From Croceibacterium aestuarii (GTDB taxonomy: Bacteria; Pseudomonadota; Alphaproteobacteria; Sphingomonadales; Sphingomonadaceae), in NCBI RefSeq assembly GCF_030657335.1, contig NZ_CP131039.1, forward strand, positions 2,248,501 through 2,312,500: DNA of 64,000 bases. The letters are read 5' to 3'. Made by a program: the position numbers and the translations under genes. Positions 1-64,000 of this stretch are shown here, piece after piece. Position 1 is the first letter of the stretch. Each line of letters begins with the position of its first letter. The notes below the pieces were generated by a model. That model ran no database searches. It saw nothing but the letters and a program-made list of their open reading frames with translations, and was not told the DNA's origin.

Positions 1-547
1 ACTTGCCAGGCAAGCCGGCGAGGAACATGATCACCACGCCGCCGAACATGATCGCGAGCGAAGTGCCCAGATCTGGCTGCAGCAAAACGAGCCCGGTAGG
101 GATACCGATCAAGAGGGCGGGGGGGACAAGCGGGCGAAACTGGCTGGTCATGCCAGCCGGTAGCTGGTGATAATAGGTCGCCAGTACGAGCACGATGGTC
201 GGTTTCATCAGCTCAGACGGCTGAAGCACGAGCGGGCCGATATTGAGCCAGCGCTGGCTGCCCCCTCCAACTTGGCCCACGATTTCGACCCCGAGGAGAA
301 GCAGCACGATGATCGCGTAGAGCGGGTAGGCCACCGTTCGCGCCAATTGCACGGGCAGGTACGAGATAGCTAGGGCAGCCGCGAGGAAAAGGGCGAAGCG
401 GATCAGCTGCGAGGACGCATAAGGCGACATCGAGCCTCCGGCGGCCGAGTAGAGCACCGCGGCGCTGAAGCAGACCAGCATCGTCAGAGGGATCAACACA
501 CGCCACGGCTGGTCGGCGATGATCGGGGGCAGAATCTGCTGCTTCAT
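1..547 (-). CDS. rodA: RodA peptidoglycan glycosyltransferase (SEDS family), partial
   Basis: This is the N-terminal 182 residues of RodA; the rest lies beyond the left edge. RodA polymerises lipid II into glycan strands in the inner membrane as partner of PBP2 in the elongasome. The visible part has a short cytoplasmic N-terminus (MKQQILPPII), several hydrophobic helices, and SEDS signatures such as GGSQRWLNIG and LQPSELMKP near residues 90-115, followed by LLQPDLGTSLAIM. The ATG overlaps the mrdA stop as ATGA, so translation is probably coupled. It is the last visible gene of the mreBCD-mrdA-rodA operon. The family call is firm; only the truncation at the edge limits it. Confidence 0.95.
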   Translation of the reverse strand, partial: MKQQILPPIIADQPWRVLIPLTMLVCFSAAVLYSAAGGSMSPYASSQLIRFALFLAAALAISYLPVQLARTVAYPLYAIIVLLLLGVEIVGQVGGGSQRWLNIGPLVLQPSELMKPTIVLVLATYYHQLPAGMTSQFRPLVPPALLIGIPTGLVLLQPDLGTSLAIMFGGVVIMFLAGLPGK

Positions 548-2571
548 TGCGGTGCCGCTCCAGCAGCGGCGGTACCGGGCTCGGCGCCGGGTTCGATCGC
601 CCCCGTGTTTGGCTGCGCGGGGAGGACGGCGGCGCGCGCTTCCGCGTCGACCTTCTGCGACACCGTAACGAGATCTTCGGGGGCCGGCGGAACGTCAACC
701 CCTGATGCGGCAGCGAACCGGGCGTACTGCGCGTCGAGCCGTTGCTGCGCCGTGCCGCCCCATTGTGCTTCGAAGCCGTGCAGCGTCTCGAGCGCTTTTC
801 CCGGATCGAACAGGTAGGTCATCACGTCGCGGGCGACGGGGTAGGCGGCGCCAGAACCGCCGCCGTGCTCGATGACCACGGCGCAGGCATAACGTGGATT
901 GTCGAACGGGGCGAAACAGATGAAGAGGCCGTGGTCGCGATACTTCCATTGGCCGCCTTTACCGCCGCCGACGTTGAGGCTGACCACCTGGGCGGTTCCT
1001 GTCTTTCCGGCCAGCAGGACATCGTCGATCGGCAAGCGGGCGCGGCCGGCAGTGCCGGGGCCGTTGACCACGTCCTTCATCGCATTTTGGATGATCTGCA
1101 CGTGGTCGCCGTGGAAGTTCATGTTCTCGAAGTGCGGCTGCTTACCGTCGAGCAGGAGTCGGGGCATCACCTTGTTGCCCGTGGCGATGCGCGAAGCGTA
1201 GACACCCAACTGCAGCGGATTGAAGAGCATGTAGCCTTGGCCGATCGTGGCGTTGACGGTGTCGAAGGCCTGCCATTCGCGCCCGTACTTCTTGAGCTTC
1301 CATGCGGGATCGGGAACCGTGCCATAGAACTGGCTCGCGACCGGCAGTGGGAATTCCTGGCCCAAGCCCACCCGGCGGGCCATGGTGGCAATGGCATCCA
1401 TCCCCATCTGCTGCGCAAAATAGTAGAAATAGACGTCGCACGACTGGTAGATGCCCTTGGACATGTTGACCCGGCCGTGGCCGCGGCGGTTCCAGCAGTG
1501 AAACACCCGGTTGCCCACGCGCAGGCCGCCGGTGCACACGGTCGACGCCTCAGGATCCAAGCCCGCTTCCAGGAAGCTCATCGCCACCATCGGCTTGACG
1601 GTCGAGCCCGGCGGGTAGAGTCCCTTGAGTATCTTGTTGCGGAGCGGAACGCGCTCGTCCTGGCTCAGCATTTGGTATTCGACACGGCCGATTCCATCGG
1701 AAAAGCTGTTGGGATCGAAGCTCGGCATCGAGGCCATGCACATCAGGTCGCCGGTCTTGCAGTCGATCACCACCACCGAACCGGATTCAAGGCCTAGCCG
1801 CCTCGCGGCATAGTCCTGCAGCGGGCCGTCGATGGACAGCTTGATCGATTGACCCTGGACATCTTCGCGCGTCTCGAGATTGCGCACGATGCGCCCGCTC
1901 GCCGTCACTTCGGTGCGGCGCGCGCCAGGTTCGCCGCGCAGAACCTGCTCGAACTGCTTTTCGAGCCCGTCCTTGCCGATCTTGAAACCGGGCGCGAGCA
2001 GGAGCGGGATCGGCTCGTTCTCGTATTCCTCGCGCGAGGCCGGGCCGACATAGCCAATGAGGTGCCCGACGGCCGGGCCGGTGGGATAATAGCGGCTGAA
2101 GCCGCGCTGGGGGATGACACCGGGCAGTTCGGGCAGGCGCACGCTGACCGCGGCGAAGCGGTCGTAGTCGAGACCGCTGGCAACCGGGACGGATTGGAAA
2201 CTGGCTGACTTGTCGAGCTTGGTTCTCAGATCCGCGACTTCGTCGGCGGAAAACGAAAGGAGATTGCCCAGCACTTCCACCGTACGCTCCTTGTCGATCA
2301 CCCTCTCGGGCAAGATATCGACGCGGAAGTCGGCCCGATTGGAGGCAAGGGGCGCACCGTTGCGGTCGAGAATCCAGCCGCGACGTGGTGGAATGAGCGT
2401 CAGGTTTACCCTGTTGCTCTCCGCCTCCATCTCGTACTTTTCGTTCTCGGCCACCGCGATATAGCCCATGCGTGCAGCGAGAAGCAGGCCAATGCCGCCC
2501 TGGACCGCTCCGACCACGAAGGTCCGGCGATCGAAGGTCTGACGGAGCGAAGAGGCGCTGTACTTTGCCAC
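544..2571 (-). CDS. mrdA: Penicillin-binding protein 2 (class B transpeptidase of the elongasome)
   Basis: PBP2 cross-links new peptidoglycan during side-wall growth, paired with RodA. It has one N-terminal membrane anchor, a dimerisation (pedestal) domain opening with LTLIPPRRGWILDRNG, and a transpeptidase domain. Active-site motifs are STVK (about residue 324), SCD (about 378) and KTG (about 522, in LAGKTGTAQVV). The tail is Ala/Pro-rich. I place the start at a GTG (position 2571), eight bases after the mreD stop, giving 675 residues; the frame stays open further upstream but those codons lie inside mreD. The spacing of a GAGG to this GTG is tight, so the exact start is less sure than the product. 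Confidence 0.93.
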   Translation of the reverse strand: MAKYSASSLRQTFDRRTFVVGAVQGGIGLLLAARMGYIAVAENEKYEMEAESNRVNLTLIPPRRGWILDRNGAPLASNRADFRVDILPERVIDKERTVEVLGNLLSFSADEVADLRTKLDKSASFQSVPVASGLDYDRFAAVSVRLPELPGVIPQRGFSRYYPTGPAVGHLIGYVGPASREEYENEPIPLLLAPGFKIGKDGLEKQFEQVLRGEPGARRTEVTASGRIVRNLETREDVQGQSIKLSIDGPLQDYAARRLGLESGSVVVIDCKTGDLMCMASMPSFDPNSFSDGIGRVEYQMLSQDERVPLRNKILKGLYPPGSTVKPMVAMSFLEAGLDPEASTVCTGGLRVGNRVFHCWNRRGHGRVNMSKGIYQSCDVYFYYFAQQMGMDAIATMARRVGLGQEFPLPVASQFYGTVPDPAWKLKKYGREWQAFDTVNATIGQGYMLFNPLQLGVYASRIATGNKVMPRLLLDGKQPHFENMNFHGDHVQIIQNAMKDVVNGPGTAGRARLPIDDVLLAGKTGTAQVVSLNVGGGKGGQWKYRDHGLFICFAPFDNPRYACAVVIEHGGGSGAAYPVARDVMTYLFDPGKALETLHGFEAQWGGTAQQRLDAQYARFAAASGVDVPPAPEDLVTVSQKVDAEARAAVLPAQPNTGAIEPGAEPGTAAAGAAPQ

Positions 2572-2578
2572 GCCTCGT

Positions 2579-3136
2579 TCAGCGGACCCGGCGGACGCGA
2601 AACAGGCGCATTCTATCCAGTTGCGACACCATGCGAGCAATGATGGGGTAGGTAAGCAGGGAGAGCAAGAACTGCGGCAACATGGCGGAAAGCTGTTGGA
2701 AACTGACTTGTGCGCCCGAAAACAGCGCTGCCAGAACGAGATAGGCAGCGAGAAAGCCCGATGCAACGAACCAGTCCTGCCAGAATCCGCGCCAGGGAAA
2801 ACGCATGTCGAGCAGGTCGAGGCCGATCAGCGCCAGCGAGAAGAGCAGTATCCCGCTGCCGAAGGGCTGGCCGGAAAACAGATCGTCGAATGCACCGAGC
2901 GGTAGCCCGGCCCAGAGCGGCAGCAGGCCCGGTCGCAACTGCCGCCATGCAAGCATGATCACGAAGGCGATGGGCGGGAGGAGGGGAGCAGGCGCAATGA
3001 TCGGCAAGAGCGGCGTCAACGAGCCGAGAAGAATCGATACCCATGGCAGACCGAAGGCGAGTGCCGGCGAATGGTCACGATTGATCTTGCTGCCAAAAGC
3101 ATCTTGCCGAGCGCGCGGGTTGATCGGGTTGATCAT
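2579..3136 (-). CDS. mreD: Rod shape-determining membrane protein MreD
   Basis: MreD is a small inner-membrane protein of the Rod complex that helps couple MreB/MreC to PBP2-RodA. The 185-residue product is largely hydrophobic with about five membrane helices (for example LPWVSILLGSLTPLLPII and LLFSLALIGLDLL) and shows the usual low conservation of the family. The ATG overlaps the mreC stop as ATGA, which decides the start (MINPINPRAR) over an upstream in-frame ATG. Position between mreC and mrdA supports the call strongly. Confidence 0.9.
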   Translation of the reverse strand: MINPINPRARQDAFGSKINRDHSPALAFGLPWVSILLGSLTPLLPIIAPAPLLPPIAFVIMLAWRQLRPGLLPLWAGLPLGAFDDLFSGQPFGSGILLFSLALIGLDLLDMRFPWRGFWQDWFVASGFLAAYLVLAALFSGAQVSFQQLSAMLPQFLLSLLTYPIIARMVSQLDRMRLFRVRRVR

Positions 3137-4026
3137 TCGCTCTCCGCCAGGCTCTTCTCGGGCGGAGTGCGCAATAGCTCGACCGCTTCCGGCTTCCACA
3201 CAGGTTCGATGCTGACGAAATCGGTGGCCGCGGGATTGCTCAGCAGGCGCGCAATGGCGCCGTCCTTGTTCGGCTCCTCGACCACTGCGACCGGAATATT
3301 CGGCCGGAACAGCCCGCCGGCACCGGAGGTGACGAAGACGTCCCCCTTCTTGAGCGGGTTGATACCCAGGTTGATCAGCCTCAGGCGCAAGGAGCCGTCG
3401 GGACGTCCCTCGGCGAAAGCGACCACGTCATCGGTGGCGCGGCGCACCGGCACCATGCTTTCGCTATCGGTGAGCAGAAGGACGCGGGCGCTATGGCGAC
3501 CGGTTTCAAAGACACGCCCCACGAGACCCATCGGTGAAACGACCGGCATTTCCGGTTTCACGCCATCGGCGCTGCCCGAGGACATGTAGGCGAAACGCCG
3601 GGTGCTCGACGAGGTCGAGCCGATCAGCCGGCCGAGAGCCACGGGCTCAACTTCGCTCTCGCTCAGGGCGAGCGCGGCCTTGAGTCGCTTGTTTTCCTGG
3701 GCGATGGCTTGGGCTTCTACCAGTTTGACCCGCGCGACCTGCATTTCGCGCTCAAGCGCAGCGTTCCGGCTGCCGGCGCGGTAGTAGCCCGCGATGGCCT
3801 CGAAAAAGTTCCTGCCGCCGGTCCGTGCGGAGGCGCCGGCCTCGCCGGCGGATGAGGTCGCATCGACCGCCATCGACCGCAGGCCCGATATCGCCTGCGG
3901 CTGCCATAGGGAAATGATCAGCAGCGCCGCGCCCAGAAGCGCGCCGACGCTCGCCAGAACGTATGCCGTGAAGACGCTCAGTTGCGCCTTGCGGTTCGTG
4001 CCAGAGCGGTTCGAGGGCGGAGCCAT
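3133..4026 (-). CDS. mreC: Rod shape-determining protein MreC
   Basis: MreC is a bitopic periplasmic scaffold that activates the PBP2-RodA pair. The 297-residue protein has a short cytoplasmic start, one membrane helix at about residues 18-43, a coiled-coil stretch (about 75-120, ALEREMQVARVKLVEAQAIA) and the twin beta-barrel domain beginning at VALGRLIGSTSSSTRRF. Family features such as PVVSPMGLVGRV and FVTSGAGGLFRPNIPVAVV are present. It lies 31 bases after mreB and overlaps mreD by four bases. Confidence is high. Confidence 0.94.
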   Translation of the reverse strand: MAPPSNRSGTNRKAQLSVFTAYVLASVGALLGAALLIISLWQPQAISGLRSMAVDATSSAGEAGASARTGGRNFFEAIAGYYRAGSRNAALEREMQVARVKLVEAQAIAQENKRLKAALALSESEVEPVALGRLIGSTSSSTRRFAYMSSGSADGVKPEMPVVSPMGLVGRVFETGRHSARVLLLTDSESMVPVRRATDDVVAFAEGRPDGSLRLRLINLGINPLKKGDVFVTSGAGGLFRPNIPVAVVEEPNKDGAIARLLSNPAATDFVSIEPVWKPEAVELLRTPPEKSLAESE

Positions 4027-4057
4027 TGCCGCCTAGCCTCCTTGCAATTCCGGAAGG

Positions 4058-5291
<1,234 letters not shown>

Positions 5292-7097
5292 ATGCCGCAA
5301 ATTCGCCGCCTTCCGGAGACGCTCGTCAACCGCATCGCTGCGGGCGAAGTCGTCGAACGCCCGGCATCGGCGCTGAAGGAGATCCTGGAAAACGCCATCG
5401 ATGCGGGAGCCACCCGGATTGCCGTGTCCCTCGGCGAGGGCGGCCTGGGCAAAGTCGAAGTCACCGATGACGGCTGCGGTATGGATGCGGACCAACTGGC
5501 CCTCGCGCTCGAGAGGCACGCGACCTCCAAGCTGCCCGACGATGCCATCGAGAAGGTGGTCACGCTCGGCTTTCGCGGCGAAGCGCTGCCATCGATCGCC
5601 AGTGTCGCCCGGCTGACGATAGAGAGCCGGGTGCGCCAGTCGGTACAGGGCTGGCGCCGTGTGACCGACCACGGTGCGGTGGTCGACGAGGGTCCGGCCG
5701 CCTTGCCGCCGGGCACGCGCGTCCGGGTCGAGCAGCTGTTCGCCAAGGTCCCCGCACGGCGCAAGTTCCTGCGCACCGAGCGCAGCGAGTACGCCGCCTG
5801 CCTCGATATCGTCAGGCGCCTGGCGATGGCTCGACCCGATGTCTCGATCCGCCTCGAGCACAACGATAGAACCATTTTCGACCTGCAGGGCGGGGAGGGG
5901 TTGGCCTCGCGCGTGGCGATGATCGTCGCGAGAGAACTGGCAGACAATTCGGTCGCCATCGATCTTGAGCGCCCGACTCAGAGCGGGACGATGCGGCTCA
6001 CCGGGATCGCCGGCTTGCCGACCTACAACCGCGGGGTTGCGGATCACCAATATCTGTTCGTCAATGGCCGCCCGGTGAAGGACCGGCTGCTCGTCGGCGC
6101 TGTGCGCGGTGCCTATGCCGACATGCTGGCGCGCGACCGCCACGCAGTGCTGGCGCTATTCCTCGAACTGCCAAGCGAAGAAGTCGATGTGAACGTCCAC
6201 CCGGCCAAGACGGAGGTGCGTTTTCGCGATGCGCAGGCCGTGCGCGGCTTCATTGTTTCGGGATTGCGGCAGGCGCTCTCGACCGGCGATCGTCGCAGCG
6301 CTCAGGCGCCCGACGCGGGCGCGATGGGGCGGTGGCAGGTGGAGCCCGAGATCGCCCCCGCGCTCGGTTCGATCTTTGGCGGGCGCGACTGGTCGGCGCC
6401 ATCTCACCATGTCCGCTCGCCCGGCACGCCCTATCACGGATCGGACGCGCAGGTCATGGACGCTCCAATCGGCCGGGCGGAAGCGGCGGAGCCAATCTCG
6501 GACGATGCCACACAGTATCCCCTCGGCGTGGCGCGCGGACAGATCGCCAGCACCTACATCGTCGCCGAAGCGGCCGATGGGCTCGTGATCGTCGACCAGC
6601 ACGCAGCGCACGAACGCCTCGTGCTCGAACGGCTCCGCGCGGCGGGCGCGGGCGACAAGGTCGCCGCCAGCCAGGCGTTGCTGATTCCCGAGGTCGTCGA
6701 ACTCGACGAACCAGCCTGTGACCGGCTCGACGAGCAGGTCGATAGATTTGCCGAATTCGGCCTCGTAATGGAGCGTTTCGGACCCGGCGCAATGCTCGTG
6801 CGGGCCCTGCCGGGCGCGTTCAAGGGCGGCGATCCCGAGCGCCTGCTCCGCGACCTCGCCGACGACATCGCCCAGCACGGCGAAGGCTTGCTGCTCGGTG
6901 AAAAGATTGAGCATGTTCTCGCGACGATGGCCTGCCACGGCTCAGTGCGCGCCGGGCGTACGTTGGGCGTCGCGGAAATGAACGCGCTCCTGCGCGAGAT
7001 GGAACGCACTCCGCGCTCGGGCCAATGCAACCATGGCCGGCCGACCTGGGTCAAGCTGTCGATGGGCGATGTCGAAAAGCTCTTCGGGAGGCACTGA
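5292..7097 (+). CDS. mutL: DNA mismatch repair protein MutL
   Basis: MutL links MutS mismatch recognition to strand incision. The 601-residue product opens with the GHKL ATPase signatures IAAGEVVERPASALKE, ENAIDAGAT and GFRGEALPSIASV, and has VNVHPAKTEVRF at the end of the N-terminal region. The C-terminal domain carries DQHAAHERLVLE starting at D435, which fits the DQHA(X)2E(X)4E endonuclease metal motif, plus CNHGRPTW near the end. It should therefore be a nicking MutL, as expected in organisms without MutH. The start MPQIRRLPETL matches the family; an in-frame ATG nine codons upstream is less likely. Its stop overlaps the next ATG (TGATG). Confidence 0.96.
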   Translation: MPQIRRLPETLVNRIAAGEVVERPASALKEILENAIDAGATRIAVSLGEGGLGKVEVTDDGCGMDADQLALALERHATSKLPDDAIEKVVTLGFRGEALPSIASVARLTIESRVRQSVQGWRRVTDHGAVVDEGPAALPPGTRVRVEQLFAKVPARRKFLRTERSEYAACLDIVRRLAMARPDVSIRLEHNDRTIFDLQGGEGLASRVAMIVARELADNSVAIDLERPTQSGTMRLTGIAGLPTYNRGVADHQYLFVNGRPVKDRLLVGAVRGAYADMLARDRHAVLALFLELPSEEVDVNVHPAKTEVRFRDAQAVRGFIVSGLRQALSTGDRRSAQAPDAGAMGRWQVEPEIAPALGSIFGGRDWSAPSHHVRSPGTPYHGSDAQVMDAPIGRAEAAEPISDDATQYPLGVARGQIASTYIVAEAADGLVIVDQHAAHERLVLERLRAAGAGDKVAASQALLIPEVVELDEPACDRLDEQVDRFAEFGLVMERFGPGAMLVRALPGAFKGGDPERLLRDLADDIAQHGEGLLLGEKIEHVLATMACHGSVRAGRTLGVAEMNALLREMERTPRSGQCNHGRPTWVKLSMGDVEKLFGRH

Positions 7098-7555
7098 TGC
7101 GCCGCGCGGTTCCCCTCCTGCTCCTGTTGCTTGCCGGCTGTGACCGTTCCCCCGCCGGCGATAAGTCCGGTCAGCCGGTCGCCCCACCGGCCCAGTCGCT
7201 GGCGCTGCAGTCGATCGGCTTTCCGGACATCGAGGCGAACGACCTCTATGGCGCAAGCTGCGCTTATGCATCGGGCAAGTCGATGGCCCCGCTCGTCATC
7301 GCATTCGACGACGAAGCCGTGATCAAGGTCGATGGGCAAATTCAGCGGTTCAAGCTCGATCCGCAATGCACTGAGGTGAAGCTCGGCACCGGGTCACGCT
7401 ACCTTGCCGACCGTCAGGTGCTCGATCTCGCTATCGAAGGCGAGGGCAAACAAGTGGGCTACGAAACCGTGAATTACGCCGGCTCGGTCAAACTCAGCAC
7501 GGCAGATGGGCGGGTTCTCTATAAGACCAGTGGCGCGGTGCAGTGCGGCAGTTGA
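7097..7555 (+). CDS. Predicted lipoprotein of unknown function
   Basis: This 152-residue protein has a lipoprotein signal: a short basic N-terminus (MRRAVP), a leucine-rich core and the lipobox LAGC with Cys at residue 15. The mature part is unfamiliar to me. It contains two cysteines (DLYGASCAYASG and LDPQCTEVKL) and a third near the C-terminus (GAVQCGS), so a disulfide is possible. Its ATG overlaps the mutL stop (TGATG), implying coupled translation, although no functional link to mismatch repair is evident. Similar short envelope proteins follow mutL in related genomes as far as I recall. Function unknown. Confidence 0.8.
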   Translation: MRRAVPLLLLLLAGCDRSPAGDKSGQPVAPPAQSLALQSIGFPDIEANDLYGASCAYASGKSMAPLVIAFDDEAVIKVDGQIQRFKLDPQCTEVKLGTGSRYLADRQVLDLAIEGEGKQVGYETVNYAGSVKLSTADGRVLYKTSGAVQCGS

Positions 7556-7731
7556 TCGCTCGTCGTCAGCGATGCGACGATCGGCCCAGAGCGCGAGAGA
7601 GGATCGCAGCTCTGGATGAACAACTCGCCACGCTCGAAACTGCCAGAACATCGCTCGACAAGCTTGCCGACGACTGTGCGAAGAACGAGGCCGGGTTATG
7701 CCGATCCCTGCCGCTTTTCGATCCGGGCTAA
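7543..7731 (+). pseudogene. Remnant of a MerR-family regulator (C-terminal dimerisation helix only)
   Basis: The frame reads as the tail of a MerR-type heavy-metal regulator: RERIAALDEQLATLETARTS is the antiparallel coiled-coil helix, followed by LDKLADDCAKNEAGLC, the usual Cys-containing C-terminal loop, and a short end. The N-terminal winged-helix DNA-binding domain is missing. The 3' end of the lipoprotein gene occupies the place where it should be, and the start codon lies inside that gene. I read it as the relic of a deletion that fused the mutL-lipoprotein unit to the 3' end of a regulator gene. A functional small protein cannot be excluded. Confidence 0.5.
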
Positions 7732-8541
7732 CTAGCGAAAGCTTGGCTTCAAGCCTTCCGAGCCGAAGTCCGGTATGATGCGGTAGCGCGATACGGCCAT
7801 GCTGAAGGCACCGAACAGCATCAGCCCGATACAGACCGCGGTATAGGCGATGCCGCTGCCGCGCAGGCTCATGAGCGCTTCGCCAAGTCCGCTGACCTGC
7901 GTTCCGCTGTCGAACCAGGCCGCCTTGACGATCGACCAACCGACCAGGGCGAAGACCACTGCGCGGGCGCCGTATCCGGCGCGCCCGACCGGTTCGATGG
8001 CGCCAGGGGCACGCGAACTGACCCGGTGCATGAAGCTCGCCGTTATCGCGCCCTTCGCCTGCATGAATGCGGCCGCGAGGAACCCAAGGCCTACCGCACC
8101 GACCACGACGCTTCCCAATGTCCAGTCGAGGACCGTCGCCGCCGCTTGTTCGCTCTGACCGGAATCAGCGGCCTGTTTGGTGCCTTGCGCAAACTGAAAC
8201 GCCGCCAACGCAAGGATTGAATAGGCGACCGCGCTTGCTGCGTCTCCGATGCGCTTGGCGACTCCCGTGGTGTCGGTGCCACGGTGCTGCACGTCGCCCA
8301 CCGCGGAGGCGAGCTTGAAAACAACATACGCTACCAATCCCAGGGCAATCAGATAAAGCAGGGGCGTCCCCAAAGGAACGTCCTGCAACATGTCGAACAC
8401 CGCTTGGTTGCCCTCGTCCGGACGGGCCCGGGTACCCAGCGCCATATAACCGAGCAAGAAGTAGGTCAGCCCCCGCGAGGCATAGCCGAGCCGCACCAGC
8501 CAGCGAAATTTTTCCGACTTGTCGACCAACTTCCGCTCCAT
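7732..8541 (-). CDS. DUF1206 family integral membrane protein
   Basis: This 269-residue protein has six predicted membrane helices arranged as three repeats of a two-helix unit, each with a GYASRG or GYGAR-like loop: RLGYASRGLTYFLLGYMALG, then KRIGDAASAVAYSILALAAF, then GRAGYGARAVVFALVGWSIV. This is the DUF1206 architecture, whose function is unknown. The start MERKLVDKSEKFRW is preferred over upstream in-frame codons because the first helix follows at the family's normal distance. It is convergent with the MerR remnant; its stop falls immediately after the remnant's end. Confidence 0.85.
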   Translation of the reverse strand: MERKLVDKSEKFRWLVRLGYASRGLTYFLLGYMALGTRARPDEGNQAVFDMLQDVPLGTPLLYLIALGLVAYVVFKLASAVGDVQHRGTDTTGVAKRIGDAASAVAYSILALAAFQFAQGTKQAADSGQSEQAAATVLDWTLGSVVVGAVGLGFLAAAFMQAKGAITASFMHRVSSRAPGAIEPVGRAGYGARAVVFALVGWSIVKAAWFDSGTQVSGLGEALMSLRGSGIAYTAVCIGLMLFGAFSMAVSRYRIIPDFGSEGLKPSFR

Positions 8542-8587
8542 CGTTGTTTGCTTTGCCAGCCCAACGGCGGAGGTTTGGAAAAGTGCC

Positions 8588-9295
8588 CTAACGCAAGCGC
8601 TTGACGTAGAGTTGGCCGTTGCGGCGCTCGAGTTTGAAGTTGTCGCTCGCTGCCTGGACCAGGTCGGACAAGCGCTTGTAGCCGTGATTGCGGACGTCGA
8701 AGCTCGACCTGTTGCCGGCAAGTTGTCCGACTTCCTGCAACTTGGCAAAACCATCCTCATCGCGGTTCGCCGCTTTCCAGGCCGCGCCAAGCAGTTCGAT
8801 GATTTCTGCATCGACCGGGTCGCTGTCGGACTTTCCGTCATCCTTGGCGGACGTCTTGATCAGCTGGTCGACGTCTATGTACCGGGTGCAGGCCGTCTTG
8901 AAGGCCTCGGGCGCCTTGGCGCTGCCGAAACCGTAGACGATCAACCCGTCCTGCCGCAGCCGGGTGACAAGCGGGGTAAAGTCGCTGTCGCTGCTCATGA
9001 TCCCGAAGCCGTCGACCTTGCCGGCGTTGAGCAAATCGATGGCATCGATTGCCATCGCGATATCTGTCGCATTCTTGCCCTTGGTCAGGTCGAACTGTTG
9101 CATCGGCTGCAGGCCGTAGCGATGCGTGATCTTGTTCCAGTTGCTGAGTGCAGGCTTGGCCCAGTTGCCATAGGCGCGGCGGATGTTCACCTGGCCGAGC
9201 TCGGCCAACACCGTCAGAACCGGGTCGATACCCGCGTGGCTGGCGTTGTCGGCATCTATCAACAGGGCGATATTCTTGAGTTCTGCTTCGGGCAT
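8588..9295 (-). CDS. NYN-domain putative ribonuclease with C-terminal OST-HTH/LOTUS domain
   Basis: The N-terminal two thirds form a NYN (LabA/DUF88, PIN-like) domain with the acidic metal-binding set: IALLIDADNAS (about residue 12), ATDIAMAIDAIDLL (about 78) and FGIMSSDSDFTPLV (about 100). Residues about 165-235 resemble an OST-HTH/LOTUS RNA-binding module (FAKLQEVGQLAGNRSSFDV, then HGYKRLSDLVQA). The family is thought to cleave or bind structured RNA, but substrates are mostly unknown in bacteria. I chose the ATG giving 235 residues; an ATG ten codons upstream is possible, and neither has a clear ribosome-binding site. It sits just downstream of the carbonic anhydrase. Confidence 0.85.
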   Translation of the reverse strand: MPEAELKNIALLIDADNASHAGIDPVLTVLAELGQVNIRRAYGNWAKPALSNWNKITHRYGLQPMQQFDLTKGKNATDIAMAIDAIDLLNAGKVDGFGIMSSDSDFTPLVTRLRQDGLIVYGFGSAKAPEAFKTACTRYIDVDQLIKTSAKDDGKSDSDPVDAEIIELLGAAWKAANRDEDGFAKLQEVGQLAGNRSSFDVRNHGYKRLSDLVQAASDNFKLERRNGQLYVKRLR

Positions 9296-9334
9296 CGCGG
9301 CTATGTGGCCGCCGGCCCGCCCCATGGCAAGACG

Positions 9335-9982
9335 TCAGGCTGCTTTGAACTCGCCGGAACTCTCATCGAGCAGATGCAGGACGCCGTCCGAAATAGCGAA
9401 GTAGGCCCCGCGTAGGGTGACTTCGCCGGTCGGCTCCTTCTCCTGAATGCAGGGAAATGTGCGCAGGTTGGCAAGGCTGACCTTGACCGCGGCCAGCTCC
9501 ATCGCCCGCTCGGCCTCGCGTCCGGACGTGCCAAGCTTTTCGGCGATGGGTTCGCGCACGTCGTCGAGCATGTCGATCCAGTGGGCAACGAAGCCGCCTT
9601 CGCCGAGGCGATTGCCGTGCAGGTCCTGCGTCAGCGCCGCTTGGCAACCGCCGCACATCCCGTGGCCCAGGACGACCACTTCGCGCACCTTGAGGAACTG
9701 AACGGCGAATTCCAGTGCGGCGGAAACGCCGTGGCGGCCGGGATTCGTTTCGAACGGCGGGACCAGCGCGGCGACGTTGCGGACCACGAACAGCTCGCCC
9801 GGGGCGACGTCGAAAATCTGCGAGGGATCGACCCGGCTATCGGAGCATGAAATTACCATCGTCTTCGGCGACTGGCCTTCTGCCAGCGCGGCCCATCGTT
9901 CGCGCTCCTCCTCCCAGTGGCCTTCGCGGAAACGGCGGTAGCCTTCGAGGAGGCCGAGCAGGGGAGAAGAGTCGCTTGTCAT
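9335..9982 (-). CDS. can: Beta-class carbonic anhydrase
   Basis: This enzyme interconverts CO2 and bicarbonate. The 215-residue protein has the beta-class zinc ligands Cys46, His107 and Cys110 with the Asp48-Arg50 dyad ([12 protein letters not shown] and [10 protein letters not shown]). The motif HGMCGGC is typical of proteobacterial beta-carbonic anhydrases. There is no signal peptide, so it should be cytoplasmic. It is divergent from lipA with only about 58 bases between them. Confidence 0.94.
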
Positions 9983-10040
9983 GCCCCGGCCATGCCGCGC
10001 GGCATTGCCTCTTTCAAGTCACATCCCTAAGTGCACCCGC

Positions 10041-10967
10041 ATGAACGACCTAGCGTCCGCACCTCGCCCAGAGCGGCAACGCAAGCCCGACTGGATCCGC
10101 GTCAAGGCGCCGGTCAGCAAGGGCTACAACGAGACGCGTCAGTTGATGCGCGATCTCAACCTCAACACGGTTTGTGAGGAAGCCGCTTGTCCGAACATCG
10201 GCGAGTGCTGGACCAAGAAGCACGCGACCGTGATGATCCTCGGCGACGTATGCACCCGCGCCTGCGCGTTCTGCAACGTCAAGACCGGCATGCCGCGTAT
10301 CGTCGATCCGCTCGAGCCCGAGCACGTCGCGACCGCCGCGGCCAAGCTGGGCCTGGAACACATCGTGGTCACCAGCGTCGACCGCGACGACCTCCCGGAC
10401 GGGGGCGCGGGGCAGTTCGTCAAGGTCATCGAGGCGCTGCGCCGCGAAACACCGGGCACGACGATCGAAATTCTTACGCCCGACTTTCGCGGTAAGATGC
10501 GCCCCGCGGTCGAGGCCATCTGCGCGGCCGGTCCCGACGTCTACAACCACAACCTGGAAACCGTGCCGCGGCTCTATCCGACGATACGTCCGGGGGCGCG
10601 CTACTACGCCTCGTTGCGCCTGCTCGAGGAGGTCAAGGCGCACGATGCGGCGATTTTCACCAAGTCCGGCATCATGCTCGGTCTGGGCGAAGCGCGGCTC
10701 GAGGTGCACCAGGTCATGGACGACATGCGCAGCGCCGATGTCGACTTTCTGACCATGGGCCAATACCTGCAGCCGACACCGAAACACGCCAAGGTCGAGG
10801 AATTCGTCAGTCCGCAAGTATTCGATGCCTATGGTTCGATAGCTCGCGCCAAGGGTTTCCTCCAAGTTGCCTCGAGTCCGCTAACACGGTCGAGCTATCA
10901 TGCCGGCGACGATTTCGCCGAGATGAAAGCTGCACGCGAAGCCAAGCTGGCAAACCAGCGGGTCTGA
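10041..10967 (+). CDS. lipA: Lipoyl synthase
   Basis: LipA is a radical-SAM enzyme that inserts two sulfurs into octanoylated lipoyl domains, such as those of the E2 proteins (one is encoded at 36828-38129). Both iron-sulfur clusters are visible: the auxiliary cluster motif in [12 protein letters not shown] and the radical-SAM CxxxCxxC in [10 protein letters not shown]. The length, 308 residues, is normal. The start [20 protein letters not shown] is preferred over an upstream in-frame codon that lies in the divergent spacer. The stop overlaps the ATG of the next gene (TGATG). Confidence 0.97.
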
Positions 10968-11428
10968 TGCCGGGAATTCGCGAGACCCGGCGGCTGCCGT
11001 ACAGCTGCGAGGAGATGTTCGACCTGGTGGCCGATGTCGAGCGCTATGGCGAGTTCCTCCCCTGGGTCGTCGCCACGCGGGTGAAGTCCGACAGCGAGAC
11101 GGAAATGGTCGCGGATATGCTCGTGGGCTTCAAGGCACTGCGCGAAAAGTTCACTTCCAAGGTCTTTAAGAAGCGCCCGAACGAGATCGAGGTCGTCTAC
11201 GTCGACGGCCCGTTAAAGGATCTCGACAACACCTGGACATTCGAGCCCACCGGCGACGGCGGATGCGAAATCCACTTCTGTGTGGATTTCCAGTTCAAGA
11301 ATATGATGTTCGAGGCGCTGGCCGGACAATATTTCGATCGCGCGTTCCGCAAGATGGTCGCTGCATTCGAAACCCGCGCTGAAGAACTTTACGGCAAGAG
11401 GAGTTCGAGCGCGCAGAGCGTCGCCTGA
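10967..11428 (+). CDS. COQ10/RatA-type START-domain protein (ubiquinone-binding)
   Basis: The 153-residue product is a polyketide-cyclase/START fold protein of the COQ10/RatA family: TRRLPYSCEEMFDLVADVERYGEFLPWV at the start is typical, with the helix FEALAGQYFDRAFRKMVAAF at the end. Alphaproteobacterial members probably act as coenzyme Q chaperones; the RatA toxin label in E. coli is a separate claim about the same fold. It is coupled to lipA by a one-base overlap. Its last 40 bases overlap the convergent pncC gene. Confidence 0.88.
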   Translation: MPGIRETRRLPYSCEEMFDLVADVERYGEFLPWVVATRVKSDSETEMVADMLVGFKALREKFTSKVFKKRPNEIEVVYVDGPLKDLDNTWTFEPTGDGGCEIHFCVDFQFKNMMFEALAGQYFDRAFRKMVAAFETRAEELYGKRSSSAQSVA

Positions 11429-11886
11429 TAGCGCACGCCGCTGCGGTCCTCGTTTTCGAACAGTCTCGATTCCGCTTCGCGTTCTTCGCTGTCGCGCAGC
11501 GCGCGTGCGAATACGACCGTGCCGACCGGCTTGTATTCGCTTCCCCCCTCGGGGCCGGCGATGCCGCTGATCGCGACCGCCACGTCCGCATCGCTATGGG
11601 CCAGGGCTCCCTGCGCCATAGCGTAGACGCAAGCGATGGATACGGCGCCGAACGCATCGATCACGTCGCTGGAAACCCCGAGCGATTCTTGCTTCGCCTC
11701 GTTGGAATATGTGACGAATCCGCGGTCGAGGACCGCAGACGAGCCAGGAATCTCGGTCAGCGCGGCCGCGACCAGGCCGCCCGTGCAACTTTCGGCCAAG
11801 GCGATCTTGCGTCCGATCGCGCGGTTTTCCTCGATCACGCGGCGCGCGAGGGTGATGACGTCGTCGGGAAGCATGGATTGGCTCAT
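11389..11886 (-). CDS. pncC: CinA-family nicotinamide-nucleotide amidohydrolase
   Basis: This is the stand-alone C-terminal CinA domain (PncC) that deamidates nicotinamide mononucleotide to nicotinate mononucleotide in NAD salvage. Family features are LAESCTGGLVAAALTEIPGSS (first part, about residue 30), GFVTYSNEAKQESLGV (about 57) and AISGIAGPEGG (about 106). The length of 165 residues fits a one-domain protein. The start ATG overlaps the stop of the upstream secreted-protein gene (ATGA), and its 3' end overlaps the convergent COQ10-like gene by 40 bases. Confidence 0.9.
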   Translation of the reverse strand: MSQSMLPDDVITLARRVIEENRAIGRKIALAESCTGGLVAAALTEIPGSSAVLDRGFVTYSNEAKQESLGVSSDVIDAFGAVSIACVYAMAQGALAHSDADVAVAISGIAGPEGGSEYKPVGTVVFARALRDSEEREAESRLFENEDRSGVRYQATLCALELLLP

Positions 11887-12419
11887 TTCTTGCCCGCTGG
11901 GCAGGCCAAGGGCTTCTCATCCTTGAGAGCCAGGACAGCGATCACGCCGGCAAGGTCCCCGAGCTCGGAAGGGTCCAGCGGGGAGATCGCTTCGGCCACC
12001 CGTTCGATGCTCGAACACGATCCGGGTTTGATGCTTTCAGCAAGTTTCTGCTGGATGAGCGCGTCGACAAGCGGGCGGATCGCTTCGTCCGGCAAGTCGG
12101 CCAGCGCGGCAATGTCCTTGTCCTTGGAGCCGCCGGCGATCTTGAGCAGGGCGCTCTTTGCACCTGGCCAAGTTGCATCCTTCTCCACGGCGTAGCGCGA
12201 CGCCAGTTTGTCGCCTCGAGTTGCGAAAAACCCGTTCGACGCAAGCGATTGCGAACAACGGACGCGGGAAGCAGCGATGGCTTGCGGCATGGCATAGCGA
12301 ACCATTGCCGACACCTCTGATTCAGAAACACATGGCGTCACGGCGACAGTCTGCGCGCCCGCCGAAGTGGCCAGGGCGAGCGATGCCAGCAGCGCCCCGA
12401 TCGAATATTTGGTCATCAT
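11883..12419 (-). CDS. Secreted protein of unknown function
   Basis: The 178-residue product begins with an export signal (MMTKYSIGALLASLALATSA, probable cleavage after AGA or GAQ). The mature protein has four cysteines (VTPCVSE, RVRCSQS, GSCSSIE, PLACPAG), which suggests two disulfides in the periplasm. I do not recognise a family. It sits between ispDF and pncC with four-base overlaps on both sides (ATGA each), so it is cotranslated with unrelated housekeeping enzymes. Function unknown. Confidence 0.78.
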   Translation of the reverse strand: MMTKYSIGALLASLALATSAGAQTVAVTPCVSESEVSAMVRYAMPQAIAASRVRCSQSLASNGFFATRGDKLASRYAVEKDATWPGAKSALLKIAGGSKDKDIAALADLPDEAIRPLVDALIQQKLAESIKPGSCSSIERVAEAISPLDPSELGDLAGVIAVLALKDEKPLACPAGKK

Positions 12420-13570
12420 TGGTCTTGATTCTCTCGCGAATAAAGCGTTGCGACCGCTTGCGCGGCAATTCCTTCGCCCCTCCCGGTGAATCCCAGTCGT
12501 TCCGTCGTGGTCGCCTTGATACTCACCTGCGACCTATCGACGCCCAGCAATTCAGCCAGCTTGCCGCGCATTGCCTCACGATGTGGGCCAATTTTGGGCG
12601 CTTCGCAAATCAGGGTGAGGTCGACATTGCCCACCGCATAACCGGATTGTGCCGCCAGGGCGACGGCATGGGCCACGAAGCGGGCGGACGGCGCGCCTTT
12701 CCATTGCGGATCGCTTGGGGGGAAATGATCGCCGATATCTCCCAGGGCAGCCGCGCCCAGAATCGCGTCGACGACGGCATGCAGGCCGACATCGGCGTCG
12801 CTGTGTCCGCACAGGCCCTTGTCGTGCTCGATACGCAGCCCGCAGAGCCAAAGTTCCTCGCCCTCCGCCAGTCGGTGGACGTCGAAACCGGAGCCGGTGC
12901 GCATCATGGCAGCGCCACTGCGGAAGTCCCGCGAGTAGGTCAATTTGTGAAGTCGTTCGTCGCCCTCGATCATTTCCACCTCGACTCCGTGTGCCTTTGC
13001 GACCTGGGCATCGTCTCCGGCATTCGGTTCGCCCTGCCAGGCACGATGTGCGGCAAGGATCTCGGTGAAACGAAACGCCTGCGGCGTCTGCACCCGCCAC
13101 AATTCCTCGCGAGGCGCCACTCCGGTCATCATTCCCGAGCGGCCGATAGCAAGACTGTCGACGACCGGAAGGACTGGAATGGCTCCGCCGAAACGCTCCA
13201 ACGCTGCCAGCAAGCGGCCGACCACGGCGGTCGGCAGGTCAGGCCGGGCAGCGTCGTGGATCAGCACGGCGGGGGCGGGGGAAGGCGTCATCGCCTCCAG
13301 CGCAAGGGCGACCGATTTCTGTCTCGTCGCGCCACCTGCCACGAGCCGAACTGCTTCGATGCCGGTTAGCGCCTCGCCGGCTAGGTCTTCGTAGTCGGCG
13401 GGAATCGCGACGGTGATTGGCTTCGCCCCCAATCGTGCAAACGTTTCGACCGAGTGCCGTATCACCGGCTTGCCGCGCCAGCGCGCGAATTGCTTCGGCA
13501 CACCTTGTCTAGCGCGCGATCCCCTGCCAGCGGCGACGACGACAGCGGCGAAAGGCGGGAGGCTGGCCAT
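12416..13570 (-). CDS. ispDF: Bifunctional IspD/IspF enzyme of the MEP isoprenoid pathway
   Basis: One 384-residue chain carries two enzymes. The N-terminal 2-C-methyl-D-erythritol 4-phosphate cytidylyltransferase has VVVAAGRGSRA near residue 10, VPKQFARWRGKPV and IHDAARPDL. The C-terminal 2-C-methyl-D-erythritol 2,4-cyclodiphosphate synthase starts at MRTGSGFDVHRL (about residue 225) with the zinc ligands D and H there and DIGDHFPPSD further on. The fusion is common in Alphaproteobacteria and lacks the intervening IspE. The start MASLPPFAAVVVAAG is chosen because the Rossmann strand begins immediately after it. It is divergent from dusB. Confidence 0.96.
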   Translation of the reverse strand: MASLPPFAAVVVAAGRGSRARQGVPKQFARWRGKPVIRHSVETFARLGAKPITVAIPADYEDLAGEALTGIEAVRLVAGGATRQKSVALALEAMTPSPAPAVLIHDAARPDLPTAVVGRLLAALERFGGAIPVLPVVDSLAIGRSGMMTGVAPREELWRVQTPQAFRFTEILAAHRAWQGEPNAGDDAQVAKAHGVEVEMIEGDERLHKLTYSRDFRSGAAMMRTGSGFDVHRLAEGEELWLCGLRIEHDKGLCGHSDADVGLHAVVDAILGAAALGDIGDHFPPSDPQWKGAPSARFVAHAVALAAQSGYAVGNVDLTLICEAPKIGPHREAMRGKLAELLGVDRSQVSIKATTTERLGFTGRGEGIAAQAVATLYSRENQDQ

Positions 13571-13646
13571 CAGCCGCGCGCCTACCGCCTTGCAGCACTC
13601 CTCGCAATCCACTATGCGGCTGCCCATAATTTAGGCATTCCTTCGA

Positions 13647-14663
13647 ATGAGCGCGCTTCCACCCCCTCCGCCCATGCGGCCGATAAAGGTCGGCCCAGTG
13701 CAGGTAGACTGCCCGGTGCTGCTGGCGCCGATGACCGGCGTGACCGATCTACCCTTTCGCACGCTCGTGAGGCGCTACGGCTCTGGCCTCAACGTCACCG
13801 AGATGATCGCCAGCGAAGCCGCCATTCGCGAGACGCGCCAGTCGGTTCAGAAGTCCGCGTGGCACCCGACCGAGGAGCCGGTTTCAATGCAGTTGGTCGG
13901 CTGCGACCCCGCCTCGATGGCCGAGGCCGCGAAGCTGCAGGAGGGGAGCGGCGCGGCGATCATCGACATCAATTTCGGCTGCCCGGTGCGCAAGGTCGTC
14001 GGGCAATATGCCGGCTCGGCACTGATGCGCGAAGTGCCGCTGGCTATCCGCCTGATGGAAGCTACGGTGAACGCTGTCTCGGCGCCCGTCACGGTGAAGA
14101 TGCGCATGGGGTGGGATCACCAGAGCCTGAACGCCCCGGACCTGGCGCGCATTGCCGAGGATCTGGGGGTCAAGATGATCACCGTCCACGGACGCACGCG
14201 CAACCAGATGTACAAGGGCTCGGCCGATTGGGCCTTCATCCGCAAGGTGAAGGACGCCGTGTCGATTCCGGTTATCGTCAATGGCGATATCTGCGGTGTC
14301 GAAGACGCCGCCCGGGCGCTCGAACAATCGGGAGCCGACGGCCTGATGATCGGGCGTGGCGCCTATGGCCGGCCCTGGTTGCTCGGTCAGGTCATGCACT
14401 GGTGGCGCACTGGCGAGACTCTGCAGAGTCCCGGCTTCGGCGAGCAATACGAGACGCTGGTAGAGCACTATCGAGCCATGCTCGATCACTACGGGCGCGA
14501 CGTCGGCACGAAAATTGCCCGCAAGCACCTCGGTTGGTACACCAAGGGGATGCACGGTTCGGCGGAGTTCCGCCACAAGGCCAACTTCATCGACGATGCC
14601 GATCAGGTGCTCGGCGAGATCGACCGCTTCTACGAGCCGTTCCTGCGGCAACGAGCGGCGTGA
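13647..14663 (+). CDS. dusB: tRNA-dihydrouridine synthase DusB
   Basis: DusB reduces uridine to dihydrouridine in the D-loop of tRNA using FMN and NADPH. The 338-residue protein has the family motifs [21 protein letters not shown] (start), [10 protein letters not shown] with the catalytic Cys near residue 113, KMRMGWD, and [16 protein letters not shown]. It begins the dusB-ntrBC-ntrYX run, the nifR3-ntrBC order long known in Alphaproteobacteria. Its stop overlaps the ntrB GTG start (GTGA). Confidence 0.95.
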
Positions 14664-15724
14664 ACGACCCGCTCGACGGCGCGCCGGGCGCCGACGCGCA
14701 GGTTGCCGGTCTGATCTTCGGGTGGCTGTTGCTTGATGAAAATCTCGTAATCCAGTCCGCCAATCCGGCCGCCGAAGATCTGCTGGGAGCCTCCGCACGC
14801 AGGATGATCGGGCAACCGCTCGGCGCCATCATCGACTTTGGGCCCGAGGGAATGCTCGAACGATTGGCGGAGCCCGATGCGCAGCTGACTGCGCGCGGCG
14901 TCGATATTCAGGTCGGCGACCGCGAGCTACGCGTCAACCTGACGCTATCGGAGATCGCTTCGCATCCGGGTTGGGGCGTTCTCACACTCTCCGACACCGG
15001 CCACGGCGAACGGATGGCGGACGACGAGCGCCCCGCACCGCTGCGGGGCCCGGCAATCCTTGCGCACGAAATCAAGAATCCGCTCGCCGCCATCCGCGGA
15101 GCGGCGCAATTGCTGGCGAAGAAGGTGGGGCCGGGCGACGTGGCAATGACCGCCCTCATTACCGACGAGGTCGATCGCATCGCGCAGCTCATCGACCGAA
15201 TGCAGAAGCTCGGGCGCGAGCAACCCGAACCTGTGGCCCCGCTCAACCTGCACTCGGCAATACATCGCGCCTGCGACACAGTGTTCGCGGCAAACTGCGG
15301 TGACGTCACCCTTCGCGAGGAATTCGATCCTTCTTTACCGCCGGTGCTCGCCAACGAAGGGGCCCTGGTGCAGGTCCTGGTCAACCTCATTGCCAATGCC
15401 CGGGATGCTTGCTCCGGCGAAGCCCAACCCGAGGTCGCCATTCGCACGCGCTTCGTCAGCGGCATGGTACTCAATGTCATCCGCCTGGGCCGCCCGGTCA
15501 AACTCCCGATAGAAATCCAGGTCAGCGATAACGGTCCGGGTGTCGATCCGGGATTGGCCGACTATATTTTCGAACCGTTCGTGTCGAGCAAGGCGAACGG
15601 CCAAGGCCTCGGCCTCGCGCTCGTTCGCAAACTCGTCCGCGACATGGACGGACGCATCACGCACGAACGCGACGAAGGTGCCGGACTAACCCATTTCCGC
15701 ATCCACCTGCCGATGGCACGCTAG
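14660..15724 (+). CDS. ntrB: Nitrogen regulation sensor kinase NtrB
   Basis: NtrB phosphorylates or dephosphorylates NtrC according to nitrogen status through PII. This 354-residue protein has a PAS-like N-terminal sensor domain (about residues 10-115), the phosphoacceptor region [19 protein letters not shown] with His136, and an ATPase domain with NLIANARDA (N box), [11 protein letters not shown] (G1) and [13 protein letters not shown] (G2). There is no membrane segment. The start is a GTG overlapping the dusB stop. The frame remains open far upstream through dusB, but that part is not coding. Confidence 0.94.
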
Positions 15725-15738
15725 GAAGGGGAGACATA

Positions 15739-17148
15739 ATGAAGAAGGCCGCGCTGCTGGTCGAAGACGACGAGGCGATCGCCAAGGTCATCGTCACCGC
15801 GCTCGAAAACGACGGGTTCGAAGTCGCCCGGTGCGATAGCGTGGCGGGCCGCGATTCGCTGCTTGCCCAGCGCCATTTCGACGTGATGCTGACCGACGTC
15901 TTGCTGACCGACGGCGACGGTATCGAAACGCTCGGCCGCGTGCAGAATGCGTGTCCGGACATGCCGATCATCATCCTGTCGGCACAAAATACCCTCGATA
16001 CGGCCGTGCGAGCAACCGGGACGGGAGCGTTCGAATATTTTCCCAAACCGTTCGATCTCGATGAACTGGTCAGGACGGCGCGACAGGCAGCGGGGAGCGG
16101 TAGGCGTGGCGGGATTGATCAGGGCGACGCCGCGGAAGGGCTGCCCCTGATCGGGCGCAGCCCGCCGATGCAGGAAGTCTACCGGATGATCACCCGGGTC
16201 CTGAACAACGACCTTTCGGTGTTGATCCTAGGCGAATCCGGCACCGGCAAGGAACTCGTCGCCGAGGCGATTCATCAACTCGGCCATCGCAAGGCCGGCC
16301 CCTTCATCGCGGTCAACACGGCAGCGATCCCGCGCGAACTCATCGAAAGCGAGCTCTTCGGCCACGAGAAAGGGGCGTTCACAGGCGCGGTCACACGGTC
16401 GATAGGCAAGTTCGAACAGGCCAGCGGCGGCACTTTGTTCCTCGACGAAATTGGCGACATGCCCGCCGAAGCGCAGACGCGCCTCCTGCGAGCGCTCCAA
16501 TCCGGGCAAATACGCCGCGTCGGCGGGCGAGAGGAGATTGCCGTCGACGTGCGCATCATCGCCGCCACCAATCGCGATTTGGCGCCGATGATAGCCGAAG
16601 GCTCGTTCCGCGAAGACCTCTTCTACCGGCTCAACGTCGTACCTCTGCGCCTTCCACCGCTTCGAGAAAGACCGGGGGATGTCGGCGCGCTCGCCCAGCA
16701 TTTCCTCAGACAAGCGGTGGCCGAGGGCCTCCCTTCGCGCGCATTCACCGACGAGGCGATCGATATTCTGGCGCAGCAGACGTGGCGGGGAAATGTGCGC
16801 GAATTGAAGAACCTCGTCTTTCGTGCGGCGTTGCTGGCCCGGGAAGAGGAGATCGACGGCTATGCCATTTCCAGTCTGCTCGAAACAAACGCTCCGGCTC
16901 AGGGCGGCGGTATTGCCGACTTCGACAGTGCGCTACGCGCCTGGCTGGCTGCGGAACGTCCGGCCGAGGGCGACCTCTACCATGCGGCCCTTGCCGCATT
17001 CGAGCGTCCACTGTTCGCGCTTGCCCTGCGGAGGACCGGCGGAAATCAGCTCCGCGCCGCCCGCCTGCTCGGCATTAATCGCAACACGTTACGCAAGCGG
17101 TTAAGCGATCTCGATATCGAGCCGGAGCGGTTTTCTGCCGCGGATTGA
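15739..17148 (+). CDS. ntrC: Nitrogen response regulator NtrC (sigma54 activator)
   Basis: NtrC has an N-terminal receiver with phosphoacceptor Asp53, a central AAA+ domain and a C-terminal Fis-type helix-turn-helix (LFALALRRTGGNQLRAARLL). The AAA+ part has Walker A LGESGTGKE, the intact sigma54-contact motif GAFTGA (about residues 212-217) and Walker B GGTLFLDE. It should therefore activate sigma54 promoters normally. It lies 14 bases behind ntrB and carries a GGAAGGGGAGA Shine-Dalgarno region. The 469-residue length is typical. Confidence 0.95.
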   Translation: MKKAALLVEDDEAIAKVIVTALENDGFEVARCDSVAGRDSLLAQRHFDVMLTDVLLTDGDGIETLGRVQNACPDMPIIILSAQNTLDTAVRATGTGAFEYFPKPFDLDELVRTARQAAGSGRRGGIDQGDAAEGLPLIGRSPPMQEVYRMITRVLNNDLSVLILGESGTGKELVAEAIHQLGHRKAGPFIAVNTAAIPRELIESELFGHEKGAFTGAVTRSIGKFEQASGGTLFLDEIGDMPAEAQTRLLRALQSGQIRRVGGREEIAVDVRIIAATNRDLAPMIAEGSFREDLFYRLNVVPLRLPPLRERPGDVGALAQHFLRQAVAEGLPSRAFTDEAIDILAQQTWRGNVRELKNLVFRAALLAREEEIDGYAISSLLETNAPAQGGGIADFDSALRAWLAAERPAEGDLYHAALAAFERPLFALALRRTGGNQLRAARLLGINRNTLRKRLSDLDIEPERFSAAD

Positions 17149-17167
17149 ACGCTCAAGCAAAAACTCC

Positions 17168-17205
17168 TTGCAAATCTGCAACAGTGACGTTGTAAGCTTG
17201 CAACG
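17168..17205 (+). promoter_or_regulatory. Palindromic CAA/TTG-rich element at the ntrY start
   Basis: The 56-base ntrC-ntrY gap contains two dyads. TTGCA-AATC-TGCAA spans 17168-17181, and the 18-base near-palindrome CGTTGTAAGCTTGCAACG spans 17188-17205, with a single mismatched pair and reaching the G of the ntrY GTG start. Such spacing suits an operator for a dimeric regulator. From memory, NtrX sites in related Alphaproteobacteria are built from CAA and TTG half-sites, so autoregulation is plausible, but that link is inference. Confidence 0.5.
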
Positions 17206-19436
17206 TGGCTGAGGTCGTCCCCCATCCGCCTCCTTCACGGACCAGGCATTCACCCCGCTGGTGGAGACGCGCGCTAGTCACGTCGCGCCGGATGAACCTG
17301 TTTTTCTGGCTCGAAGTCTTCGCCGCGGTCGTGCTGGTCGGGATGCTCGCCAGTTCATGGCTAGCCCTGAGACGCAGCGGAGAAACCAGCGATCCGCTGC
17401 CTTCGCTGCAAGCTGCCGCCCTTCTGGTTGGTACGCTGATCCCAGCGCTGGCCCTGGTGGTCTTGTGGGGCCGCCGCATGGCCATTCGCCGTGCCGGCGA
17501 CAGCAGCGCGAGGCTGCACGTCAAACTGGTGTTCTTCTTTTCCTTGGTCGCCGCCGTGCCGACGCTGCTTGTCGCCGTTTTCGCGTCGATCCTCTTCCAG
17601 TCGGGCGTCGAATTCTGGTTTTCCAGCAGCAACCGCGGGATCCTTGAAGATGCAAGCCGGTTGGCACGCGGCTATTACGACGAGAACCAACGCTCGCTCG
17701 CAAACAATACGACGACGATGGCCGGTGACCTGCGTTACGTGATCGAGCGGATTCCGCTCACCAGCCCCGATTTCTCCGAACAGTGGGTTGGGCAGATACT
17801 TCAGCGCGAACTCAGCCGCAGCGCTATCGTGCAAGTCGGGCGTGATGGGGAAATGGTCATTCCCGCAATCGTCGACCCGGACGACGGCGAGCTCGTCAAG
17901 CGAGCGGTCCGCAATGCACTTCCGGCTCTTCGTGCCGGGGAGGGCGTTGTCGTGGCACTGGGACAGGACCGCGTGGAGGCGGTCACGCCGATCGACCGCG
18001 ACGCGGGAATCTACCTCTACAATGCTCGCAACTCGGACGCGCTGGCGCGCAACCAGTGGGAACGCGCCCAGTCGGTCCTCGCGGCCTACGACCAGCTGAC
18101 GGGACAGGCCCGCAGCAGGCAGCTGCAGTTCAACGTGGCCCTGTTCGCGTTTTCGCTCGCGCTCGTCCTGCTCGCCGTGTGGTTCGCCTTGCGATTTGCC
18201 GATCGGCAGGTGCGTCCGCTGACCGACCTCGTCGCCGCGGCACGCCAGGTCGGCGGCGGCAATTATGCCTTGCGGGTCGAGGGTCGCACCGGACCCGACG
18301 AAATCGGTCTGCTCAACCGCGCCTTCAATCGCATGACCGGACAGATCGAACAGCAGACCGCGGCGCTCGTGGGTGCCAACAAGCAACTCGCCGAACGCCG
18401 CGCGTTCATCGAGACGGTGTTGCAGTCCATCACGGCGGGGATCGTTTCGGTCGACCGGGCGGGCGAAGTGCAATTGATCAACACTTCGGCGCAGCAACTT
18501 CTCCTCGGCCGCACCGGACCTTCGGCCGTGGGGCGCAAACTCGAAGACATTTCGCCCGAAATCGACGCGTTGATGCGCAGTGGATCCGATCACGGACTGG
18601 TCCAGAAAAGCCATGAGGGCGAACTGTTGACGCTTGCGGTCAGGCTCGCTCCGGCCGCGAACGGATGGGTCATCACCTTCGAGGATATCACGCGCCAGCT
18701 GATCGACCAGCGGCAAGCGGCCTGGTCGGACGTCGCGCGGCGCATTGCCCACGAAATCAAGAATCCGCTCACCCCGATCCAGCTCGCCACCGAGCGACTC
18801 AATCGGCGCTATCGGAAGCAGATCGAACAGGACGTCGAGCTGTTCGACGAGCTGACCGGCACGATCATCCGCCAGGTCGGCGACCTCAGGAAGATGGTCG
18901 ACGAATTCTCCTCGTTTGCGCGTCTGCCCAAACCGGTGTTCCGGCAGGAAGATGCCGTCGACCTGGTGCGGCAGGCGATGTTCCTGCAGGAAGTCGCCAG
19001 GCCCGAAATCGATTACCGGTTCAGCGCCCCGGAGCACATGCCGTTACTCGCGTGCGATCGGCACCAGTTCGGGCAAGTCATGACCAATGTGCTGAAGAAC
19101 GCGGCCGAAGCGATCGAGGCAAGGCGCAAGGATTCCGAGCCGGACTATCGCGGCAGGATCGGTGTGGAGGTCGGGCTTAGCGATCGGTTCTTCAGTGTAA
19201 CGGTTACGGACAACGGCGTCGGTTTACCAAGCCACGGCAGCGATCGGATCCTCGAGCCTTACGTGACGACGCGGGAGAAGGGCACCGGACTGGGCCTGGC
19301 GATCGTCAAGAAGATCATCGAGGAACACGCCGGAGACATGACTTTTGCGAGCAACGGGGATGGGGAGGGCACCACGGTAACCCTGCGCTTTGCGCGCGAT
19401 CCGGTTGCCAACGGCAAGGCCGAGGCAGCCGAATGA
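17205..19436 (+). CDS. ntrY: Membrane sensor histidine kinase NtrY
   Basis: NtrY is the transmembrane partner of NtrX, linked in other Alphaproteobacteria to nitrogen, redox and envelope signals. The 743-residue product has an N-terminal group of helices (about residues 29-120), a periplasmic or linker region, another helix near 310-330, a HAMP domain (RFADRQVRPLTDLVAAARQV), a PAS region, then [20 protein letters not shown] with His516 and an ATPase domain (NVLKNAAEAIE, VTDNGVGLP, GTGLGLAIVKKI). The start is a GTG; no nearer ATG precedes the first helix. The gene lies 56 bases behind ntrC. Confidence 0.94.
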   Translation: MAEVVPHPPPSRTRHSPRWWRRALVTSRRMNLFFWLEVFAAVVLVGMLASSWLALRRSGETSDPLPSLQAAALLVGTLIPALALVVLWGRRMAIRRAGDSSARLHVKLVFFFSLVAAVPTLLVAVFASILFQSGVEFWFSSSNRGILEDASRLARGYYDENQRSLANNTTTMAGDLRYVIERIPLTSPDFSEQWVGQILQRELSRSAIVQVGRDGEMVIPAIVDPDDGELVKRAVRNALPALRAGEGVVVALGQDRVEAVTPIDRDAGIYLYNARNSDALARNQWERAQSVLAAYDQLTGQARSRQLQFNVALFAFSLALVLLAVWFALRFADRQVRPLTDLVAAARQVGGGNYALRVEGRTGPDEIGLLNRAFNRMTGQIEQQTAALVGANKQLAERRAFIETVLQSITAGIVSVDRAGEVQLINTSAQQLLLGRTGPSAVGRKLEDISPEIDALMRSGSDHGLVQKSHEGELLTLAVRLAPAANGWVITFEDITRQLIDQRQAAWSDVARRIAHEIKNPLTPIQLATERLNRRYRKQIEQDVELFDELTGTIIRQVGDLRKMVDEFSSFARLPKPVFRQEDAVDLVRQAMFLQEVARPEIDYRFSAPEHMPLLACDRHQFGQVMTNVLKNAAEAIEARRKDSEPDYRGRIGVEVGLSDRFFSVTVTDNGVGLPSHGSDRILEPYVTTREKGTGLGLAIVKKIIEEHAGDMTFASNGDGEGTTVTLRFARDPVANGKAEAAE

Positions 19437-19455
19437 CTATCATGGAGAATACATA

Positions 19456-20832
19456 ATGGCGCTCGACATCCTTGTAGTCGACGACGAGCATGACATCCGC
19501 GAGCTGGTCGCCGGGGTCCTGAGCGACGAGGGCTACGAGTGCCGCACGGCTGGCGACAGCACCAGTGCACTCAAAATGATCGACGAGCGTCGTCCCAGCC
19601 TCGTGCTGCTCGATGTCTGGCTCCATGGCAGCCAGATGGACGGTTTGGAACTGCTCGACGAAATCAAGCAGCGCGAACCCGCGCTTCCGGTGATCATATT
19701 CTCCGGCCACGGCAATATCGACACGGCAGTCTCCGCGGTCAGCCGAGGGGCCATGGATTTCATCGAAAAGCCGTTCGAAGCCGAACGCCTGTTGCTGCTC
19801 GTTGCCCGCGCTACCGAAACCGAACGGTTGCGGCGGGAGAACGAGCGATTGCGCGAAGGCTTCGTCCAGACCGACGAATTCACAGGCAACTCGAGTGCGA
19901 TCAACGCAGTGCGCGCAACGCTCAAGCGCGTGGCGGGCACCGGAAGCCGCGTGATGATCACCGGGCCGGCGGGCGCCGGCAAGGAAGTCGCCGCGCGGCT
20001 GCTCCACTCATGGAGTCCGCGGACGGACAAGGCCTTCGTCACCGTCAACTCGGCTCGGATCACGCCCGAGCGCTTCGAGCAAGAGCTGTTCGGGGAAGAA
20101 GAAGACGGCAAGCTCGTTCGCGCCGGCCTGCTGGAGCTGGCGAATGGGGGAACGCTCTATCTCGACGAAGTGGCCGATATGCCGGCGAGCACGCAAGCCA
20201 GGATTCTGCGCGTCCTGACCGACCAGAGCTTTGTCCGCGCCGGCGGCAATCGCCAGATCGGAGTCGACGTGAGAGTCGTTTCTTCGACCTCGCGCGATCT
20301 CGAAAAGGAGATAGAGGAAAAGCGCTTTCGCGAAGACCTGTTCTATCGTCTCAACGTCGTCCCGGTTGCGATCCCTCCGCTGGCCGAGCGGCGCGACGAC
20401 ATTCCCGCGCTGGCGGAGCATTTCTTCACCCGTTACGCCAGAGAACAGGGTGTGCCGGCTCCCGGCGTCGCTCCGGAAGCGCTCGCCGCGTTGCAGGCTT
20501 ACGACTGGCCGGGGAATGTTCGCCAACTGAGAAACGTCGTCGAACGCACCGTCATCCTGGCACCGCGCGATCGACTTGAAACGATCGAGGCCGATATGCT
20601 CCCGGACGAAGTAACCGGTCGGTCCGCTGACAGTGGGCAGAGCATCTCGGCCTTGATGGGCGTGCCTCTGCGCGAGGCGAGGGAAAGCTTCGAGCGCGAA
20701 TATCTGCGGATCCAGATCCGCCGGTTCTCCGGCAATATATCGAAGACTGCCGGGTTCATCGGGATGGAGCGGTCGGCCCTTCATCGCAAGCTGAAGTTGT
20801 TGGGAATGGGCGACCGCGACGGTTCGAGTTGA
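19456..20832 (+). CDS. ntrX: Response regulator NtrX without the GAFTGA motif
   Basis: NtrX is the partner of NtrY. The 458-residue protein has a receiver with Asp53, an AAA+ domain and a C-terminal helix-turn-helix (SKTAGFIGMERSALHRKLKLLG). Where NtrC reads GHEKGAFTGA, this protein reads ELFGEEEDGKLVRAGLLELA, so the sigma54-contact loop is gone. Walker A is altered to TGPAGAGKE, while Walker B GGTLYLDE remains. It probably controls transcription without classical sigma54 activation. The start MALDILVVDDEHD follows a GGAGAA ribosome-binding site. Confidence 0.94.
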   Translation: MALDILVVDDEHDIRELVAGVLSDEGYECRTAGDSTSALKMIDERRPSLVLLDVWLHGSQMDGLELLDEIKQREPALPVIIFSGHGNIDTAVSAVSRGAMDFIEKPFEAERLLLLVARATETERLRRENERLREGFVQTDEFTGNSSAINAVRATLKRVAGTGSRVMITGPAGAGKEVAARLLHSWSPRTDKAFVTVNSARITPERFEQELFGEEEDGKLVRAGLLELANGGTLYLDEVADMPASTQARILRVLTDQSFVRAGGNRQIGVDVRVVSSTSRDLEKEIEEKRFREDLFYRLNVVPVAIPPLAERRDDIPALAEHFFTRYAREQGVPAPGVAPEALAALQAYDWPGNVRQLRNVVERTVILAPRDRLETIEADMLPDEVTGRSADSGQSISALMGVPLREARESFEREYLRIQIRRFSGNISKTAGFIGMERSALHRKLKLLGMGDRDGSS

Positions 20833-20912
20833 CATTCGGTTCAGGAACCGCATCAACTGTCACAGATTGGAAAGACTGACTCTCTAGCAGAGGGCAGAGT
20901 TGGACCATGGCC

Positions 20913-20930
20913 GGCCCGGGAATCCGGGCC
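20913..20930 (+). promoter_or_regulatory. Stable hairpin in the hfq leader
   Basis: In the 151-base ntrX-hfq gap, a perfect seven-base stem (GGCCCGG / CCGGGCC) closes a four-base loop. It lies 53 bases upstream of the hfq ATG and has no following U-tract, so it is not an intrinsic terminator. A second, shorter dyad lies at 20837-20850. The pair could be leader structure bound by Hfq itself or a processing site; that role is speculative. Confidence 0.4.
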
Positions 20931-20983
20931 AGAATGCGGTCGCCCCGATGCGGCCGCCAATAACGAAGAAGGAAGAATGGCCC

Positions 20984-21553
20984 ATGAACAAGCCGACCCT
21001 TTCCGCGCGGCCGCGCGCTCCCCGGGAAACAGCAGCACCCGATCCGGCCCCTGCGGCTGGCAACAAGGGCGCCAACCTCCAGGACATGTTTCTCAATCAC
21101 CTGCGCCGCGAGAAGATGCCGGTGACGATGTTTCTGGTGAAGGGCGTAAAGCTGCAAGGCATTGTCACTTGGTTCGACAATTTCTCGATCTTGCTGCGGC
21201 GGGACGGCCAATCGCAGCTGGTCTACAAGCACGCCGTCTCCACCATCATGCCCAGCCAGCCACTCGACGCGGGCCAATTCGCCACCGGACCGGACGCGCA
21301 GCGCAAACAGCGATTGCTGCAGGACGTGTTTCTCAGCCGCGTGCGCGAGGCGACGGTGCAAGTGACGATGTTTCTGGTCAACGGCGTCATGCTTCAGGGC
21401 CGGATTGCCGCCTACGACCTGTTCTGCATTCTCCTCGAACGCGAAGGTTTTGTCCAACTGGCCTACAAGCATGCCGTGTCGACAATCCAGCCAGCGGCGC
21501 CGGTCGATCTGACCAGCGAGTGGGATGACGAAGACGGGGGCAACGACTCCTGA
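20984..21553 (+). CDS. hfq: Hfq RNA chaperone with two tandem Sm domains
   Basis: Hfq binds small RNAs and mRNAs as a hexameric ring. This 189-residue chain contains two full Sm folds. Domain 1 (about residues 30-90) has [25 protein letters not shown] and [10 protein letters not shown]. Domain 2 (about 109-171) has [25 protein letters not shown] and [10 protein letters not shown]. Both keep the proximal-face Gln and YKHA, but the arginine-rich rim (RREK) exists only in domain 1. An 18-residue linker joins them and the tail is acidic ([12 protein letters not shown]). The start has a GAAGGAAG ribosome-binding site and places 29 disordered residues before domain 1. Confidence 0.93.
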
Positions 21554-22869
21554 GCTTCGATGATGAAATAGGGGAAGTCTCCCGGGGCGCGCGAGCGTTG
21601 GTGCTGTGTCCCGACATCCGCGGTTCGCGCAACGACCAGGATCCGGAGTCGCGCCTCGAAGAGGCCAAAGGGCTAGCGCTGGCAATCGGCTTGGTCGTGG
21701 CGGATGCCGAGATTGTACCGGTGCGTGAAGTGCGCCCGGCGACTTTGTTCGGGCAGGGCCAGATCGAGCGTATCGCCAGCAATTGCGAACTGCACGAAGC
21801 CGATCTCGTCATAGTCGACGGCGCGTTGTCGGCTATCCAGCAGCGCAACCTCGAGGAAAAGCTCAAGCGCAAGGTCATCGACCGAACGGGTCTGATTCTC
21901 GAAATCTTCGGCGAGCGCGCGGCAACGGCGGAGGGCCGCTTGCAGGTGGAACTCGCGCACCTCGACTATCAGCAGAGCCGGCTGGTCAGGAGCTGGACCC
22001 ACCTCGAGCGCCAGCGCGGTGGTTTCGGGTTCCTCGGCGGCCCAGGGGAAACGCAGATCGAGGCCGACCGCCGCATGATCCGCGACCGAATGGCCCGGCT
22101 GCGCCGAGAACTAGAGCAGGTCAGGCGAACCCGCGCCCTGCACCGCAAGCGGCGCGATCGGGCCCCGTGGCCCGTCGTCGCCCTCGTCGGGTACACCAAT
22201 GCCGGAAAGTCCACGCTCTTCAACCGTTTGACCGGTTCCGATGTCATGGCGGAAGACCTGTTGTTTGCCACGCTCGATCCAACCATGCGGGCGATCTCAC
22301 TGCCCGGCGTCGAAAAGGCCATATTGTCCGATACCGTGGGATTTATTTCCGACTTGCCAACCCAGCTCGTCGCCGCCTTCCGCGCCACGCTCGAAGAGGT
22401 CACCGAAGCCGATCTCATCCTTCACGTACGCGACATCGCCAATCCCGACAGTGCGATGCAGAAGCGCCAGGTCCTTTCCGTGCTTCAGGACCTCGACGTC
22501 ATCGGCGGGGAGGGGGGCGAAACCTCGATTCCGATACTCGAACTGTGGAACAAGTGGGACCTGCTCGGTGCAGACCGCAGCGCCGAGCTCGCCCCGCTTG
22601 CGGATGCCGATCCCGACATATTGCCGCTTTCGGCCATTAGCGGTTTCGGCATCGATGCAGTGCTCGCCCGGATTGGCGCCATTCTTACCGAAGGCGCCAA
22701 GGTCCACAGCATCACCCTGCCTGCCGGCGACGGCGCGCGCATCGCATGGCTGCATGCGCATGGCGAGGTTCTCGACGAGGTCGAGGCGGGAGAAGGGGAG
22801 CGCGGACCGCTGCGCCGTCTCGACGTACGCCTCAGCAAAAAGGACCTCGGGCGTTTCGAGACCCTATGA
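21550..22869 (+). CDS. hflX: Ribosome-associated GTPase HflX
   Basis: HflX is a GTPase that rescues or splits stalled 70S ribosomes. It has an N-terminal HflX domain ([12 protein letters not shown], then [18 protein letters not shown]), a coiled-coil linker and a G domain with [14 protein letters not shown] (P-loop), [10 protein letters not shown] and NKWD. The frame has no ATG or GTG between its upstream stop and position 21598. The residues before the TTG at 21598 ([20 protein letters not shown]) look like genuine HflX N-terminus, so I place the start at a CTG overlapping the hfq stop as CTGA. The TTG is the conservative alternative. The 3' end overlaps convergent mazG by six bases. Confidence 0.88.
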
Positions 22870-23625
22870 GCCGAGCTTGGGTTCGCCGCGTTTGACCAGT
22901 TGCCAGAGAGCTTCCTGCTCATCGAGCGACAGGCCGGCGAACGTCTGCTGCCCGCCCGCCGCATGTTCCATCGCCCTGAAGCGTCGCTCGAATTTGGCAT
23001 TTGCCTCGCGCAAGGCATCTTCGGGCGCGATGCCGTAGGCGCGGACCAAGTTCACGGCGGCAAACAGCAGGTCCCCCGCTTCCTCCACCTGTTCGCTGGG
23101 TTCCGCTTCGGCAAGCTCGATCATCTCTTCGGCGAGCTTTTCGGCCGGTCCGATCGCGTCGGGCCAATCGAAGCCGGCTCTGGCAGCTCGCTTTTGCAGC
23201 TTGTCGGCGCGCATCAGCGCCGGCAGCGCGCGCGCGACGCCGTCAAGTGCGCTTTGCGCCCCGCCGGAAGCGCGTTCCTCCTCCTTTAAGGCTTCCCAAC
23301 CGGGAGATTCCGCAACGTCGCCAAAGATGTGCGGGTGCCGCGCTTCCATCTTGTCCGAGATAGATCGCGCGATGTCGGCGAAATCGAATACCCCGGCTTC
23401 TTCAGCCATCCGCGCATGGAACACCACCTGGAGCAAGAGGTCGCCGAGTTCGTCGCGCAGTGCGAGCATGTCCTCGCGTTCGATAGCGTCGGCGACTTCG
23501 TAGGCTTCCTCAATCGTATAGGGTGCGATCGTCGCGAAATCTTGCGCGCGGTCCCATTCGCACCCGGTTTGCGGATCACGCAGGCGCGCCATGATCGAGA
23601 GGAGGCGGTCTAGCTGGTTCGACAT
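22864..23625 (-). CDS. mazG: MazG nucleoside triphosphate pyrophosphohydrolase
   Basis: MazG hydrolyses (d)NTPs to the monophosphate and pyrophosphate, a house-cleaning role linked to the stringent response. The 253-residue protein has two MazG-type all-alpha repeats: the first with YTIEEAYEVADAIE and LRDELGDLLLQVVFHA (about residues 36-72), the second with EEMIELAEAEPSEQVEEAGD (about 165). The acidic EExxD metal motifs are intact. The 53-base gap upstream is strikingly AT-rich (23630-23660) and may hold its promoter. It is convergent with hflX. Confidence 0.93.
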   Translation of the reverse strand: MSNQLDRLLSIMARLRDPQTGCEWDRAQDFATIAPYTIEEAYEVADAIEREDMLALRDELGDLLLQVVFHARMAEEAGVFDFADIARSISDKMEARHPHIFGDVAESPGWEALKEEERASGGAQSALDGVARALPALMRADKLQKRAARAGFDWPDAIGPAEKLAEEMIELAEAEPSEQVEEAGDLLFAAVNLVRAYGIAPEDALREANAKFERRFRAMEHAAGGQQTFAGLSLDEQEALWQLVKRGEPKLGS

Positions 23626-23678
23626 ACTACGACGATAATATATATTATGTTAATTACAAAAGAGGATGGCGGCACCCT

Positions 23679-23846
23679 TCAGGCCCCCATGGTCCGAAAA
23701 ACTATCGCGACGACAACGAAAATCGATGCCCAGATAAGCACATAAAGCAGGACCTTGCGCCCGGAAACGCGATAGGATCTGAAGCCGGCCACCGCCAGGA
23801 TCAGCCAGCCGACGAGCACGATGATCGACAGGACGTCAGGTGTCAT
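23679..23846 (-). CDS. Small two-helix membrane protein, function unknown
   Basis: This 55-residue ORF begins MTPDVLSIIVLVGWLILAVA and ends IFVVVAIVFRTMGA. It consists of two hydrophobic helices (about residues 5-21 and 33-51) joined by a basic loop (RSYRVSGRK), implying a cytoplasmic loop or hairpin topology. The ATG overlaps the stop of the upstream metallohydrolase gene (ATGA), strong support for real translation. I do not recognise a family beyond a general resemblance to short operon-embedded membrane peptides. Confidence 0.72.
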   Translation of the reverse strand: MTPDVLSIIVLVGWLILAVAGFRSYRVSGRKVLLYVLIWASIFVVVAIVFRTMGA

Positions 23847-24613
23847 CCGAGATCGATCTCAAGGCCGTCGTATCCCACAATCACATCGTCGGGCGTCTCA
23901 GCCGACAAGGTTGCGTAGTCCATGCTCTTGTCGAGATGCGTCAGCACGGTCAACCTGGCGTCGGTTCGAGCGGAAAAATCCAGAGCCACATCGAGACTTG
24001 CGTGGGTCGGATGGTTTTCGCGCCGCAGACAGTCCGTAACCAGGATGTCCACGTCCGAAAAGAGCTCGACCATCTCATCAGTAATTTCGCAGAAATCCGT
24101 CGTATAGCCAATAGACTTGCCATCGGTTTCGAACCGGAAACCCGTGGTGTTCATATTGCCGTGCGGCATCTCGCAGCTGGCGACTCCAAAGCCTGCGACA
24201 ATCTTGACGCGATCGAGCGTCTCGAGCTGGACGATCGAGGGATAGCCGTACTGGCCGGCGAAGACATAGCTGAAGCGCTGGCGCAAGCGCCGGACGGTTT
24301 CGGTCGAGGCGTAACCAGGCAGCGCCGCATCGCGCCCGAACCGCATCGGTCGCAAGTCGTCGATCCCGTGGCAGTGGTCCGCGTGATCGTGCGTCCACAT
24401 CACGGCATCGACCGAGAGTATGCCGGCGCTCAGGAGCTGCTGGCGCAGGTCCGGCGAGGTATCGACCAGAATGCGCTGGCTCGCGGCGCTTTCGACGATG
24501 ATCGACACCCGGGTTCGGCGATTCTTGGCTTCGTTTGGATCGCACAGGCCCCAGTCATTGCCGATCCGCGGCACCCCAGTCGAGGTGCCGGAACCAAGCA
24601 TGAGAAGCTTCAC
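23843..24613 (-). CDS. MBL-fold metallohydrolase (PhnP/RNase Z-like)
   Basis: The 256-residue protein opens with MKLLMLGSGTSTGVPRIG, the typical start of PhnP-type beta-lactamase-fold phosphodiesterases. It has the metal motif THDHADHCHGIDDLRP (about residue 75), a His in MPHGNMNTTGF, an Asp in YTTDFCEI and a distal His in VLTHLDKSMD. Members hydrolyse cyclic phosphodiesters; here there is no phosphonate operon, so the substrate is open. The start is a GTG overlapping the tatD stop (GTGA). It is followed, with overlap, by the small membrane protein. Confidence 0.9.
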   Translation of the reverse strand: MKLLMLGSGTSTGVPRIGNDWGLCDPNEAKNRRTRVSIIVESAASQRILVDTSPDLRQQLLSAGILSVDAVMWTHDHADHCHGIDDLRPMRFGRDAALPGYASTETVRRLRQRFSYVFAGQYGYPSIVQLETLDRVKIVAGFGVASCEMPHGNMNTTGFRFETDGKSIGYTTDFCEITDEMVELFSDVDILVTDCLRRENHPTHASLDVALDFSARTDARLTVLTHLDKSMDYATLSAETPDDVIVGYDGLEIDLG

Positions 24614-25386
24614 GATCGAGTCTTCTTGAACAATCGGTGGAAGTTGTTCGTCGTCGTCTCGGCAATCGTTTCAACCGTTTCGCCGCGTAACTCGGCGACG
24701 AATTCGGCGGTGCTGCGCACATAGGCCGGCTCGCACCTCTTTCCGCGGTAGGGCACGGGCGCCAGGAACGGGCTATCCGTTTCGACCAGGAGGCTGTCCG
24801 ACGGGATTTCTTTCGCGAAATCCTGCAGTTCGCGGGCATTCTTGAAAGTTACGATACCCGACAGCGAGATCGTCAGGCCGAGGTCGAGCATCTGGCGGCC
24901 GAACGGCGCCGATCCAGTGAAGCAATGGATAACCGCCGGGAAAGCCCCCTTCCCCAGTTCCTCGCGCAGAATCTGGTAGGTATCGTCCTCGGCATCGCGA
25001 GTGTGAATGATCAGCGGCAAGCCTGTTTCGCGCCCGACGGCGATGTGCGTGCGGAACAGCGCCTGCTGCACGGCCCGGTCCGACTTGTCGTAGTAGTAGT
25101 CGAGCCCGGTCTCGCCGAGGCCAACCACGCGCGGGTTGCTCGCAGCTTCGCCCAAGGCCCCGGCGCCCAGATCTGCATGCTGGTCGGCTTCATGCGGATG
25201 GATTCCAACCGTAGCCCACACGTCGCTCTCGCGCTCAGCCGTGCCGACGACCCGGTTCCATTCGCTCTGCCTGGTGGAAATGTTGAGGAAGCCGCCAATC
25301 CCCGCCGCCCGGGCCCGATCGAGGACACCCTGCTGGTCCTCGGCTAGGCCTTCGTATTCGAGGTGGCAATGACTGTCGATGAGCAT
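24610..25386 (-). CDS. tatD: TatD-family metal-dependent DNase/hydrolase
   Basis: TatD-type enzymes are TIM-barrel metal hydrolases with 3'-5' exonuclease or D-aminoacyl-tRNA deacylase activity in different members. The 258-residue product has the N-terminal SHCHL metal pair, GLGETGLDYYYDKSD (about residue 90), IHTRDAEDD (about 130), and HCFTGS (about 156), with ETDSPFLAP near 205. It is embedded between metG and the metallohydrolase, a conserved arrangement. I choose the ATG one codon inside a GTG; the metG stop overlaps as TGATG. Confidence 0.93.
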   Translation of the reverse strand: MLIDSHCHLEYEGLAEDQQGVLDRARAAGIGGFLNISTRQSEWNRVVGTAERESDVWATVGIHPHEADQHADLGAGALGEAASNPRVVGLGETGLDYYYDKSDRAVQQALFRTHIAVGRETGLPLIIHTRDAEDDTYQILREELGKGAFPAVIHCFTGSAPFGRQMLDLGLTISLSGIVTFKNARELQDFAKEIPSDSLLVETDSPFLAPVPYRGKRCEPAYVRSTAEFVAELRGETVETIAETTTNNFHRLFKKTRS

Positions 25387-26948
25387 CACGCGTCCGCCTC
25401 TGCAGGCATTTCGATCCGCGGAAACAGACCTTTGGGCTTTACGAGACGGAAGTCGCTCTCGGCCAGCTGCGGATACCAGTGCGAACGGATGCCTTCAAAA
25501 TCGCGCAACTCGGAGGCAAGGCCCATTGCGTCGAGCAGCTTTGCCGAAGTTTCGGGCATGACCGGCTGCACCGCCACTGCGAGCTGCGCAATCACGATGT
25601 ACAGCGTCGCCAAGACCGTCTGCATCCGCTCGAAATCGGTCTTGCGCAGCGCCCACGGAGCTTGCTCGTCGATGTAGGCGTTGCAGGCGTAGACTGCGCC
25701 GATCCAGGCCTCGAGCGCCTGAGCGAAGGCGAGCGTATCGTAATTTGCCGGCATCTCCTGAAAGATCACCCGGTCGACGTGCCCGAACAACGCGGTGTCC
25801 GCGTCGGTGTGGCCAGAGATCGGCGGAACGACCCCGTCGCAGTTCTTGAAGATCAGCGATAGCGTCCGCTGCGCGAGATTGCCGAAACTGTTCGCCAGTT
25901 CCGAATTCGACCTGTTTACAATTGCTTCGACCGAATAACTTCCATCCTGCCCGAAGGTGAACTCGCGCAGCAGGAAATAGCGCAACTGGTCGACCCCGAA
26001 GCGATCGGCAAGCTCGTGCGGATCGGTCACATTGCCGAGCGACTTGGATTCCTTCTGGCCGCGGTTGAGCAGGAAACCATGGCCGAATATCGCTTTCGGC
26101 AAAGGCAGGCCGGCGCTCATCAGGAACGCCGGCCAGTAAACTGCGTGAAAACGCACGATGTCCTTGCCAATGAGGTGGACATCGGCGGGCCAGAAGGTCG
26201 CGAAGTCTTCCGTCTCGTCGGGATAGCCGAGCCCGGTCAGGTAATTCGTCAAGGCATCGACCCAGACGTACATGACGTGGTCTTCGGTGCCGGGAACGCG
26301 CACACCCCAGTCGAAACTGGTGCGGCTTACCGAGAGGTCGCGCAGTCCCCGCTCGACAAAGCTGCGCACTTCGTTGAAGCGCGTCGCCGGGCGCACGAAT
26401 TCAGGGTTGTCGCGATAGAACCGCAACAGCGGCTCCTGGTATTTCGAAAGCCGGAAGAACCAGCTTTCCTCCACCGTCCATTCGACGGGAGTGCCCTGCG
26501 GCGAAAGCTTCTCGTCCCCTTCCCCCTCGGTCAGCTCGCTCTCGTCGTAGTAAGCCTCGTCGCGGACCGAGTACCAGCCCTCGTAGCGGTCGAGATAAAG
26601 GTCGCCGCTCTTCTCCATCGCTAGCCAGATCGCTTGGCTCGCGCGGTGGTGCTCGTCCTCGGTGGTGCGGAAAAAACGGTCGTAGGAAATATTCAGCCGG
26701 TCGAACAGAACGCGAAAGTGGCTCGACATCTCGTCGGCCAGTGCACGCGGCGTAATGCCGAGGTCGCGCGCCTTCTGCGCCATCTTCAGGCCGTGCTCGT
26801 CGGTTCCCGTCTGGAACCGCACCTTGCGTCCGCGCATCCGCTGGAAGCGCGCAGCGACATCGGCCGCTATTGTTTCGTAGGCATGACCGATGTGCGGCTT
26901 GCCGTTCGGATAATGGATCGCCGTGGTGATGTAATAGGGCTCAGCCAT
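25386..26948 (-). CDS. metG: Methionyl-tRNA synthetase
   Basis: MetG charges tRNA-Met. The 520-residue protein is the shorter type without a C-terminal dimerisation domain. It has the class I signatures HIGH (GKPHIGHAYETIAADVAARF, residues about 17-22) and KESKS in place of KMSKS (LNRGQKESKSLGNVTDP, about residue 300). No knuckle-type zinc-binding Cys set is obvious. It overlaps holB by eight bases upstream and tatD downstream, so it belongs to the tmk-holB-metG-tatD operon. Confidence 0.96.
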   Translation of the reverse strand: MAEPYYITTAIHYPNGKPHIGHAYETIAADVAARFQRMRGRKVRFQTGTDEHGLKMAQKARDLGITPRALADEMSSHFRVLFDRLNISYDRFFRTTEDEHHRASQAIWLAMEKSGDLYLDRYEGWYSVRDEAYYDESELTEGEGDEKLSPQGTPVEWTVEESWFFRLSKYQEPLLRFYRDNPEFVRPATRFNEVRSFVERGLRDLSVSRTSFDWGVRVPGTEDHVMYVWVDALTNYLTGLGYPDETEDFATFWPADVHLIGKDIVRFHAVYWPAFLMSAGLPLPKAIFGHGFLLNRGQKESKSLGNVTDPHELADRFGVDQLRYFLLREFTFGQDGSYSVEAIVNRSNSELANSFGNLAQRTLSLIFKNCDGVVPPISGHTDADTALFGHVDRVIFQEMPANYDTLAFAQALEAWIGAVYACNAYIDEQAPWALRKTDFERMQTVLATLYIVIAQLAVAVQPVMPETSAKLLDAMGLASELRDFEGIRSHWYPQLAESDFRLVKPKGLFPRIEMPAEADA

Positions 26949-27891
26949 GGGCCGGCTCCCTACGGGTGCCGAGGGCGGCGAGCAAGCTGCCGATTTCCAT
27001 CACTAGGAGACCGGGGTCGAAATTGTAGGTCGGCGCCTGCGCCGAAAGGACGCATAGTTCGGTGTGCGCTTCCGCCAGCGCAGGAAGGGCAGGAACCTCG
27101 GTTGCATTCATGGCATCGGCGACCACCGCCCTGGCGAGTTCGATGGCGGCCATTTGTTGCTGCCGGTCGGGACGTGCACCGATGGCTTCCGCCAATCGGC
27201 CGCGGATCGTGAAATCCTCGTCGCCCTCGCGAACGAGCCGCTCCATGAGCTGGTGAAGGTCGCCGAGACCCAGTTTGACGAAATCGAGCGCTGCACCCGG
27301 GGAACCGGCGGCGGCGGCAATGGCCGCCATGCGGGTTTTCTGATCTGCCTGTGGCACTTCGCGTTGTAGGATTCTGTCGATCTCCGATGCTTCGACGAGC
27401 GGGAACCGAAGAATCCGGCACCGCGAGCGGATGGTCGGCAGCAACCGTCCGATACGATGCGCGATGAGCAGGAAGAAGGTGCCCGCAGGCGGCTCCTCGA
27501 GGCTTTTGAGCAGCGCGTTCGAGGCGTTGGGCTCCATGTCGTCGGACGGGTCGATGATCACCGCTCTGCGCTCGCCGAGGGTGGGCCGGGTCGTGAGCCG
27601 CCGTTGCATCGCGCGTACCTGGTCGATGGTGATGTTGCGCTTGCTCTCGAAGGGCTTTCCCTCGTCGCGCTTTGCCGCTTCCTTCTCATCCTTCGGCAAA
27701 TGCGTCAGGACGATGATGTCGGGATGATCGCCGGTTACTGGGCCGCCGACCAGTTCACGCGCGGCGGCGAGGGCGAAGGGGCCCTTCCCTACACCCCGGC
27801 GGCCGGACAGCAGCCAGGCGTGGTGCATTCTCTCCCCGGCGAGTGCTGCACGCCAGGTGCGCCAAGGCTCGTCGTGCCCGACGTATTCCAT
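26941..27891 (-). CDS. holB: DNA polymerase III delta prime subunit
   Basis: HolB is part of the sliding-clamp loader. The 316-residue protein has an AAA+-type ATPase core: HHAWLLSGRRGVGKGPFALA gives the Walker A (GRRGVGKG, about residue 32), followed by TIDQVRAMQRRL, VIIDPSDDMEPNASNALLKS (Walker B region and sensor) and LEEPPAGTFFLLIAHR. The Walker A is present, whereas many delta prime subunits have a degenerate one. It shares one base with the tmk stop (TGATG), a conserved tmk-holB pair. Confidence 0.93.
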   Translation of the reverse strand: MEYVGHDEPWRTWRAALAGERMHHAWLLSGRRGVGKGPFALAAARELVGGPVTGDHPDIIVLTHLPKDEKEAAKRDEGKPFESKRNITIDQVRAMQRRLTTRPTLGERRAVIIDPSDDMEPNASNALLKSLEEPPAGTFFLLIAHRIGRLLPTIRSRCRILRFPLVEASEIDRILQREVPQADQKTRMAAIAAAAGSPGAALDFVKLGLGDLHQLMERLVREGDEDFTIRGRLAEAIGARPDRQQQMAAIELARAVVADAMNATEVPALPALAEAHTELCVLSAQAPTYNFDPGLLVMEIGSLLAALGTRREPAHG

Positions 27892-28526
27892 CAGCTGCCG
27901 GCCAGAAGCGGTTGGATTGCCTTAACGATGGCTGCCTGGGTGGCGCCGATCTCACCTGAACCGTCTATTGTCGCAAAGCGATTAGGTTCAAGGTTTGCAA
28001 ACCGCGCGAATGCGTCGCGCACCCGGCGATGGAAGGCCCCATCGCGGCCGCCGATGCGATCGCTTTCGCCGCCGTCGCGGCGCGCCAGCCGCTCGGCTAT
28101 GTCACCCTCGGGTACGTCGATCAGGATCGTCAGGTCGGGCAGCAGACCGTTCGAGCCGAACCGGTGCAATTCCATGATCGCCTCGTCGTCAAGACCTCCG
28201 CCACCGCCCTGATAGGCACGGCTCGAATCGAGGAAGCGGTCGCTCACTACCCACGCGCCGCGGTCCAGTGCCGGGCGGATCAGCCGCGCCACATGGTCGG
28301 ATCGGGCCGCTGCGAAAAGCAGCGCTTCCGCCTCCGCCTCCCACCCGTCGCCGGAAGGATCGAGCACGAGACCTCGGATAGCCTCCCCCCCGGGGGTTCC
28401 ACCCGGTTCGCGCGTTACGACGACCTCGAAACCCTGCCCGCGCAGGTGCTCGGCGAGCAGTTTCGCCTGTGTCGACTTGCCGGCGCCTTCGCCGCCTTCG
28501 AACGCAATGAACCGCCCGCGCGCCAT
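27891..28526 (-). CDS. tmk: Thymidylate kinase
   Basis: Tmk phosphorylates dTMP to dTDP. The 211-residue protein has the P-loop FEGGEGAGKSTQAK (about residue 8), VTREPGGTPGGEAIRG (DRY-equivalent substrate loop, about 37-52), and SDRFLDSSRAYQGGGGG (about 97, including the lid region). Its start overlaps the last base of the upstream carboxypeptidase gene (TGATG), which suggests transcription with it. Confidence 0.96.
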   Translation of the reverse strand: MARGRFIAFEGGEGAGKSTQAKLLAEHLRGQGFEVVVTREPGGTPGGEAIRGLVLDPSGDGWEAEAEALLFAAARSDHVARLIRPALDRGAWVVSDRFLDSSRAYQGGGGGLDDEAIMELHRFGSNGLLPDLTILIDVPEGDIAERLARRDGGESDRIGGRDGAFHRRVRDAFARFANLEPNRFATIDGSGEIGATQAAIVKAIQPLLAGS

Positions 28527-29701
28527 CAGAACAGGCCCGCAACACCGTTGCGTAGACGTTGCCAGGCGTTGGCCGGATCCACAGCTTCCGCGGCGACGAG
28601 CGGAACGTCGTGTGGCTCCTGACCCGGAACCGTAACGCGCAGCGTGGCAATCCGCTCGCCCTGCTTTATCGGCGCCTCGACCGGGCCTGTGTAGCGTAAG
28701 GAAAAACCCGCGCGCGACCCCGGTGAGCGCGGCAGATTGGCGAAGACTTCTGCTTCCGTGCGGACCGGCACGGCCAGCACCGAGCCATCCTGCACCTCAA
28801 CCTCGCCAATCGCTGCACCCGCAGGGAGCAGCCGTTCGCTGGTGAAGTTGTCGAAACCCCATTCCATCAGCCGGCGAGCGGCACGATTGCGGATCGGGGC
28901 GGTCGGAGCGCCGGCGAGTACGAGGGTCAGGCGACGTCCGCCGCGCACGGCGGAGCCGACGAAGTTGTAACCTGCCTGCCGGGTATAGCCGGTCTTTATG
29001 CCATCGGCGCCGGGCACCACGCCGGTGATCGGATCGTGGTTGTTCTGGGTAATCTCGTGGAAGCGCAACTGCTTGTGCCCGATGAAGCGCTTGTAGAGCT
29101 TGGGAAACCGGGTCGTCAGCGCTTCCGCCAGGATGGCGAGGTCGCGGGCGCTGGTCCAGGTTCGCCCCTCATCGGGATAGCCGTTCGGGCTCCCGAAGTG
29201 ACTGTTGCGCATGCCGAGTTTACGGGCGTTCTCGTTCATCAAGGCGAGCCAGCCGCTGTCGCTCCCCGCCGCAGCGCGTCCGACGGCCACGGCTCCGTCG
29301 TTGGCGGAGACTGTCGTTACTCCGAGCAGAAGCTGGCCGATGGTCAGCTCGTCTCCCGTTTCCAAGAAAAGCGTCGAGCCCTCCCCGCCCCACTCGTCGG
29401 CGAGATCCTTGTCGATAACGACCTTGCGGTCGAGCGACAGCTTGCCGCGGTCGATCAGGTCGAAAGCGGTGTAGACGGTCATGATCTTGGTGACCGATGC
29501 CGGAACAAAGCGCCGATCGGGTTCGCGCGAAAACAGCGTTTGGCCGGCCGACTGATCGACGAGCAGGGCAACGGGGATTTCCGGATCGACCGGGCTCTCG
29601 CCCTCGGCCTGCCTGCCAGACTCCAGGGTCTCGGGCGGCGCGGAATAGGCTGTCGTCGCCAGCAGCGCAGTGCCCAGAATCGTCGCAATAAAGTGTTTCA
29701 A
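28526..29701 (-). CDS. D-alanyl-D-alanine carboxypeptidase (PBP5/6 family)
   Basis: This low-molecular-weight penicillin-binding protein removes the terminal D-Ala from pentapeptides. It has a signal peptide (MKHFIATILGTALLATTAYS), the active-site serine in SVTK (about residue 69), SAND (about 132) and KTG in DGIKTGYTRQAGYNF (about 237). A C-terminal domain 2 and an end resembling the amphipathic anchor (WQRLRNGVAGLF) are present. I prefer the TTG at 29701, with GGGAG five bases upstream; a GTG at 29713 adds four residues. The stop overlaps tmk. Confidence 0.92.
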   Translation of the reverse strand: MKHFIATILGTALLATTAYSAPPETLESGRQAEGESPVDPEIPVALLVDQSAGQTLFSREPDRRFVPASVTKIMTVYTAFDLIDRGKLSLDRKVVIDKDLADEWGGEGSTLFLETGDELTIGQLLLGVTTVSANDGAVAVGRAAAGSDSGWLALMNENARKLGMRNSHFGSPNGYPDEGRTWTSARDLAILAEALTTRFPKLYKRFIGHKQLRFHEITQNNHDPITGVVPGADGIKTGYTRQAGYNFVGSAVRGGRRLTLVLAGAPTAPIRNRAARRLMEWGFDNFTSERLLPAGAAIGEVEVQDGSVLAVPVRTEAEVFANLPRSPGSRAGFSLRYTGPVEAPIKQGERIATLRVTVPGQEPHDVPLVAAEAVDPANAWQRLRNGVAGLF

Positions 29702-29737
29702 TCTCGCTCCCACCGCCGGGCGATGGAGCCCGGCGCG

Positions 29738-30799
29738 TCAGCCGTTGGTGAAGATTCGTGCCCCGCTATAACCCGCGGCCCGAACCTTTGCGAGGCTCGC
29801 CTCGGCCTGTCCCCGGGTTGAGAACGGGCCCGTGCGGATGCGGTAGAGCGAACCGCTCTGCGTAACCTGCCCACCAATCGCCTTGGCCACCCGCTGGGCA
29901 TTGGCGAAGGAGCTGAGTGCGGCCGCCTGCACGACGTAGACACCGTCGCTGGCCGGTTGAGGCCGCGCTGCGGGGGGCTGGCGCGGTACCGCGGTCTTCG
30001 GGGGCAAAGCCGAAGCCTGTGACGACCGGCTCGCTCCCTGGGGAGCCTGAGCCCGCTCGAGCGGCGGAAGTGCCGGGGCGGTCACTGTGCGCGGCGGGCT
30101 GGCGGTGGCTTGAGCCGCAAGCGGCGCCGATGGCGCAGGAGGCCGGCCCGCTACGCTCGGTGCGACTGGTACGCTGGCAAGCGGTTTGGGGGGCTCACTG
30201 CGCGTAAGTTGCGCCGATCCGCTCTGCGGCAGCCTGCGTTTGAGCACCGCGAGCAAAGCTTCGGGCGTATCCATGCGCGGCGGAACGTTCCGCTTGGCGC
30301 GCAGCATGGCGCGCTCGTCCTCCGGCGGATTGACCCGGCGCACGCGGACCGGCGCGCCAGGGGCAATGCCAAGCTGCGCAAAGGCGGCAGGCGAGAGCGC
30401 GACCAGGGCATCGCTGTCCATCGGACCGCGCCGCTCTATCCGGACCAAGACGGTCTTGCCGCTATCGAGCGAGGTAACCTCGACATAGCTCGGCACCGGA
30501 AGCGTGTGATGCGCGCCCGAAACGCCTGCGGCCTCCTCGGCGGCGGCATAGCCGACTTCGTCGTAATTGAGCGTGTCGCTGGGCGTGAAGAGCGTCGCGC
30601 CGATGCGGTAGGGATCGCCCACGACCACGGGGTAGTCGGCCGCCGGACCGATGCTTGCGGATTGATAGGCTGCTCCGCCGGGCGCCGAAGCGACGTCGCT
30701 CTCAGCGCCTCCGGCGCAGCCGCTCAGCGCGGCCGAGGCGAGGGAAACCAGACCGATGCACAGGGCATGGCGGGGGAAATGATCAACGGGCAATCTCAT
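29738..30799 (-). CDS. RlpA-like lipoprotein with SPOR domain, degenerate catalytic region
   Basis: The 353-residue product has a lipobox LSGC (about residue 27), a double-psi beta-barrel of the RlpA type (GAHHTLPVPSYVEVTSLDSG), a long Pro/Ala-rich spacer (about 180-280) and a C-terminal SPOR domain (YVVQAAALSSFANAQRVAKA), which binds denuded septal glycan. Active RlpA reads RINDRGPF; here it reads RIERRGPM, so the catalytic Asp is replaced. It is probably a septal structural protein or an inactive transglycosylase. It follows the MltB-like gene with a short overlap. Confidence 0.88.
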   Translation of the reverse strand: MRLPVDHFPRHALCIGLVSLASAALSGCAGGAESDVASAPGGAAYQSASIGPAADYPVVVGDPYRIGATLFTPSDTLNYDEVGYAAAEEAAGVSGAHHTLPVPSYVEVTSLDSGKTVLVRIERRGPMDSDALVALSPAAFAQLGIAPGAPVRVRRVNPPEDERAMLRAKRNVPPRMDTPEALLAVLKRRLPQSGSAQLTRSEPPKPLASVPVAPSVAGRPPAPSAPLAAQATASPPRTVTAPALPPLERAQAPQGASRSSQASALPPKTAVPRQPPAARPQPASDGVYVVQAAALSSFANAQRVAKAIGGQVTQSGSLYRIRTGPFSTRGQAEASLAKVRAAGYSGARIFTNG

Positions 30800-31799
30800 C
30801 TGCAAGCAATCCCACACTCATCGCGTAGTAATTCGAACAGTTATATTCGAGGATAACCCTATAATTCTGCGTTAAGAGGTAAGCGGGCGCCGCGGGTCCA
30901 TCGGGTTCGAACAGCGATGCGATCACGTCGTCGGCGATGGCGGCCTGCGGAATTACCCCTCTTTCGCGCCATTCTCTGACGCTCATCCACTTACTGTGGC
31001 GGATGTGAACCCGCGGGCAAACCGGCGAGACGAGATTGCTCTCGATGGCACCGCGCTCGACGCTGTTAGGGGCATAGGCGCGCACGCCCCAGGGCTGGCC
31101 TTTGCGCCAGCCGGCGTCGCGGAAGTAGTTGGCGATCGACGCCAGCGTATCGGCCTCGTTGTTCCAGATGTCCGCCTGGCCGTCCCCGTCGCCGTCCTGA
31201 GCAAGCCGCAGGTAGACGCTCGGCAGGAATTGCGGGTTGCCGAAAGCGCCGGCCCAGCTGCCGACGAGACGGCTGCGCGGGACGCCGCGGTCGACCATCT
31301 TGATGGTGTCGATCAGTTCGGCTTCGAACAGATCGCGGCGGCGCCCTTCCCACGCCAAAGTCGCCAAAGCGCCGGGCAGGTCGAACCCGCCTTTGACCGC
31401 GCCGTAGCTCGTCTCGTGGCCCCAAATTGCCAGCAGGATCGGTGCGGGCACGCCGTACTCGCTTTCGACCCGCCGCGCGATCGGCCCAAGTTGCGCGTAC
31501 ATGCGCTGCCCCTGCTCGATCCGCGCGCGAGTGTTATGGCTCGCGATATAGGGAGCAAGCGGGGGGAACCCGCTCACGCTGCCGCCCGACGAGAGGTTGC
31601 CGCGATCGAGCGAGATTACTCTCTGGTTCGGCTCAAGCCCATCGAGCACCATCCGAATCGCGGACTCGCTTGCGCCTTCGGCCCGCGCCTTGGCGGCAAC
31701 GAGCTGGAGATAGGAATCGAACGGCAGGTCCTGGGCATCGGCGACGCCGCCGACTGCGAGCAGGGCCAGGAGCGGAGCGAGACGAACGGGAAGCTTCAT
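30783..31799 (-). CDS. mltB: MltB-type lytic murein transglycosylase
   Basis: This enzyme cleaves glycan strands to give 1,6-anhydromuropeptides. The 338-residue protein has a signal peptide (MKLPVRLAPLLALLAVGG), the catalytic Glu in LAIWGHETSYGAVKGGFDLP (about residue 128) and the SWAGAFGNPQFLPS segment (about 183) of the SLT_2 family. It lacks a lipobox, so it is likely soluble in the periplasm. The upstream reading frame is open but I place the start at the signal peptide. It overlaps the RlpA-like gene. Confidence 0.92.
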   Translation of the reverse strand: MKLPVRLAPLLALLAVGGVADAQDLPFDSYLQLVAAKARAEGASESAIRMVLDGLEPNQRVISLDRGNLSSGGSVSGFPPLAPYIASHNTRARIEQGQRMYAQLGPIARRVESEYGVPAPILLAIWGHETSYGAVKGGFDLPGALATLAWEGRRRDLFEAELIDTIKMVDRGVPRSRLVGSWAGAFGNPQFLPSVYLRLAQDGDGDGQADIWNNEADTLASIANYFRDAGWRKGQPWGVRAYAPNSVERGAIESNLVSPVCPRVHIRHSKWMSVREWRERGVIPQAAIADDVIASLFEPDGPAAPAYLLTQNYRVILEYNCSNYYAMSVGLLADEIAR

Positions 31800-31878
31800 G
31801 CGCGCCACCCTCGCACGCCTCGCCCGAGCTGTGAATCCCCTCCGCTCTGAAATGCGCCGAACCGCGGCCCCGTTGCGC

Positions 31879-32745
31879 CTAGTCCTTGAAATCCGGGTGC
31901 ATCTTCGGGTTCTTCTTGAGCATCTCGGCGAAAGAATCGAAGCCGCAATTGTCGTCACCGAGGCAGTTGGTGACGGTGTGGACGTAGCGAATCTTGCCGT
32001 TCTCGATGCGGAACAGGTGGCTGTCCGGCCGTTTGTTCGGGCCCATCTTGAGGAACACGTCGACCGCGCCGATCACCGGGTCGATGACGTACTCCCGATC
32101 CGTCATGTCGATGTTGTCGGGCACACCGACGTTGCAGGTCTCGGCGGTGGTGTAGACCGAACCTTCGAGCCGGTTGCACGGCGTGCCCCATGGCACCTGC
32201 ACGGATTTGTCCTTGAACAGGTCGAGATAGGCATCGGCCGCGGCCTTGAGCTCGGCCGGGGTGTTGCGCTTGTCCTCCGGGATTTCCGACCACTCCTCGC
32301 GGCGGGCGTATTCGTAGGTGTACTTGGCGTCGAACAACCAGTCGCCCGTGGTCGTGGAGATGACCTCGAAATTGCCGGCATTGCCTCCGCGAGCGCCGAA
32401 CTGCACGGCGATTACGTAAGGTTTCTCGCCCTCGTAGCTGACCAGTTCGAGGAATACCTTGCACTGGTCCGTATCGAGCAGCGCGCGGTGGAAATTGACC
32501 GGCATCGCGGTCGAGAGCGTGCCCTGCGACATCGTCGAGAGCTCGCCGTTCTCGTGATAGGTCACCCAGTTGCCCATCGGGATGTACAACGGCAGGCCCT
32601 CGGTCTGAGCCTTGACGTACTTGTCGGCCATCTCCTGCAGTTCGGCCCGCGTGCACGTTCCCCCGAAGAACTGCGCCGCGGCGGGACTCGCCGTCGCCAT
32701 CGTTGCCGTCGCGACCACGACGGCGGCCAATTTCGAAACCTTCAC
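31879..32745 (-). CDS. Secreted DUF8021-like protein, paralog 1
   Basis: This 288-residue protein has a signal peptide (MKVSKLAAVVVATATMATAS, cleavage after AAA). The mature part starts with CTRAELQEMADKYVKAQTEG and has NWVTYHENGELSTM, a repeated pattern of beta strands, and a C-terminal NTF2-like half ending in ENGKIRYVHTV. The terminal signature D-S-x-x-F-R-I-E-x-G-K-I-R matches SnoaL/NTF2-related domains and the DUF8021 type often seen in sphingomonads and fungi. A ligand-binding or lyase role is conceivable, unproven. It is a paralog of the next gene and carries an extra C-terminal part of about 25 residues. Confidence 0.8.
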   Translation of the reverse strand: MKVSKLAAVVVATATMATASPAAAQFFGGTCTRAELQEMADKYVKAQTEGLPLYIPMGNWVTYHENGELSTMSQGTLSTAMPVNFHRALLDTDQCKVFLELVSYEGEKPYVIAVQFGARGGNAGNFEVISTTTGDWLFDAKYTYEYARREEWSEIPEDKRNTPAELKAAADAYLDLFKDKSVQVPWGTPCNRLEGSVYTTAETCNVGVPDNIDMTDREYVIDPVIGAVDVFLKMGPNKRPDSHLFRIENGKIRYVHTVTNCLGDDNCGFDSFAEMLKKNPKMHPDFKD

Positions 32746-32793
32746 TTCGCTCTCCTCAGCAGAGTCTTCATCTGTTTGCCCACCGCCGACGCT

Positions 32794-33570
32794 TTATTGC
32801 GAGGGGGTGACTGCATGAACGTGGCGGATCTTGCCGTCCTCGATCCGGAAAATTCGTGAATCCTGAGGACCCTCGGCCTCGCCTCGGTTGGACACCACGG
32901 CGACCGCGCCCTTGGCTTCGTCGACGGTGAACTCGCGGTCGACGAAGGCCGCGCCCGGCGCAGGTTCGCAATTCGTGCTGTAGGCGCCATTGTCGATCCT
33001 GTCGCACGACGGTGCGAGCGCTACGTCGGCAGCGCCGCCGCCAGCGCGATCGAGATAGGCGTTGGCCAGCGCCAGAAGCGCTTGGCGCGTGTCCCGCTTG
33101 CCGGCCGGGATTTCGCTCCAGTCCTCCTTGCTCGCATACGCATAGGTCTTCTTCGCGTCGAAGTTCGCATCGCCTTCGCGCACGACGGTCGAGCGGATCT
33201 GGCCGAGGCCGTTGAAAGTCCAGGCCAGCTGCGTGGTCACGACATAGGGCACGGGCTTGAGAATCACGCCGTGCACCAGCACGTGACAGGTGCCGGTGTC
33301 GACCAGGGCGAGATGCCAATCGAAGTCGGACGGCTGCGAGATAACGCCGGTCGCAGTGGAGACGAGCTGGCCGTTTTCGCGGTAGTCGACCCATTCGCCG
33401 ACCGGCAGGGTAAAAATCGAACCCTGTTTTTGTCCCTCGACATACTTGGCGGCGATGTCGTCGAGCGTGTCGCGCGAGCACTGGCCTTGCGCTGCGGCCG
33501 ACGAGGCCGCGCCGAGCGAAACCACGGCGCAGGCCGCCGCGATCCCTGTCCTGACACCCTTCAGGTTCAT
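32794..33570 (-). CDS. Secreted DUF8021-like protein, paralog 2
   Basis: This 258-residue product shares order and motifs with its downstream neighbour: signal peptide (MNLKGVRTGIAAACAVVSLG), CSRDTLDDIAAKYVEGQKQG, EWVDYRENGQLVSTATGV, KKTYAYASKEDWSEIPAGKR, and DSRIFRIEDGKIRHVHAV. The pair arose by tandem duplication, with divergence concentrated between the motifs. It is periplasmic or secreted. It starts the gene cluster and is 48 bases from its neighbour, so they are likely cotranscribed. The function is unknown. Confidence 0.8.
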   Translation of the reverse strand: MNLKGVRTGIAAACAVVSLGAASSAAAQGQCSRDTLDDIAAKYVEGQKQGSIFTLPVGEWVDYRENGQLVSTATGVISQPSDFDWHLALVDTGTCHVLVHGVILKPVPYVVTTQLAWTFNGLGQIRSTVVREGDANFDAKKTYAYASKEDWSEIPAGKRDTRQALLALANAYLDRAGGGAADVALAPSCDRIDNGAYSTNCEPAPGAAFVDREFTVDEAKGAVAVVSNRGEAEGPQDSRIFRIEDGKIRHVHAVTPSQ

Positions 33571-33696
33571 GTCGTCGATCCTCTCTCCCTGCCGCGCGGG
33601 TCGGCGTGCGACAGCCCGATTGATTTTGTCTAATTGATCGTAGAACCAGAGTCACGGGTGACAAGTCCGCATTTCGGCGATAGCCGCGGCACGGAC

Positions 33697-33786
33697 GGAT
33701 GGGTGGCCGAGTGGTTTAAGGCACCGGTCTTGAAAACCGGCGTGGGTTCACGCTCACCGTGGGTTCGAATCCCACCCCATCCGCCA
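33697..33786 (+). tRNA. tRNA-Ser(UGA)
   Basis: The 90-base sequence folds as a class II tRNA. The acceptor stem pairs GGATGGG (33697-33703) with CCCATCC, followed by discriminator G and an encoded CCA (33784-33786). The anticodon stem CCGGT/ACCGG closes the loop CTTGAAA with anticodon TGA at 33731-33733, reading UCA. The T arm is GTGGG-TTCGAAT-CCCAC, and the long variable arm (about GTGGGTTCACGCTCAC) marks serine. There is no integrase or attachment-site duplication near it. Confidence 0.97.
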
Positions 33787-33794
33787 ACCCTCTG

Positions 33795-33962
33795 TCAGGC
33801 CAGCTGGTCGTCTTCCTCGGGAATCCGCTCGCCCTTCTGCGGTTTGAACCCTCCCCACCGCGGGGCCGGCCCTTGCGCGGCGTGGCGCCGGCGATGATCT
33901 AGGCTGGGATTGCTGCTCGAGAGGTCGAACAGCAGGACGTCTTCGTGGGTCTCATATTCCAT
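33795..33962 (-). CDS. Small acidic/basic protein, function unknown
   Basis: This 55-residue ORF (MEYETHEDVLLFDLSSSNPS at the start) has a strong ribosome-binding site GGAGAG six bases before its ATG, which supports translation over an in-frame start five codons upstream. The C-terminal half is basic, then acidic (HRRRHAAQGPAP, GERIPEEDDQLA). No family is recognised. It sits between tRNA-Ser and lpdA on the minus strand and could ride on the lpdA transcript. Confidence 0.6.
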   Translation of the reverse strand: MEYETHEDVLLFDLSSSNPSLDHRRRHAAQGPAPRWGGFKPQKGERIPEEDDQLA

Positions 33963-34047
33963 CGCTGCTCTCCTCATTCCCGAAATGCCGCAACGGCGGG
34001 GCGGTTCCGGGGCGAGAAAGGCAAATGCGACGAACGGTTTACCGCGC

Positions 34048-35457
34048 TCAGATATGCAGCGCGCGGCCGTATGCGGCGAGCACCGATTCGTGCATCGATT
34101 CGGAAATTGTCGGGTGCGGGAAAATCGAATTCATCAGCTCCGCCTCGGTGGTCTCGAGCGTCTTTCCGACGACATAGCCCTGGATCATCTCGGTAACCTC
34201 GGCTCCGACCATGTGCGCGCCGAGCAACTCGCCCGTCTTCGAGTCGAACACCGTCTTGGTGAAGCCCTCGGCCTCGCCCAGCGCGATCGCCTTGCCGTTG
34301 CCGATGAACGGGAACATGCCGACCTTTACTTCGTAGCCGGCCTCCTTCGCCTTCGCCTCGGTCAGGCCGACGCTGGCGATCTGCGGATGGCAGTAGGTGC
34401 AGCCCGGGATGTTGTTGCGGTCGAGCGGGTGCGGGTGGACGTCCTTGTTACCCAGTTCCTTCGCGATCGCTTCGGCGGCGGTGACGCCTTCGTGGCTCGC
34501 CTTGTGCGCCAGCCACGGCCCAGGGACGCAGTCGCCGATCGCCCACAGGCCCTTCGACTTCGTGCGGCCGTAGGGATCGATCCGGATGAACCCGCGGTCC
34601 ATCTCGACCAGGTTTTCCAGTCCCACATTCTCGGTGTTCGGGACGATGCCGACGGCCACGATACAATGGCTGAATTCGGCGGTCTGAACCTTGCCGTCCT
34701 TGCCCTTGATCTTCGCGCTGACGCTCTTGTCGGAAACCTTGAGTTCCTCGACCCCGGCACCGGTCAGAATCGTCATGCCCTGCTTAGTCAGCGATTTCTC
34801 GAGGAAGGCGGAGACGTCCTTGTCCTCGACCGGCACGACGCGGTCGAGCATTTCGACCACGGTCACCTCGGCGCCCATGTCGTTGTAGAAGCTGGCGAAC
34901 TCGATGCCGATCGCGCCCGAGCCGATGACCAGAAGCTTGGTCGGCATTTCGGGCGGGGTCATTGCGTGGCGGTAGGTCCAGACGCGTTTGCCGTCGGCAG
35001 GAGCGAACGGCAGGTCGCGAGCGCGGGCGCCGGTGGCGACGATCACGTGCTTGGCGGTGATCTTCTCTTCGCCCTTCTCGCCTTTCACGGTCAGGCTGTT
35101 CGGGCCGGTCAGCGTGCCCGTGCCCATGTGCACCGCGATCTTGTTCTTCTTCATCAGGTGAGTGACACCGGCGTTGAGCTGCTTGGCGACGCCGCGGCTG
35201 CGCTTCACGACCGCCTCGAGGTCGGCCTCGATCTCCTTGGCCTTCAGGCCGTAATCGCCAGCGTGCTGCATGTAGTGGAATATCTCGGCCGAGCGCAGCA
35301 GCGCCTTGGTCGGGATGCAGCCCCAGTTGAGGCAGATACCGCCGAGCAGCTCGCGCTCGACGATCGCGGTCTTGAGTCCGAGCTGCGCGCAGCGAATCGC
35401 TGCGACGTAGCCGCCGGGCCCGGAGCCAAGAACGATGACGTCGTATTGTTCAGCCAT
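34048..35457 (-). CDS. lpdA: Dihydrolipoyl dehydrogenase (E3)
   Basis: The E3 flavoprotein reoxidises lipoyl groups of pyruvate and 2-oxoglutarate dehydrogenase complexes. The 469-residue protein has the FAD motif VLGSGPGGYVAA, the redox pair in GGICLNWGCIPTKALLRSAE (about residues 38-48), the NAD motif VIGSGAIGIEFASFY (about 178) and the interface HPTISES (about 446) with the catalytic His-Glu. Gene order E2 (36828), thioesterase, hydrolase, E3 is compact. A 7-base inverted repeat lies in its leader. Confidence 0.96.
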   Translation of the reverse strand: MAEQYDVIVLGSGPGGYVAAIRCAQLGLKTAIVERELLGGICLNWGCIPTKALLRSAEIFHYMQHAGDYGLKAKEIEADLEAVVKRSRGVAKQLNAGVTHLMKKNKIAVHMGTGTLTGPNSLTVKGEKGEEKITAKHVIVATGARARDLPFAPADGKRVWTYRHAMTPPEMPTKLLVIGSGAIGIEFASFYNDMGAEVTVVEMLDRVVPVEDKDVSAFLEKSLTKQGMTILTGAGVEELKVSDKSVSAKIKGKDGKVQTAEFSHCIVAVGIVPNTENVGLENLVEMDRGFIRIDPYGRTKSKGLWAIGDCVPGPWLAHKASHEGVTAAEAIAKELGNKDVHPHPLDRNNIPGCTYCHPQIASVGLTEAKAKEAGYEVKVGMFPFIGNGKAIALGEAEGFTKTVFDSKTGELLGAHMVGAEVTEMIQGYVVGKTLETTEAELMNSIFPHPTISESMHESVLAAYGRALHI

Positions 35458-35488
35458 TTACCTTCAACCTGTCGCTACGCGTGAGACA

Positions 35489-35511
35489 TGGACCGGGTGT
35501 TACACGGTCCA
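35489..35511. repeat. Inverted repeat in the lpdA upstream region
   Basis: TGGACCG (35489-35495) and CGGTCCA (35505-35511) form a perfect seven-base dyad around nine bases. It lies about 32-54 bases upstream of the lpdA start, within the 189-base gap to the dienelactone-hydrolase gene. It could be an operator for lpdA or an mRNA hairpin. I see no coding sequence in this gap. Confidence 0.4.
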
Positions 35512-35646
35512 GGGGAGAAAAAATTCGTCCCGCTGCGAGCGCTGCGACGAGCGCGGCGAAGCGGCGGGAATCCGGGCGGACACGAGACATGGGCGGGAGA
35601 TGGACGTTTCGCGCCGTGTAGGAAAGCAGTTTGCCTGCCTGTCCTG

Positions 35647-36435
35647 TCATCGGCTGCGGCACTCCGCCGGCGCATTGGCCGCCACCAGGCGCTCGTCCCT
35701 GAACGCGGTCACCGCAAGGTGCGAAGCGAGCTCGGCCTCGGGCTGGAATTCGAACCTGCCGCCGTTGTAGATCACCGGCTTTGCAAGCGAGGGGATGTCG
35801 AACCCGTGGTGCGCGCCGGGATAGTGCATGACGGTAAACTTGGCCGGGTCCGCCGAAGCCTTGACGAAGGCATCGAGCCTGGCTGGCGAGACCAGCTGGT
35901 CCTCGTCGCCCTGCAGCACCAGCACCGGCACCTTGGCGGCGAACCCTTCCCCCGAACCGGGAAGCGCCGGGTAGAACCCGATCGCGCCGATCAGGTTGGC
36001 CGGCGGTTCGGCAGCAAGTTGCATCGTGCCGTTGCCGCCGAACGAGAAGCCCATCACGAAGCCCGGGCATTGCAGGTCGAGCCAGCCCTTGGCCTTCGCA
36101 GTGGCCAGCGCGTCGATGGCGACCGCCTGCTCCATCTTCGGGGGAGGAGCCTGCCCCGCCCCGGGGATCAGCGGTGCGGCGGCCTGGTAGTGGAGCACCA
36201 GGACGTCGTAGCCGGCCTCGTTCCACTCCCTGGCAACGTCGAAATAGAAGTGCCCGTCGCCAAACACATCGATCCCGCCGCCGCCTGGCAGCATGAGCAG
36301 CCACGGATGCGCCGCGCCGGGCGTCTTGGCTTCGCTCGGGTAGTAGTGGCTGGCCGCGGTCTGCGCATCCTGCGCCGGCGCGGACGCGGCGGTGAGTGCA
36401 AGAGCAAGCGAGGCGACAAGAGCAAGTTTCATCAT
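35647..36435 (-). CDS. Secreted dienelactone-hydrolase-family alpha/beta hydrolase
   Basis: The 262-residue protein has a signal peptide (MMKLALVASLALALTAASAP) and an alpha/beta-hydrolase fold. The nucleophile elbow is GFSFGG (about residue 129, Ser in place of the Cys of classical dienelactone hydrolases), with a charge-relay Asp in LQGDEDQLVS and His in PGAHHGFD. Export is unusual for a dienelactone hydrolase, so an esterase or peptidase-like role in the periplasm is more likely than ring cleavage. It follows the thioesterase by four bases. Confidence 0.85.
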   Translation of the reverse strand: MMKLALVASLALALTAASAPAQDAQTAASHYYPSEAKTPGAAHPWLLMLPGGGGIDVFGDGHFYFDVAREWNEAGYDVLVLHYQAAAPLIPGAGQAPPPKMEQAVAIDALATAKAKGWLDLQCPGFVMGFSFGGNGTMQLAAEPPANLIGAIGFYPALPGSGEGFAAKVPVLVLQGDEDQLVSPARLDAFVKASADPAKFTVMHYPGAHHGFDIPSLAKPVIYNGGRFEFQPEAELASHLAVTAFRDERLVAANAPAECRSR

Positions 36436-36439
36436 CGCC

Positions 36440-36811
36440 TCAGCGCTCGATCACCCGCGGGCGCTTGTCGGCGTCGACCGCGACGAAGGTGAAAATCGCC
36501 TCGGTCACCTTGACCGCGTCGTCCTCGTGCCGGTGGCGGCGCCAGGCTTCGACCGCGATCTTCATGCTCGTGCGGCCGATCGACTGGATCTCGCAATAGA
36601 CCGAGACTTCGTCCCCCACGGTGACCGGGTGGTGGAACTGCATCCCATCCATCGCCACGGTCACCGCCCTGCCCTTGGTCCGCCGCGCGGCGACGAGCCC
36701 GCAGGCCGAATCCATCAGGCTCATCAGCCAGCCGCCGAAGATGTCGCCATAGGCGTTGGCGTCGGCCGGCATGGCGGTGACGCGGATGGCGGGGTCGCGA
36801 AATTCAGTCAA
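36440..36811 (-). CDS. Hotdog-fold acyl-CoA thioesterase
   Basis: The 123-residue protein is a YciA/BFIT-like hotdog thioesterase. It has the conserved helix ANAYGDIFGGWLMSLMDSAC (about residues 17-37), followed by TKGRAVTVAMDGMQFHHPV and GDEVSVYCEI. The Asp in SLMDSACG is the expected catalytic acid. It hydrolyses acyl-CoAs. It lies 16 bases after the pyruvate dehydrogenase E2 gene on the same strand and likely shares its transcript. Confidence 0.88.
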   Translation of the reverse strand: MTEFRDPAIRVTAMPADANAYGDIFGGWLMSLMDSACGLVAARRTKGRAVTVAMDGMQFHHPVTVGDEVSVYCEIQSIGRTSMKIAVEAWRRHRHEDDAVKVTEAIFTFVAVDADKRPRVIER

Positions 36812-36827
36812 TTCGCGCTCCTTGCGA

Positions 36828-38129
36828 TCAAGCCACCAGCCCCAACGGCTTCTCGCACAGTTCCTTGAACACCTTCATCAGCTCGGCGCCGTCGGCCCCG
36901 TCGATGGCGCGGTGGTCGAAGCTGCCGGTGGCGCTCATCACGGTGGCGATCTGCAGCGCGTCGTCGACCACGTAGGGGCGCTTCTCGCCTGCGCCGATGG
37001 CCATGATCATCGCCTGCGGCGGATTGATCACCGCCTCGAACTGCTTGATACCGAACATGCCCATGTTGGAGATGCTGGCGGTGCCGCCCTGGTATTCCTG
37101 CGGCTGCAGCTTGCCCTCCCGGGCGCGGCCGGCGAGGTCCTTCATCTCGGCGGAGATCTGCGACAGCGACTTCATACCCGCATCGACGATGATGGGGGTG
37201 ATAAGTCCGCCTTCGATCGACACCGCGACCGAGATATCGGCGCGGCTGAACTTGAGCAGAGTATCGCCGGCGAACTGCACGTTGCATGTCGGAACGCGAA
37301 GCAGCGCCTTGGCCAGCGCCTTGATCAGCATGTCGTTGACGCTGACCTTGACCCCGTCGCCCTCGAGCGCGGCGTTGATCTGACTGCGCAGCTTGAGCAG
37401 CGCGTCGAGCCGGATGTCCACGGTGAGGTAGATGTGCGGGATCTGCTGCTTGGATTCGGTGAGACGACGCGCGATGGTCTTGCGCATGCCGGAGAGCTTT
37501 TCGACCTCGTGCGGAATGCCGAAGTCCTGAGCCGCAGCGGGCGCAGCGGCGGGCGCTGCTGCTGGCGCCGGTGTTGCGGCGCCGGGCTTGGCGCCTTCGA
37601 CGTCGGCCTTGACGATGCGGCCGTTCGGCCCGCTACCGGTGAGCGAGGCGAGGTCGATACCCTTGTCGGCCGCGATCCGCTTCGCCAGCGGCGAAGCGAT
37701 CACGCGGTCGCCGCCGCTCGTCGCCCCAGCGGAAGCTGGGGCCGCTTTCGGCTTGGCAGGAGGCTGCTCGGTTTCGACAGCGGTCCCAGCTTTCGCTGGG
37801 ACGACGGATTCTTTCGCAGCTTCCGCCTTGGGCGCCGGGGCCGGCGCGGCATCGCCGCTTGCCGGCTTCACTTCGGACGGATCCTCGCCCTCTTCCGCCA
37901 GCGTCGCGATGACGGTCCCGACCTTCACGCCCTCGGTGCCCTCGGCCACGGCGATGTCGGCAATCGTGCCTTCGTCGACCGCCTCGAATTCCATCGTCGC
38001 CTTGTCGGTCTCGATCTCGGCCATGATGTCGCCGGAACTGACCTTGTCCCCCACCTTGACCAGCCAGCGGGCAAGCGTGCCCTCCTCCATGGTCGGCGAA
38101 AGTGCGGGCATCTTGATGGCAATCGGCAT
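36828..38129 (-). CDS. pdhC: Pyruvate dehydrogenase E2, dihydrolipoamide acetyltransferase
   Basis: The 433-residue protein has one lipoyl domain with the lipoyl-Lys motif [13 protein letters not shown] (about residue 43), a Pro/Ala-rich linker, an E3/E1-binding peripheral domain ([20 protein letters not shown], about 145), another Ala/Pro linker, and the catalytic core ending [16 protein letters not shown] with His and Asp of the active site. It forms the core of the pyruvate dehydrogenase complex. The linker between the lipoyl and binding domains is encoded by a palindromic repeat pair (see 37719-37806), giving VPAKAGT and ASAGATS peptides. Confidence 0.95.
37719..37746 (+). repeat. Palindromic element, copy 1, inside the E2 linker coding region
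   Basis: This 28-base element centres on the perfect dyad GCCCCAGCGGAAGCTGGGGC (imperfect only in the GGAA loop). It is 25 of 28 identical to the reverse complement of copy 2 and lies 32 bases from it. It contributes the [10 protein letters not shown] part of the linker. Elements with a CCCAGC-N4-GCTGGG core are common intergenic repeats in sphingomonads as I recall; a coding insertion is unusual. Confidence 0.7.
37779..37806 (-). repeat. Palindromic element, copy 2, inverted
   Basis: Inverted partner of 37719-37746, with core GTCCCAGCTTTCGCTGGGAC. It encodes [10 protein letters not shown] in the E2 linker. The two copies face each other, so the pair can form a larger cruciform of about 88 bases. 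The reading frame is preserved through both. Confidence 0.7.
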
Positions 38130-38256
38130 GGGTTCGCGTCGATCCTGTCGGTCGGTCCTTGTTTGGCCCGTCTCTGGCGAATTCGCAGGCCATCGGCAAG
38201 GTTCTTGCTAGCGGCGGTTTCGGCAGATACCACCGGCGGCCGGGGGACGAGAACAT

Positions 38257-38709
38257 ATGCGGGTCTATCTGGCGATCATCGACGAGACCGAGGAAGCCCA
38301 CCTGGCGCTGCGCTTCGCCGCGCGGCGTGCGGCCGACACCGGCGGGTCCGTGCACATCCTGGCACTGGTCCCGCGCCAGCAGTTCAGCGCCTTCGGCGGC
38401 GTCCAGGCGACGATCGAGGAAGAGGCCCGCGACCGCGCCGAGGTGATGGCCAATTCCGCGGCCGGCGAACTCTTTTCCGAAAGCGGCCGAATGCCGCAAA
38501 TCGCCGTGCGAGTCGGCGAAGGGGTGACCGTCATCAACGAATATCTCGACTCGCACCCCGAGGTTGCCGCGTTGGTCCTCGGCGCGGCCAAGGAGGGCAA
38601 CCCAGGGCCGCTCATCAGCCACTTCTCGGCCCATTCGGGTTCGCTGCGCTGCCCGCTGTTCATCGTGCCCGGGGGCCTGGGCGAAGAACGGATCGACGAG
38701 CTGAGCTAG
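38257..38709 (+). CDS. Universal stress protein family protein
   Basis: The 150-residue protein is a single UspA-like domain: MRVYLAIIDETEEAHLALRF begins with the usual strand and helix, and the C-terminal part has LVLGAAKEGNPGPLISHFSA and RCPLFIVPGG. The ATP-binding G-2X-G-9X-G(S/T) pattern is only partly matched, so it may not bind ATP. It is divergent from the E2 gene and convergent with rnr, with only 26 bases between stops. Confidence 0.85.
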   Translation: MRVYLAIIDETEEAHLALRFAARRAADTGGSVHILALVPRQQFSAFGGVQATIEEEARDRAEVMANSAAGELFSESGRMPQIAVRVGEGVTVINEYLDSHPEVAALVLGAAKEGNPGPLISHFSAHSGSLRCPLFIVPGGLGEERIDELS

Positions 38710-38735
38710 TTTTTTCCCCGCGATGGGGGAAAGGT

Positions 38736-41033
38736 CTACCGCTTCTTGCCCTTGCCCTGATGACGGATGTTGCCCGGGCGGCCGCGCTTGCCTTGCGGGC
38801 GGCGCGGCTTGTCCTTCCCGTCCTTGGCTTTCGGCCTGCCCTGCCCCCTGCCCTTCCTCTCCGGGCGGTTACCGCGCGGTTCGATCCTGTCACCCTTGCC
38901 GTGCGGCAATTCGAACTTGAGCGCGCCGGTCAGCGGGTTGGCCTCGCCGAGCCGCAGCTCGAGCCGCTGGCCGACGACGTATTTCTCTCCGGTCTTTTCG
39001 CCGATCAGCGCCTGTGCGGCCTCGTCGTAGCGGAAATAGTCCTGGCCGAGGGTCGAGACGGGGACCAGCCCATCTCCGCCGAAGCCGAGGATCGTGGCGA
39101 AGAAGCCGAAGCTCTGCACCCCGGTGATCCGAGTCTCGAACACCTCGCCGACCTTGCCGGCCAGCCAGGCGGCGACATAGCGGTCGATGGTATCGCGTTC
39201 GGCCTCCATCGCCCGGCGCTCGGTCACGCTGATCAGGTCGGTGACCTTGGAAAGGTCGGCGCGGTCCTGCTCGGACAGTCCGCTATGCGCGGGGATGCTC
39301 CCCTTTGGGGCGGGCTGCTCGAGGTGAAAGCTGTCCACCAGTGCGCGGTGAACCAGAAGGTCCGAATAGCGCCGGATCGGCGAGGTGAAGTGGGCATAGC
39401 TGCCCAGGGCGAGGCCGAAGTGACCGGCGTTCTGCGGGCCGTAATAGGCCTGCGTCTGGCTGCGTAGCACCGCCTCCATCACCAGCGCCTTCTCCGCCGG
39501 GTCGGCAACGTCCTTGATCATGCGATTGAACAGGCCGGGAGTGATGACCTGGCCGAGCGCAAGGTTCTTGCCGATCGACTGGAAATAATCCTTGAGCGAC
39601 AGAAGCTTCTCGCGCGTGGGCGGCTCGTGGATACGGTAGACGACCGGGCTGGCCTTGCTTTCCAGCGCCTTGGCCGCGGCCACGTTGGCGGCAATCATGA
39701 AGTCCTCGACCACGCGGTGGGCATCGAGCCGTTCGCGCACCGCGATCTCGGCGATCTTACCCTCCTCGTCGAGCACCACCCGGCGCTCGGGCAGGTCGAG
39801 ATCGAGCGGGTCGCGGTTCTCGCGCGCCTTGTTGAGCAGCTTCCACGCGCCCCACAGGTTGCGCAGCTGGACCTCCTCGCCCTCCCCGTCGAAACGCGCC
39901 TGGGCATCCTCGTAGGCGACGACCTCGGCAATGCGGACCAGGGCGCGGGTGAAGCGGAAATCCTTCACCCGGCCGTGCTTGTCGATCGACAGGTGGCACG
40001 CCATCGCCGCGCGATCCTCGCCCTCGCCGAGCGAGCAGACGTCGGCGCTGAGCACTTCGGGAAGCATGGGAACGACACGGTCGGGAAAGTAAACCGAGTT
40101 GCCGCGCTTCCTCGCCTCGCGGTCGAGCTTGCTGCCGGGGCGGACGTAGAAGCTCACGTCGGCAATCGCGACGATGGCGCGGTAGCCGCCTTCGCCGTCG
40201 GGTTCGGCCCAGATCGCATCGTCATGATCGCGCGCGTCGGCCGGGTCGATGGCGATGATCGGCACATCGCGCAGGTCCTCGCGCTTGTCCTCGCTCAGCG
40301 GCAGCTTCGCCGCCGCTTCGGCCTCTGCCAGCACCTCTTCGGAGAAGACGTGGGGGATGCCGTACTTGTGAATGGCGATGAGGCTGTAGGAGCGCGGGGC
40401 GAGCGGGTCGCCGAGCACTTCGGTCACCTTTACTCCCGCCTTGGCCCCGCGGCCGATCGGCTCGGCGAGCACGAGGTTGCCGGTCTCGGCGGCTCCGATG
40501 TCCTTGACCGGGCTCGACGTGCGAATGCGCTTGTCGACTGGCGCGAGCCAATGCCGGCCCGATGCATCGGTCTCGATCACGCCGAGCATCGACTGTTCGG
40601 CAGCGGGCAGCTTCTTGATCGGATGCGCGCGCCAGCCCTTGCCTGCTTCCTCGGTCCGGGCGAGGACGCGGTCGCCCTTCTTCAGCGCCCCGCCCTTCTT
40701 GCTCTCGACGATCCGCACCCGCGGCGGCGGCGTTGCGTCGTCGGGCTCCCAGGTGTCGGGGATCGCCAGCGGATAGCCCTCCTCGACGTCGACCACGCGC
40801 AGCACGGTGACCTTGGGCAAACCGCCCATCCGGTGATAGGCGCTCTTGCGACCGTCGATCAGGCCCTCGTCGGCCATGTCGCCGAGAAGCTTCTTGAGGG
40901 CGATCTTCTCCTGCCCCTTGAGCCCGAAGGCACGGGCGATCTCGCGTTTGCCGGCTGGGCCATCGGCGGTGCGAATGAATTCAAGGACCTGCTCCTTGCT
41001 GGGCAGGCCATGGGCTTTCTTGCGCTGTTGCAT
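38736..41033 (-). CDS. rnr: Ribonuclease R
   Basis: RNase R is a processive 3'-5' exoribonuclease that degrades structured RNA. The 765-residue protein has an N-terminal winged-helix region (LPSKEQVLEFIRTADGPAGK), cold-shock-type OB domains, the RNB catalytic core with IAIDPADARDHDDAIWAE (acidic residues near 260) and FTSPIRRYSDLLVHRAL (about 555), an S1 domain, and a Lys/Arg-rich tail ending in GKGKKR. A typical-length protein. It is divergent from the M3 peptidase gene. Confidence 0.95.
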   Translation of the reverse strand: MQQRKKAHGLPSKEQVLEFIRTADGPAGKREIARAFGLKGQEKIALKKLLGDMADEGLIDGRKSAYHRMGGLPKVTVLRVVDVEEGYPLAIPDTWEPDDATPPPRVRIVESKKGGALKKGDRVLARTEEAGKGWRAHPIKKLPAAEQSMLGVIETDASGRHWLAPVDKRIRTSSPVKDIGAAETGNLVLAEPIGRGAKAGVKVTEVLGDPLAPRSYSLIAIHKYGIPHVFSEEVLAEAEAAAKLPLSEDKREDLRDVPIIAIDPADARDHDDAIWAEPDGEGGYRAIVAIADVSFYVRPGSKLDREARKRGNSVYFPDRVVPMLPEVLSADVCSLGEGEDRAAMACHLSIDKHGRVKDFRFTRALVRIAEVVAYEDAQARFDGEGEEVQLRNLWGAWKLLNKARENRDPLDLDLPERRVVLDEEGKIAEIAVRERLDAHRVVEDFMIAANVAAAKALESKASPVVYRIHEPPTREKLLSLKDYFQSIGKNLALGQVITPGLFNRMIKDVADPAEKALVMEAVLRSQTQAYYGPQNAGHFGLALGSYAHFTSPIRRYSDLLVHRALVDSFHLEQPAPKGSIPAHSGLSEQDRADLSKVTDLISVTERRAMEAERDTIDRYVAAWLAGKVGEVFETRITGVQSFGFFATILGFGGDGLVPVSTLGQDYFRYDEAAQALIGEKTGEKYVVGQRLELRLGEANPLTGALKFELPHGKGDRIEPRGNRPERKGRGQGRPKAKDGKDKPRRPQGKRGRPGNIRHQGKGKKR

Positions 41034-41169
41034 CGGCGCGATATGGCGAGCACGCAGCCTCGGCGCAAGGCGACGGGCGGTCGGCGGGTGGCGGCGGGCT
41101 TCATTTGCAAGTCAGCTTTACGTTTCTATGGAAACCGCATTCTTCCCTCAGGAAAGCGCACCTTGGCCG

Positions 41170-43185
41170 ATGAAATCCTTGCTCTCCGGCGCCCTGCTCG
41201 CCGCCACTGCCCTCACCGCAGCTCCCGCCATGGCCGCTGACGCCAGCGCGCTCGGCACGATGGGAACGGTGCTCGCCACTGCGGCAAGTCCGGACGAGAT
41301 CGCCGCCAAGTGCAAGGTCTATGTCGACGAAATCGAGCGCCGCAAGGCGGAGCTGGCGGGAGAGACCGGGCCGGCGTCGATCGGCGGGACGCTCGAGCGC
41401 TACGACGCGATCGTCGGACTGCTCAACGCCGGACTTGGCGAATTCGAGCTCTACAAGCAGGTCATGGCCGACCAGGAGCGGCGCGACGCCGGCGGCGCCT
41501 GCGCTGTCGAGCTGGCCAAGCTGGCCAGCGAACTGAGCCTGTCGCGCCCGATCTATGAGCGGCTAAAGGCGATCGACACGACCGAGGCCGATCCTGCCAC
41601 GGCCTGGTATCTGAAGCGGACGCTCGGCGACTTCGAACGCGCCGGCGTAGCGCTCGACGCCGACAAGCGCGGCCATGTCCAGGCGCTCAACGAGGAAATC
41701 GCCAAAGTCGGCGACGCCTTCGACACCAACATCGCCAACGCCCGCAAGGTCATCAAGGTGAAGCCGGAAGAGCTCGCCGGCCTGCCGCAGGACTACATCG
41801 ACGCGCACAAGCCGGGCGCCGACGGCCTGGTGGAGATCTCGACGGACTATCCCGACTACCAGCCGGTCATGGCCTATGCCGATAGCGACGCCCTGCGCCG
41901 CCGGCTCAGCGAAGCCTACATGCAGCGCGCCTATCCGGCCAACGACGTCAAGCTGAAGGAGCTGTTCTTCCTGCGCCAGCAGCTCGCCGATCTGCTGGGC
42001 CGGCCGAACTACGCCACGCTCGTGCTCGAGGACAAGATGGTCGACAGCCCGGCCAAGGTGCAGTCGCTGATCACCGAGATGGCCGAAGCTGCCCGCCCCG
42101 CGGCGATGCGCGACTACGCCAAGAGCCTCGCCGTACTCAAGACGATCGAGCCCGGAGCCGACAAGGTCGATTACTGGCAGGTCCAGTGGCTCAAGGGCAA
42201 GGTCCAGCAGAAATACTACGACTACGATCCGCAGGAGGCGCGCAAATACTTCGCCTACAACGACGTGCGCGACGGCATTCTCAAGCTGACCGAAGACCTG
42301 TTCGGGGTCGAGATTCGTCCGTGGGACACGCCGACATGGGACCCGCTGGTCGAGACCTATGAGATGGTCGACCACGGCAAGGTCATCGGCCGCTTCTACT
42401 TCGATTCACACCCGCGCCCGGGCAAGTACACCCACGCCAACATGATCCCGATCTACCCCGGCGTGGAAGGCAAGGCCCCGCCGGTAGCGGCGCTGGTCAT
42501 GAACCTGCCGACCGGCGATCACTCGACCGGACTGATGGAACATCGCGACGTCGAGACCTTCCTGCACGAATTCGGCCACATGCTGCACGGCATGTTCGGC
42601 GGCACGCAAGAATGGTTCGCGCAGAGCGGGGTGACGACCGAGTGGGACTTCGTCGAGGCCCCCTCGCAGATGCTCGAGAACTGGGTCTACGACTACGACA
42701 CGCTGGCCAAGTTCGCGCGCGACAAGGATGGCAAGCCCATCCCGCGCAAGCTGGTCGAGAAGATGAACAAGGCGCGCTATTTCAACCTGGGCATGGATGA
42801 CATGACCCAGCTTGGTTATGCGAACATCTCGCTTCAGTTCCACCAGAACCCGGTACCGAGCGACCTGGGCGCGGCGACGCGGTCCTACTACGACAAGTAC
42901 GCCACGATCCCGATGCCCGGCTACGTGCAGATGCAGGATTCGTTCGGCCACCTGAACGGCTATTCGGCCATCTACTACACCTATCGCTGGTCGAAGGTCA
43001 TTGCCGACGACCTGTTCACCCGGTTCCAGGCCGATGGCTTGCGCAATGCCGGGACTGCCGCCGAGTACCGCGCCAAGATCCTGGCCAGGGGCGGCACCGC
43101 TCCCGCGGCGGAGCTGGTCCGCGACTTCCTCGGCCGCGACATCAGCCTCGATGCCTACAAGGCCGACGTGGCCAAGGACCAGTAA
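41170..43185 (+). CDS. Secreted M3-family zinc metallopeptidase
   Basis: The 671-residue product has a signal peptide (MKSLLSGALLAATALTAAPA) followed by a long helical M3 peptidase (thimet oligopeptidase/Dcp family). The zinc motif is HEFGHMLHGMFGG (about residues 464-476), with a downstream EAPSQMLENWVYD glutamate. The ATG is preceded by an unremarkable stretch; upstream in-frame codons lie in the rnr divergent region and are not used. It likely degrades oligopeptides in the periplasm. Many M3 enzymes are cytoplasmic, so the signal peptide is notable. Confidence 0.9.
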   Translation: MKSLLSGALLAATALTAAPAMAADASALGTMGTVLATAASPDEIAAKCKVYVDEIERRKAELAGETGPASIGGTLERYDAIVGLLNAGLGEFELYKQVMADQERRDAGGACAVELAKLASELSLSRPIYERLKAIDTTEADPATAWYLKRTLGDFERAGVALDADKRGHVQALNEEIAKVGDAFDTNIANARKVIKVKPEELAGLPQDYIDAHKPGADGLVEISTDYPDYQPVMAYADSDALRRRLSEAYMQRAYPANDVKLKELFFLRQQLADLLGRPNYATLVLEDKMVDSPAKVQSLITEMAEAARPAAMRDYAKSLAVLKTIEPGADKVDYWQVQWLKGKVQQKYYDYDPQEARKYFAYNDVRDGILKLTEDLFGVEIRPWDTPTWDPLVETYEMVDHGKVIGRFYFDSHPRPGKYTHANMIPIYPGVEGKAPPVAALVMNLPTGDHSTGLMEHRDVETFLHEFGHMLHGMFGGTQEWFAQSGVTTEWDFVEAPSQMLENWVYDYDTLAKFARDKDGKPIPRKLVEKMNKARYFNLGMDDMTQLGYANISLQFHQNPVPSDLGAATRSYYDKYATIPMPGYVQMQDSFGHLNGYSAIYYTYRWSKVIADDLFTRFQADGLRNAGTAAEYRAKILARGGTAPAAELVRDFLGRDISLDAYKADVAKDQ

Positions 43186-43194
43186 GGCGGAGGG

Positions 43195-44739
43195 TCAGTA
43201 GGCGCGGGCGACGTAGATCCGTTCCACGGCGGGCTGGCCGGTGAACAGGCAGGTGCCGTTCGCCGGCTCCGCATCGAGCGGCACGTTGCGAAAGGTCAGC
43301 TTGCGGGCCTTGAGCAGTTCGACGACCTGGTCGAGCGCCGCGCCCTCGGGCCGCGACCACTGGACTTCGGCCCAGCCCGGATATTTCCGGCCGGCACTGT
43401 AGAAAGCGTCGAGCGCTTCGATGCTCTCGATGTCGCGGACGATGTTGGCTTCGCGCCGCTGGCGGGCCTCGGTAAAAAGTACCTGTTGGATCTGCTCCAG
43501 CATGGCTGGAGCGTTGTTGGCGAATTCGTCTTTCGCGGTGAAGGCGAAGGCGGGCTTGCCGTTCTGCGCGTTCCACAGCGCATCGCGCCCCAGTACGGCA
43601 ACCTTGCCGTTCTCCATGTCGCGCGGGCCGACCTCGACGATCACCGGGGCCCCCTTGCGGACCCAGTCCCAGCGCTTGGCAGCAGCCTTGCCCGGCTTGG
43701 CGTCGAGCAGGACGCGCAGCGGTTCGCCAAACGCCGATTGCTGCAGCAATGTTGCGCGCAGCGACGCACAGTAATCGAGGATCGCCGCGTCGCCATCGTC
43801 CTCGCGCAGCATCGGCACGATGACCACCTGGAACGGCGCCAGCGCCGGCGGCACGCGCAAGCCGTCGTCGTCGCCGTGAGTCATGATCATCGCCCCGACC
43901 ATGCGGGTCGAAACGCCCCAGCTGGTGGTGTGGCACAGTTGCTGGGCGCCCTCGCGATCCTGGAAGCGGATGTTTGCCGCATCGGCGAAGCTGGTGCCGA
44001 GATAATGGCTGGTGCCCGCCTGCAGCGCCTTGCCGTCCTGCATCATAGCCTCGATCGACCAGGTGCCGACCGCGCCGGGAAAGCGCTCGTTGGCCGGCTT
44101 CTCGCCGACGATGACCGGCAGCGCGACATCCTCTTCGGCAAAGGCGCGGTACATTTCGAGCGCGCGCAGCGTCTCGGCCATCGCGTCCTCGCGCGTCTCG
44201 TGCGCGGTATGACCTTCCTGCCAGAGGAATTCGCTGGTGCGCAGGAACATGCGGGTACGCATTTCCCAGCGCACCACGTTGGCCCACTGGTTGAGCATGA
44301 GCGGAAGGTCACGCCACGACTGGATCCAGCGGCTCATTGCATCGCCAATGATCGTCTCGGACGTCGGCCGCACGATCAGCGGCTCTTCGAGCTTGGCTTC
44401 GGGATCGGGGATCAGCCCGCCCTTGCCGTCGGCGATCAGGCGGTGGTGGGTAACGACCGCCATTTCCTTGGCGAAGCCCTCGACGTGCTCGGCTTCGCGG
44501 ACGAAGTTGCCGAGCGGGATGAACAGCGGGAAGTAGGCGTTCTGCACGCCCGCCGCCTTGATCCGGCGATCCATCAGCGCCTGCATCCGTTCCCAGATGC
44601 CGAAACCCCACGGCTTGATCACCATGCATCCGCGCACGCCCGATTCCTCGGCCATGTCGGCGCTGGAGACGACTTCCTGGTACCACTGCGCGAAATCGTC
44701 GTCGCGCCTGTTGGTCAATGCGTGGCGAATGGCCGTCAC
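43195..44739 (-). CDS. proS: Prolyl-tRNA synthetase, archaeal/eukaryal type (ProS type 3)
   Basis: This class II synthetase charges tRNA-Pro. Its N-terminus DFAQWYQEVVSSADMAEESG and VRGCMVIKPWGFGIWERMQ mark the archaeal/eukaryal-like type rather than the bacterial type with an inserted editing domain. Motif 2 lies around NVVRWEMRTRMFLRTSEFLW and motif 3 around WGVSTRMVGAMIMTHGDDDG. The protein ends IYVARAY; a C-terminal tyrosine that reaches the active site is characteristic of this type. The start is a GTG with no good ribosome-binding site. It is convergent with the M3 peptidase (nine-base gap). Confidence 0.95.
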   Translation of the reverse strand: MTAIRHALTNRRDDDFAQWYQEVVSSADMAEESGVRGCMVIKPWGFGIWERMQALMDRRIKAAGVQNAYFPLFIPLGNFVREAEHVEGFAKEMAVVTHHRLIADGKGGLIPDPEAKLEEPLIVRPTSETIIGDAMSRWIQSWRDLPLMLNQWANVVRWEMRTRMFLRTSEFLWQEGHTAHETREDAMAETLRALEMYRAFAEEDVALPVIVGEKPANERFPGAVGTWSIEAMMQDGKALQAGTSHYLGTSFADAANIRFQDREGAQQLCHTTSWGVSTRMVGAMIMTHGDDDGLRVPPALAPFQVVIVPMLREDDGDAAILDYCASLRATLLQQSAFGEPLRVLLDAKPGKAAAKRWDWVRKGAPVIVEVGPRDMENGKVAVLGRDALWNAQNGKPAFAFTAKDEFANNAPAMLEQIQQVLFTEARQRREANIVRDIESIEALDAFYSAGRKYPGWAEVQWSRPEGAALDQVVELLKARKLTFRNVPLDAEPANGTCLFTGQPAVERIYVARAY

Positions 44740-44796
44740 GAGGAGTTTTTCCGAATCTGTTTCCGATAGAAGTGGCAGGCAGTGGCCCGCCGCAAG

Positions 44797-45351
44797 CTAT
44801 TTGCCAAGCTCGTCGAGCTTCTTCTGCATCGCTGCCATCTGCTTCTTGAGCGCATCGAGCTCGCTTTCGGCGCTACCGCCGGCCGATGTCGGTTCGGCAT
44901 TCGCCTTGGGCATGAAGGCGCTGGCCGCAGCCTTGAACATGGCCATGTTGGTTTCGGCGAGCTTGCCGAAGGCCTCGGGCCCGACGCTGGCTTTCCAGGC
45001 GTCCTGCAGCTTCTGCTGGTTGGCGCGGAAGTTGGTCATCGAAGCTTCGAGATACTGCGGCATCATCGACTGCATCGAATCGCCGTACATGGCGATGAGC
45101 TGGCGCAGGAAACTGATCGGCAGCAACTGCTCGCCGCTCGACTCCTCGTCCATGATGATCTGCGTCAGGATGGTGTGGGTGATGTCGTTGCCGGTCTTGG
45201 CATCGAGCACGACGAAGTCGGTGCCCTGCCGCGTCATTCGCGCGAGATCGTCGAGCGTGATGTAGCTTGAGCTGCGCGTGTTGTAGAGCCGCCGGTTGGC
45301 GTACTTCTTTACGATGACCGGATCTTCGGCCGCTGGTTGTGCGGTTGCCAC
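44797..45351 (-). CDS. phaR: Polyhydroxyalkanoate synthesis repressor PhaR
   Basis: PhaR binds polyhydroxybutyrate granules and represses phasin genes. The 184-residue protein has the N-terminal DNA/PHB-binding motif VIVKKYANRRLYNTRSSSYI (residues 12-31) and LARMTRQGTDFVVLDAKTGN, followed by two PHB_acc repeats and a C-terminal coiled coil (SELDALKKQMAAMQKKLDEL). No phasin or PHB synthase gene is nearby, so its targets lie elsewhere. It precedes proS on the same strand by 57 bases. Confidence 0.93.
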   Translation of the reverse strand: MATAQPAAEDPVIVKKYANRRLYNTRSSSYITLDDLARMTRQGTDFVVLDAKTGNDITHTILTQIIMDEESSGEQLLPISFLRQLIAMYGDSMQSMMPQYLEASMTNFRANQQKLQDAWKASVGPEAFGKLAETNMAMFKAAASAFMPKANAEPTSAGGSAESELDALKKQMAAMQKKLDELGK

Positions 45352-45426
45352 GACCTGATGTTCTCCGTGTACGATGAGCGCCCCAACGCATTTAGCACTT
45401 GCAGCGAGTGCAGCGCAACATATGCC

Positions 45427-46473
45427 TCAATTTATTGCCGAGAACCGGTTGCCGAGGGTGGTCAGCAGTTCGTACTGCGACATGCCCGTCTGGCGCGCGA
45501 CCTCGGGTAGGTCGAACGGGACGTCGAGCCAGTCTCCCTCGGCGAGTTCCGGCGCAGCGCTGCAGTCGACCACCACCATGTCCATCGAAATCTTGCCGAG
45601 CAGGGGCAGCTCGGCGTCGCGAAACTGCAATGCGCCCTGCGCAGCGCGACTGCGCAAGAAGCCGTCTGCATAACCGAGCGAGACGGTTGCCGCCCGGGTC
45701 GGCTGCTCGGCGGTCCAGGCGGCATTGTATCCCACCCGGTCGCCGCGGTGCAGGTCACGCAACTGGATCACCGCCGCCTGCGGAAATGCCACCTGGCGGA
45801 TAGCGTCGGCAAGTTCTGGCCGCGGCACGCCGCCGTAAAGTGCCAGCCCCGGCCGGGTGAGATCGAAGGCATAGGCCGCGCCCAAAGCAATGCCGGCGCT
45901 GTTGGCTATGCTGCGGCGCTTGTGCGCGACATGGCCGGCAAGCTCGCAGAACAAGGTGCGCTGCGCCTCGTTCTGCGCACTGTCCTCGTCGGCCGAGGCG
46001 AGGTGCGACATCAGCGTCTCGACTTCGAGCCGGGCAATTGTTTCGTCCCCGATCTCGGATGGCGGCAGTCCAAGTCGGTTAATGCCGGTATCGAGCATCA
46101 GGTCGCACGCACCGCCCCCGCCTTCGAGCCACAGGCGCGCCTGGCGCACGCTGTTGATCACCGGCCGCACGCCCCGGGAGCGGGCGAAGGCGACGTGCTC
46201 CGGAACGTGCGGGCCGTGCAGGACCGCGAGTTCGCCCGGCCCCGTGTGCGTCAGGACGGGCTCGACCTCGCTCCAGTGGGCGACGAAGAAGTTGCGGCAC
46301 CCGGCGGCGCGCAGCACCGGAACGACGCGCTGAGCGCCGAGGCCGTAACCATCGGCCTTGACCGCGGCGCCTGCAACCGCAGCGCCCGACAGCGCGTCGA
46401 GCGTGCGCCAATTGCCGGCGAGCGCCGCTTCGTCGAGACGAAGGCGGAGGGTGCGCGGGCAGGTTTCACTCAT
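45427..46473 (-). CDS. alr: Alanine racemase
   Basis: Alr makes D-Ala for peptidoglycan. The 348-residue PLP enzyme has the Schiff-base lysine in AVKADGYGLGAQRVV (about residue 37), NRLGLPPSEI, and the catalytic tyrosine in RVGYNAAWTAEQPT (about 242). It ends TLGNRFSAIN, normal for the family. The start MSETCPRTLRLRLDE overlaps the MHS transporter stop (ATGA). It could be the single biosynthetic or the catabolic isoform; nothing in the context decides this. Confidence 0.93.
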   Translation of the reverse strand: MSETCPRTLRLRLDEAALAGNWRTLDALSGAAVAGAAVKADGYGLGAQRVVPVLRAAGCRNFFVAHWSEVEPVLTHTGPGELAVLHGPHVPEHVAFARSRGVRPVINSVRQARLWLEGGGGACDLMLDTGINRLGLPPSEIGDETIARLEVETLMSHLASADEDSAQNEAQRTLFCELAGHVAHKRRSIANSAGIALGAAYAFDLTRPGLALYGGVPRPELADAIRQVAFPQAAVIQLRDLHRGDRVGYNAAWTAEQPTRAATVSLGYADGFLRSRAAQGALQFRDAELPLLGKISMDMVVVDCSAAPELAEGDWLDVPFDLPEVARQTGMSQYELLTTLGNRFSAIN

Positions 46474-48134
46474 TCGTTGACGAAATCGCGTGGCGGCCCG
46501 TCGCGCAGACCCCACCAGGCGACGGCGAGACCGAAAGCGACCACCGCCCAGGTGTACCACAGGCCCGAATAGGGGTTGCCGCTCGTGGCGACGATGTAGC
46601 TCGCGATCAGCGGCAGAAACCCGCCGAGGTAACCGGCGCCAATGTGATATGGGATCGACATCGAGGAATAGCGGATCTGCGGCGGGAACATCTCGGCCAG
46701 CAGCGCCGCAACCGATCCGTAAGTCAGCGCCGAGAGCACGCCCATGACCAGCACCAGCGCGACGATGCCGAGGACGTTCGCGAGCGGCGGAGACTGCCGG
46801 GAAAAGTCGTAGCCAGCCGCCTCGAGCGACGACTTTACGAGATCGCCCCGCGCTGCTGCGTCATCGAACAATGCCGTCGGTATCGCGAGGTCGGTTCCCC
46901 CGATGCGCAGCAAGAGCGGGGACGGCCTTTCGCTGTCGAGATCGATCGATCTGCCTCGTGCGGCCCCTCGCTCGTCGACGTTGTAGCTCACGCCCAGCGA
47001 CGTCAGATCCTGCAGCACGCGCCCGCAGAGGCTCGCTTGCTGATTTGCGAACGGATCGTAATTGCAGTCGATCCCGTTTACGACGACCGGGGCCTCCTCC
47101 GCACTTCGGGCAAGACCCGGATTGGCCAGCGATCCCATCGCCCAGAACGTCGGAAACAGCAGCAGCAGGGTGAGCACGCTGCCGATGATGATCGGCGTCT
47201 TGCGCCCGACCCGGTCGGACCACTTCCCCACCACCACATAGAACGACATCGCGATGAGCCCGGCGATCATCAGCACCCATTCGACGAGAGTCTCGTCCAT
47301 CCGCATGGGTCCGCGCAGGAACGACAGCCCCGAGAAGAAGGCAGTGTACCAGATCGTCGTCAGGATCCCGGTCACGCCGAACAGCGCGACGAAAATGCGC
47401 TTCTTGTTGCCCGGGTAGGTGAAGCTGCGCACGAACGGGTTGCCGGAGAGCTCGCCCGCCTCCTTCATCGCCTTGAACACCGGGCTTTCCGAAAGCTTGA
47501 GACGCATCCACAGCGAAATGGCGAGCAGGACGAGCGAGAGCAGGAAGGGAATGCGCCAGCCCCATGCGGCAAACTCTTCCGCCGGGATCAGGGCGCGGCA
47601 GGCAAGCACGACGGCGATCGACAGCACGAACCCGCCGACCACGGCAGCCTGGATGAAGCTCGTATAATAGCCGCGCTTTTCCTTGGGCGCGTGTTCGGCG
47701 ACGTAGATCGCCGCCCCCCCGTATTCGCCGCCCAGCGCCAGCCCCTGCAGGATGCGCAAGACGATCACGATCGCCGGCGCCACCAACCCGATCGACGCTG
47801 CCCCCGGGACCAGCCCGACACCGGCCGTGGCCACGCCCATCAGAGTGACGGTGATGAGAAAGGTGTACTTGCGCCCTAGTCGATCGCCAAGGAAACCGAA
47901 GAGAATCGCACCAAGCGGGCGGAAACCGAAGCCGACGGCGAAGCCGGCCCAGACGAGCAGCAATTGCAGCGTCTCGTTGTCGCTCGGAAAGAAGGCCGCG
48001 CCAATCAGGCTGGCGAGCGTGCCGTAGATGAAGAAATCGTACCACTCGAAGATTGTGCCGGCCGAACTGGCGGCAATCACGAGCCGGATTTCGCTGACGC
48101 TCGGTTCGTGCGTGGCAATCGCGGCGCTGGCCAT
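46470..48134 (-). CDS. MHS-family major facilitator transporter with a soluble insertion
   Basis: The 554-residue protein belongs to the metabolite:proton symporter (ProP/KgtP-like) MFS subfamily: SSAGTIFEWYDFFIYGTLAS begins helix 1, and GFLGDRLGRKYTF is the MFS loop motif. Twelve helices are predicted. Between the helices following WSDRVGRKTPIIIGS and preceding ANVLGIVALVLVMG there is an unusually long soluble stretch of about 115 residues (about 46790-47140) with two cysteines. The substrate is likely an organic acid or an osmolyte; it cannot be told. Alr follows with overlap. Confidence 0.88.
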   Translation of the reverse strand: MASAAIATHEPSVSEIRLVIAASSAGTIFEWYDFFIYGTLASLIGAAFFPSDNETLQLLLVWAGFAVGFGFRPLGAILFGFLGDRLGRKYTFLITVTLMGVATAGVGLVPGAASIGLVAPAIVIVLRILQGLALGGEYGGAAIYVAEHAPKEKRGYYTSFIQAAVVGGFVLSIAVVLACRALIPAEEFAAWGWRIPFLLSLVLLAISLWMRLKLSESPVFKAMKEAGELSGNPFVRSFTYPGNKKRIFVALFGVTGILTTIWYTAFFSGLSFLRGPMRMDETLVEWVLMIAGLIAMSFYVVVGKWSDRVGRKTPIIIGSVLTLLLLFPTFWAMGSLANPGLARSAEEAPVVVNGIDCNYDPFANQQASLCGRVLQDLTSLGVSYNVDERGAARGRSIDLDSERPSPLLLRIGGTDLAIPTALFDDAAARGDLVKSSLEAAGYDFSRQSPPLANVLGIVALVLVMGVLSALTYGSVAALLAEMFPPQIRYSSMSIPYHIGAGYLGGFLPLIASYIVATSGNPYSGLWYTWAVVAFGLAVAWWGLRDGPPRDFVNE

Positions 48135-48169
48135 GTCGGTTTCCCTCGTCCCCTGCTCTGACCCCCCGA

Positions 48170-48604
48170 TTAGCGGGCGGGCAGAAGACTGCAAAGGGCA
48201 TCGCGCGCCGCCGTCCACGGCAGCATGATCGCGCCGTGGCGTGCCGGATAGTCGCGTGCAGCGGCGATCAGGGCCAGTTCCGGCCAGTCAGGCACCTCAC
48301 CGCCCTCCACCAGCCAGCGCTCGATTCTCTCGCTGGCCGCGGCGATTTGCGTTGCAGTCCGGCCAGCAGCCGAGCGCGCGAACAGTGCCGCAGCGGCCTG
48401 ACCGACGGCGCAGGCCCGCACCCGCATGCCAAGGGCGTCGATCCGCCCGGCGTCGTCGACGCCAAGGGCCATGTCGAGCGTGCTACCGCAGCTCTTCGAA
48501 CGTGCCGAACCGCGCAGCGGCAGGCTGTCGTCGAGCGGATGCTCGGCGAGTTCGACTGCAAGGGCGAGCAATTCCGGTGTGTAAAGACGCTCGGCGCCGG
48601 CCAC
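48170..48604 (-). CDS. NifU/IscU-like iron-sulfur scaffold-type protein
   Basis: The 144-residue product resembles the IscU/NifU N-terminal domain: ARSKSCGSTLDMALGVDDAG (first Cys, about residue 39) and RVRACAVGQAAAALFA (second Cys, about 64). In true scaffolds a third Cys follows in a segment like RxxCxxLPW, but here the sequence reads YPARHGAIMLPW, so the third ligand is missing. It may bind clusters with His instead, or act as a shuttle. It overlaps cvpA by one base. Confidence 0.8.
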   Translation of the reverse strand: MAGAERLYTPELLALAVELAEHPLDDSLPLRGSARSKSCGSTLDMALGVDDAGRIDALGMRVRACAVGQAAAALFARSAAGRTATQIAAASERIERWLVEGGEVPDWPELALIAAARDYPARHGAIMLPWTAARDALCSLLPAR

Positions 48605-49134
48605 TACTGTTCGCCGCCGATCGCGTCGCCTTGTTCACGCAGGAGGTCGCGCCGCTCCTGGATCAGCTGAACCATGGCCTCCGAAGCGGCGTTGACGAAA
48701 GTGTAAGTGCGCGCTTCCTTGATCCACAGCGGCCGGCCTGTCGGGCCCCAGATCGTGTCGTAGCCCAGCACCACCAGCGAGAAGGCGATGATTACGATGA
48801 TCACTCCCTTGATCGCGCCGAAACCGAAGCCCAGGACGCGGTCAATCGGCCCGATCACCGACCCCCGCGAAGCCTTGCCGATATTGCCGGCAATCACCTT
48901 CATCGCCGCGTAGGGAATCAGCAACAGCAGCGCGAAGGCGAGGATCGCCGCGCTGGTCGGCGAACCGATGTAGTCGAACAGGAACTGGGTGAGGTCAGTG
49001 TGCAGGTAGCGGATGGCGAATACCGCCAGCACCCAGGCTAGGAGCGAAAGCACTTCCTGCAGAAAGCCGCGCGTGAACCCGCCGATGGCCGCGACACCCA
49101 CGATCACCAGGACGATAATGTCGAAACCCGTCAT
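48604..49134 (-). CDS. cvpA: CvpA family membrane protein
   Basis: The 176-residue protein has four membrane helices in the CvpA pattern: MTGFDIIVLVIVGVAAIGGF with the GFTRGFLQEVLSLLAW motif, ILAFALLLLIPYAAM and a third with GFGFGAIKGVIIVIIAFS. CvpA is required for colicin V production and envelope-stress tolerance in other bacteria. The C-terminus is soluble. It lies ten bases after radA. Confidence 0.9.
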   Translation of the reverse strand: MTGFDIIVLVIVGVAAIGGFTRGFLQEVLSLLAWVLAVFAIRYLHTDLTQFLFDYIGSPTSAAILAFALLLLIPYAAMKVIAGNIGKASRGSVIGPIDRVLGFGFGAIKGVIIVIIAFSLVVLGYDTIWGPTGRPLWIKEARTYTFVNAASEAMVQLIQERRDLLREQGDAIGGEQ

Positions 49135-49144
49135 TGGCGCTGAT

Positions 49145-50512
49145 CTAAGAGGCCCCGATTATCCGGTCAACGAGCTTGGGCAGTCGATCGGCCGCTTCAT
49201 AGCGCAGCGCTTCAGGCGCCGGACCGATGTCTCCCGGTCCGCACGCCGCATCGAAGCCGAGCTTGGCCGCCTCGCGGAGGCGGAGCCCGGCATGCGCCAC
49301 GGGCCGAACTTCGCCGGCCAGCGAGACTTCGCCGAACCACGTGCTGCGTAGCGGCAGCGGCTTGTCGGAAAGCGCCGAGACCAGCGCCGCCGCGACCGCA
49401 AGATCGGCCGCCGGGTCGGACAGGCGATAGCCGCCCGAGACGTTGAGATAGACTTCGGCGGAGGAGAAATTGAGCCCGCAGCGTGCTTCGAGCACCGCCA
49501 GCAACATGGCGAGACGGCTCGAATCCCAGCCCACCACGGCGCGGCGCGGCGTCGCGCCCGATTGCAGCCGTACGATCAGCGCCTGGACTTCGACGAGCAC
49601 CGGGCGCGTGCCCTCCAGCGCGGGGAACACTGCACTTCCGGCAATCGGCGCCTCGCGGCCGGTGAGAAAGAGCGAGGAGGGGTTCGGGACTTCTTCCAGC
49701 CCCTGTCCGGCCATGGCGAAGACGCCGATTTCGTCAACCGCGCCGTAGCGATTCTTGAGCGCGCGCAGGATGCGGTACTGGTGGCTGCGCTCGCCCTCGA
49801 AGCTCATGACCACATCGACCATGTGCTCGAGCACACGCGGCCCCGCGATCGTGCCGTCCTTGGTCACGTGACCGACCAGGACCAGCACGGTGCCGCTTTC
49901 CTTGGCGTAGCGAATCAGCTCGAAGGCGCAGCCCCGCACCTGGCTGACCGTGCCCGGTGCGCCCTCGATGGTGTCGGAATGCATCGTTTGGATCGAATCG
50001 ATGACCAGCAGCGAGGGCGGTTTCCCCTGCCCGAGCGTGGTCAGGATATCGCGCACCGAGGTGGCCGATGCGAGCCGGAGCGGCGCCTTGGCATGGCCGA
50101 GCCGTTCGGCGCGCAGGCGCACCTGTCCGGCCGCTTCCTCGCCGCTGACATAGACGACGTCGGCGCCGTCCTGCGCGAGCCTGGCCGAAGCTTGCAGCAG
50201 CAGCGTCGACTTGCCGATTCCGGGATCGCCGCCCATCAGGATCGCCGCCCCCGGGACCAGCCCTCCGCCGAGGGCGCGGTCGAATTCGGGCAAGCCTGTC
50301 GAGCGGCGCTGCAGCGTTTCGCCCGGCGCGTCGAGCGGGACGAACTCGATCGGCCGGCCGCCGTTCGACAGGTCGTGCTTGGCTGAAAAGACGCTCGCCG
50401 GCGCATCCTCGATCAGCGAGTTCCACTCCGCGCAATCGGGGCACTGGCCTTGCCAGCGGTGCGACACCCCGCCGCACGCCTGACAGATGTAGCGTCGCTT
50501 GGTCTTTGCCAT
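49145..50512 (-). CDS. radA: DNA repair protein RadA/Sms
   Basis: RadA promotes branch migration in recombination. The 455-residue protein has an N-terminal C4 zinc finger (ICQACGGVSHRWQGQCPDC, residues about 10-27), a RecA-like ATPase with Walker A MGGDPGIGKSTLLLQ (about 95), the RadA motif KNRYG (KNRFG in most), and a C-terminal Lon-type domain. The ATG at 50512 is chosen over an upstream in-frame ATG because it fits the zinc-finger position. It is divergent from the patatin-like gene. Confidence 0.94.
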   Translation of the reverse strand: MAKTKRRYICQACGGVSHRWQGQCPDCAEWNSLIEDAPASVFSAKHDLSNGGRPIEFVPLDAPGETLQRRSTGLPEFDRALGGGLVPGAAILMGGDPGIGKSTLLLQASARLAQDGADVVYVSGEEAAGQVRLRAERLGHAKAPLRLASATSVRDILTTLGQGKPPSLLVIDSIQTMHSDTIEGAPGTVSQVRGCAFELIRYAKESGTVLVLVGHVTKDGTIAGPRVLEHMVDVVMSFEGERSHQYRILRALKNRYGAVDEIGVFAMAGQGLEEVPNPSSLFLTGREAPIAGSAVFPALEGTRPVLVEVQALIVRLQSGATPRRAVVGWDSSRLAMLLAVLEARCGLNFSSAEVYLNVSGGYRLSDPAADLAVAAALVSALSDKPLPLRSTWFGEVSLAGEVRPVAHAGLRLREAAKLGFDAACGPGDIGPAPEALRYEAADRLPKLVDRIIGAS

Positions 50513-50586
50513 GGTCGGTCCATATATATGGAACAAATACGGAACGCAATTGCCTTTGCCGGCGCCATGCGGCTAGGCCCTGCGCG

Positions 50587-52905
50587 ATGCGGCAGAAGGA
50601 ACTTCGGATTGCGCTGATTTGCTACGGCGGGGTCAGCCTCGCCGTCTACATGCACGGGGTCACCAAGGAGGTGTGGAAAGCCGCGAAGGCGAGCCGCGGG
50701 CTGCATGCCGCCGAAGCGCCCTCGGGCGGGACCGAGGCGGTCTATCACGAACTGCTCGGCGAGATCGAAGACCGCGACGGAATCCGGCTGCGGGTCTTTT
50801 CCGACATCCTCGCCGGAGCCAGCGCGGGCGGCATCAACGCGGTGTTCCTCGCCCAGGCGATTCATTCAGGGCACAGCCTCGAGCCGCTGACCGACCTCTG
50901 GCTCAAATCGGCCGACGTCGACGCGCTGCTCGATCCGGCGGCGCGGCCGGGATGGAAGTTCTCCAAGTACTGGGCGCAGCCGCTGGTCGAATGGGTGCTG
51001 AGCCGACCGGGCAACGCCGTTTCGGAGAGCGTTTCTCCCGAAACGCAGGCCGAAGTGCGGCGCAAGGTTTCCCACTTCATGCGCGGGCGCTGGTTCGAGC
51101 CACCGTTTTCCGGGTCCGGCTTCTCCCGCCTCATTTACGACGCGTTGCAGGCCATGGCCGAAGGCGATGCGGGCCCACCGCTTCTGCCGCCAAACCACCC
51201 GCTCGATCTCATGGTCACGGCCACGGATTTCCGCGGCTTTCTCGAACCGCTACATATGCACAGTCCGCCGGTGGTCGAAGAGAGCGAGCACCGCCTGCAA
51301 ATCCAGTTTCGCTCGCGCGCGCCACTCGCGGGCGGGAAGGACCTTGCCGACCTGCTCGAGCTGACATTCGCCGGTCGCGCCACGGCGAGCTTCCCGGGCG
51401 CGTTTCCGGCGCTGCAACTCGGCGAAATCGACGCACTGGCCAAAATTTGCGGCAGCGACTGGCCCACCCGCCGCGCCTTCCTCGAACGCGTCATGCCCGT
51501 GCACGTGCGCAACGGCAACGAGGCCAACGTATCGCTGATCGACGGTTCGGTGCTGGTCAATGCGCCCTTTGCCGCCGCCATCGCCGCCCTGCCCGCGCGC
51601 CCGGCACAGCGCGAGGTCGATCGGCGTTTCGTCTATATCGACCCGCGCCCCGACCGCTTCGACGCCCTCGCCGGCCGACAGAACGAGCCGGTCAGCTTTT
51701 TCGGGGCCATTTTCGGCTCGCTCTCGACCATCCCGCGCGAGCAACCGATCCGCGACAACCTCGAACTGCTCGAACAGCGCAGCCGCGAAGCTGAGCGCAC
51801 CCGGCAAATTGTCGCCGGGCTGCGCCCCGAAGTCGAGGCGGCGGTCGATCGCCTTTTTGGACGCACCCTGTTCCTCGACCGGCCGACCCCCAGGCGCCTG
51901 TCGGGCTGGCGGGCGCGTGCCCAGCAGGCCGCGGCCGAAGAGGCCGGTTATGCCTTCGGCGCCTATGCTCAGTCCAAGATCGCGGGGATCGTCGAGCGAA
52001 TGGCGCAAATCGTCATGCAGGCAGCGCCCAAGCTGGCCCTGGCCTCCCCCAACCCGATCATCGCGGCGCTTCGGCGCGAGATGGCCGAGCGCGGGCTCGA
52101 GCGATCCGGCACGCCCGGCGGCGGAGCGACCGACGAGACCATCGCCTTCCTGCGATCACACGACCTGAGCTTCAGAGTGCGCCGCCTGCGTCTGATCGCG
52201 CGGCGTCTATCGCGAGACTGGGAATCGGATCCGGCAATTTCCGACGTCGCGCTCGATGAGGCGCGCGAGCAGATCTACGGCATCCTCGCCATCTACTTCG
52301 CCCGCGACGGGCTCGATGCCCTGGGCGACGACTTTCCTGCGCTCGCTGCCGAGGTTCTGTCGAACCCCGGTGCGGTGCTCGACGCGCTCGCCGAACGCCG
52401 CGCGCTCGCTGCGGCGGACGTCGAGGCCGAGGTGCTGCTGACCGCCGCGCTGGAAGCCATGCCGAAAGATCTGCGACGCAAGACGCTGCTGACCTATCTC
52501 GGCTTCCCGTTCTATGATGTCGCCACCCTGCCCCTGGTCCAGAACGAGGGACTGACGGAGTTCGAAGGCGTCAAGGTCGATCGTATCAGCCCCGACGACG
52601 CCCGCACTATCCGCGAGGGCGGCGCCCGGACGACGCTGCGCGGTACGGAGTTCTACAATTTCGGCGCGTTCTTCAGCCGCAGTTACCGCGAGAACGACTA
52701 TCTCTGGGGTCGCCTGCACGGAGCGGAGCGGATGATCGACCTGATCTGCTCGACGGTCGCCGACTTCGATCTTGCACGGTGCCGCGAGTTCAAGCGGCGT
52801 GCGTTTCTCGCCATCCTCGACGAGGAAGAAGCTCGGCTGACTGCCGACCCGGGCCTTGTCGCGCAAGTGCGCAAGGAAGTGCTGGCGATCACGCCCGCGG
52901 GGTGA
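50587..52905 (+). CDS. Large patatin-like phospholipase family protein (DUF3376 type)
   Basis: This 772-residue protein begins RIALICYGGVSLAVYMHGVTKE, the glycine-rich oxyanion start of patatins, followed by the nucleophile ILAGASAGGINAVFLA (about residue 85) and the dyad Asp in LIDGSVLVNAPFAAAI. The motif is DGS instead of the usual DG(G/A). About 400 further residues form a C-terminal DUF3376-type extension with a coiled-coil-like region. It is probably a lipid acyl hydrolase, perhaps at the membrane; no signal peptide. The start at 50587 is supported by the MRQKELRIAL beginning. Confidence 0.87.
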   Translation: MRQKELRIALICYGGVSLAVYMHGVTKEVWKAAKASRGLHAAEAPSGGTEAVYHELLGEIEDRDGIRLRVFSDILAGASAGGINAVFLAQAIHSGHSLEPLTDLWLKSADVDALLDPAARPGWKFSKYWAQPLVEWVLSRPGNAVSESVSPETQAEVRRKVSHFMRGRWFEPPFSGSGFSRLIYDALQAMAEGDAGPPLLPPNHPLDLMVTATDFRGFLEPLHMHSPPVVEESEHRLQIQFRSRAPLAGGKDLADLLELTFAGRATASFPGAFPALQLGEIDALAKICGSDWPTRRAFLERVMPVHVRNGNEANVSLIDGSVLVNAPFAAAIAALPARPAQREVDRRFVYIDPRPDRFDALAGRQNEPVSFFGAIFGSLSTIPREQPIRDNLELLEQRSREAERTRQIVAGLRPEVEAAVDRLFGRTLFLDRPTPRRLSGWRARAQQAAAEEAGYAFGAYAQSKIAGIVERMAQIVMQAAPKLALASPNPIIAALRREMAERGLERSGTPGGGATDETIAFLRSHDLSFRVRRLRLIARRLSRDWESDPAISDVALDEAREQIYGILAIYFARDGLDALGDDFPALAAEVLSNPGAVLDALAERRALAAADVEAEVLLTAALEAMPKDLRRKTLLTYLGFPFYDVATLPLVQNEGLTEFEGVKVDRISPDDARTIREGGARTTLRGTEFYNFGAFFSRSYRENDYLWGRLHGAERMIDLICSTVADFDLARCREFKRRAFLAILDEEEARLTADPGLVAQVRKEVLAITPAG

Positions 52906-52941
52906 GCCTTCGTGCGGTGTGGCGGCGCACGGTTGCAGGAG

Positions 52942-54072
52942 CTATCCGCCGAAGGTGCTGCGGATCTTCTCGAAGAAGCTACGGTTTTCCGGGCATTCCT
53001 CGCCGGTTTCGGTTTCGCGGAACTGTTCGAGGATCGCCTTCTGCTCCTTGCTGAGCTTGGTCGGCGTCTCGACCACAACCTCGACCACGAGGTCGCCGCG
53101 GCCGCGACCCTGCAGCACCGGCATTCCGGCGCCGCGCTTGCGTAGCTGCTTGCCCGACTGGATTCCCGCAGGGATGTCGATTGCACTGACTTCGCCATCG
53201 AGCCCGGGGATCTCGATCGTGTCGCCCAGCGCCGCCATGGTGAAGCTCACAGGAATACGGGTGAACAACGTCGTCCCTTCGCGCTCGAACAGCGCGTGCG
53301 GCGTAACGTGCATGAAGATATAGAGATCGCCGGCGGGTGCGCCCTGCGGACCGGCCTCGCCCTTGCCGGCAAGACGGATGCGGGTTCCGGTATCGACGCC
53401 TGGAGGCACTTCGACGGTCAGCCGCTGCACCTTGTCGACCCGCCCTTCGCCGCGGCATTCGCGGCACGGGCTCTCGATGATCTCGCCAGTGCCGTGGCAG
53501 TTGTGACAGGGCTTTTCGATGACGAAGAAGCCCTGCTGAGCGCGGATCTTGCCGTGGCCGCGGCACAGGTTGCAGGTTCTCTTGCCCGTGCCGGGGGTCG
53601 CCCCGGTGCCGCCACACGGGTCGCAGGCGACCGACACCTCGACCTCGATCTCGGTATCTTTGCCGTGGAAGGCCTCCTCGAGCGTAACGTGCATATCGTA
53701 ACGCAGGTCGGCGCCGCGTCGCGGCCGTGCGCGCGCGCTGGCCCCTCCGCCGCCGAAAGCGCCGCCGAAAATGGTCTCGAAGATATCGCCGAGATCGGCG
53801 AATTCGGCGCCGCCGAAGCCTTGACCGCCGCCGGGCCCGCCGTTCTGGAACGCGGCATGGCCGAAGCGATCGTAGGCGGCGCGCTTCTGCGGATCCTTGA
53901 GGCAATCGTAGGCGACGCTGATCGCCTTGAACCTGGCCTCGCTTTCGCCGCACCCGGGGTTGCGATCCGGATGATGCTCCATCGCAAGCTTGCGATAGGC
54001 AGCCTTGATTTCCTTGTCGTCCGCGGACCGCGAAACGCCAAGAAGTTCGTAGAAGTCTACTTCAACTGACAT
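52942..54072 (-). CDS. dnaJ: Chaperone DnaJ
   Basis: DnaJ delivers clients to DnaK. The 376-residue protein has the J domain (YYELLGVSRSADDKEIKAAY with an HPD motif in MEHHPDRNPG), a Gly/Phe-rich region, four CxxCxGxG zinc motifs (CDPCGGTG, CNLCRGHG, CHNCHGTG, CRECRGEG) and the C-terminal substrate-binding domain. It lies 76 bases downstream of dnaK on the same strand. Confidence 0.97.
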   Translation of the reverse strand: MSVEVDFYELLGVSRSADDKEIKAAYRKLAMEHHPDRNPGCGESEARFKAISVAYDCLKDPQKRAAYDRFGHAAFQNGGPGGGQGFGGAEFADLGDIFETIFGGAFGGGGASARARPRRGADLRYDMHVTLEEAFHGKDTEIEVEVSVACDPCGGTGATPGTGKRTCNLCRGHGKIRAQQGFFVIEKPCHNCHGTGEIIESPCRECRGEGRVDKVQRLTVEVPPGVDTGTRIRLAGKGEAGPQGAPAGDLYIFMHVTPHALFEREGTTLFTRIPVSFTMAALGDTIEIPGLDGEVSAIDIPAGIQSGKQLRKRGAGMPVLQGRGRGDLVVEVVVETPTKLSKEQKAILEQFRETETGEECPENRSFFEKIRSTFGG

Positions 54073-54148
54073 GGTGATGATCCCGCCCTAGACCGGGCCG
54101 CCACCGGTGCGGAAGCACCGATGGCGGCCAAGGTCCGCACCAGGCGTC

Positions 54149-56077
<1,929 letters not shown>

Positions 56078-56174
56078 GGTTTCCCCAATTCCTCTTCAAG
56101 TTGGACGCCGCTCGGTCGGTCTCCCGTCCCTGGCAAGACCACTCGGCAGCTCGTTAAGAACTTCGATTACGCGG

Positions 56175-56205
56175 CGGATATAGGTGCGGTTTCCCTTGGC
56201 ACAAG
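56175..56205 (-). promoter_or_regulatory. RpoH (sigma32) promoter of dnaK
   Basis: Read on the minus strand, CTTG (56205-56202) is followed after 17 bases by CCTATATCCG (56184-56175). This matches the alphaproteobacterial RpoH consensus CTTG-N17-CYTATNTNNG, position by position in the -10. It ends about 98 bases upstream of the dnaK ATG. No CIRCE palindrome is present in this region. Confidence 0.75.
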
Positions 56206-56253
56206 GGATGTACAAGCCTAGAAAATCGCCTTCGGAACGGGGGAGGAATGACA

Positions 56254-56736
56254 ATGAAATCGCCACTTTTGACCAGTCTTGCACTTGGCTTGAGCACCTT
56301 GGCGCTTGCCGCTTGCGGCGGCGGCGACTCGACGGAGGCGACCGCAGACGATGGCTCCAAAGAGGGTATTTCCATCACCGACGGGCGCCTCGTGCTGCCG
56401 GCAGTCAAGGGCAACCCCGCGGCGGTCTACTTCACGGTTCATAACGACGGCGACCGCGATGCCTTCGTTCGCGCGGCTACCGTGAAAGGTGCCCAGAGCA
56501 CCCAGTTGCACGAGATGACCACGGCCAACGGTTTCGAGGAAATGGGCGAAGCGACGCAGATCGCCGTGCCGCGGGGCCAGGCTGTGGAATTCAAACCGGG
56601 CGGCATCCACGTCATGGCGTTCAAGCTCGACGACACCCTCAAGAAAGGCGACACCACCGAGGTGACGCTGACCTTCATCGGCGGGCGCACCGCCGCCTTC
56701 CCGGTCGAGGTCCTCGCCGCGGGCGACGCGCGATAG
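56254..56736 (+). CDS. PCu(A)C-type copper chaperone lipoprotein
   Basis: The 160-residue product has a lipoprotein signal with LAAC (Cys about residue 20) and a single PCuAC domain. The copper motif H(M)X10MX21HXM is visible as LHEMTTANGFEEM plus GGIHVMAF. Such proteins hand copper(I) to cytochrome c oxidase CuA sites in the periplasm. Start is the second ATG (MKSPLLTSL), seven bases after a GGGAGG site; the first ATG is too close to it. It is divergent from dnaK. Confidence 0.9.
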   Translation: MKSPLLTSLALGLSTLALAACGGGDSTEATADDGSKEGISITDGRLVLPAVKGNPAAVYFTVHNDGDRDAFVRAATVKGAQSTQLHEMTTANGFEEMGEATQIAVPRGQAVEFKPGGIHVMAFKLDDTLKKGDTTEVTLTFIGGRTAAFPVEVLAAGDAR

Positions 56737-56759
56737 AAACGGGCGGCGCCTCCTGCCCG

Positions 56760-57230
56760 GTGGGCGGAGAGCGCCGCCTGACCGAGGGCGAAGTTGCGCT
56801 CGCGCGGAGCATGTTCGGCAGCGCCATCGACTATGCCAAGGTCACCATCCGGCGGCGCAAGTTCTTTCCGCTGCAGCCCAAGCGGGTGACAATGGCCCCG
56901 CGAGGCCACCTCCATTTCCACCCGCTGGGCGACGCCTATTGCGACGACTTTGCGCAAGTGTCGATCCTCCGCCAGGGCCATTTCATCCACGAGATGACTC
57001 ACGTCTGGCAGACGCAGCAGCGCGGCGATTGGTACCTGCTGCTGCACCGCCATCCCTTCTGCCGCTACGACTACAGCCTCAAGCCCGGATGGCGGCTCGA
57101 GACGTATGGAATCGAACAGCAAGCCGAGATCGTCCGCCATGCCTTCTTGCTCCGCGGCGGGGTCCGGTTGGCCGGCTGCACGGATGCCGGAGCCTACGAA
57201 TTGCTGGTCAACTTTCCTGGGGCGGCCTGA
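56760..57230 (+). CDS. Small HExxH-containing protein ("vgr-related" family)
   Basis: The 156-residue protein has the zincin-like sequence HEMTHVWQTQ (HExxH, about residues 77-81), preceded by MAPRGHLHFHPLGDAYCDDF and followed by ETYGIEQQAEIVRHAFLLR, whose Glu residues could supply a third ligand. This matches a sphingomonad family often called vgr-related, loosely similar to DUF4157-type metallopeptidases. A GTG start (MGGERRLTEG) is used; it is 24 bases after the copper-chaperone stop. No signal peptide. Activity untested. Confidence 0.8.
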   Translation: MGGERRLTEGEVALARSMFGSAIDYAKVTIRRRKFFPLQPKRVTMAPRGHLHFHPLGDAYCDDFAQVSILRQGHFIHEMTHVWQTQQRGDWYLLLHRHPFCRYDYSLKPGWRLETYGIEQQAEIVRHAFLLRGGVRLAGCTDAGAYELLVNFPGAA

Positions 57231-57320
57231 ACCGGCCACTTGAGCTAGTTCGTTTCACTTGTTACTAGCGTCGCCATTGATCCGGGCGGCCCAACCCGCG
57301 CCCGGCGCGATGGTTCAATC

Positions 57321-58481
57321 ATGCAGCTATCCGACTACGGCATGTCGCGGGCACGCGGCTTCCTCTCGCATTATGAAATCGACGCAATCGGCCTTCCGGC
57401 CATGTTCAACGGCGCCTTGCAGGCCGCAAACAACCTGTCTGCGCTGCTCACCACGGGCCGCGTGCGCCACTGGCTCGGCGAGCTGGCCGACCCCGGCCTT
57501 GAAGACTGGGCCCGCGAAGCGCCCGAAGAGGAAGTCCGCACGGCGATGGTTCACTACTCGTTCCTCGTTCAGGCCTATGTCTGGGGGGAGGACGAGCCGC
57601 CCGAATTTCTCCCCGCCAACCTCGCCCGGCCCATGGTCGCGGTCGCCGACCGGCTCGGACAGGCGCCCCTGCTGCCCTATTCGGGTTATGTCCTCGACAA
57701 CTGGTACCGTCTCGACAAGGGCGGTCCGATCGACTTGTCCAACGTGGCGATGTTCCAGAATTTCTACGGCGGCGTCGACGAGAACTGGTTCGTGCTGGTC
57801 CACGTGGCGATCGAGGCCGAAGCGGGGGTGCTGCTCGACAACGCCGCTAAGCTCGTCGCAGTCGCCAGACAGGGCGATGCTGGCGAAGCCGAACGACTGC
57901 TGATCGAGATGGATGCCGCATGGGAGCGGATCTACGGCCACTTTGCGCGAATGCCCGAGCGCTGCGACCCATACATCTACTTCAACCGCGTGCGGCCCTA
58001 TATTCACGGCTGGGCCAACAACCCGGCGCTCAACGGCGGGCTGGTCTATCAGGGCGTCGAGAAATTCGGCGGCGCGCCGCGAGCCTTTCGCGGGCAGACT
58101 GGCTCCCAGTCGAGCATCGTCCCGGCGATGGACGCGCTGTTCCAGGTCGGACACAGCGACGACCCGCTCAAGCACTTTCTGACCGAGCTGCACGAATACC
58201 GCCCGGTGGCGCATCGCCGTTTCATCGAAGATCTTGCCGCGCAATCGACTCTCCGCGACTTCGTGGCCGCTGCGAAATCGCCGAGTTTGACACTGGCCTT
58301 CAACGCCTGCGTCGAGCAGGCCGCGCGCTTTCGCACCAGGCATCTCGAATACGCCGCGAGCTACATCAATAAACAGATGACCGACAAGGCCGGAAATGAC
58401 CCCGACGTCGGAACCGGCGGGACGCCCTTCATGAAGTACCTGAAGAAGCACCGCGACGAAAACCGGGCGCAACTGGTTTAG
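57321..58481 (+). CDS. Indoleamine 2,3-dioxygenase-like heme protein
   Basis: The 386-residue protein shows the IDO pattern: FGGAPRAFRGQTGSQSSIVP (equivalent to the animal GGSAAQSS region), EYRPVAHRRFIEDL with the heme-ligand His, and GTGGTPFMKYLKKHRDE near the end. IDO opens the indole ring of tryptophan using O2 and heme. Bacterial homologs exist and may act on other indoles. No kynurenine-pathway gene flanks it, so its physiological substrate is uncertain. The ATG start (MQLSDYGMSRARGF) follows a spacer of 90 bases. Confidence 0.9.
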   Translation: MQLSDYGMSRARGFLSHYEIDAIGLPAMFNGALQAANNLSALLTTGRVRHWLGELADPGLEDWAREAPEEEVRTAMVHYSFLVQAYVWGEDEPPEFLPANLARPMVAVADRLGQAPLLPYSGYVLDNWYRLDKGGPIDLSNVAMFQNFYGGVDENWFVLVHVAIEAEAGVLLDNAAKLVAVARQGDAGEAERLLIEMDAAWERIYGHFARMPERCDPYIYFNRVRPYIHGWANNPALNGGLVYQGVEKFGGAPRAFRGQTGSQSSIVPAMDALFQVGHSDDPLKHFLTELHEYRPVAHRRFIEDLAAQSTLRDFVAAAKSPSLTLAFNACVEQAARFRTRHLEYAASYINKQMTDKAGNDPDVGTGGTPFMKYLKKHRDENRAQLV

Positions 58482-58517
58482 CCCGGACCCTCGCGGCGTC
58501 TTGCGCATTGGAGGTGC

Positions 58518-59474
58518 ATGGCATCGGGAAGAAAGCTGGCAATCTACGCGGCGCTCGGCGGCAATGTGGCCGTCGCGATTACCAAGTTCGTCGCCGCGTT
58601 CATTGCCGGCAGTTCCTCGATGCTCACCGAGGGAATCCACTCGCTGGTCGACAGCGGCAACGAGGTGTTGCTGCTGTACGGCGAGCACCGCGCCGAGCGA
58701 CCGCCCGACGAGCTACATCCGCTCGGCTACGGCCGCGAGGTGTACTTCTGGAGCTTCGTCGTCGCGCTGCTGATCTTTACCGCCGGCGCGGGCGTCTCGG
58801 TGTACGAGGGCATCCTGCACATCCTGCATCCCGAGATGCTGGAGAAGCCCCTGATCAACTTCGCGGTCCTGGGCGCCTCGATAATCTTCGAGGCGGCCTC
58901 GATGTATTTCGGGCTCAAGGAATTCCGCAAGTCGCAGCGCAAAAACGAAGGCGCCTGGCGAACCTTTCGTACGAGTAAGGACCCGACGATATTCGTGGTG
59001 CTGCTGGAAAATCTCGCCGCCCTGATCGGACTCGTCATCGCTGCAGCATTCATCGGCCTCACGGTGCTGACAGGAAATCCGGTCTATGACGGCATCGGTT
59101 CGGTTCTCATTGGGCTGCTGCTCGGCGCCGTTGCCATAATTCTTGCCATCGAGTGCAAGCACTTGCTCATTGGAGAGCGAGCCAGTCCGCAGCTGCAGAA
59201 GGCGCTCAAGCAGTTCGCCGAACGAGAAAAGGGCGTCTGTCTAGTCAACGAAGTGATCACCATTCACCTATCGCCGAAAGACGTCGTGGCAATGCTGAGT
59301 CTCGACCTCGAAGACGAATTGCCGGTGGGCGAGGTGGAAGGAATCTCCCAACGCATCGAGCAGACGATCAAGGCGCAGTACCCCGAGGTGCGACGAATCT
59401 TCATCCGCCCGCAATCGCGCCATGAGGCGGGAGCGGAGCTGGCGGCACTGCGGAACAGCGCCGCTCCCGCCTGA
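58518..59474 (+). CDS. Cation diffusion facilitator, paralog 1 (ZNT9-like)
   Basis: The 318-residue protein has six membrane helices and a C-terminal cytoplasmic domain. Helix 2 has the HSLVD metal motif (MLTEGIHSLVDSGNEVLLLY). Helix 5 reads DPTIFVVLLENLAALIG; the second metal position is Asn (LLEN) where its paralog has Asp (LMED). Most similar in layout to ZNT9/SLC30A9-type transporters. It begins a tandem pair with the next gene; gap 56 bases. Confidence 0.9.
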   Translation: MASGRKLAIYAALGGNVAVAITKFVAAFIAGSSSMLTEGIHSLVDSGNEVLLLYGEHRAERPPDELHPLGYGREVYFWSFVVALLIFTAGAGVSVYEGILHILHPEMLEKPLINFAVLGASIIFEAASMYFGLKEFRKSQRKNEGAWRTFRTSKDPTIFVVLLENLAALIGLVIAAAFIGLTVLTGNPVYDGIGSVLIGLLLGAVAIILAIECKHLLIGERASPQLQKALKQFAEREKGVCLVNEVITIHLSPKDVVAMLSLDLEDELPVGEVEGISQRIEQTIKAQYPEVRRIFIRPQSRHEAGAELAALRNSAAPA

Positions 59475-59530
59475 GCCTGCCGCAACGCCCGGACGGCGGA
59501 CCTCATTTTGCTTCCTTGCGTTGGGCATGC

Positions 59531-60499
59531 ATGGCGTCCGGCGGAAAACTGGTTCTCTTTGCGGCCTTGGGGGCCAACTTCGCCATCGCAGCGGCAAAGT
59601 TTACCGCAGCCGCGGTTGCCGGCAGTTCTTCCATGCTCACCGAGGGCATCCACTCGCTCGTGGACAGCGGGAACCAACTGCTGATGCTCCACGGCCGCAA
59701 GAGGGCGAAGATCCCTCCGGACGACAACCATCCTCTGGGCCACGGCCGGGAGGTCTATTTCTGGGGTTTCGTGGTAGCGCTGCTGATCTTCACCGGCGGC
59801 GCCGGCATGTCGATCTACGAAGGCTACGTGCACATCCGCAATCCCGAGATGCTGAGCCGGCCGCTGGTAAATTTCGCCGTATTGGGTGTCGCCGCGGTCG
59901 CGGAGAGCATCTCGCTCGTCTTCGCCGTTCGCGAATTTCTCGCGAAGAAGAAGCGGGAAGAAGGCTGGTGGGAAGCGGTGCGCAGCAGCAAGGATCCGAC
60001 GATTTTCGTCGTGCTCATGGAAGATAGCGCAGCCCTTGCGGGGTTGTTTGTCGCTGCTGCGTTCATCGGGCTCACGCTCCTCACCGGCAATCCGGTTTGG
60101 GACGGAATTGGATCGGTGATCATCGGGCTGATCCTGGGCGGCGTGGCCATACTCCTCGCCACGGAGAGCAAGAAGCTATTGCTCGGCGAACAGGCGAGTC
60201 CCGAGGTTCGCCAGTCGATAAGGAACATCGCCGGCTCGGCGCGCGGGGTATGCCAGGTGAACGATGTCATCACCATTCACCTCGCGCCGGAACAGGTGGT
60301 CGTACTGATCAGCCTCGATTTCGAAGACGACCTGCCGATCGACGAGGTGGAAGGCGTTACCGAGGACATCGAGCGGCGAACCCGCGCCCATCACCCGCAA
60401 ATATTTCGCTTTTTCGTCCGCGCCCAGTCCCGCGCAGCCGCGGAGGCCGAGCGGGAGAAGGTGTCCGAAGCTGCCACGAACCCGATCGAACCCGGCTGA
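59531..60499 (+). CDS. Cation diffusion facilitator, paralog 2 (ZNT9-like)
   Basis: The 322-residue protein is a close paralog of its upstream neighbour with the same helix order: MLTEGIHSLVDSGNQLLMLH in helix 2 and DPTIFVVLMEDSAALAGL in helix 5, which carries the intact ED pair. The start is the ATG of MASGGKLVLF, matching the paralog's MASGRKLAIY; an upstream in-frame TTG is not used. Likely zinc or manganese export. Confidence 0.9.
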   Translation: MASGGKLVLFAALGANFAIAAAKFTAAAVAGSSSMLTEGIHSLVDSGNQLLMLHGRKRAKIPPDDNHPLGHGREVYFWGFVVALLIFTGGAGMSIYEGYVHIRNPEMLSRPLVNFAVLGVAAVAESISLVFAVREFLAKKKREEGWWEAVRSSKDPTIFVVLMEDSAALAGLFVAAAFIGLTLLTGNPVWDGIGSVIIGLILGGVAILLATESKKLLLGEQASPEVRQSIRNIAGSARGVCQVNDVITIHLAPEQVVVLISLDFEDDLPIDEVEGVTEDIERRTRAHHPQIFRFFVRAQSRAAAEAEREKVSEAATNPIEPG

Positions 60500-60584
60500 T
60501 GCATCCTAGAAGGAGCCGGCATTCGGCAGACTTGCTGGAAAGTGGCCGCGCGCGAGAGCGCGGCCCCACCCGGCGAAACTCAGC

Positions 60585-60875
60585 TTAGCGCGGGTCGGCG
60601 GGATAGCCCCGCGTCCCGAAGCAGTCGTCATCAAGATAGCCGTTGCTGTTGTATCCGTCGCAGCCGTCGTTCTTGTCGACAAAATAGCCGGCAAGTCCGC
60701 CGGCCGCCGCCCCGGCGAGAGCGTAAGTCTTGATGTCCGCGCCCGTGAGGGCGGCGAGGCCGGCGCCTGCGGCGGCACCGCCCAGTGCGCCTTCGGCGGC
60801 ATAGTTGTTGGCGCAGGCGCCGAGGGTCAGGGCCGATCCGAGGAGGACCGGGGCAAGCAACTTGCGGGTATTCAT
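60585..60875 (-). CDS. Small glycine-rich lipoprotein
   Basis: The 96-residue protein has a lipobox LGAC (about residue 20) and a glycine-zipper segment ALGGAAAGAGLAALTG followed by ALAGAAAGGLAGYF, then an acidic Asn/Gly-rich tail with two cysteines (GCDGYNSNGYLDDDCFG). Glycine-zipper lipoproteins associate with the outer membrane. The start MNTRKLLAPVLLG is chosen over upstream in-frame ATGs that would precede the signal. Divergent from the hydrolase gene. Confidence 0.85.
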   Translation of the reverse strand: MNTRKLLAPVLLGSALTLGACANNYAAEGALGGAAAGAGLAALTGADIKTYALAGAAAGGLAGYFVDKNDGCDGYNSNGYLDDDCFGTRGYPADPR

Positions 60876-60999
60876 GATCTTAGCTCCGTTTCTCCCTGTC
60901 GGGGTAATTACGGGCATCTTCTGCCATGGTTCCTCGCCCCGGGCGGAAAGGAATTGCGTGATGGACGGAAAGGCCGGAATATGCCTGCAGGAGAGTGCC

Positions 61000-61701
61000 A
61001 TGCCCCATGCCGTCGACCATCATGCCATCCTCGCCCGCTACCGCGACGCGCGCGGTCGCGAGCGCAACATCTGGGACCGGATCGACCCGCCGCGAACCGC
61101 GCATCTCGTTGTCGACATGCAGAACGGCTTCATGGAGGAAGGTGCGCCAGTGGAAGCGCCCGAAGCGCGCAACGTGGTCGAGGAGATCAATCGCCTGAGC
61201 CGGGCGATTCGTGCCGCGGGCGGGCACAATGTCTTCCTGCGCTTCACCACGCCCGCAGACGGCCCGATGGCCTGGCCGGTGTTCAACGAGCGCATGGGGG
61301 CCGGCATCGGCGCGCACCGCGACGCCTTCCAGCCCGGCGCGCACTACTGGCAATTATGGGAAGGGCTGGACGTCGCGCCCGAGGATGCGCTGCTCGAAAA
61401 GCACCGTTTCAGCGGCTTCACCCCCGGCACCAGCGATCTCGACGCCCACCTGAAGGCGCGCGACATCGACACGCTGATCATCTCGGGCACGCTGACCAAC
61501 TGCTGCTGCGAGAGCACCGCGCGCGACGCGATGCAGCGCAACTACAAGGTCATCATGGCCGTCGACGCCTGCGCCGCGCTGACAGACGCAGCGCATGCGG
61601 GGACGCTCGATTCGATGGCGCTGGCCTTTGCCGATCTGCGTTCGGTGGCCGAGCTGGAAGCGATGCTCGCGCCGGCCGCCTCGCAACGCGAGACAGCCTA
61701 G
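61000..61701 (+). CDS. Isochorismatase-like cysteine hydrolase
   Basis: The 233-residue protein is of the cysteine hydrolase superfamily: HLVVDMQNGFMEEGAPVEA (catalytic Asp), LLEKHRFSGFTPGTSD (Lys) and LIISGTLTNCCCESTARDA (nucleophile Cys). The acceptor could be an amide or carbamate; the substrate is unknown. The start MPHAVDHHAILARYR follows a GGAG site; the upstream in-frame ATG at 60961 is possible. Its TAG stop shares the palindrome CTAG with the convergent grpE stop. Confidence 0.88.
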   Translation: MPHAVDHHAILARYRDARGRERNIWDRIDPPRTAHLVVDMQNGFMEEGAPVEAPEARNVVEEINRLSRAIRAAGGHNVFLRFTTPADGPMAWPVFNERMGAGIGAHRDAFQPGAHYWQLWEGLDVAPEDALLEKHRFSGFTPGTSDLDAHLKARDIDTLIISGTLTNCCCESTARDAMQRNYKVIMAVDACAALTDAAHAGTLDSMALAFADLRSVAELEAMLAPAASQRETA

Positions 61702-62279
61702 TCGGGCTTCTTCGCCACTCCAACCATTGCCGGGCGCAGCAAACGGTCCCTGATCATCCAGCCGGACTGCATTTCCTGCACCACGGTGCCTGGCTCGGCT
61801 TCGTCGGAGGAGACTTCCATCATCGCCTGGTGCTGGTTGGGATCGAGCGGCAGCCCCATCGCGGCGATGCGGCTGATGCCGTGCTGGGCGAAGACCTTCT
61901 CCAGTTCGCGCTGGGTAGCCTGGATGCCCTGCACCAACCCCTTGAACTTGCTGTCCTCACGCAGATCCTCGGGGATCGCCTCGACCGCGCGCTCGAGATT
62001 GTCGGCAACCGAGAGGATATCCCGGGCAAACCCGGTGGCGGCATAGGCCCGCGCGTCGGAAATGTCCTTTTCCGCCCGGCGGCGCACGTTCTGGGTGTCG
62101 GCGCGAGCGTAGAGGACGTCCTGCTTGGCCGCTGCGAGTTCCTCGCGCAGCCGGGCCAGTTGGTCATCCTCGCCGGCCTTGGCGTCCTCGTCGAGCAGGT
62201 CCTTGTCGACCATCTCTTCCGGAACGCCCTTCAATTCCTCTTCCACCGCGGCGTCGCGCGGCTTGTCATCGTTGCTCAT
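61698..62279 (-). CDS. grpE: Nucleotide exchange factor GrpE
   Basis: GrpE exchanges ADP for ATP on DnaK. The 193-residue protein has an acidic N-terminal tail, a long coiled coil (ARLREELAAAKQDVLYARAD), and the C-terminal beta domain with VFAQHGISRIAAMGLPLDPN. It is nine bases downstream of hrcA. A common hrcA-grpE arrangement. Confidence 0.95.
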   Translation of the reverse strand: MSNDDKPRDAAVEEELKGVPEEMVDKDLLDEDAKAGEDDQLARLREELAAAKQDVLYARADTQNVRRRAEKDISDARAYAATGFARDILSVADNLERAVEAIPEDLREDSKFKGLVQGIQATQRELEKVFAQHGISRIAAMGLPLDPNQHQAMMEVSSDEAEPGTVVQEMQSGWMIRDRLLRPAMVGVAKKPD

Positions 62280-62288
62280 GAAGTCCTG

Positions 62289-63332
62289 TTATCCGATCAG
62301 TTTGCCCAGCGAACGGGCGGTGAAATCCACCATGGGAACGACTCGCGCGTAATTCAACCGCGTCGGCCCGATAACGCCAAGCACGCCGACGACGTTCCCC
62401 TCGCGGTCGCGGTACGGCGAGGCGATAACCGACGAGCCGCTGAGCGCGAACAGCCGGTTTTCGCTGCCGATGAATATGCGAGTCGCCTGTGCCTCGCGCG
62501 CCGAATCGAGCAGCCCGGCAATCGACTGCTTGTTCTCGAGGTCGTCGATGAGCGAGCGGACTCGCTCGATATCCCCAAGCGCGGTCTCGTCGAGCAGGTT
62601 GGCCTGCCCGCGCACGATCAGCACCGGGCGGCGCTCCGCATCCTCGCTCCATACCGCCAGCCCGCGCTCGACCAAATTGCGGCTGACTTCGTCGAGCTGG
62701 CTGCGGCCCGAGGCGATCTCATCGCGCATGGCCCGCGCAGCCTCGGCCAGCGTGCGCCCGGCAAGCCGCGCCGAAAGATAGTTGCTCGCGCGTTCGAGAG
62801 TCGCCGCCGCATGAGGCCCGTCGAGTGCGACGACGCGGTTTTCGACTTGCCCGTCCTCCCCAACCAGGATTGCCAGCGCTCGCTCGGCCGAGAGCGGCAC
62901 CAGGGTCATCTGGACGAGGCGCGGCTCGCGGCGCGGGACCAGGACCATGCCCGCGGCGCCCGAGAGATCGGAAAGCATGGTGCTGACCTGTTCGAGCGCC
63001 TGTTCGATCGGTCCCGGCGAGGACAAGCGACGCTCGATCGCCGCGCGCTCGTCGGCGCTGGGCTCGGCCACCTGCATCATCCCGTCGACGAACAGCCGCA
63101 AACCGGTCTCGGTCGGCATGCGCCCCGCGCTCGTATGCGGCGCCGCAAGCAGGCCGAGCGACTCGAGTTCGGCGAGGACCGAGCGGATGGAAGCAGGCGA
63201 TAGGTTGAGCGCGCCCTCCCCCGCGAGCGTCTTGGACCCAACCGGCTGCCCGCTGGCGAGATAGTTCTCGACCACGAGACGGAAAATCTCGCGGGTTCGC
63301 TCATTCAGTTCGGAAACTGGGGGTGACGACAT
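62289..63332 (-). CDS. hrcA: Heat-inducible transcription repressor HrcA
   Basis: HrcA represses class I heat-shock genes by binding CIRCE. The 347-residue protein has an N-terminal winged helix ([20 protein letters not shown], then [20 protein letters not shown]), the [15 protein letters not shown] segment and the C-terminal GTP/GAF-like domain ending [19 protein letters not shown]. No CIRCE is visible in this window, so the groE operon it probably controls lies elsewhere. Divergent from rph with a 49-base gap. Confidence 0.96.
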
Positions 63333-63381
63333 GACAGGGACCTATCTAGCCGCTAGGCGAGCACGCGAAAAGGAGAACCCC
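63333..63381. promoter_or_regulatory. Divergent hrcA/rph gap with short palindrome
   Basis: The 49-base divergent spacer contains CTAGC-C-GCTAG (63346-63356), a perfect dyad with a single central base, and an AAGGAG ribosome-binding site for rph. Core promoters in both directions must fit here or extend into the genes. No CIRCE element is present. Confidence 0.35.
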
Positions 63382-64000
63382 ATGCGTCCATCCGGCCGCG
63401 CGCCCGACGAAATGCGCGTCATCACCATCGAGACCGGCTTTACCAAGCATGCCGAAGGCTCGTGCCTGATCAGCTTCGGCGACACCAGGGTTCTTGTCAC
63501 CGCCAGCGTCGAAGAGCGCGTCCCGCCGTGGCTTCGCGGCAAGGGCCAGGGTTGGGTCACGGCCGAATACTCGATGCTGCCGCGCGCGACTCATACCCGC
63601 GGACAACGCGAGGCGGCCAAGGGCAAGCAGAGCGGCAGGACGCAGGAAATCCAGCGCCTTATCGGGCGCTCCTTGCGTGCCGTGACAGATATGGCAAAGC
63701 TCGGCGAACGCCAGATCACGCTCGATTGCGACGTCATCCAGGCCGACGGCGGCACCCGCACCGCCTCGATCACGGGCGCATGGGTGGCCCTGCGCCTCGC
63801 GGTCGACAAGCTGCTCAAGGATGGGAAGCTGAGCGAGGACCCGATCACCGCCAAAGTGGCGGCGATTTCCTGCGGTATCTACCACGGCACGCCAGTGCTC
63901 GATCTCGACTACGTCGAAGATTCGGGCGCCGATGCCGACGCCAATTTCGTCCTGATCGAAGGCGGCCAGATCGCCGAGGCGCAGGCCACGGCCGAAGGCG
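63382..64000 (+). CDS. rph: Ribonuclease PH, partial
   Basis: RNase PH is a phosphorolytic 3'-5' exoribonuclease that trims tRNA precursors. The visible 206 residues start [20 protein letters not shown], with [20 protein letters not shown] around 75-94 and [20 protein letters not shown] near 117, all canonical. The gene runs off the right edge. AAGGAG precedes the ATG by about seven bases. The rph-hrcA divergent pair is widely conserved in Alphaproteobacteria. Confidence 0.95.

Follow-up and report, generated by a model that had tools for sequence, protein, structure and literature searches.

Unlike Sm domains in the tandem Hfq of Croceibacterium aestuarii: fixed distal and proximal differences and a variably eroded second rim

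The hfq locus

The stretch of DNA that we analysed (the window) is 64,000 nucleotides long and comes from the genome of Croceibacterium aestuarii. It contains an hfq gene that lies between ntrY-ntrX and hflX and that encodes two Sm domains in one chain (Table 1). The computed mass of the chain is 20.98 kDa, or about 63 kDa for three chains, and among the named matches listed its closest relative is the protein from C. salegens, with 89% of residues identical across the best-matching segment. The tandem protein is the sole Hfq that we found in this genome: a profile search of the whole 3.35-Mb, one-contig genome gave no further match to PF17209 beyond its two Sm domains.

Table 1. Features of the hfq locus, in window positions. 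Residue numbers in brackets follow E. coli Hfq.
Feature	Position	Strand	Remarks
ntrY	17205..19436	+	upstream of hfq; PF19312 NtrY_N
ntrX	19456..20832	+	upstream neighbour; Pfam receiver and sigma-54 domains; start codon picked by eye
tandem-Sm hfq	20984..21553	+	ATG at 20984, TGA ending at 21553; 189 aa; NF010691 302.3 bits (cut-off 270)
N-terminal extension, residues 1-31	20984..21076	+	with TLSAR motif; pLDDT 54-62 for residues 1-30
Sm domain 1 (D1)	21077..21265	+	PF17209 107.7 bits, E 7e-31; pLDDT 94-98, blocks 31-100
D1 rim R41 R42 E43 K44 (16-19)	21104..21115	+	own alignment
D1 distal face K53 (28) to K56 (31)	21140..21151	+	K28 derived, K31 the state of single-domain proteins
Linker D1 to D2, residues 91-111	21254..21316	+	near-neutral; start overlaps Pfam end of D1
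Sm domain 2 (D2)	21317..21505	+	PF17209 85.5 bits, E 6e-24; pLDDT 93-98, blocks 111-170
D2 rim R121 E122 A123 T124 (16-19)	21344..21355	+	own alignment
D2 distal face N133 (28) to M136 (31)	21380..21391	+	N28 and M31 in 124/124 D2
D2 L146 (41, proximal pocket)	21419..21421	+	N in D1
D2 E152 (R49 of C. crescentus Hfq)	21437..21439	+	R72 in D1
D2 Q169 (63)	21488..21490	+	M in single-domain proteins and in 122/124 D1
Acidic C-terminal tail	21494..21550	+	behind D2 only; charge given over 124 tandems
hflX	21598..22869	+	downstream neighbour; Pfam GTP-bdg_N, GTP-bdg_M, MMR_HSR1; start codon provisional

A 183-aa ORF (20977-21528) overlaps hfq in another frame, with its ATG seven bases upstream. We considered it as a second gene and set it aside because the frame is rarely open among the tandem genes that we compared (it is open across D1 and D2 in 10 of 124, with 1-9 stops in the remainder). 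As hfq is also G+C-rich, we take the overlap to be chance.

Two Sm domains in one chain

The protein consists of a 31-residue N-terminal extension, D1, a 21-residue linker, D2, and a 19-residue acidic tail. The original prediction of two complete Sm folds holds: both matches to PF17209 are far above its cut-off of 27 bits, and YKHA occurs twice, once in each domain. TIGR02383 also matches well, in two stretches (177.7 bits, with a cut-off of 61.7). NF010691 (176 positions) matches in one stretch, residues 23-184, which spans both domains and suggests that NF010691 is a model of the two-domain form. An AlphaFold model of the single chain (from an alignment of 70 tandems, pTM 0.76) agrees with the two domains as placed, with pLDDT of 93-98 in both Sm folds and low confidence for the extension, linker, and tail. 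This is a model of one chain and has no ring in it.

Residue numbers hereafter follow E. coli Hfq by our own alignment. The rim was correctly read beforehand as RREK in D1 and REAT in D2, and so was the replacement of the distal lysine by methionine in D2 (K56 in D1, M136 in D2). Other differences in D2 are that N13 is lost, W at position 38 is A, F39 is Y, position 41 is leucine (L146), and the first arginine after the LL motif, which is R49 of C. crescentus Hfq, is E152. Conversely, K28 (K53) is present in D1 only. Of the arginine patch at 16, 17, and 19, the D2 of the window retains just the basic residue at 16 (R121), and it also retains the second arginine after LL (R153). So, the proposal that the D2 rim is silent stands as far as the loss of basic residues at 17 and 19 is concerned, but with R121 and R153 in place, the rim as judged from the sequence is weakened and not fully silent.

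Sequences and trees compared

Among the loci that we fetched, 144 of 189 have a two-domain ORF. After removing L002 (a repeat of L001) and counting only once those proteins that do not differ in either domain, the linker, or the tail, 133 were left. Nine loci from genus g13, which were fetched for their weak scores, were set apart, which gave 124 counted tandems. These are weighted toward the window's neighbourhood because 80 of the loci are the best 80 of at least 555 matches to the window protein. The single-domain reference has 40 unique proteins (12 in the window's family and 28 outside it), with the fragment L188 removed.

The locus tree was built from NtrX and HflX of 83 loci (HflX only for the outgroup rows) by a quick method without bootstrap, and some long branches were flagged. 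The genomes behind its 54 non-g13 tandem rows were mostly chosen for spread across genera, and 76 of the 124 counted tandems lie outside it. From this tree we took 17 tandem rows as early, and we treated the remaining 107, whether in the tree or not, as late. The tree of separate domains (148 rows) has 65 columns and hence is weak.

Distribution and origin of the fusion

Tandem Hfq appears to be confined to one family. In a search of 396 genomes of the order, 313 belong to the window's family (f1), and 300 of these have two Hfq matches (confirmed to lie within one ORF for the fetched loci only) while 13 have one. Of the 83 genomes beyond f1, 76 have one match, 6 have none, and one (G001) has two. 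We rejected G001 as a tandem because its second match (L188) is a fragment, spanning 38 positions where the contig ends. Of 240 genomes searched across the class, 44 lack a match, and two matches occur only in the three f1 genomes among them and in G679. The latter was also rejected, as its matches are two separate genes on two contigs. (G679 belongs to another family of the class; its second, divergent Hfq gene stands alone at C3:48795-48983 and scores 71.4 bits.) Within the family, G397 was rejected because it lacks both of the DNA signatures described below and has two far-apart single-domain copies, in an assembly that is 86% complete.

On the NtrX and HflX tree, the 63 tandem rows (of 83) form one clade (SH-aLRT 100), and all 13 single-domain rows of the family fall outside it. 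The label changes from single to tandem once, which we interpret as a single duplication, with no loss observed among the tree rows. Thus, the trees support a single origin of the fusion, inside one family. In the domain tree, D2 forms one clade (support 100, stem 0.49) and D1 forms another (87, not starred, stem 0.09); the longer stem of D2 suggests that D2 did most of the changing.

The nine g13 loci (L153-L161) are diverged in both Sm domains (72-91 bits for D1 and 45-58 bits for D2). N41 is lost from D1 in 9 of 9, H57 is Gln in 5 of 9, position 31 is Arg in D1 and variable in D2, and the tails are 3-7 residues long. Five other g13 genomes, in the family set of 397 genomes, keep both DNA signatures at 28/31.

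Fixed differences between the two halves

All 124 tandems have K28 and K31 in D1 and N28 and M31 in D2, and all 40 single-domain proteins have N28 and K31. With these as the reference, position 28 is derived in D1 (N to K), and positions 31 (K to M), 41 (N to L, P, or Q), and 63 (M to Q) are derived in D2. At positions 28, 31, 37, 38, 41, and 63, D1 and D2 have no residue in common across the 124 tandems. Positions 28, 31, and 63 show no changes on the tree, and position 63 is Q in every D2. Position 41 is N in every D1 and is L in 119, P in 3, and Q in 2 of the D2s, with five changes on the tree.

Degenerate DNA signatures for positions 28 and 31 extend the pattern to 397 genomes of the family: NGVMLQG (D2) was found in 334 and KGVKLQG (D1) in 335. 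The extra genome is G613, whose sole match is at contig bases 71-259, so that D2 is cut off. Besides G613, the 63 genomes without NGVMLQG are 9 without an Hfq match, 48 with single-domain Hfq only, and 5 g13 tandems. The codons at and around the 28 and 31 sites vary synonymously, so it is the protein sequence that is kept.

Q8, F25, L26, G29, V30, L32, Q33, Q52, Y55, K56, H57, and T61 are invariant in both domains of all 124 tandems. F42 is kept in 123 of 124 D2s, while K31 and N41 are lost. With twelve residues held throughout, D2 looks, by its sequence, like a working Sm unit.

In the AlphaFold model, residue 31 begins the second strand and residue 28 sits in the turn that leads into it, so unlike neighbours would give unlike sites. 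In E. coli, the K31A mutant is reported to be mild for regulation yet to cut chimeras almost fourfold (PMC12262471), which makes the weight of a change at 31 unsure. In a model of the E. coli complex with RydC, Q41 is a likely contact for uridine (PMC4337610). V54 and V62 have been named as interface residues (PMC11770335), and D2 has changes near the subunit contact at 51, 54, and 63; none of the 17 early rows has A54. Our literature search for residues 28 and 31 named together found nothing. The sequences show a stronger asymmetry at the fixed positions than at the rim.

The rim is strong in D1 and variably eroded in D2

D1 is basic at 16, 17, and 19 in all 124 tandems, and its rim charge, summed over seven positions (16-20 plus the pair that follows LL), is +4 or +5 in every one of the 124 D1s and of the 40 single-domain proteins. 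In D2 the mode is 0 (58 tandems), with −1 in 25, +1 in 23, −2 in 10, +2 in 5, and −3, +3, and +4 in one each. The positions are affected to different degrees. Position 16 is Arg in 101 D2s and basic in 103. Position 17 is basic in 17 and non-basic in 107, and position 19 is basic in 4 and non-basic in 120. The R49 equivalent, which is R in every D1, is basic in 4 D2s and E in 112, and the second arginine after LL is retained in all 124.

Thus, the rim asymmetry is real in the window and common in the family, but it is not universal. D2 is basic at all of 16, 17, and 19 in two tandems, L186 (RRTR) and L171 (KRER), and the D2s of L178 and L180 retain three of the four basic residues among these positions and the R49 equivalent. 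On the tree, changes between basic and non-basic residues number at least 13 at position 16, 6 at 17, 4 at 19, and 3 at the R49 equivalent. The original prediction expected conserved rim loss in the second domains of sphingomonads and no related D2 with an intact rim. The latter expectation failed, though just 2 of the 54 non-g13 tandem rows in the tree are intact at 16, 17, and 19, and L186, L171, and the repeated changes rule out conserved loss as it was stated. What survives of it is a lineage-specific erosion, which the sequences support: E occupies the R49 equivalent in 106 of 107 late D2s and in 6 of 17 early ones, and position 17 is D or E in 77 of 107 late D2s, with neither among the residues listed there for the 17 early D2s.

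Some rim function may persist in D2. Annealing tracks the number of rim arginines (PMC10628458, PMC6561178), and R16A on its own is reported to remove almost all RIL-seq chimeras in E. coli (PMC12262471), so the 101 D2s with R16 may keep part of the activity. Among the positions of the lateral pocket, which include 13, 38, and 39 (PMC5379935, PMC4337610), N13 is retained in 7 of 124 D2s and W38 in none. (Position 38 is Ser in E. coli, and the contact there in Aquifex is by the backbone; PMC5379935, PMC4337610.) Position 39 is Y in 96 D2s, F in 27, and H in 1. We considered Tyr at 39 as a loss of the rim pocket and dropped the idea because the residue is still aromatic; as every D2 has one of F, Y, and H at this position, the rim may still be able to stack bases. 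Also, D2 has gained R or K at position 35 in 95 of 124 tandems, and if 35 is counted, the mode of the charge in late-clade D2s becomes +1, so part of the rim charge seems to have moved. The charges at 35 and at the first residue after LL (E152 in the window) are +/− in 95 D2s, −/+ in 4, +/+ in none, and −/− in 6 (n = 124). As few events on the tree underlie this pairing, a salt bridge is only suggested.

Extension, linker, and tail

The linker is 20-24 aa in all 124 tandems. Its mean charge is near neutral (+0.5), although it includes acidic stretches, and its most acidic 10 residues average −2.1. The tail after D2 has a mean charge of −6.4 (range −13 to −2). Over the last ten residues, the mean charge is −3.75 in single-domain proteins and −5.1 in tandems. 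In C. crescentus Hfq, an acidic tip is reported to dock on the rim of the neighbouring subunit (PMC6561178).

Within the 70 residues before D1, where start codons are unsettled, 100 of the 124 tandems have a TLSAR-like motif, which all 40 single-domain proteins lack. L149 and L187, scored as lacking the motif, have the related TLSTR and TLSIR, so a single gain, in the window's clade, may account for it.

A proposed ring and its alternatives

We propose that three chains of the fused Hfq probably close one ring, with a threefold alternation of unlike halves. Each chain would fill two neighbouring positions of the six-position Sm ring. After the duplication, as the sequences show, the second half changed fast and then held still at a few positions: 31 went from Lys to Met in D2 while D1 gained a lysine at 28, D2 lost the Asn at 41, and 63, adjacent to the interface residue V62 of E. 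coli, became Gln. Around the ring, two kinds of site would then alternate along both the distal and the proximal RNA track. The D2 rim, released from constraint, has eroded to differing degrees and has a charge of about 0 in the window's clade, which would leave each ring with three strong rims, all from D1. As the tail follows D2 only and each D2 would be flanked by D1s, every tail would adjoin a strong rim, and tails and strong rims would be paired one to one. By analogy with the C. crescentus tail, each tail could gate the rim beside it.

A more specific version is tentative, and we lean against it in its full form: an obligate two-component ring in which three distal sites are K28/K31 and the other three N28/M31, the proximal pockets divide equally between N41 and L41 (three of each), tails gate the three strong rims, and D1-28 and D2-31 form a coupled switch across the D1-D2 contact. 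If true, such a ring would mark a move from homo-oligomeric toward hetero-oligomeric Sm rings, with RNA read in two-unit steps.

The rim may have a simpler history, to which we give an even chance and which is compatible with a ring of three chains. If three good rims suffice, the D2 rim is redundant and could decay neutrally, without any special role. The many changes at the four basic positions of D2, set against a D1 that is basic throughout, fit drift, as does the fuller retention of basic residues in rows that branch outside the large clade, including L186 and L171. But the near-uniform E at the R49 equivalent and the acidic residues at 17 in late D2s look held, and drift leaves the differences at 28, 31, and 63 unexplained.

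Two other architectures would do without the alternation. Six chains might form a D1 hexamer stacked on a D2 hexamer, with six linkers between them. Stacked rings have been seen for Hfq in crystals (PMC5379935), and D2 has kept its core and is modelled well, yet we consider this arrangement unlikely because a linker of 20-24 aa between two folds so alike is more simply explained by neighbours within a ring. (The changes at 51, 54, and 63 in D2 fit unlike and like neighbours equally and do not decide for or against stacked rings.) Alternatively, D2 might be a docking module or another domain outside the ring, with a hexamer formed from D1 alone. D2 is indeed less conserved than D1 (mean pairwise identity of 0.79 vs. 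0.86), but a docking module would have no need of the twelve core and base-contact residues that every D2 retains, and we regard this as very improbable. A three-chain ring with alternating halves is the reading that we favour.

Comparison with known systems

The fusion itself is already known, as the original prediction noted. According to Yang et al. 2010 (PMC2877685), the Hfq of Zymomonas mobilis (ZMO0347), which like the window protein is one chain, has two Sm-like domains, as does that of six other Sphingomonadales, and these authors ask whether three chains suffice for a ring. They also give the eukaryotic Sm/Lsm hetero-rings as background. We found no residue-level comparison of the halves of ZMO0347 in the portions of that paper available to us. 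The naming model NF010691 (PRK14091, RNA chaperone Hfq) covers the window protein and is silent on mechanism. Our literature search covered open-licence papers; among those listed, Yang et al. 2010 was the only one on tandem Hfq, none dealt with differences between the halves, and the available portions of PMC10725011, PMC5770649, and PMC5107571 have nothing on tandem Hfq. So, within this search, we have seen no earlier description of the asymmetry at the residue level. According to a review, Sphingopyxis granuli TFA uses the sRNA SuhB with Hfq to silence thnR (PMC6563040). We also found no solved structure of a tandem chain: each of the 35 PDB sequences that match at E up to 0.01 does so in one stretch, and the fold matches, of which 50 were listed, span 60-74 columns.

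In single-domain Hfq, one point mutation alters all six positions of the ring together, so it is hard to ask how many rims or distal sites are needed or whether they must be adjacent. In a fused Hfq with unlike halves, each half could be changed alone, which would make the stoichiometry of sRNA annealing directly testable. Tandem Hfq may also offer a case of an Sm ring losing its symmetry, with close single-domain relatives at hand.

The best fold match is C. crescentus Hfq (6gwk; 74-77% identity over 60-65 columns), which also has an acidic tail and a basic rim (R18, K19, and K21 with R49 and R50; PMC6561178). In contrast to the window protein, it has one Sm domain per chain and six equal units with a tail on each. 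E. coli Hfq shares the Sm fold, YKHA, and most of the distal and proximal contact residues, but it is single-domain, with the R16, R17, and R19 rim on all six units. Eukaryotic Sm and Lsm hetero-rings are built of unlike Sm units on seven separate chains. A ring of the window Hfq would resemble them in having unlike units, but it would have at most two types of unit, fused in one chain.
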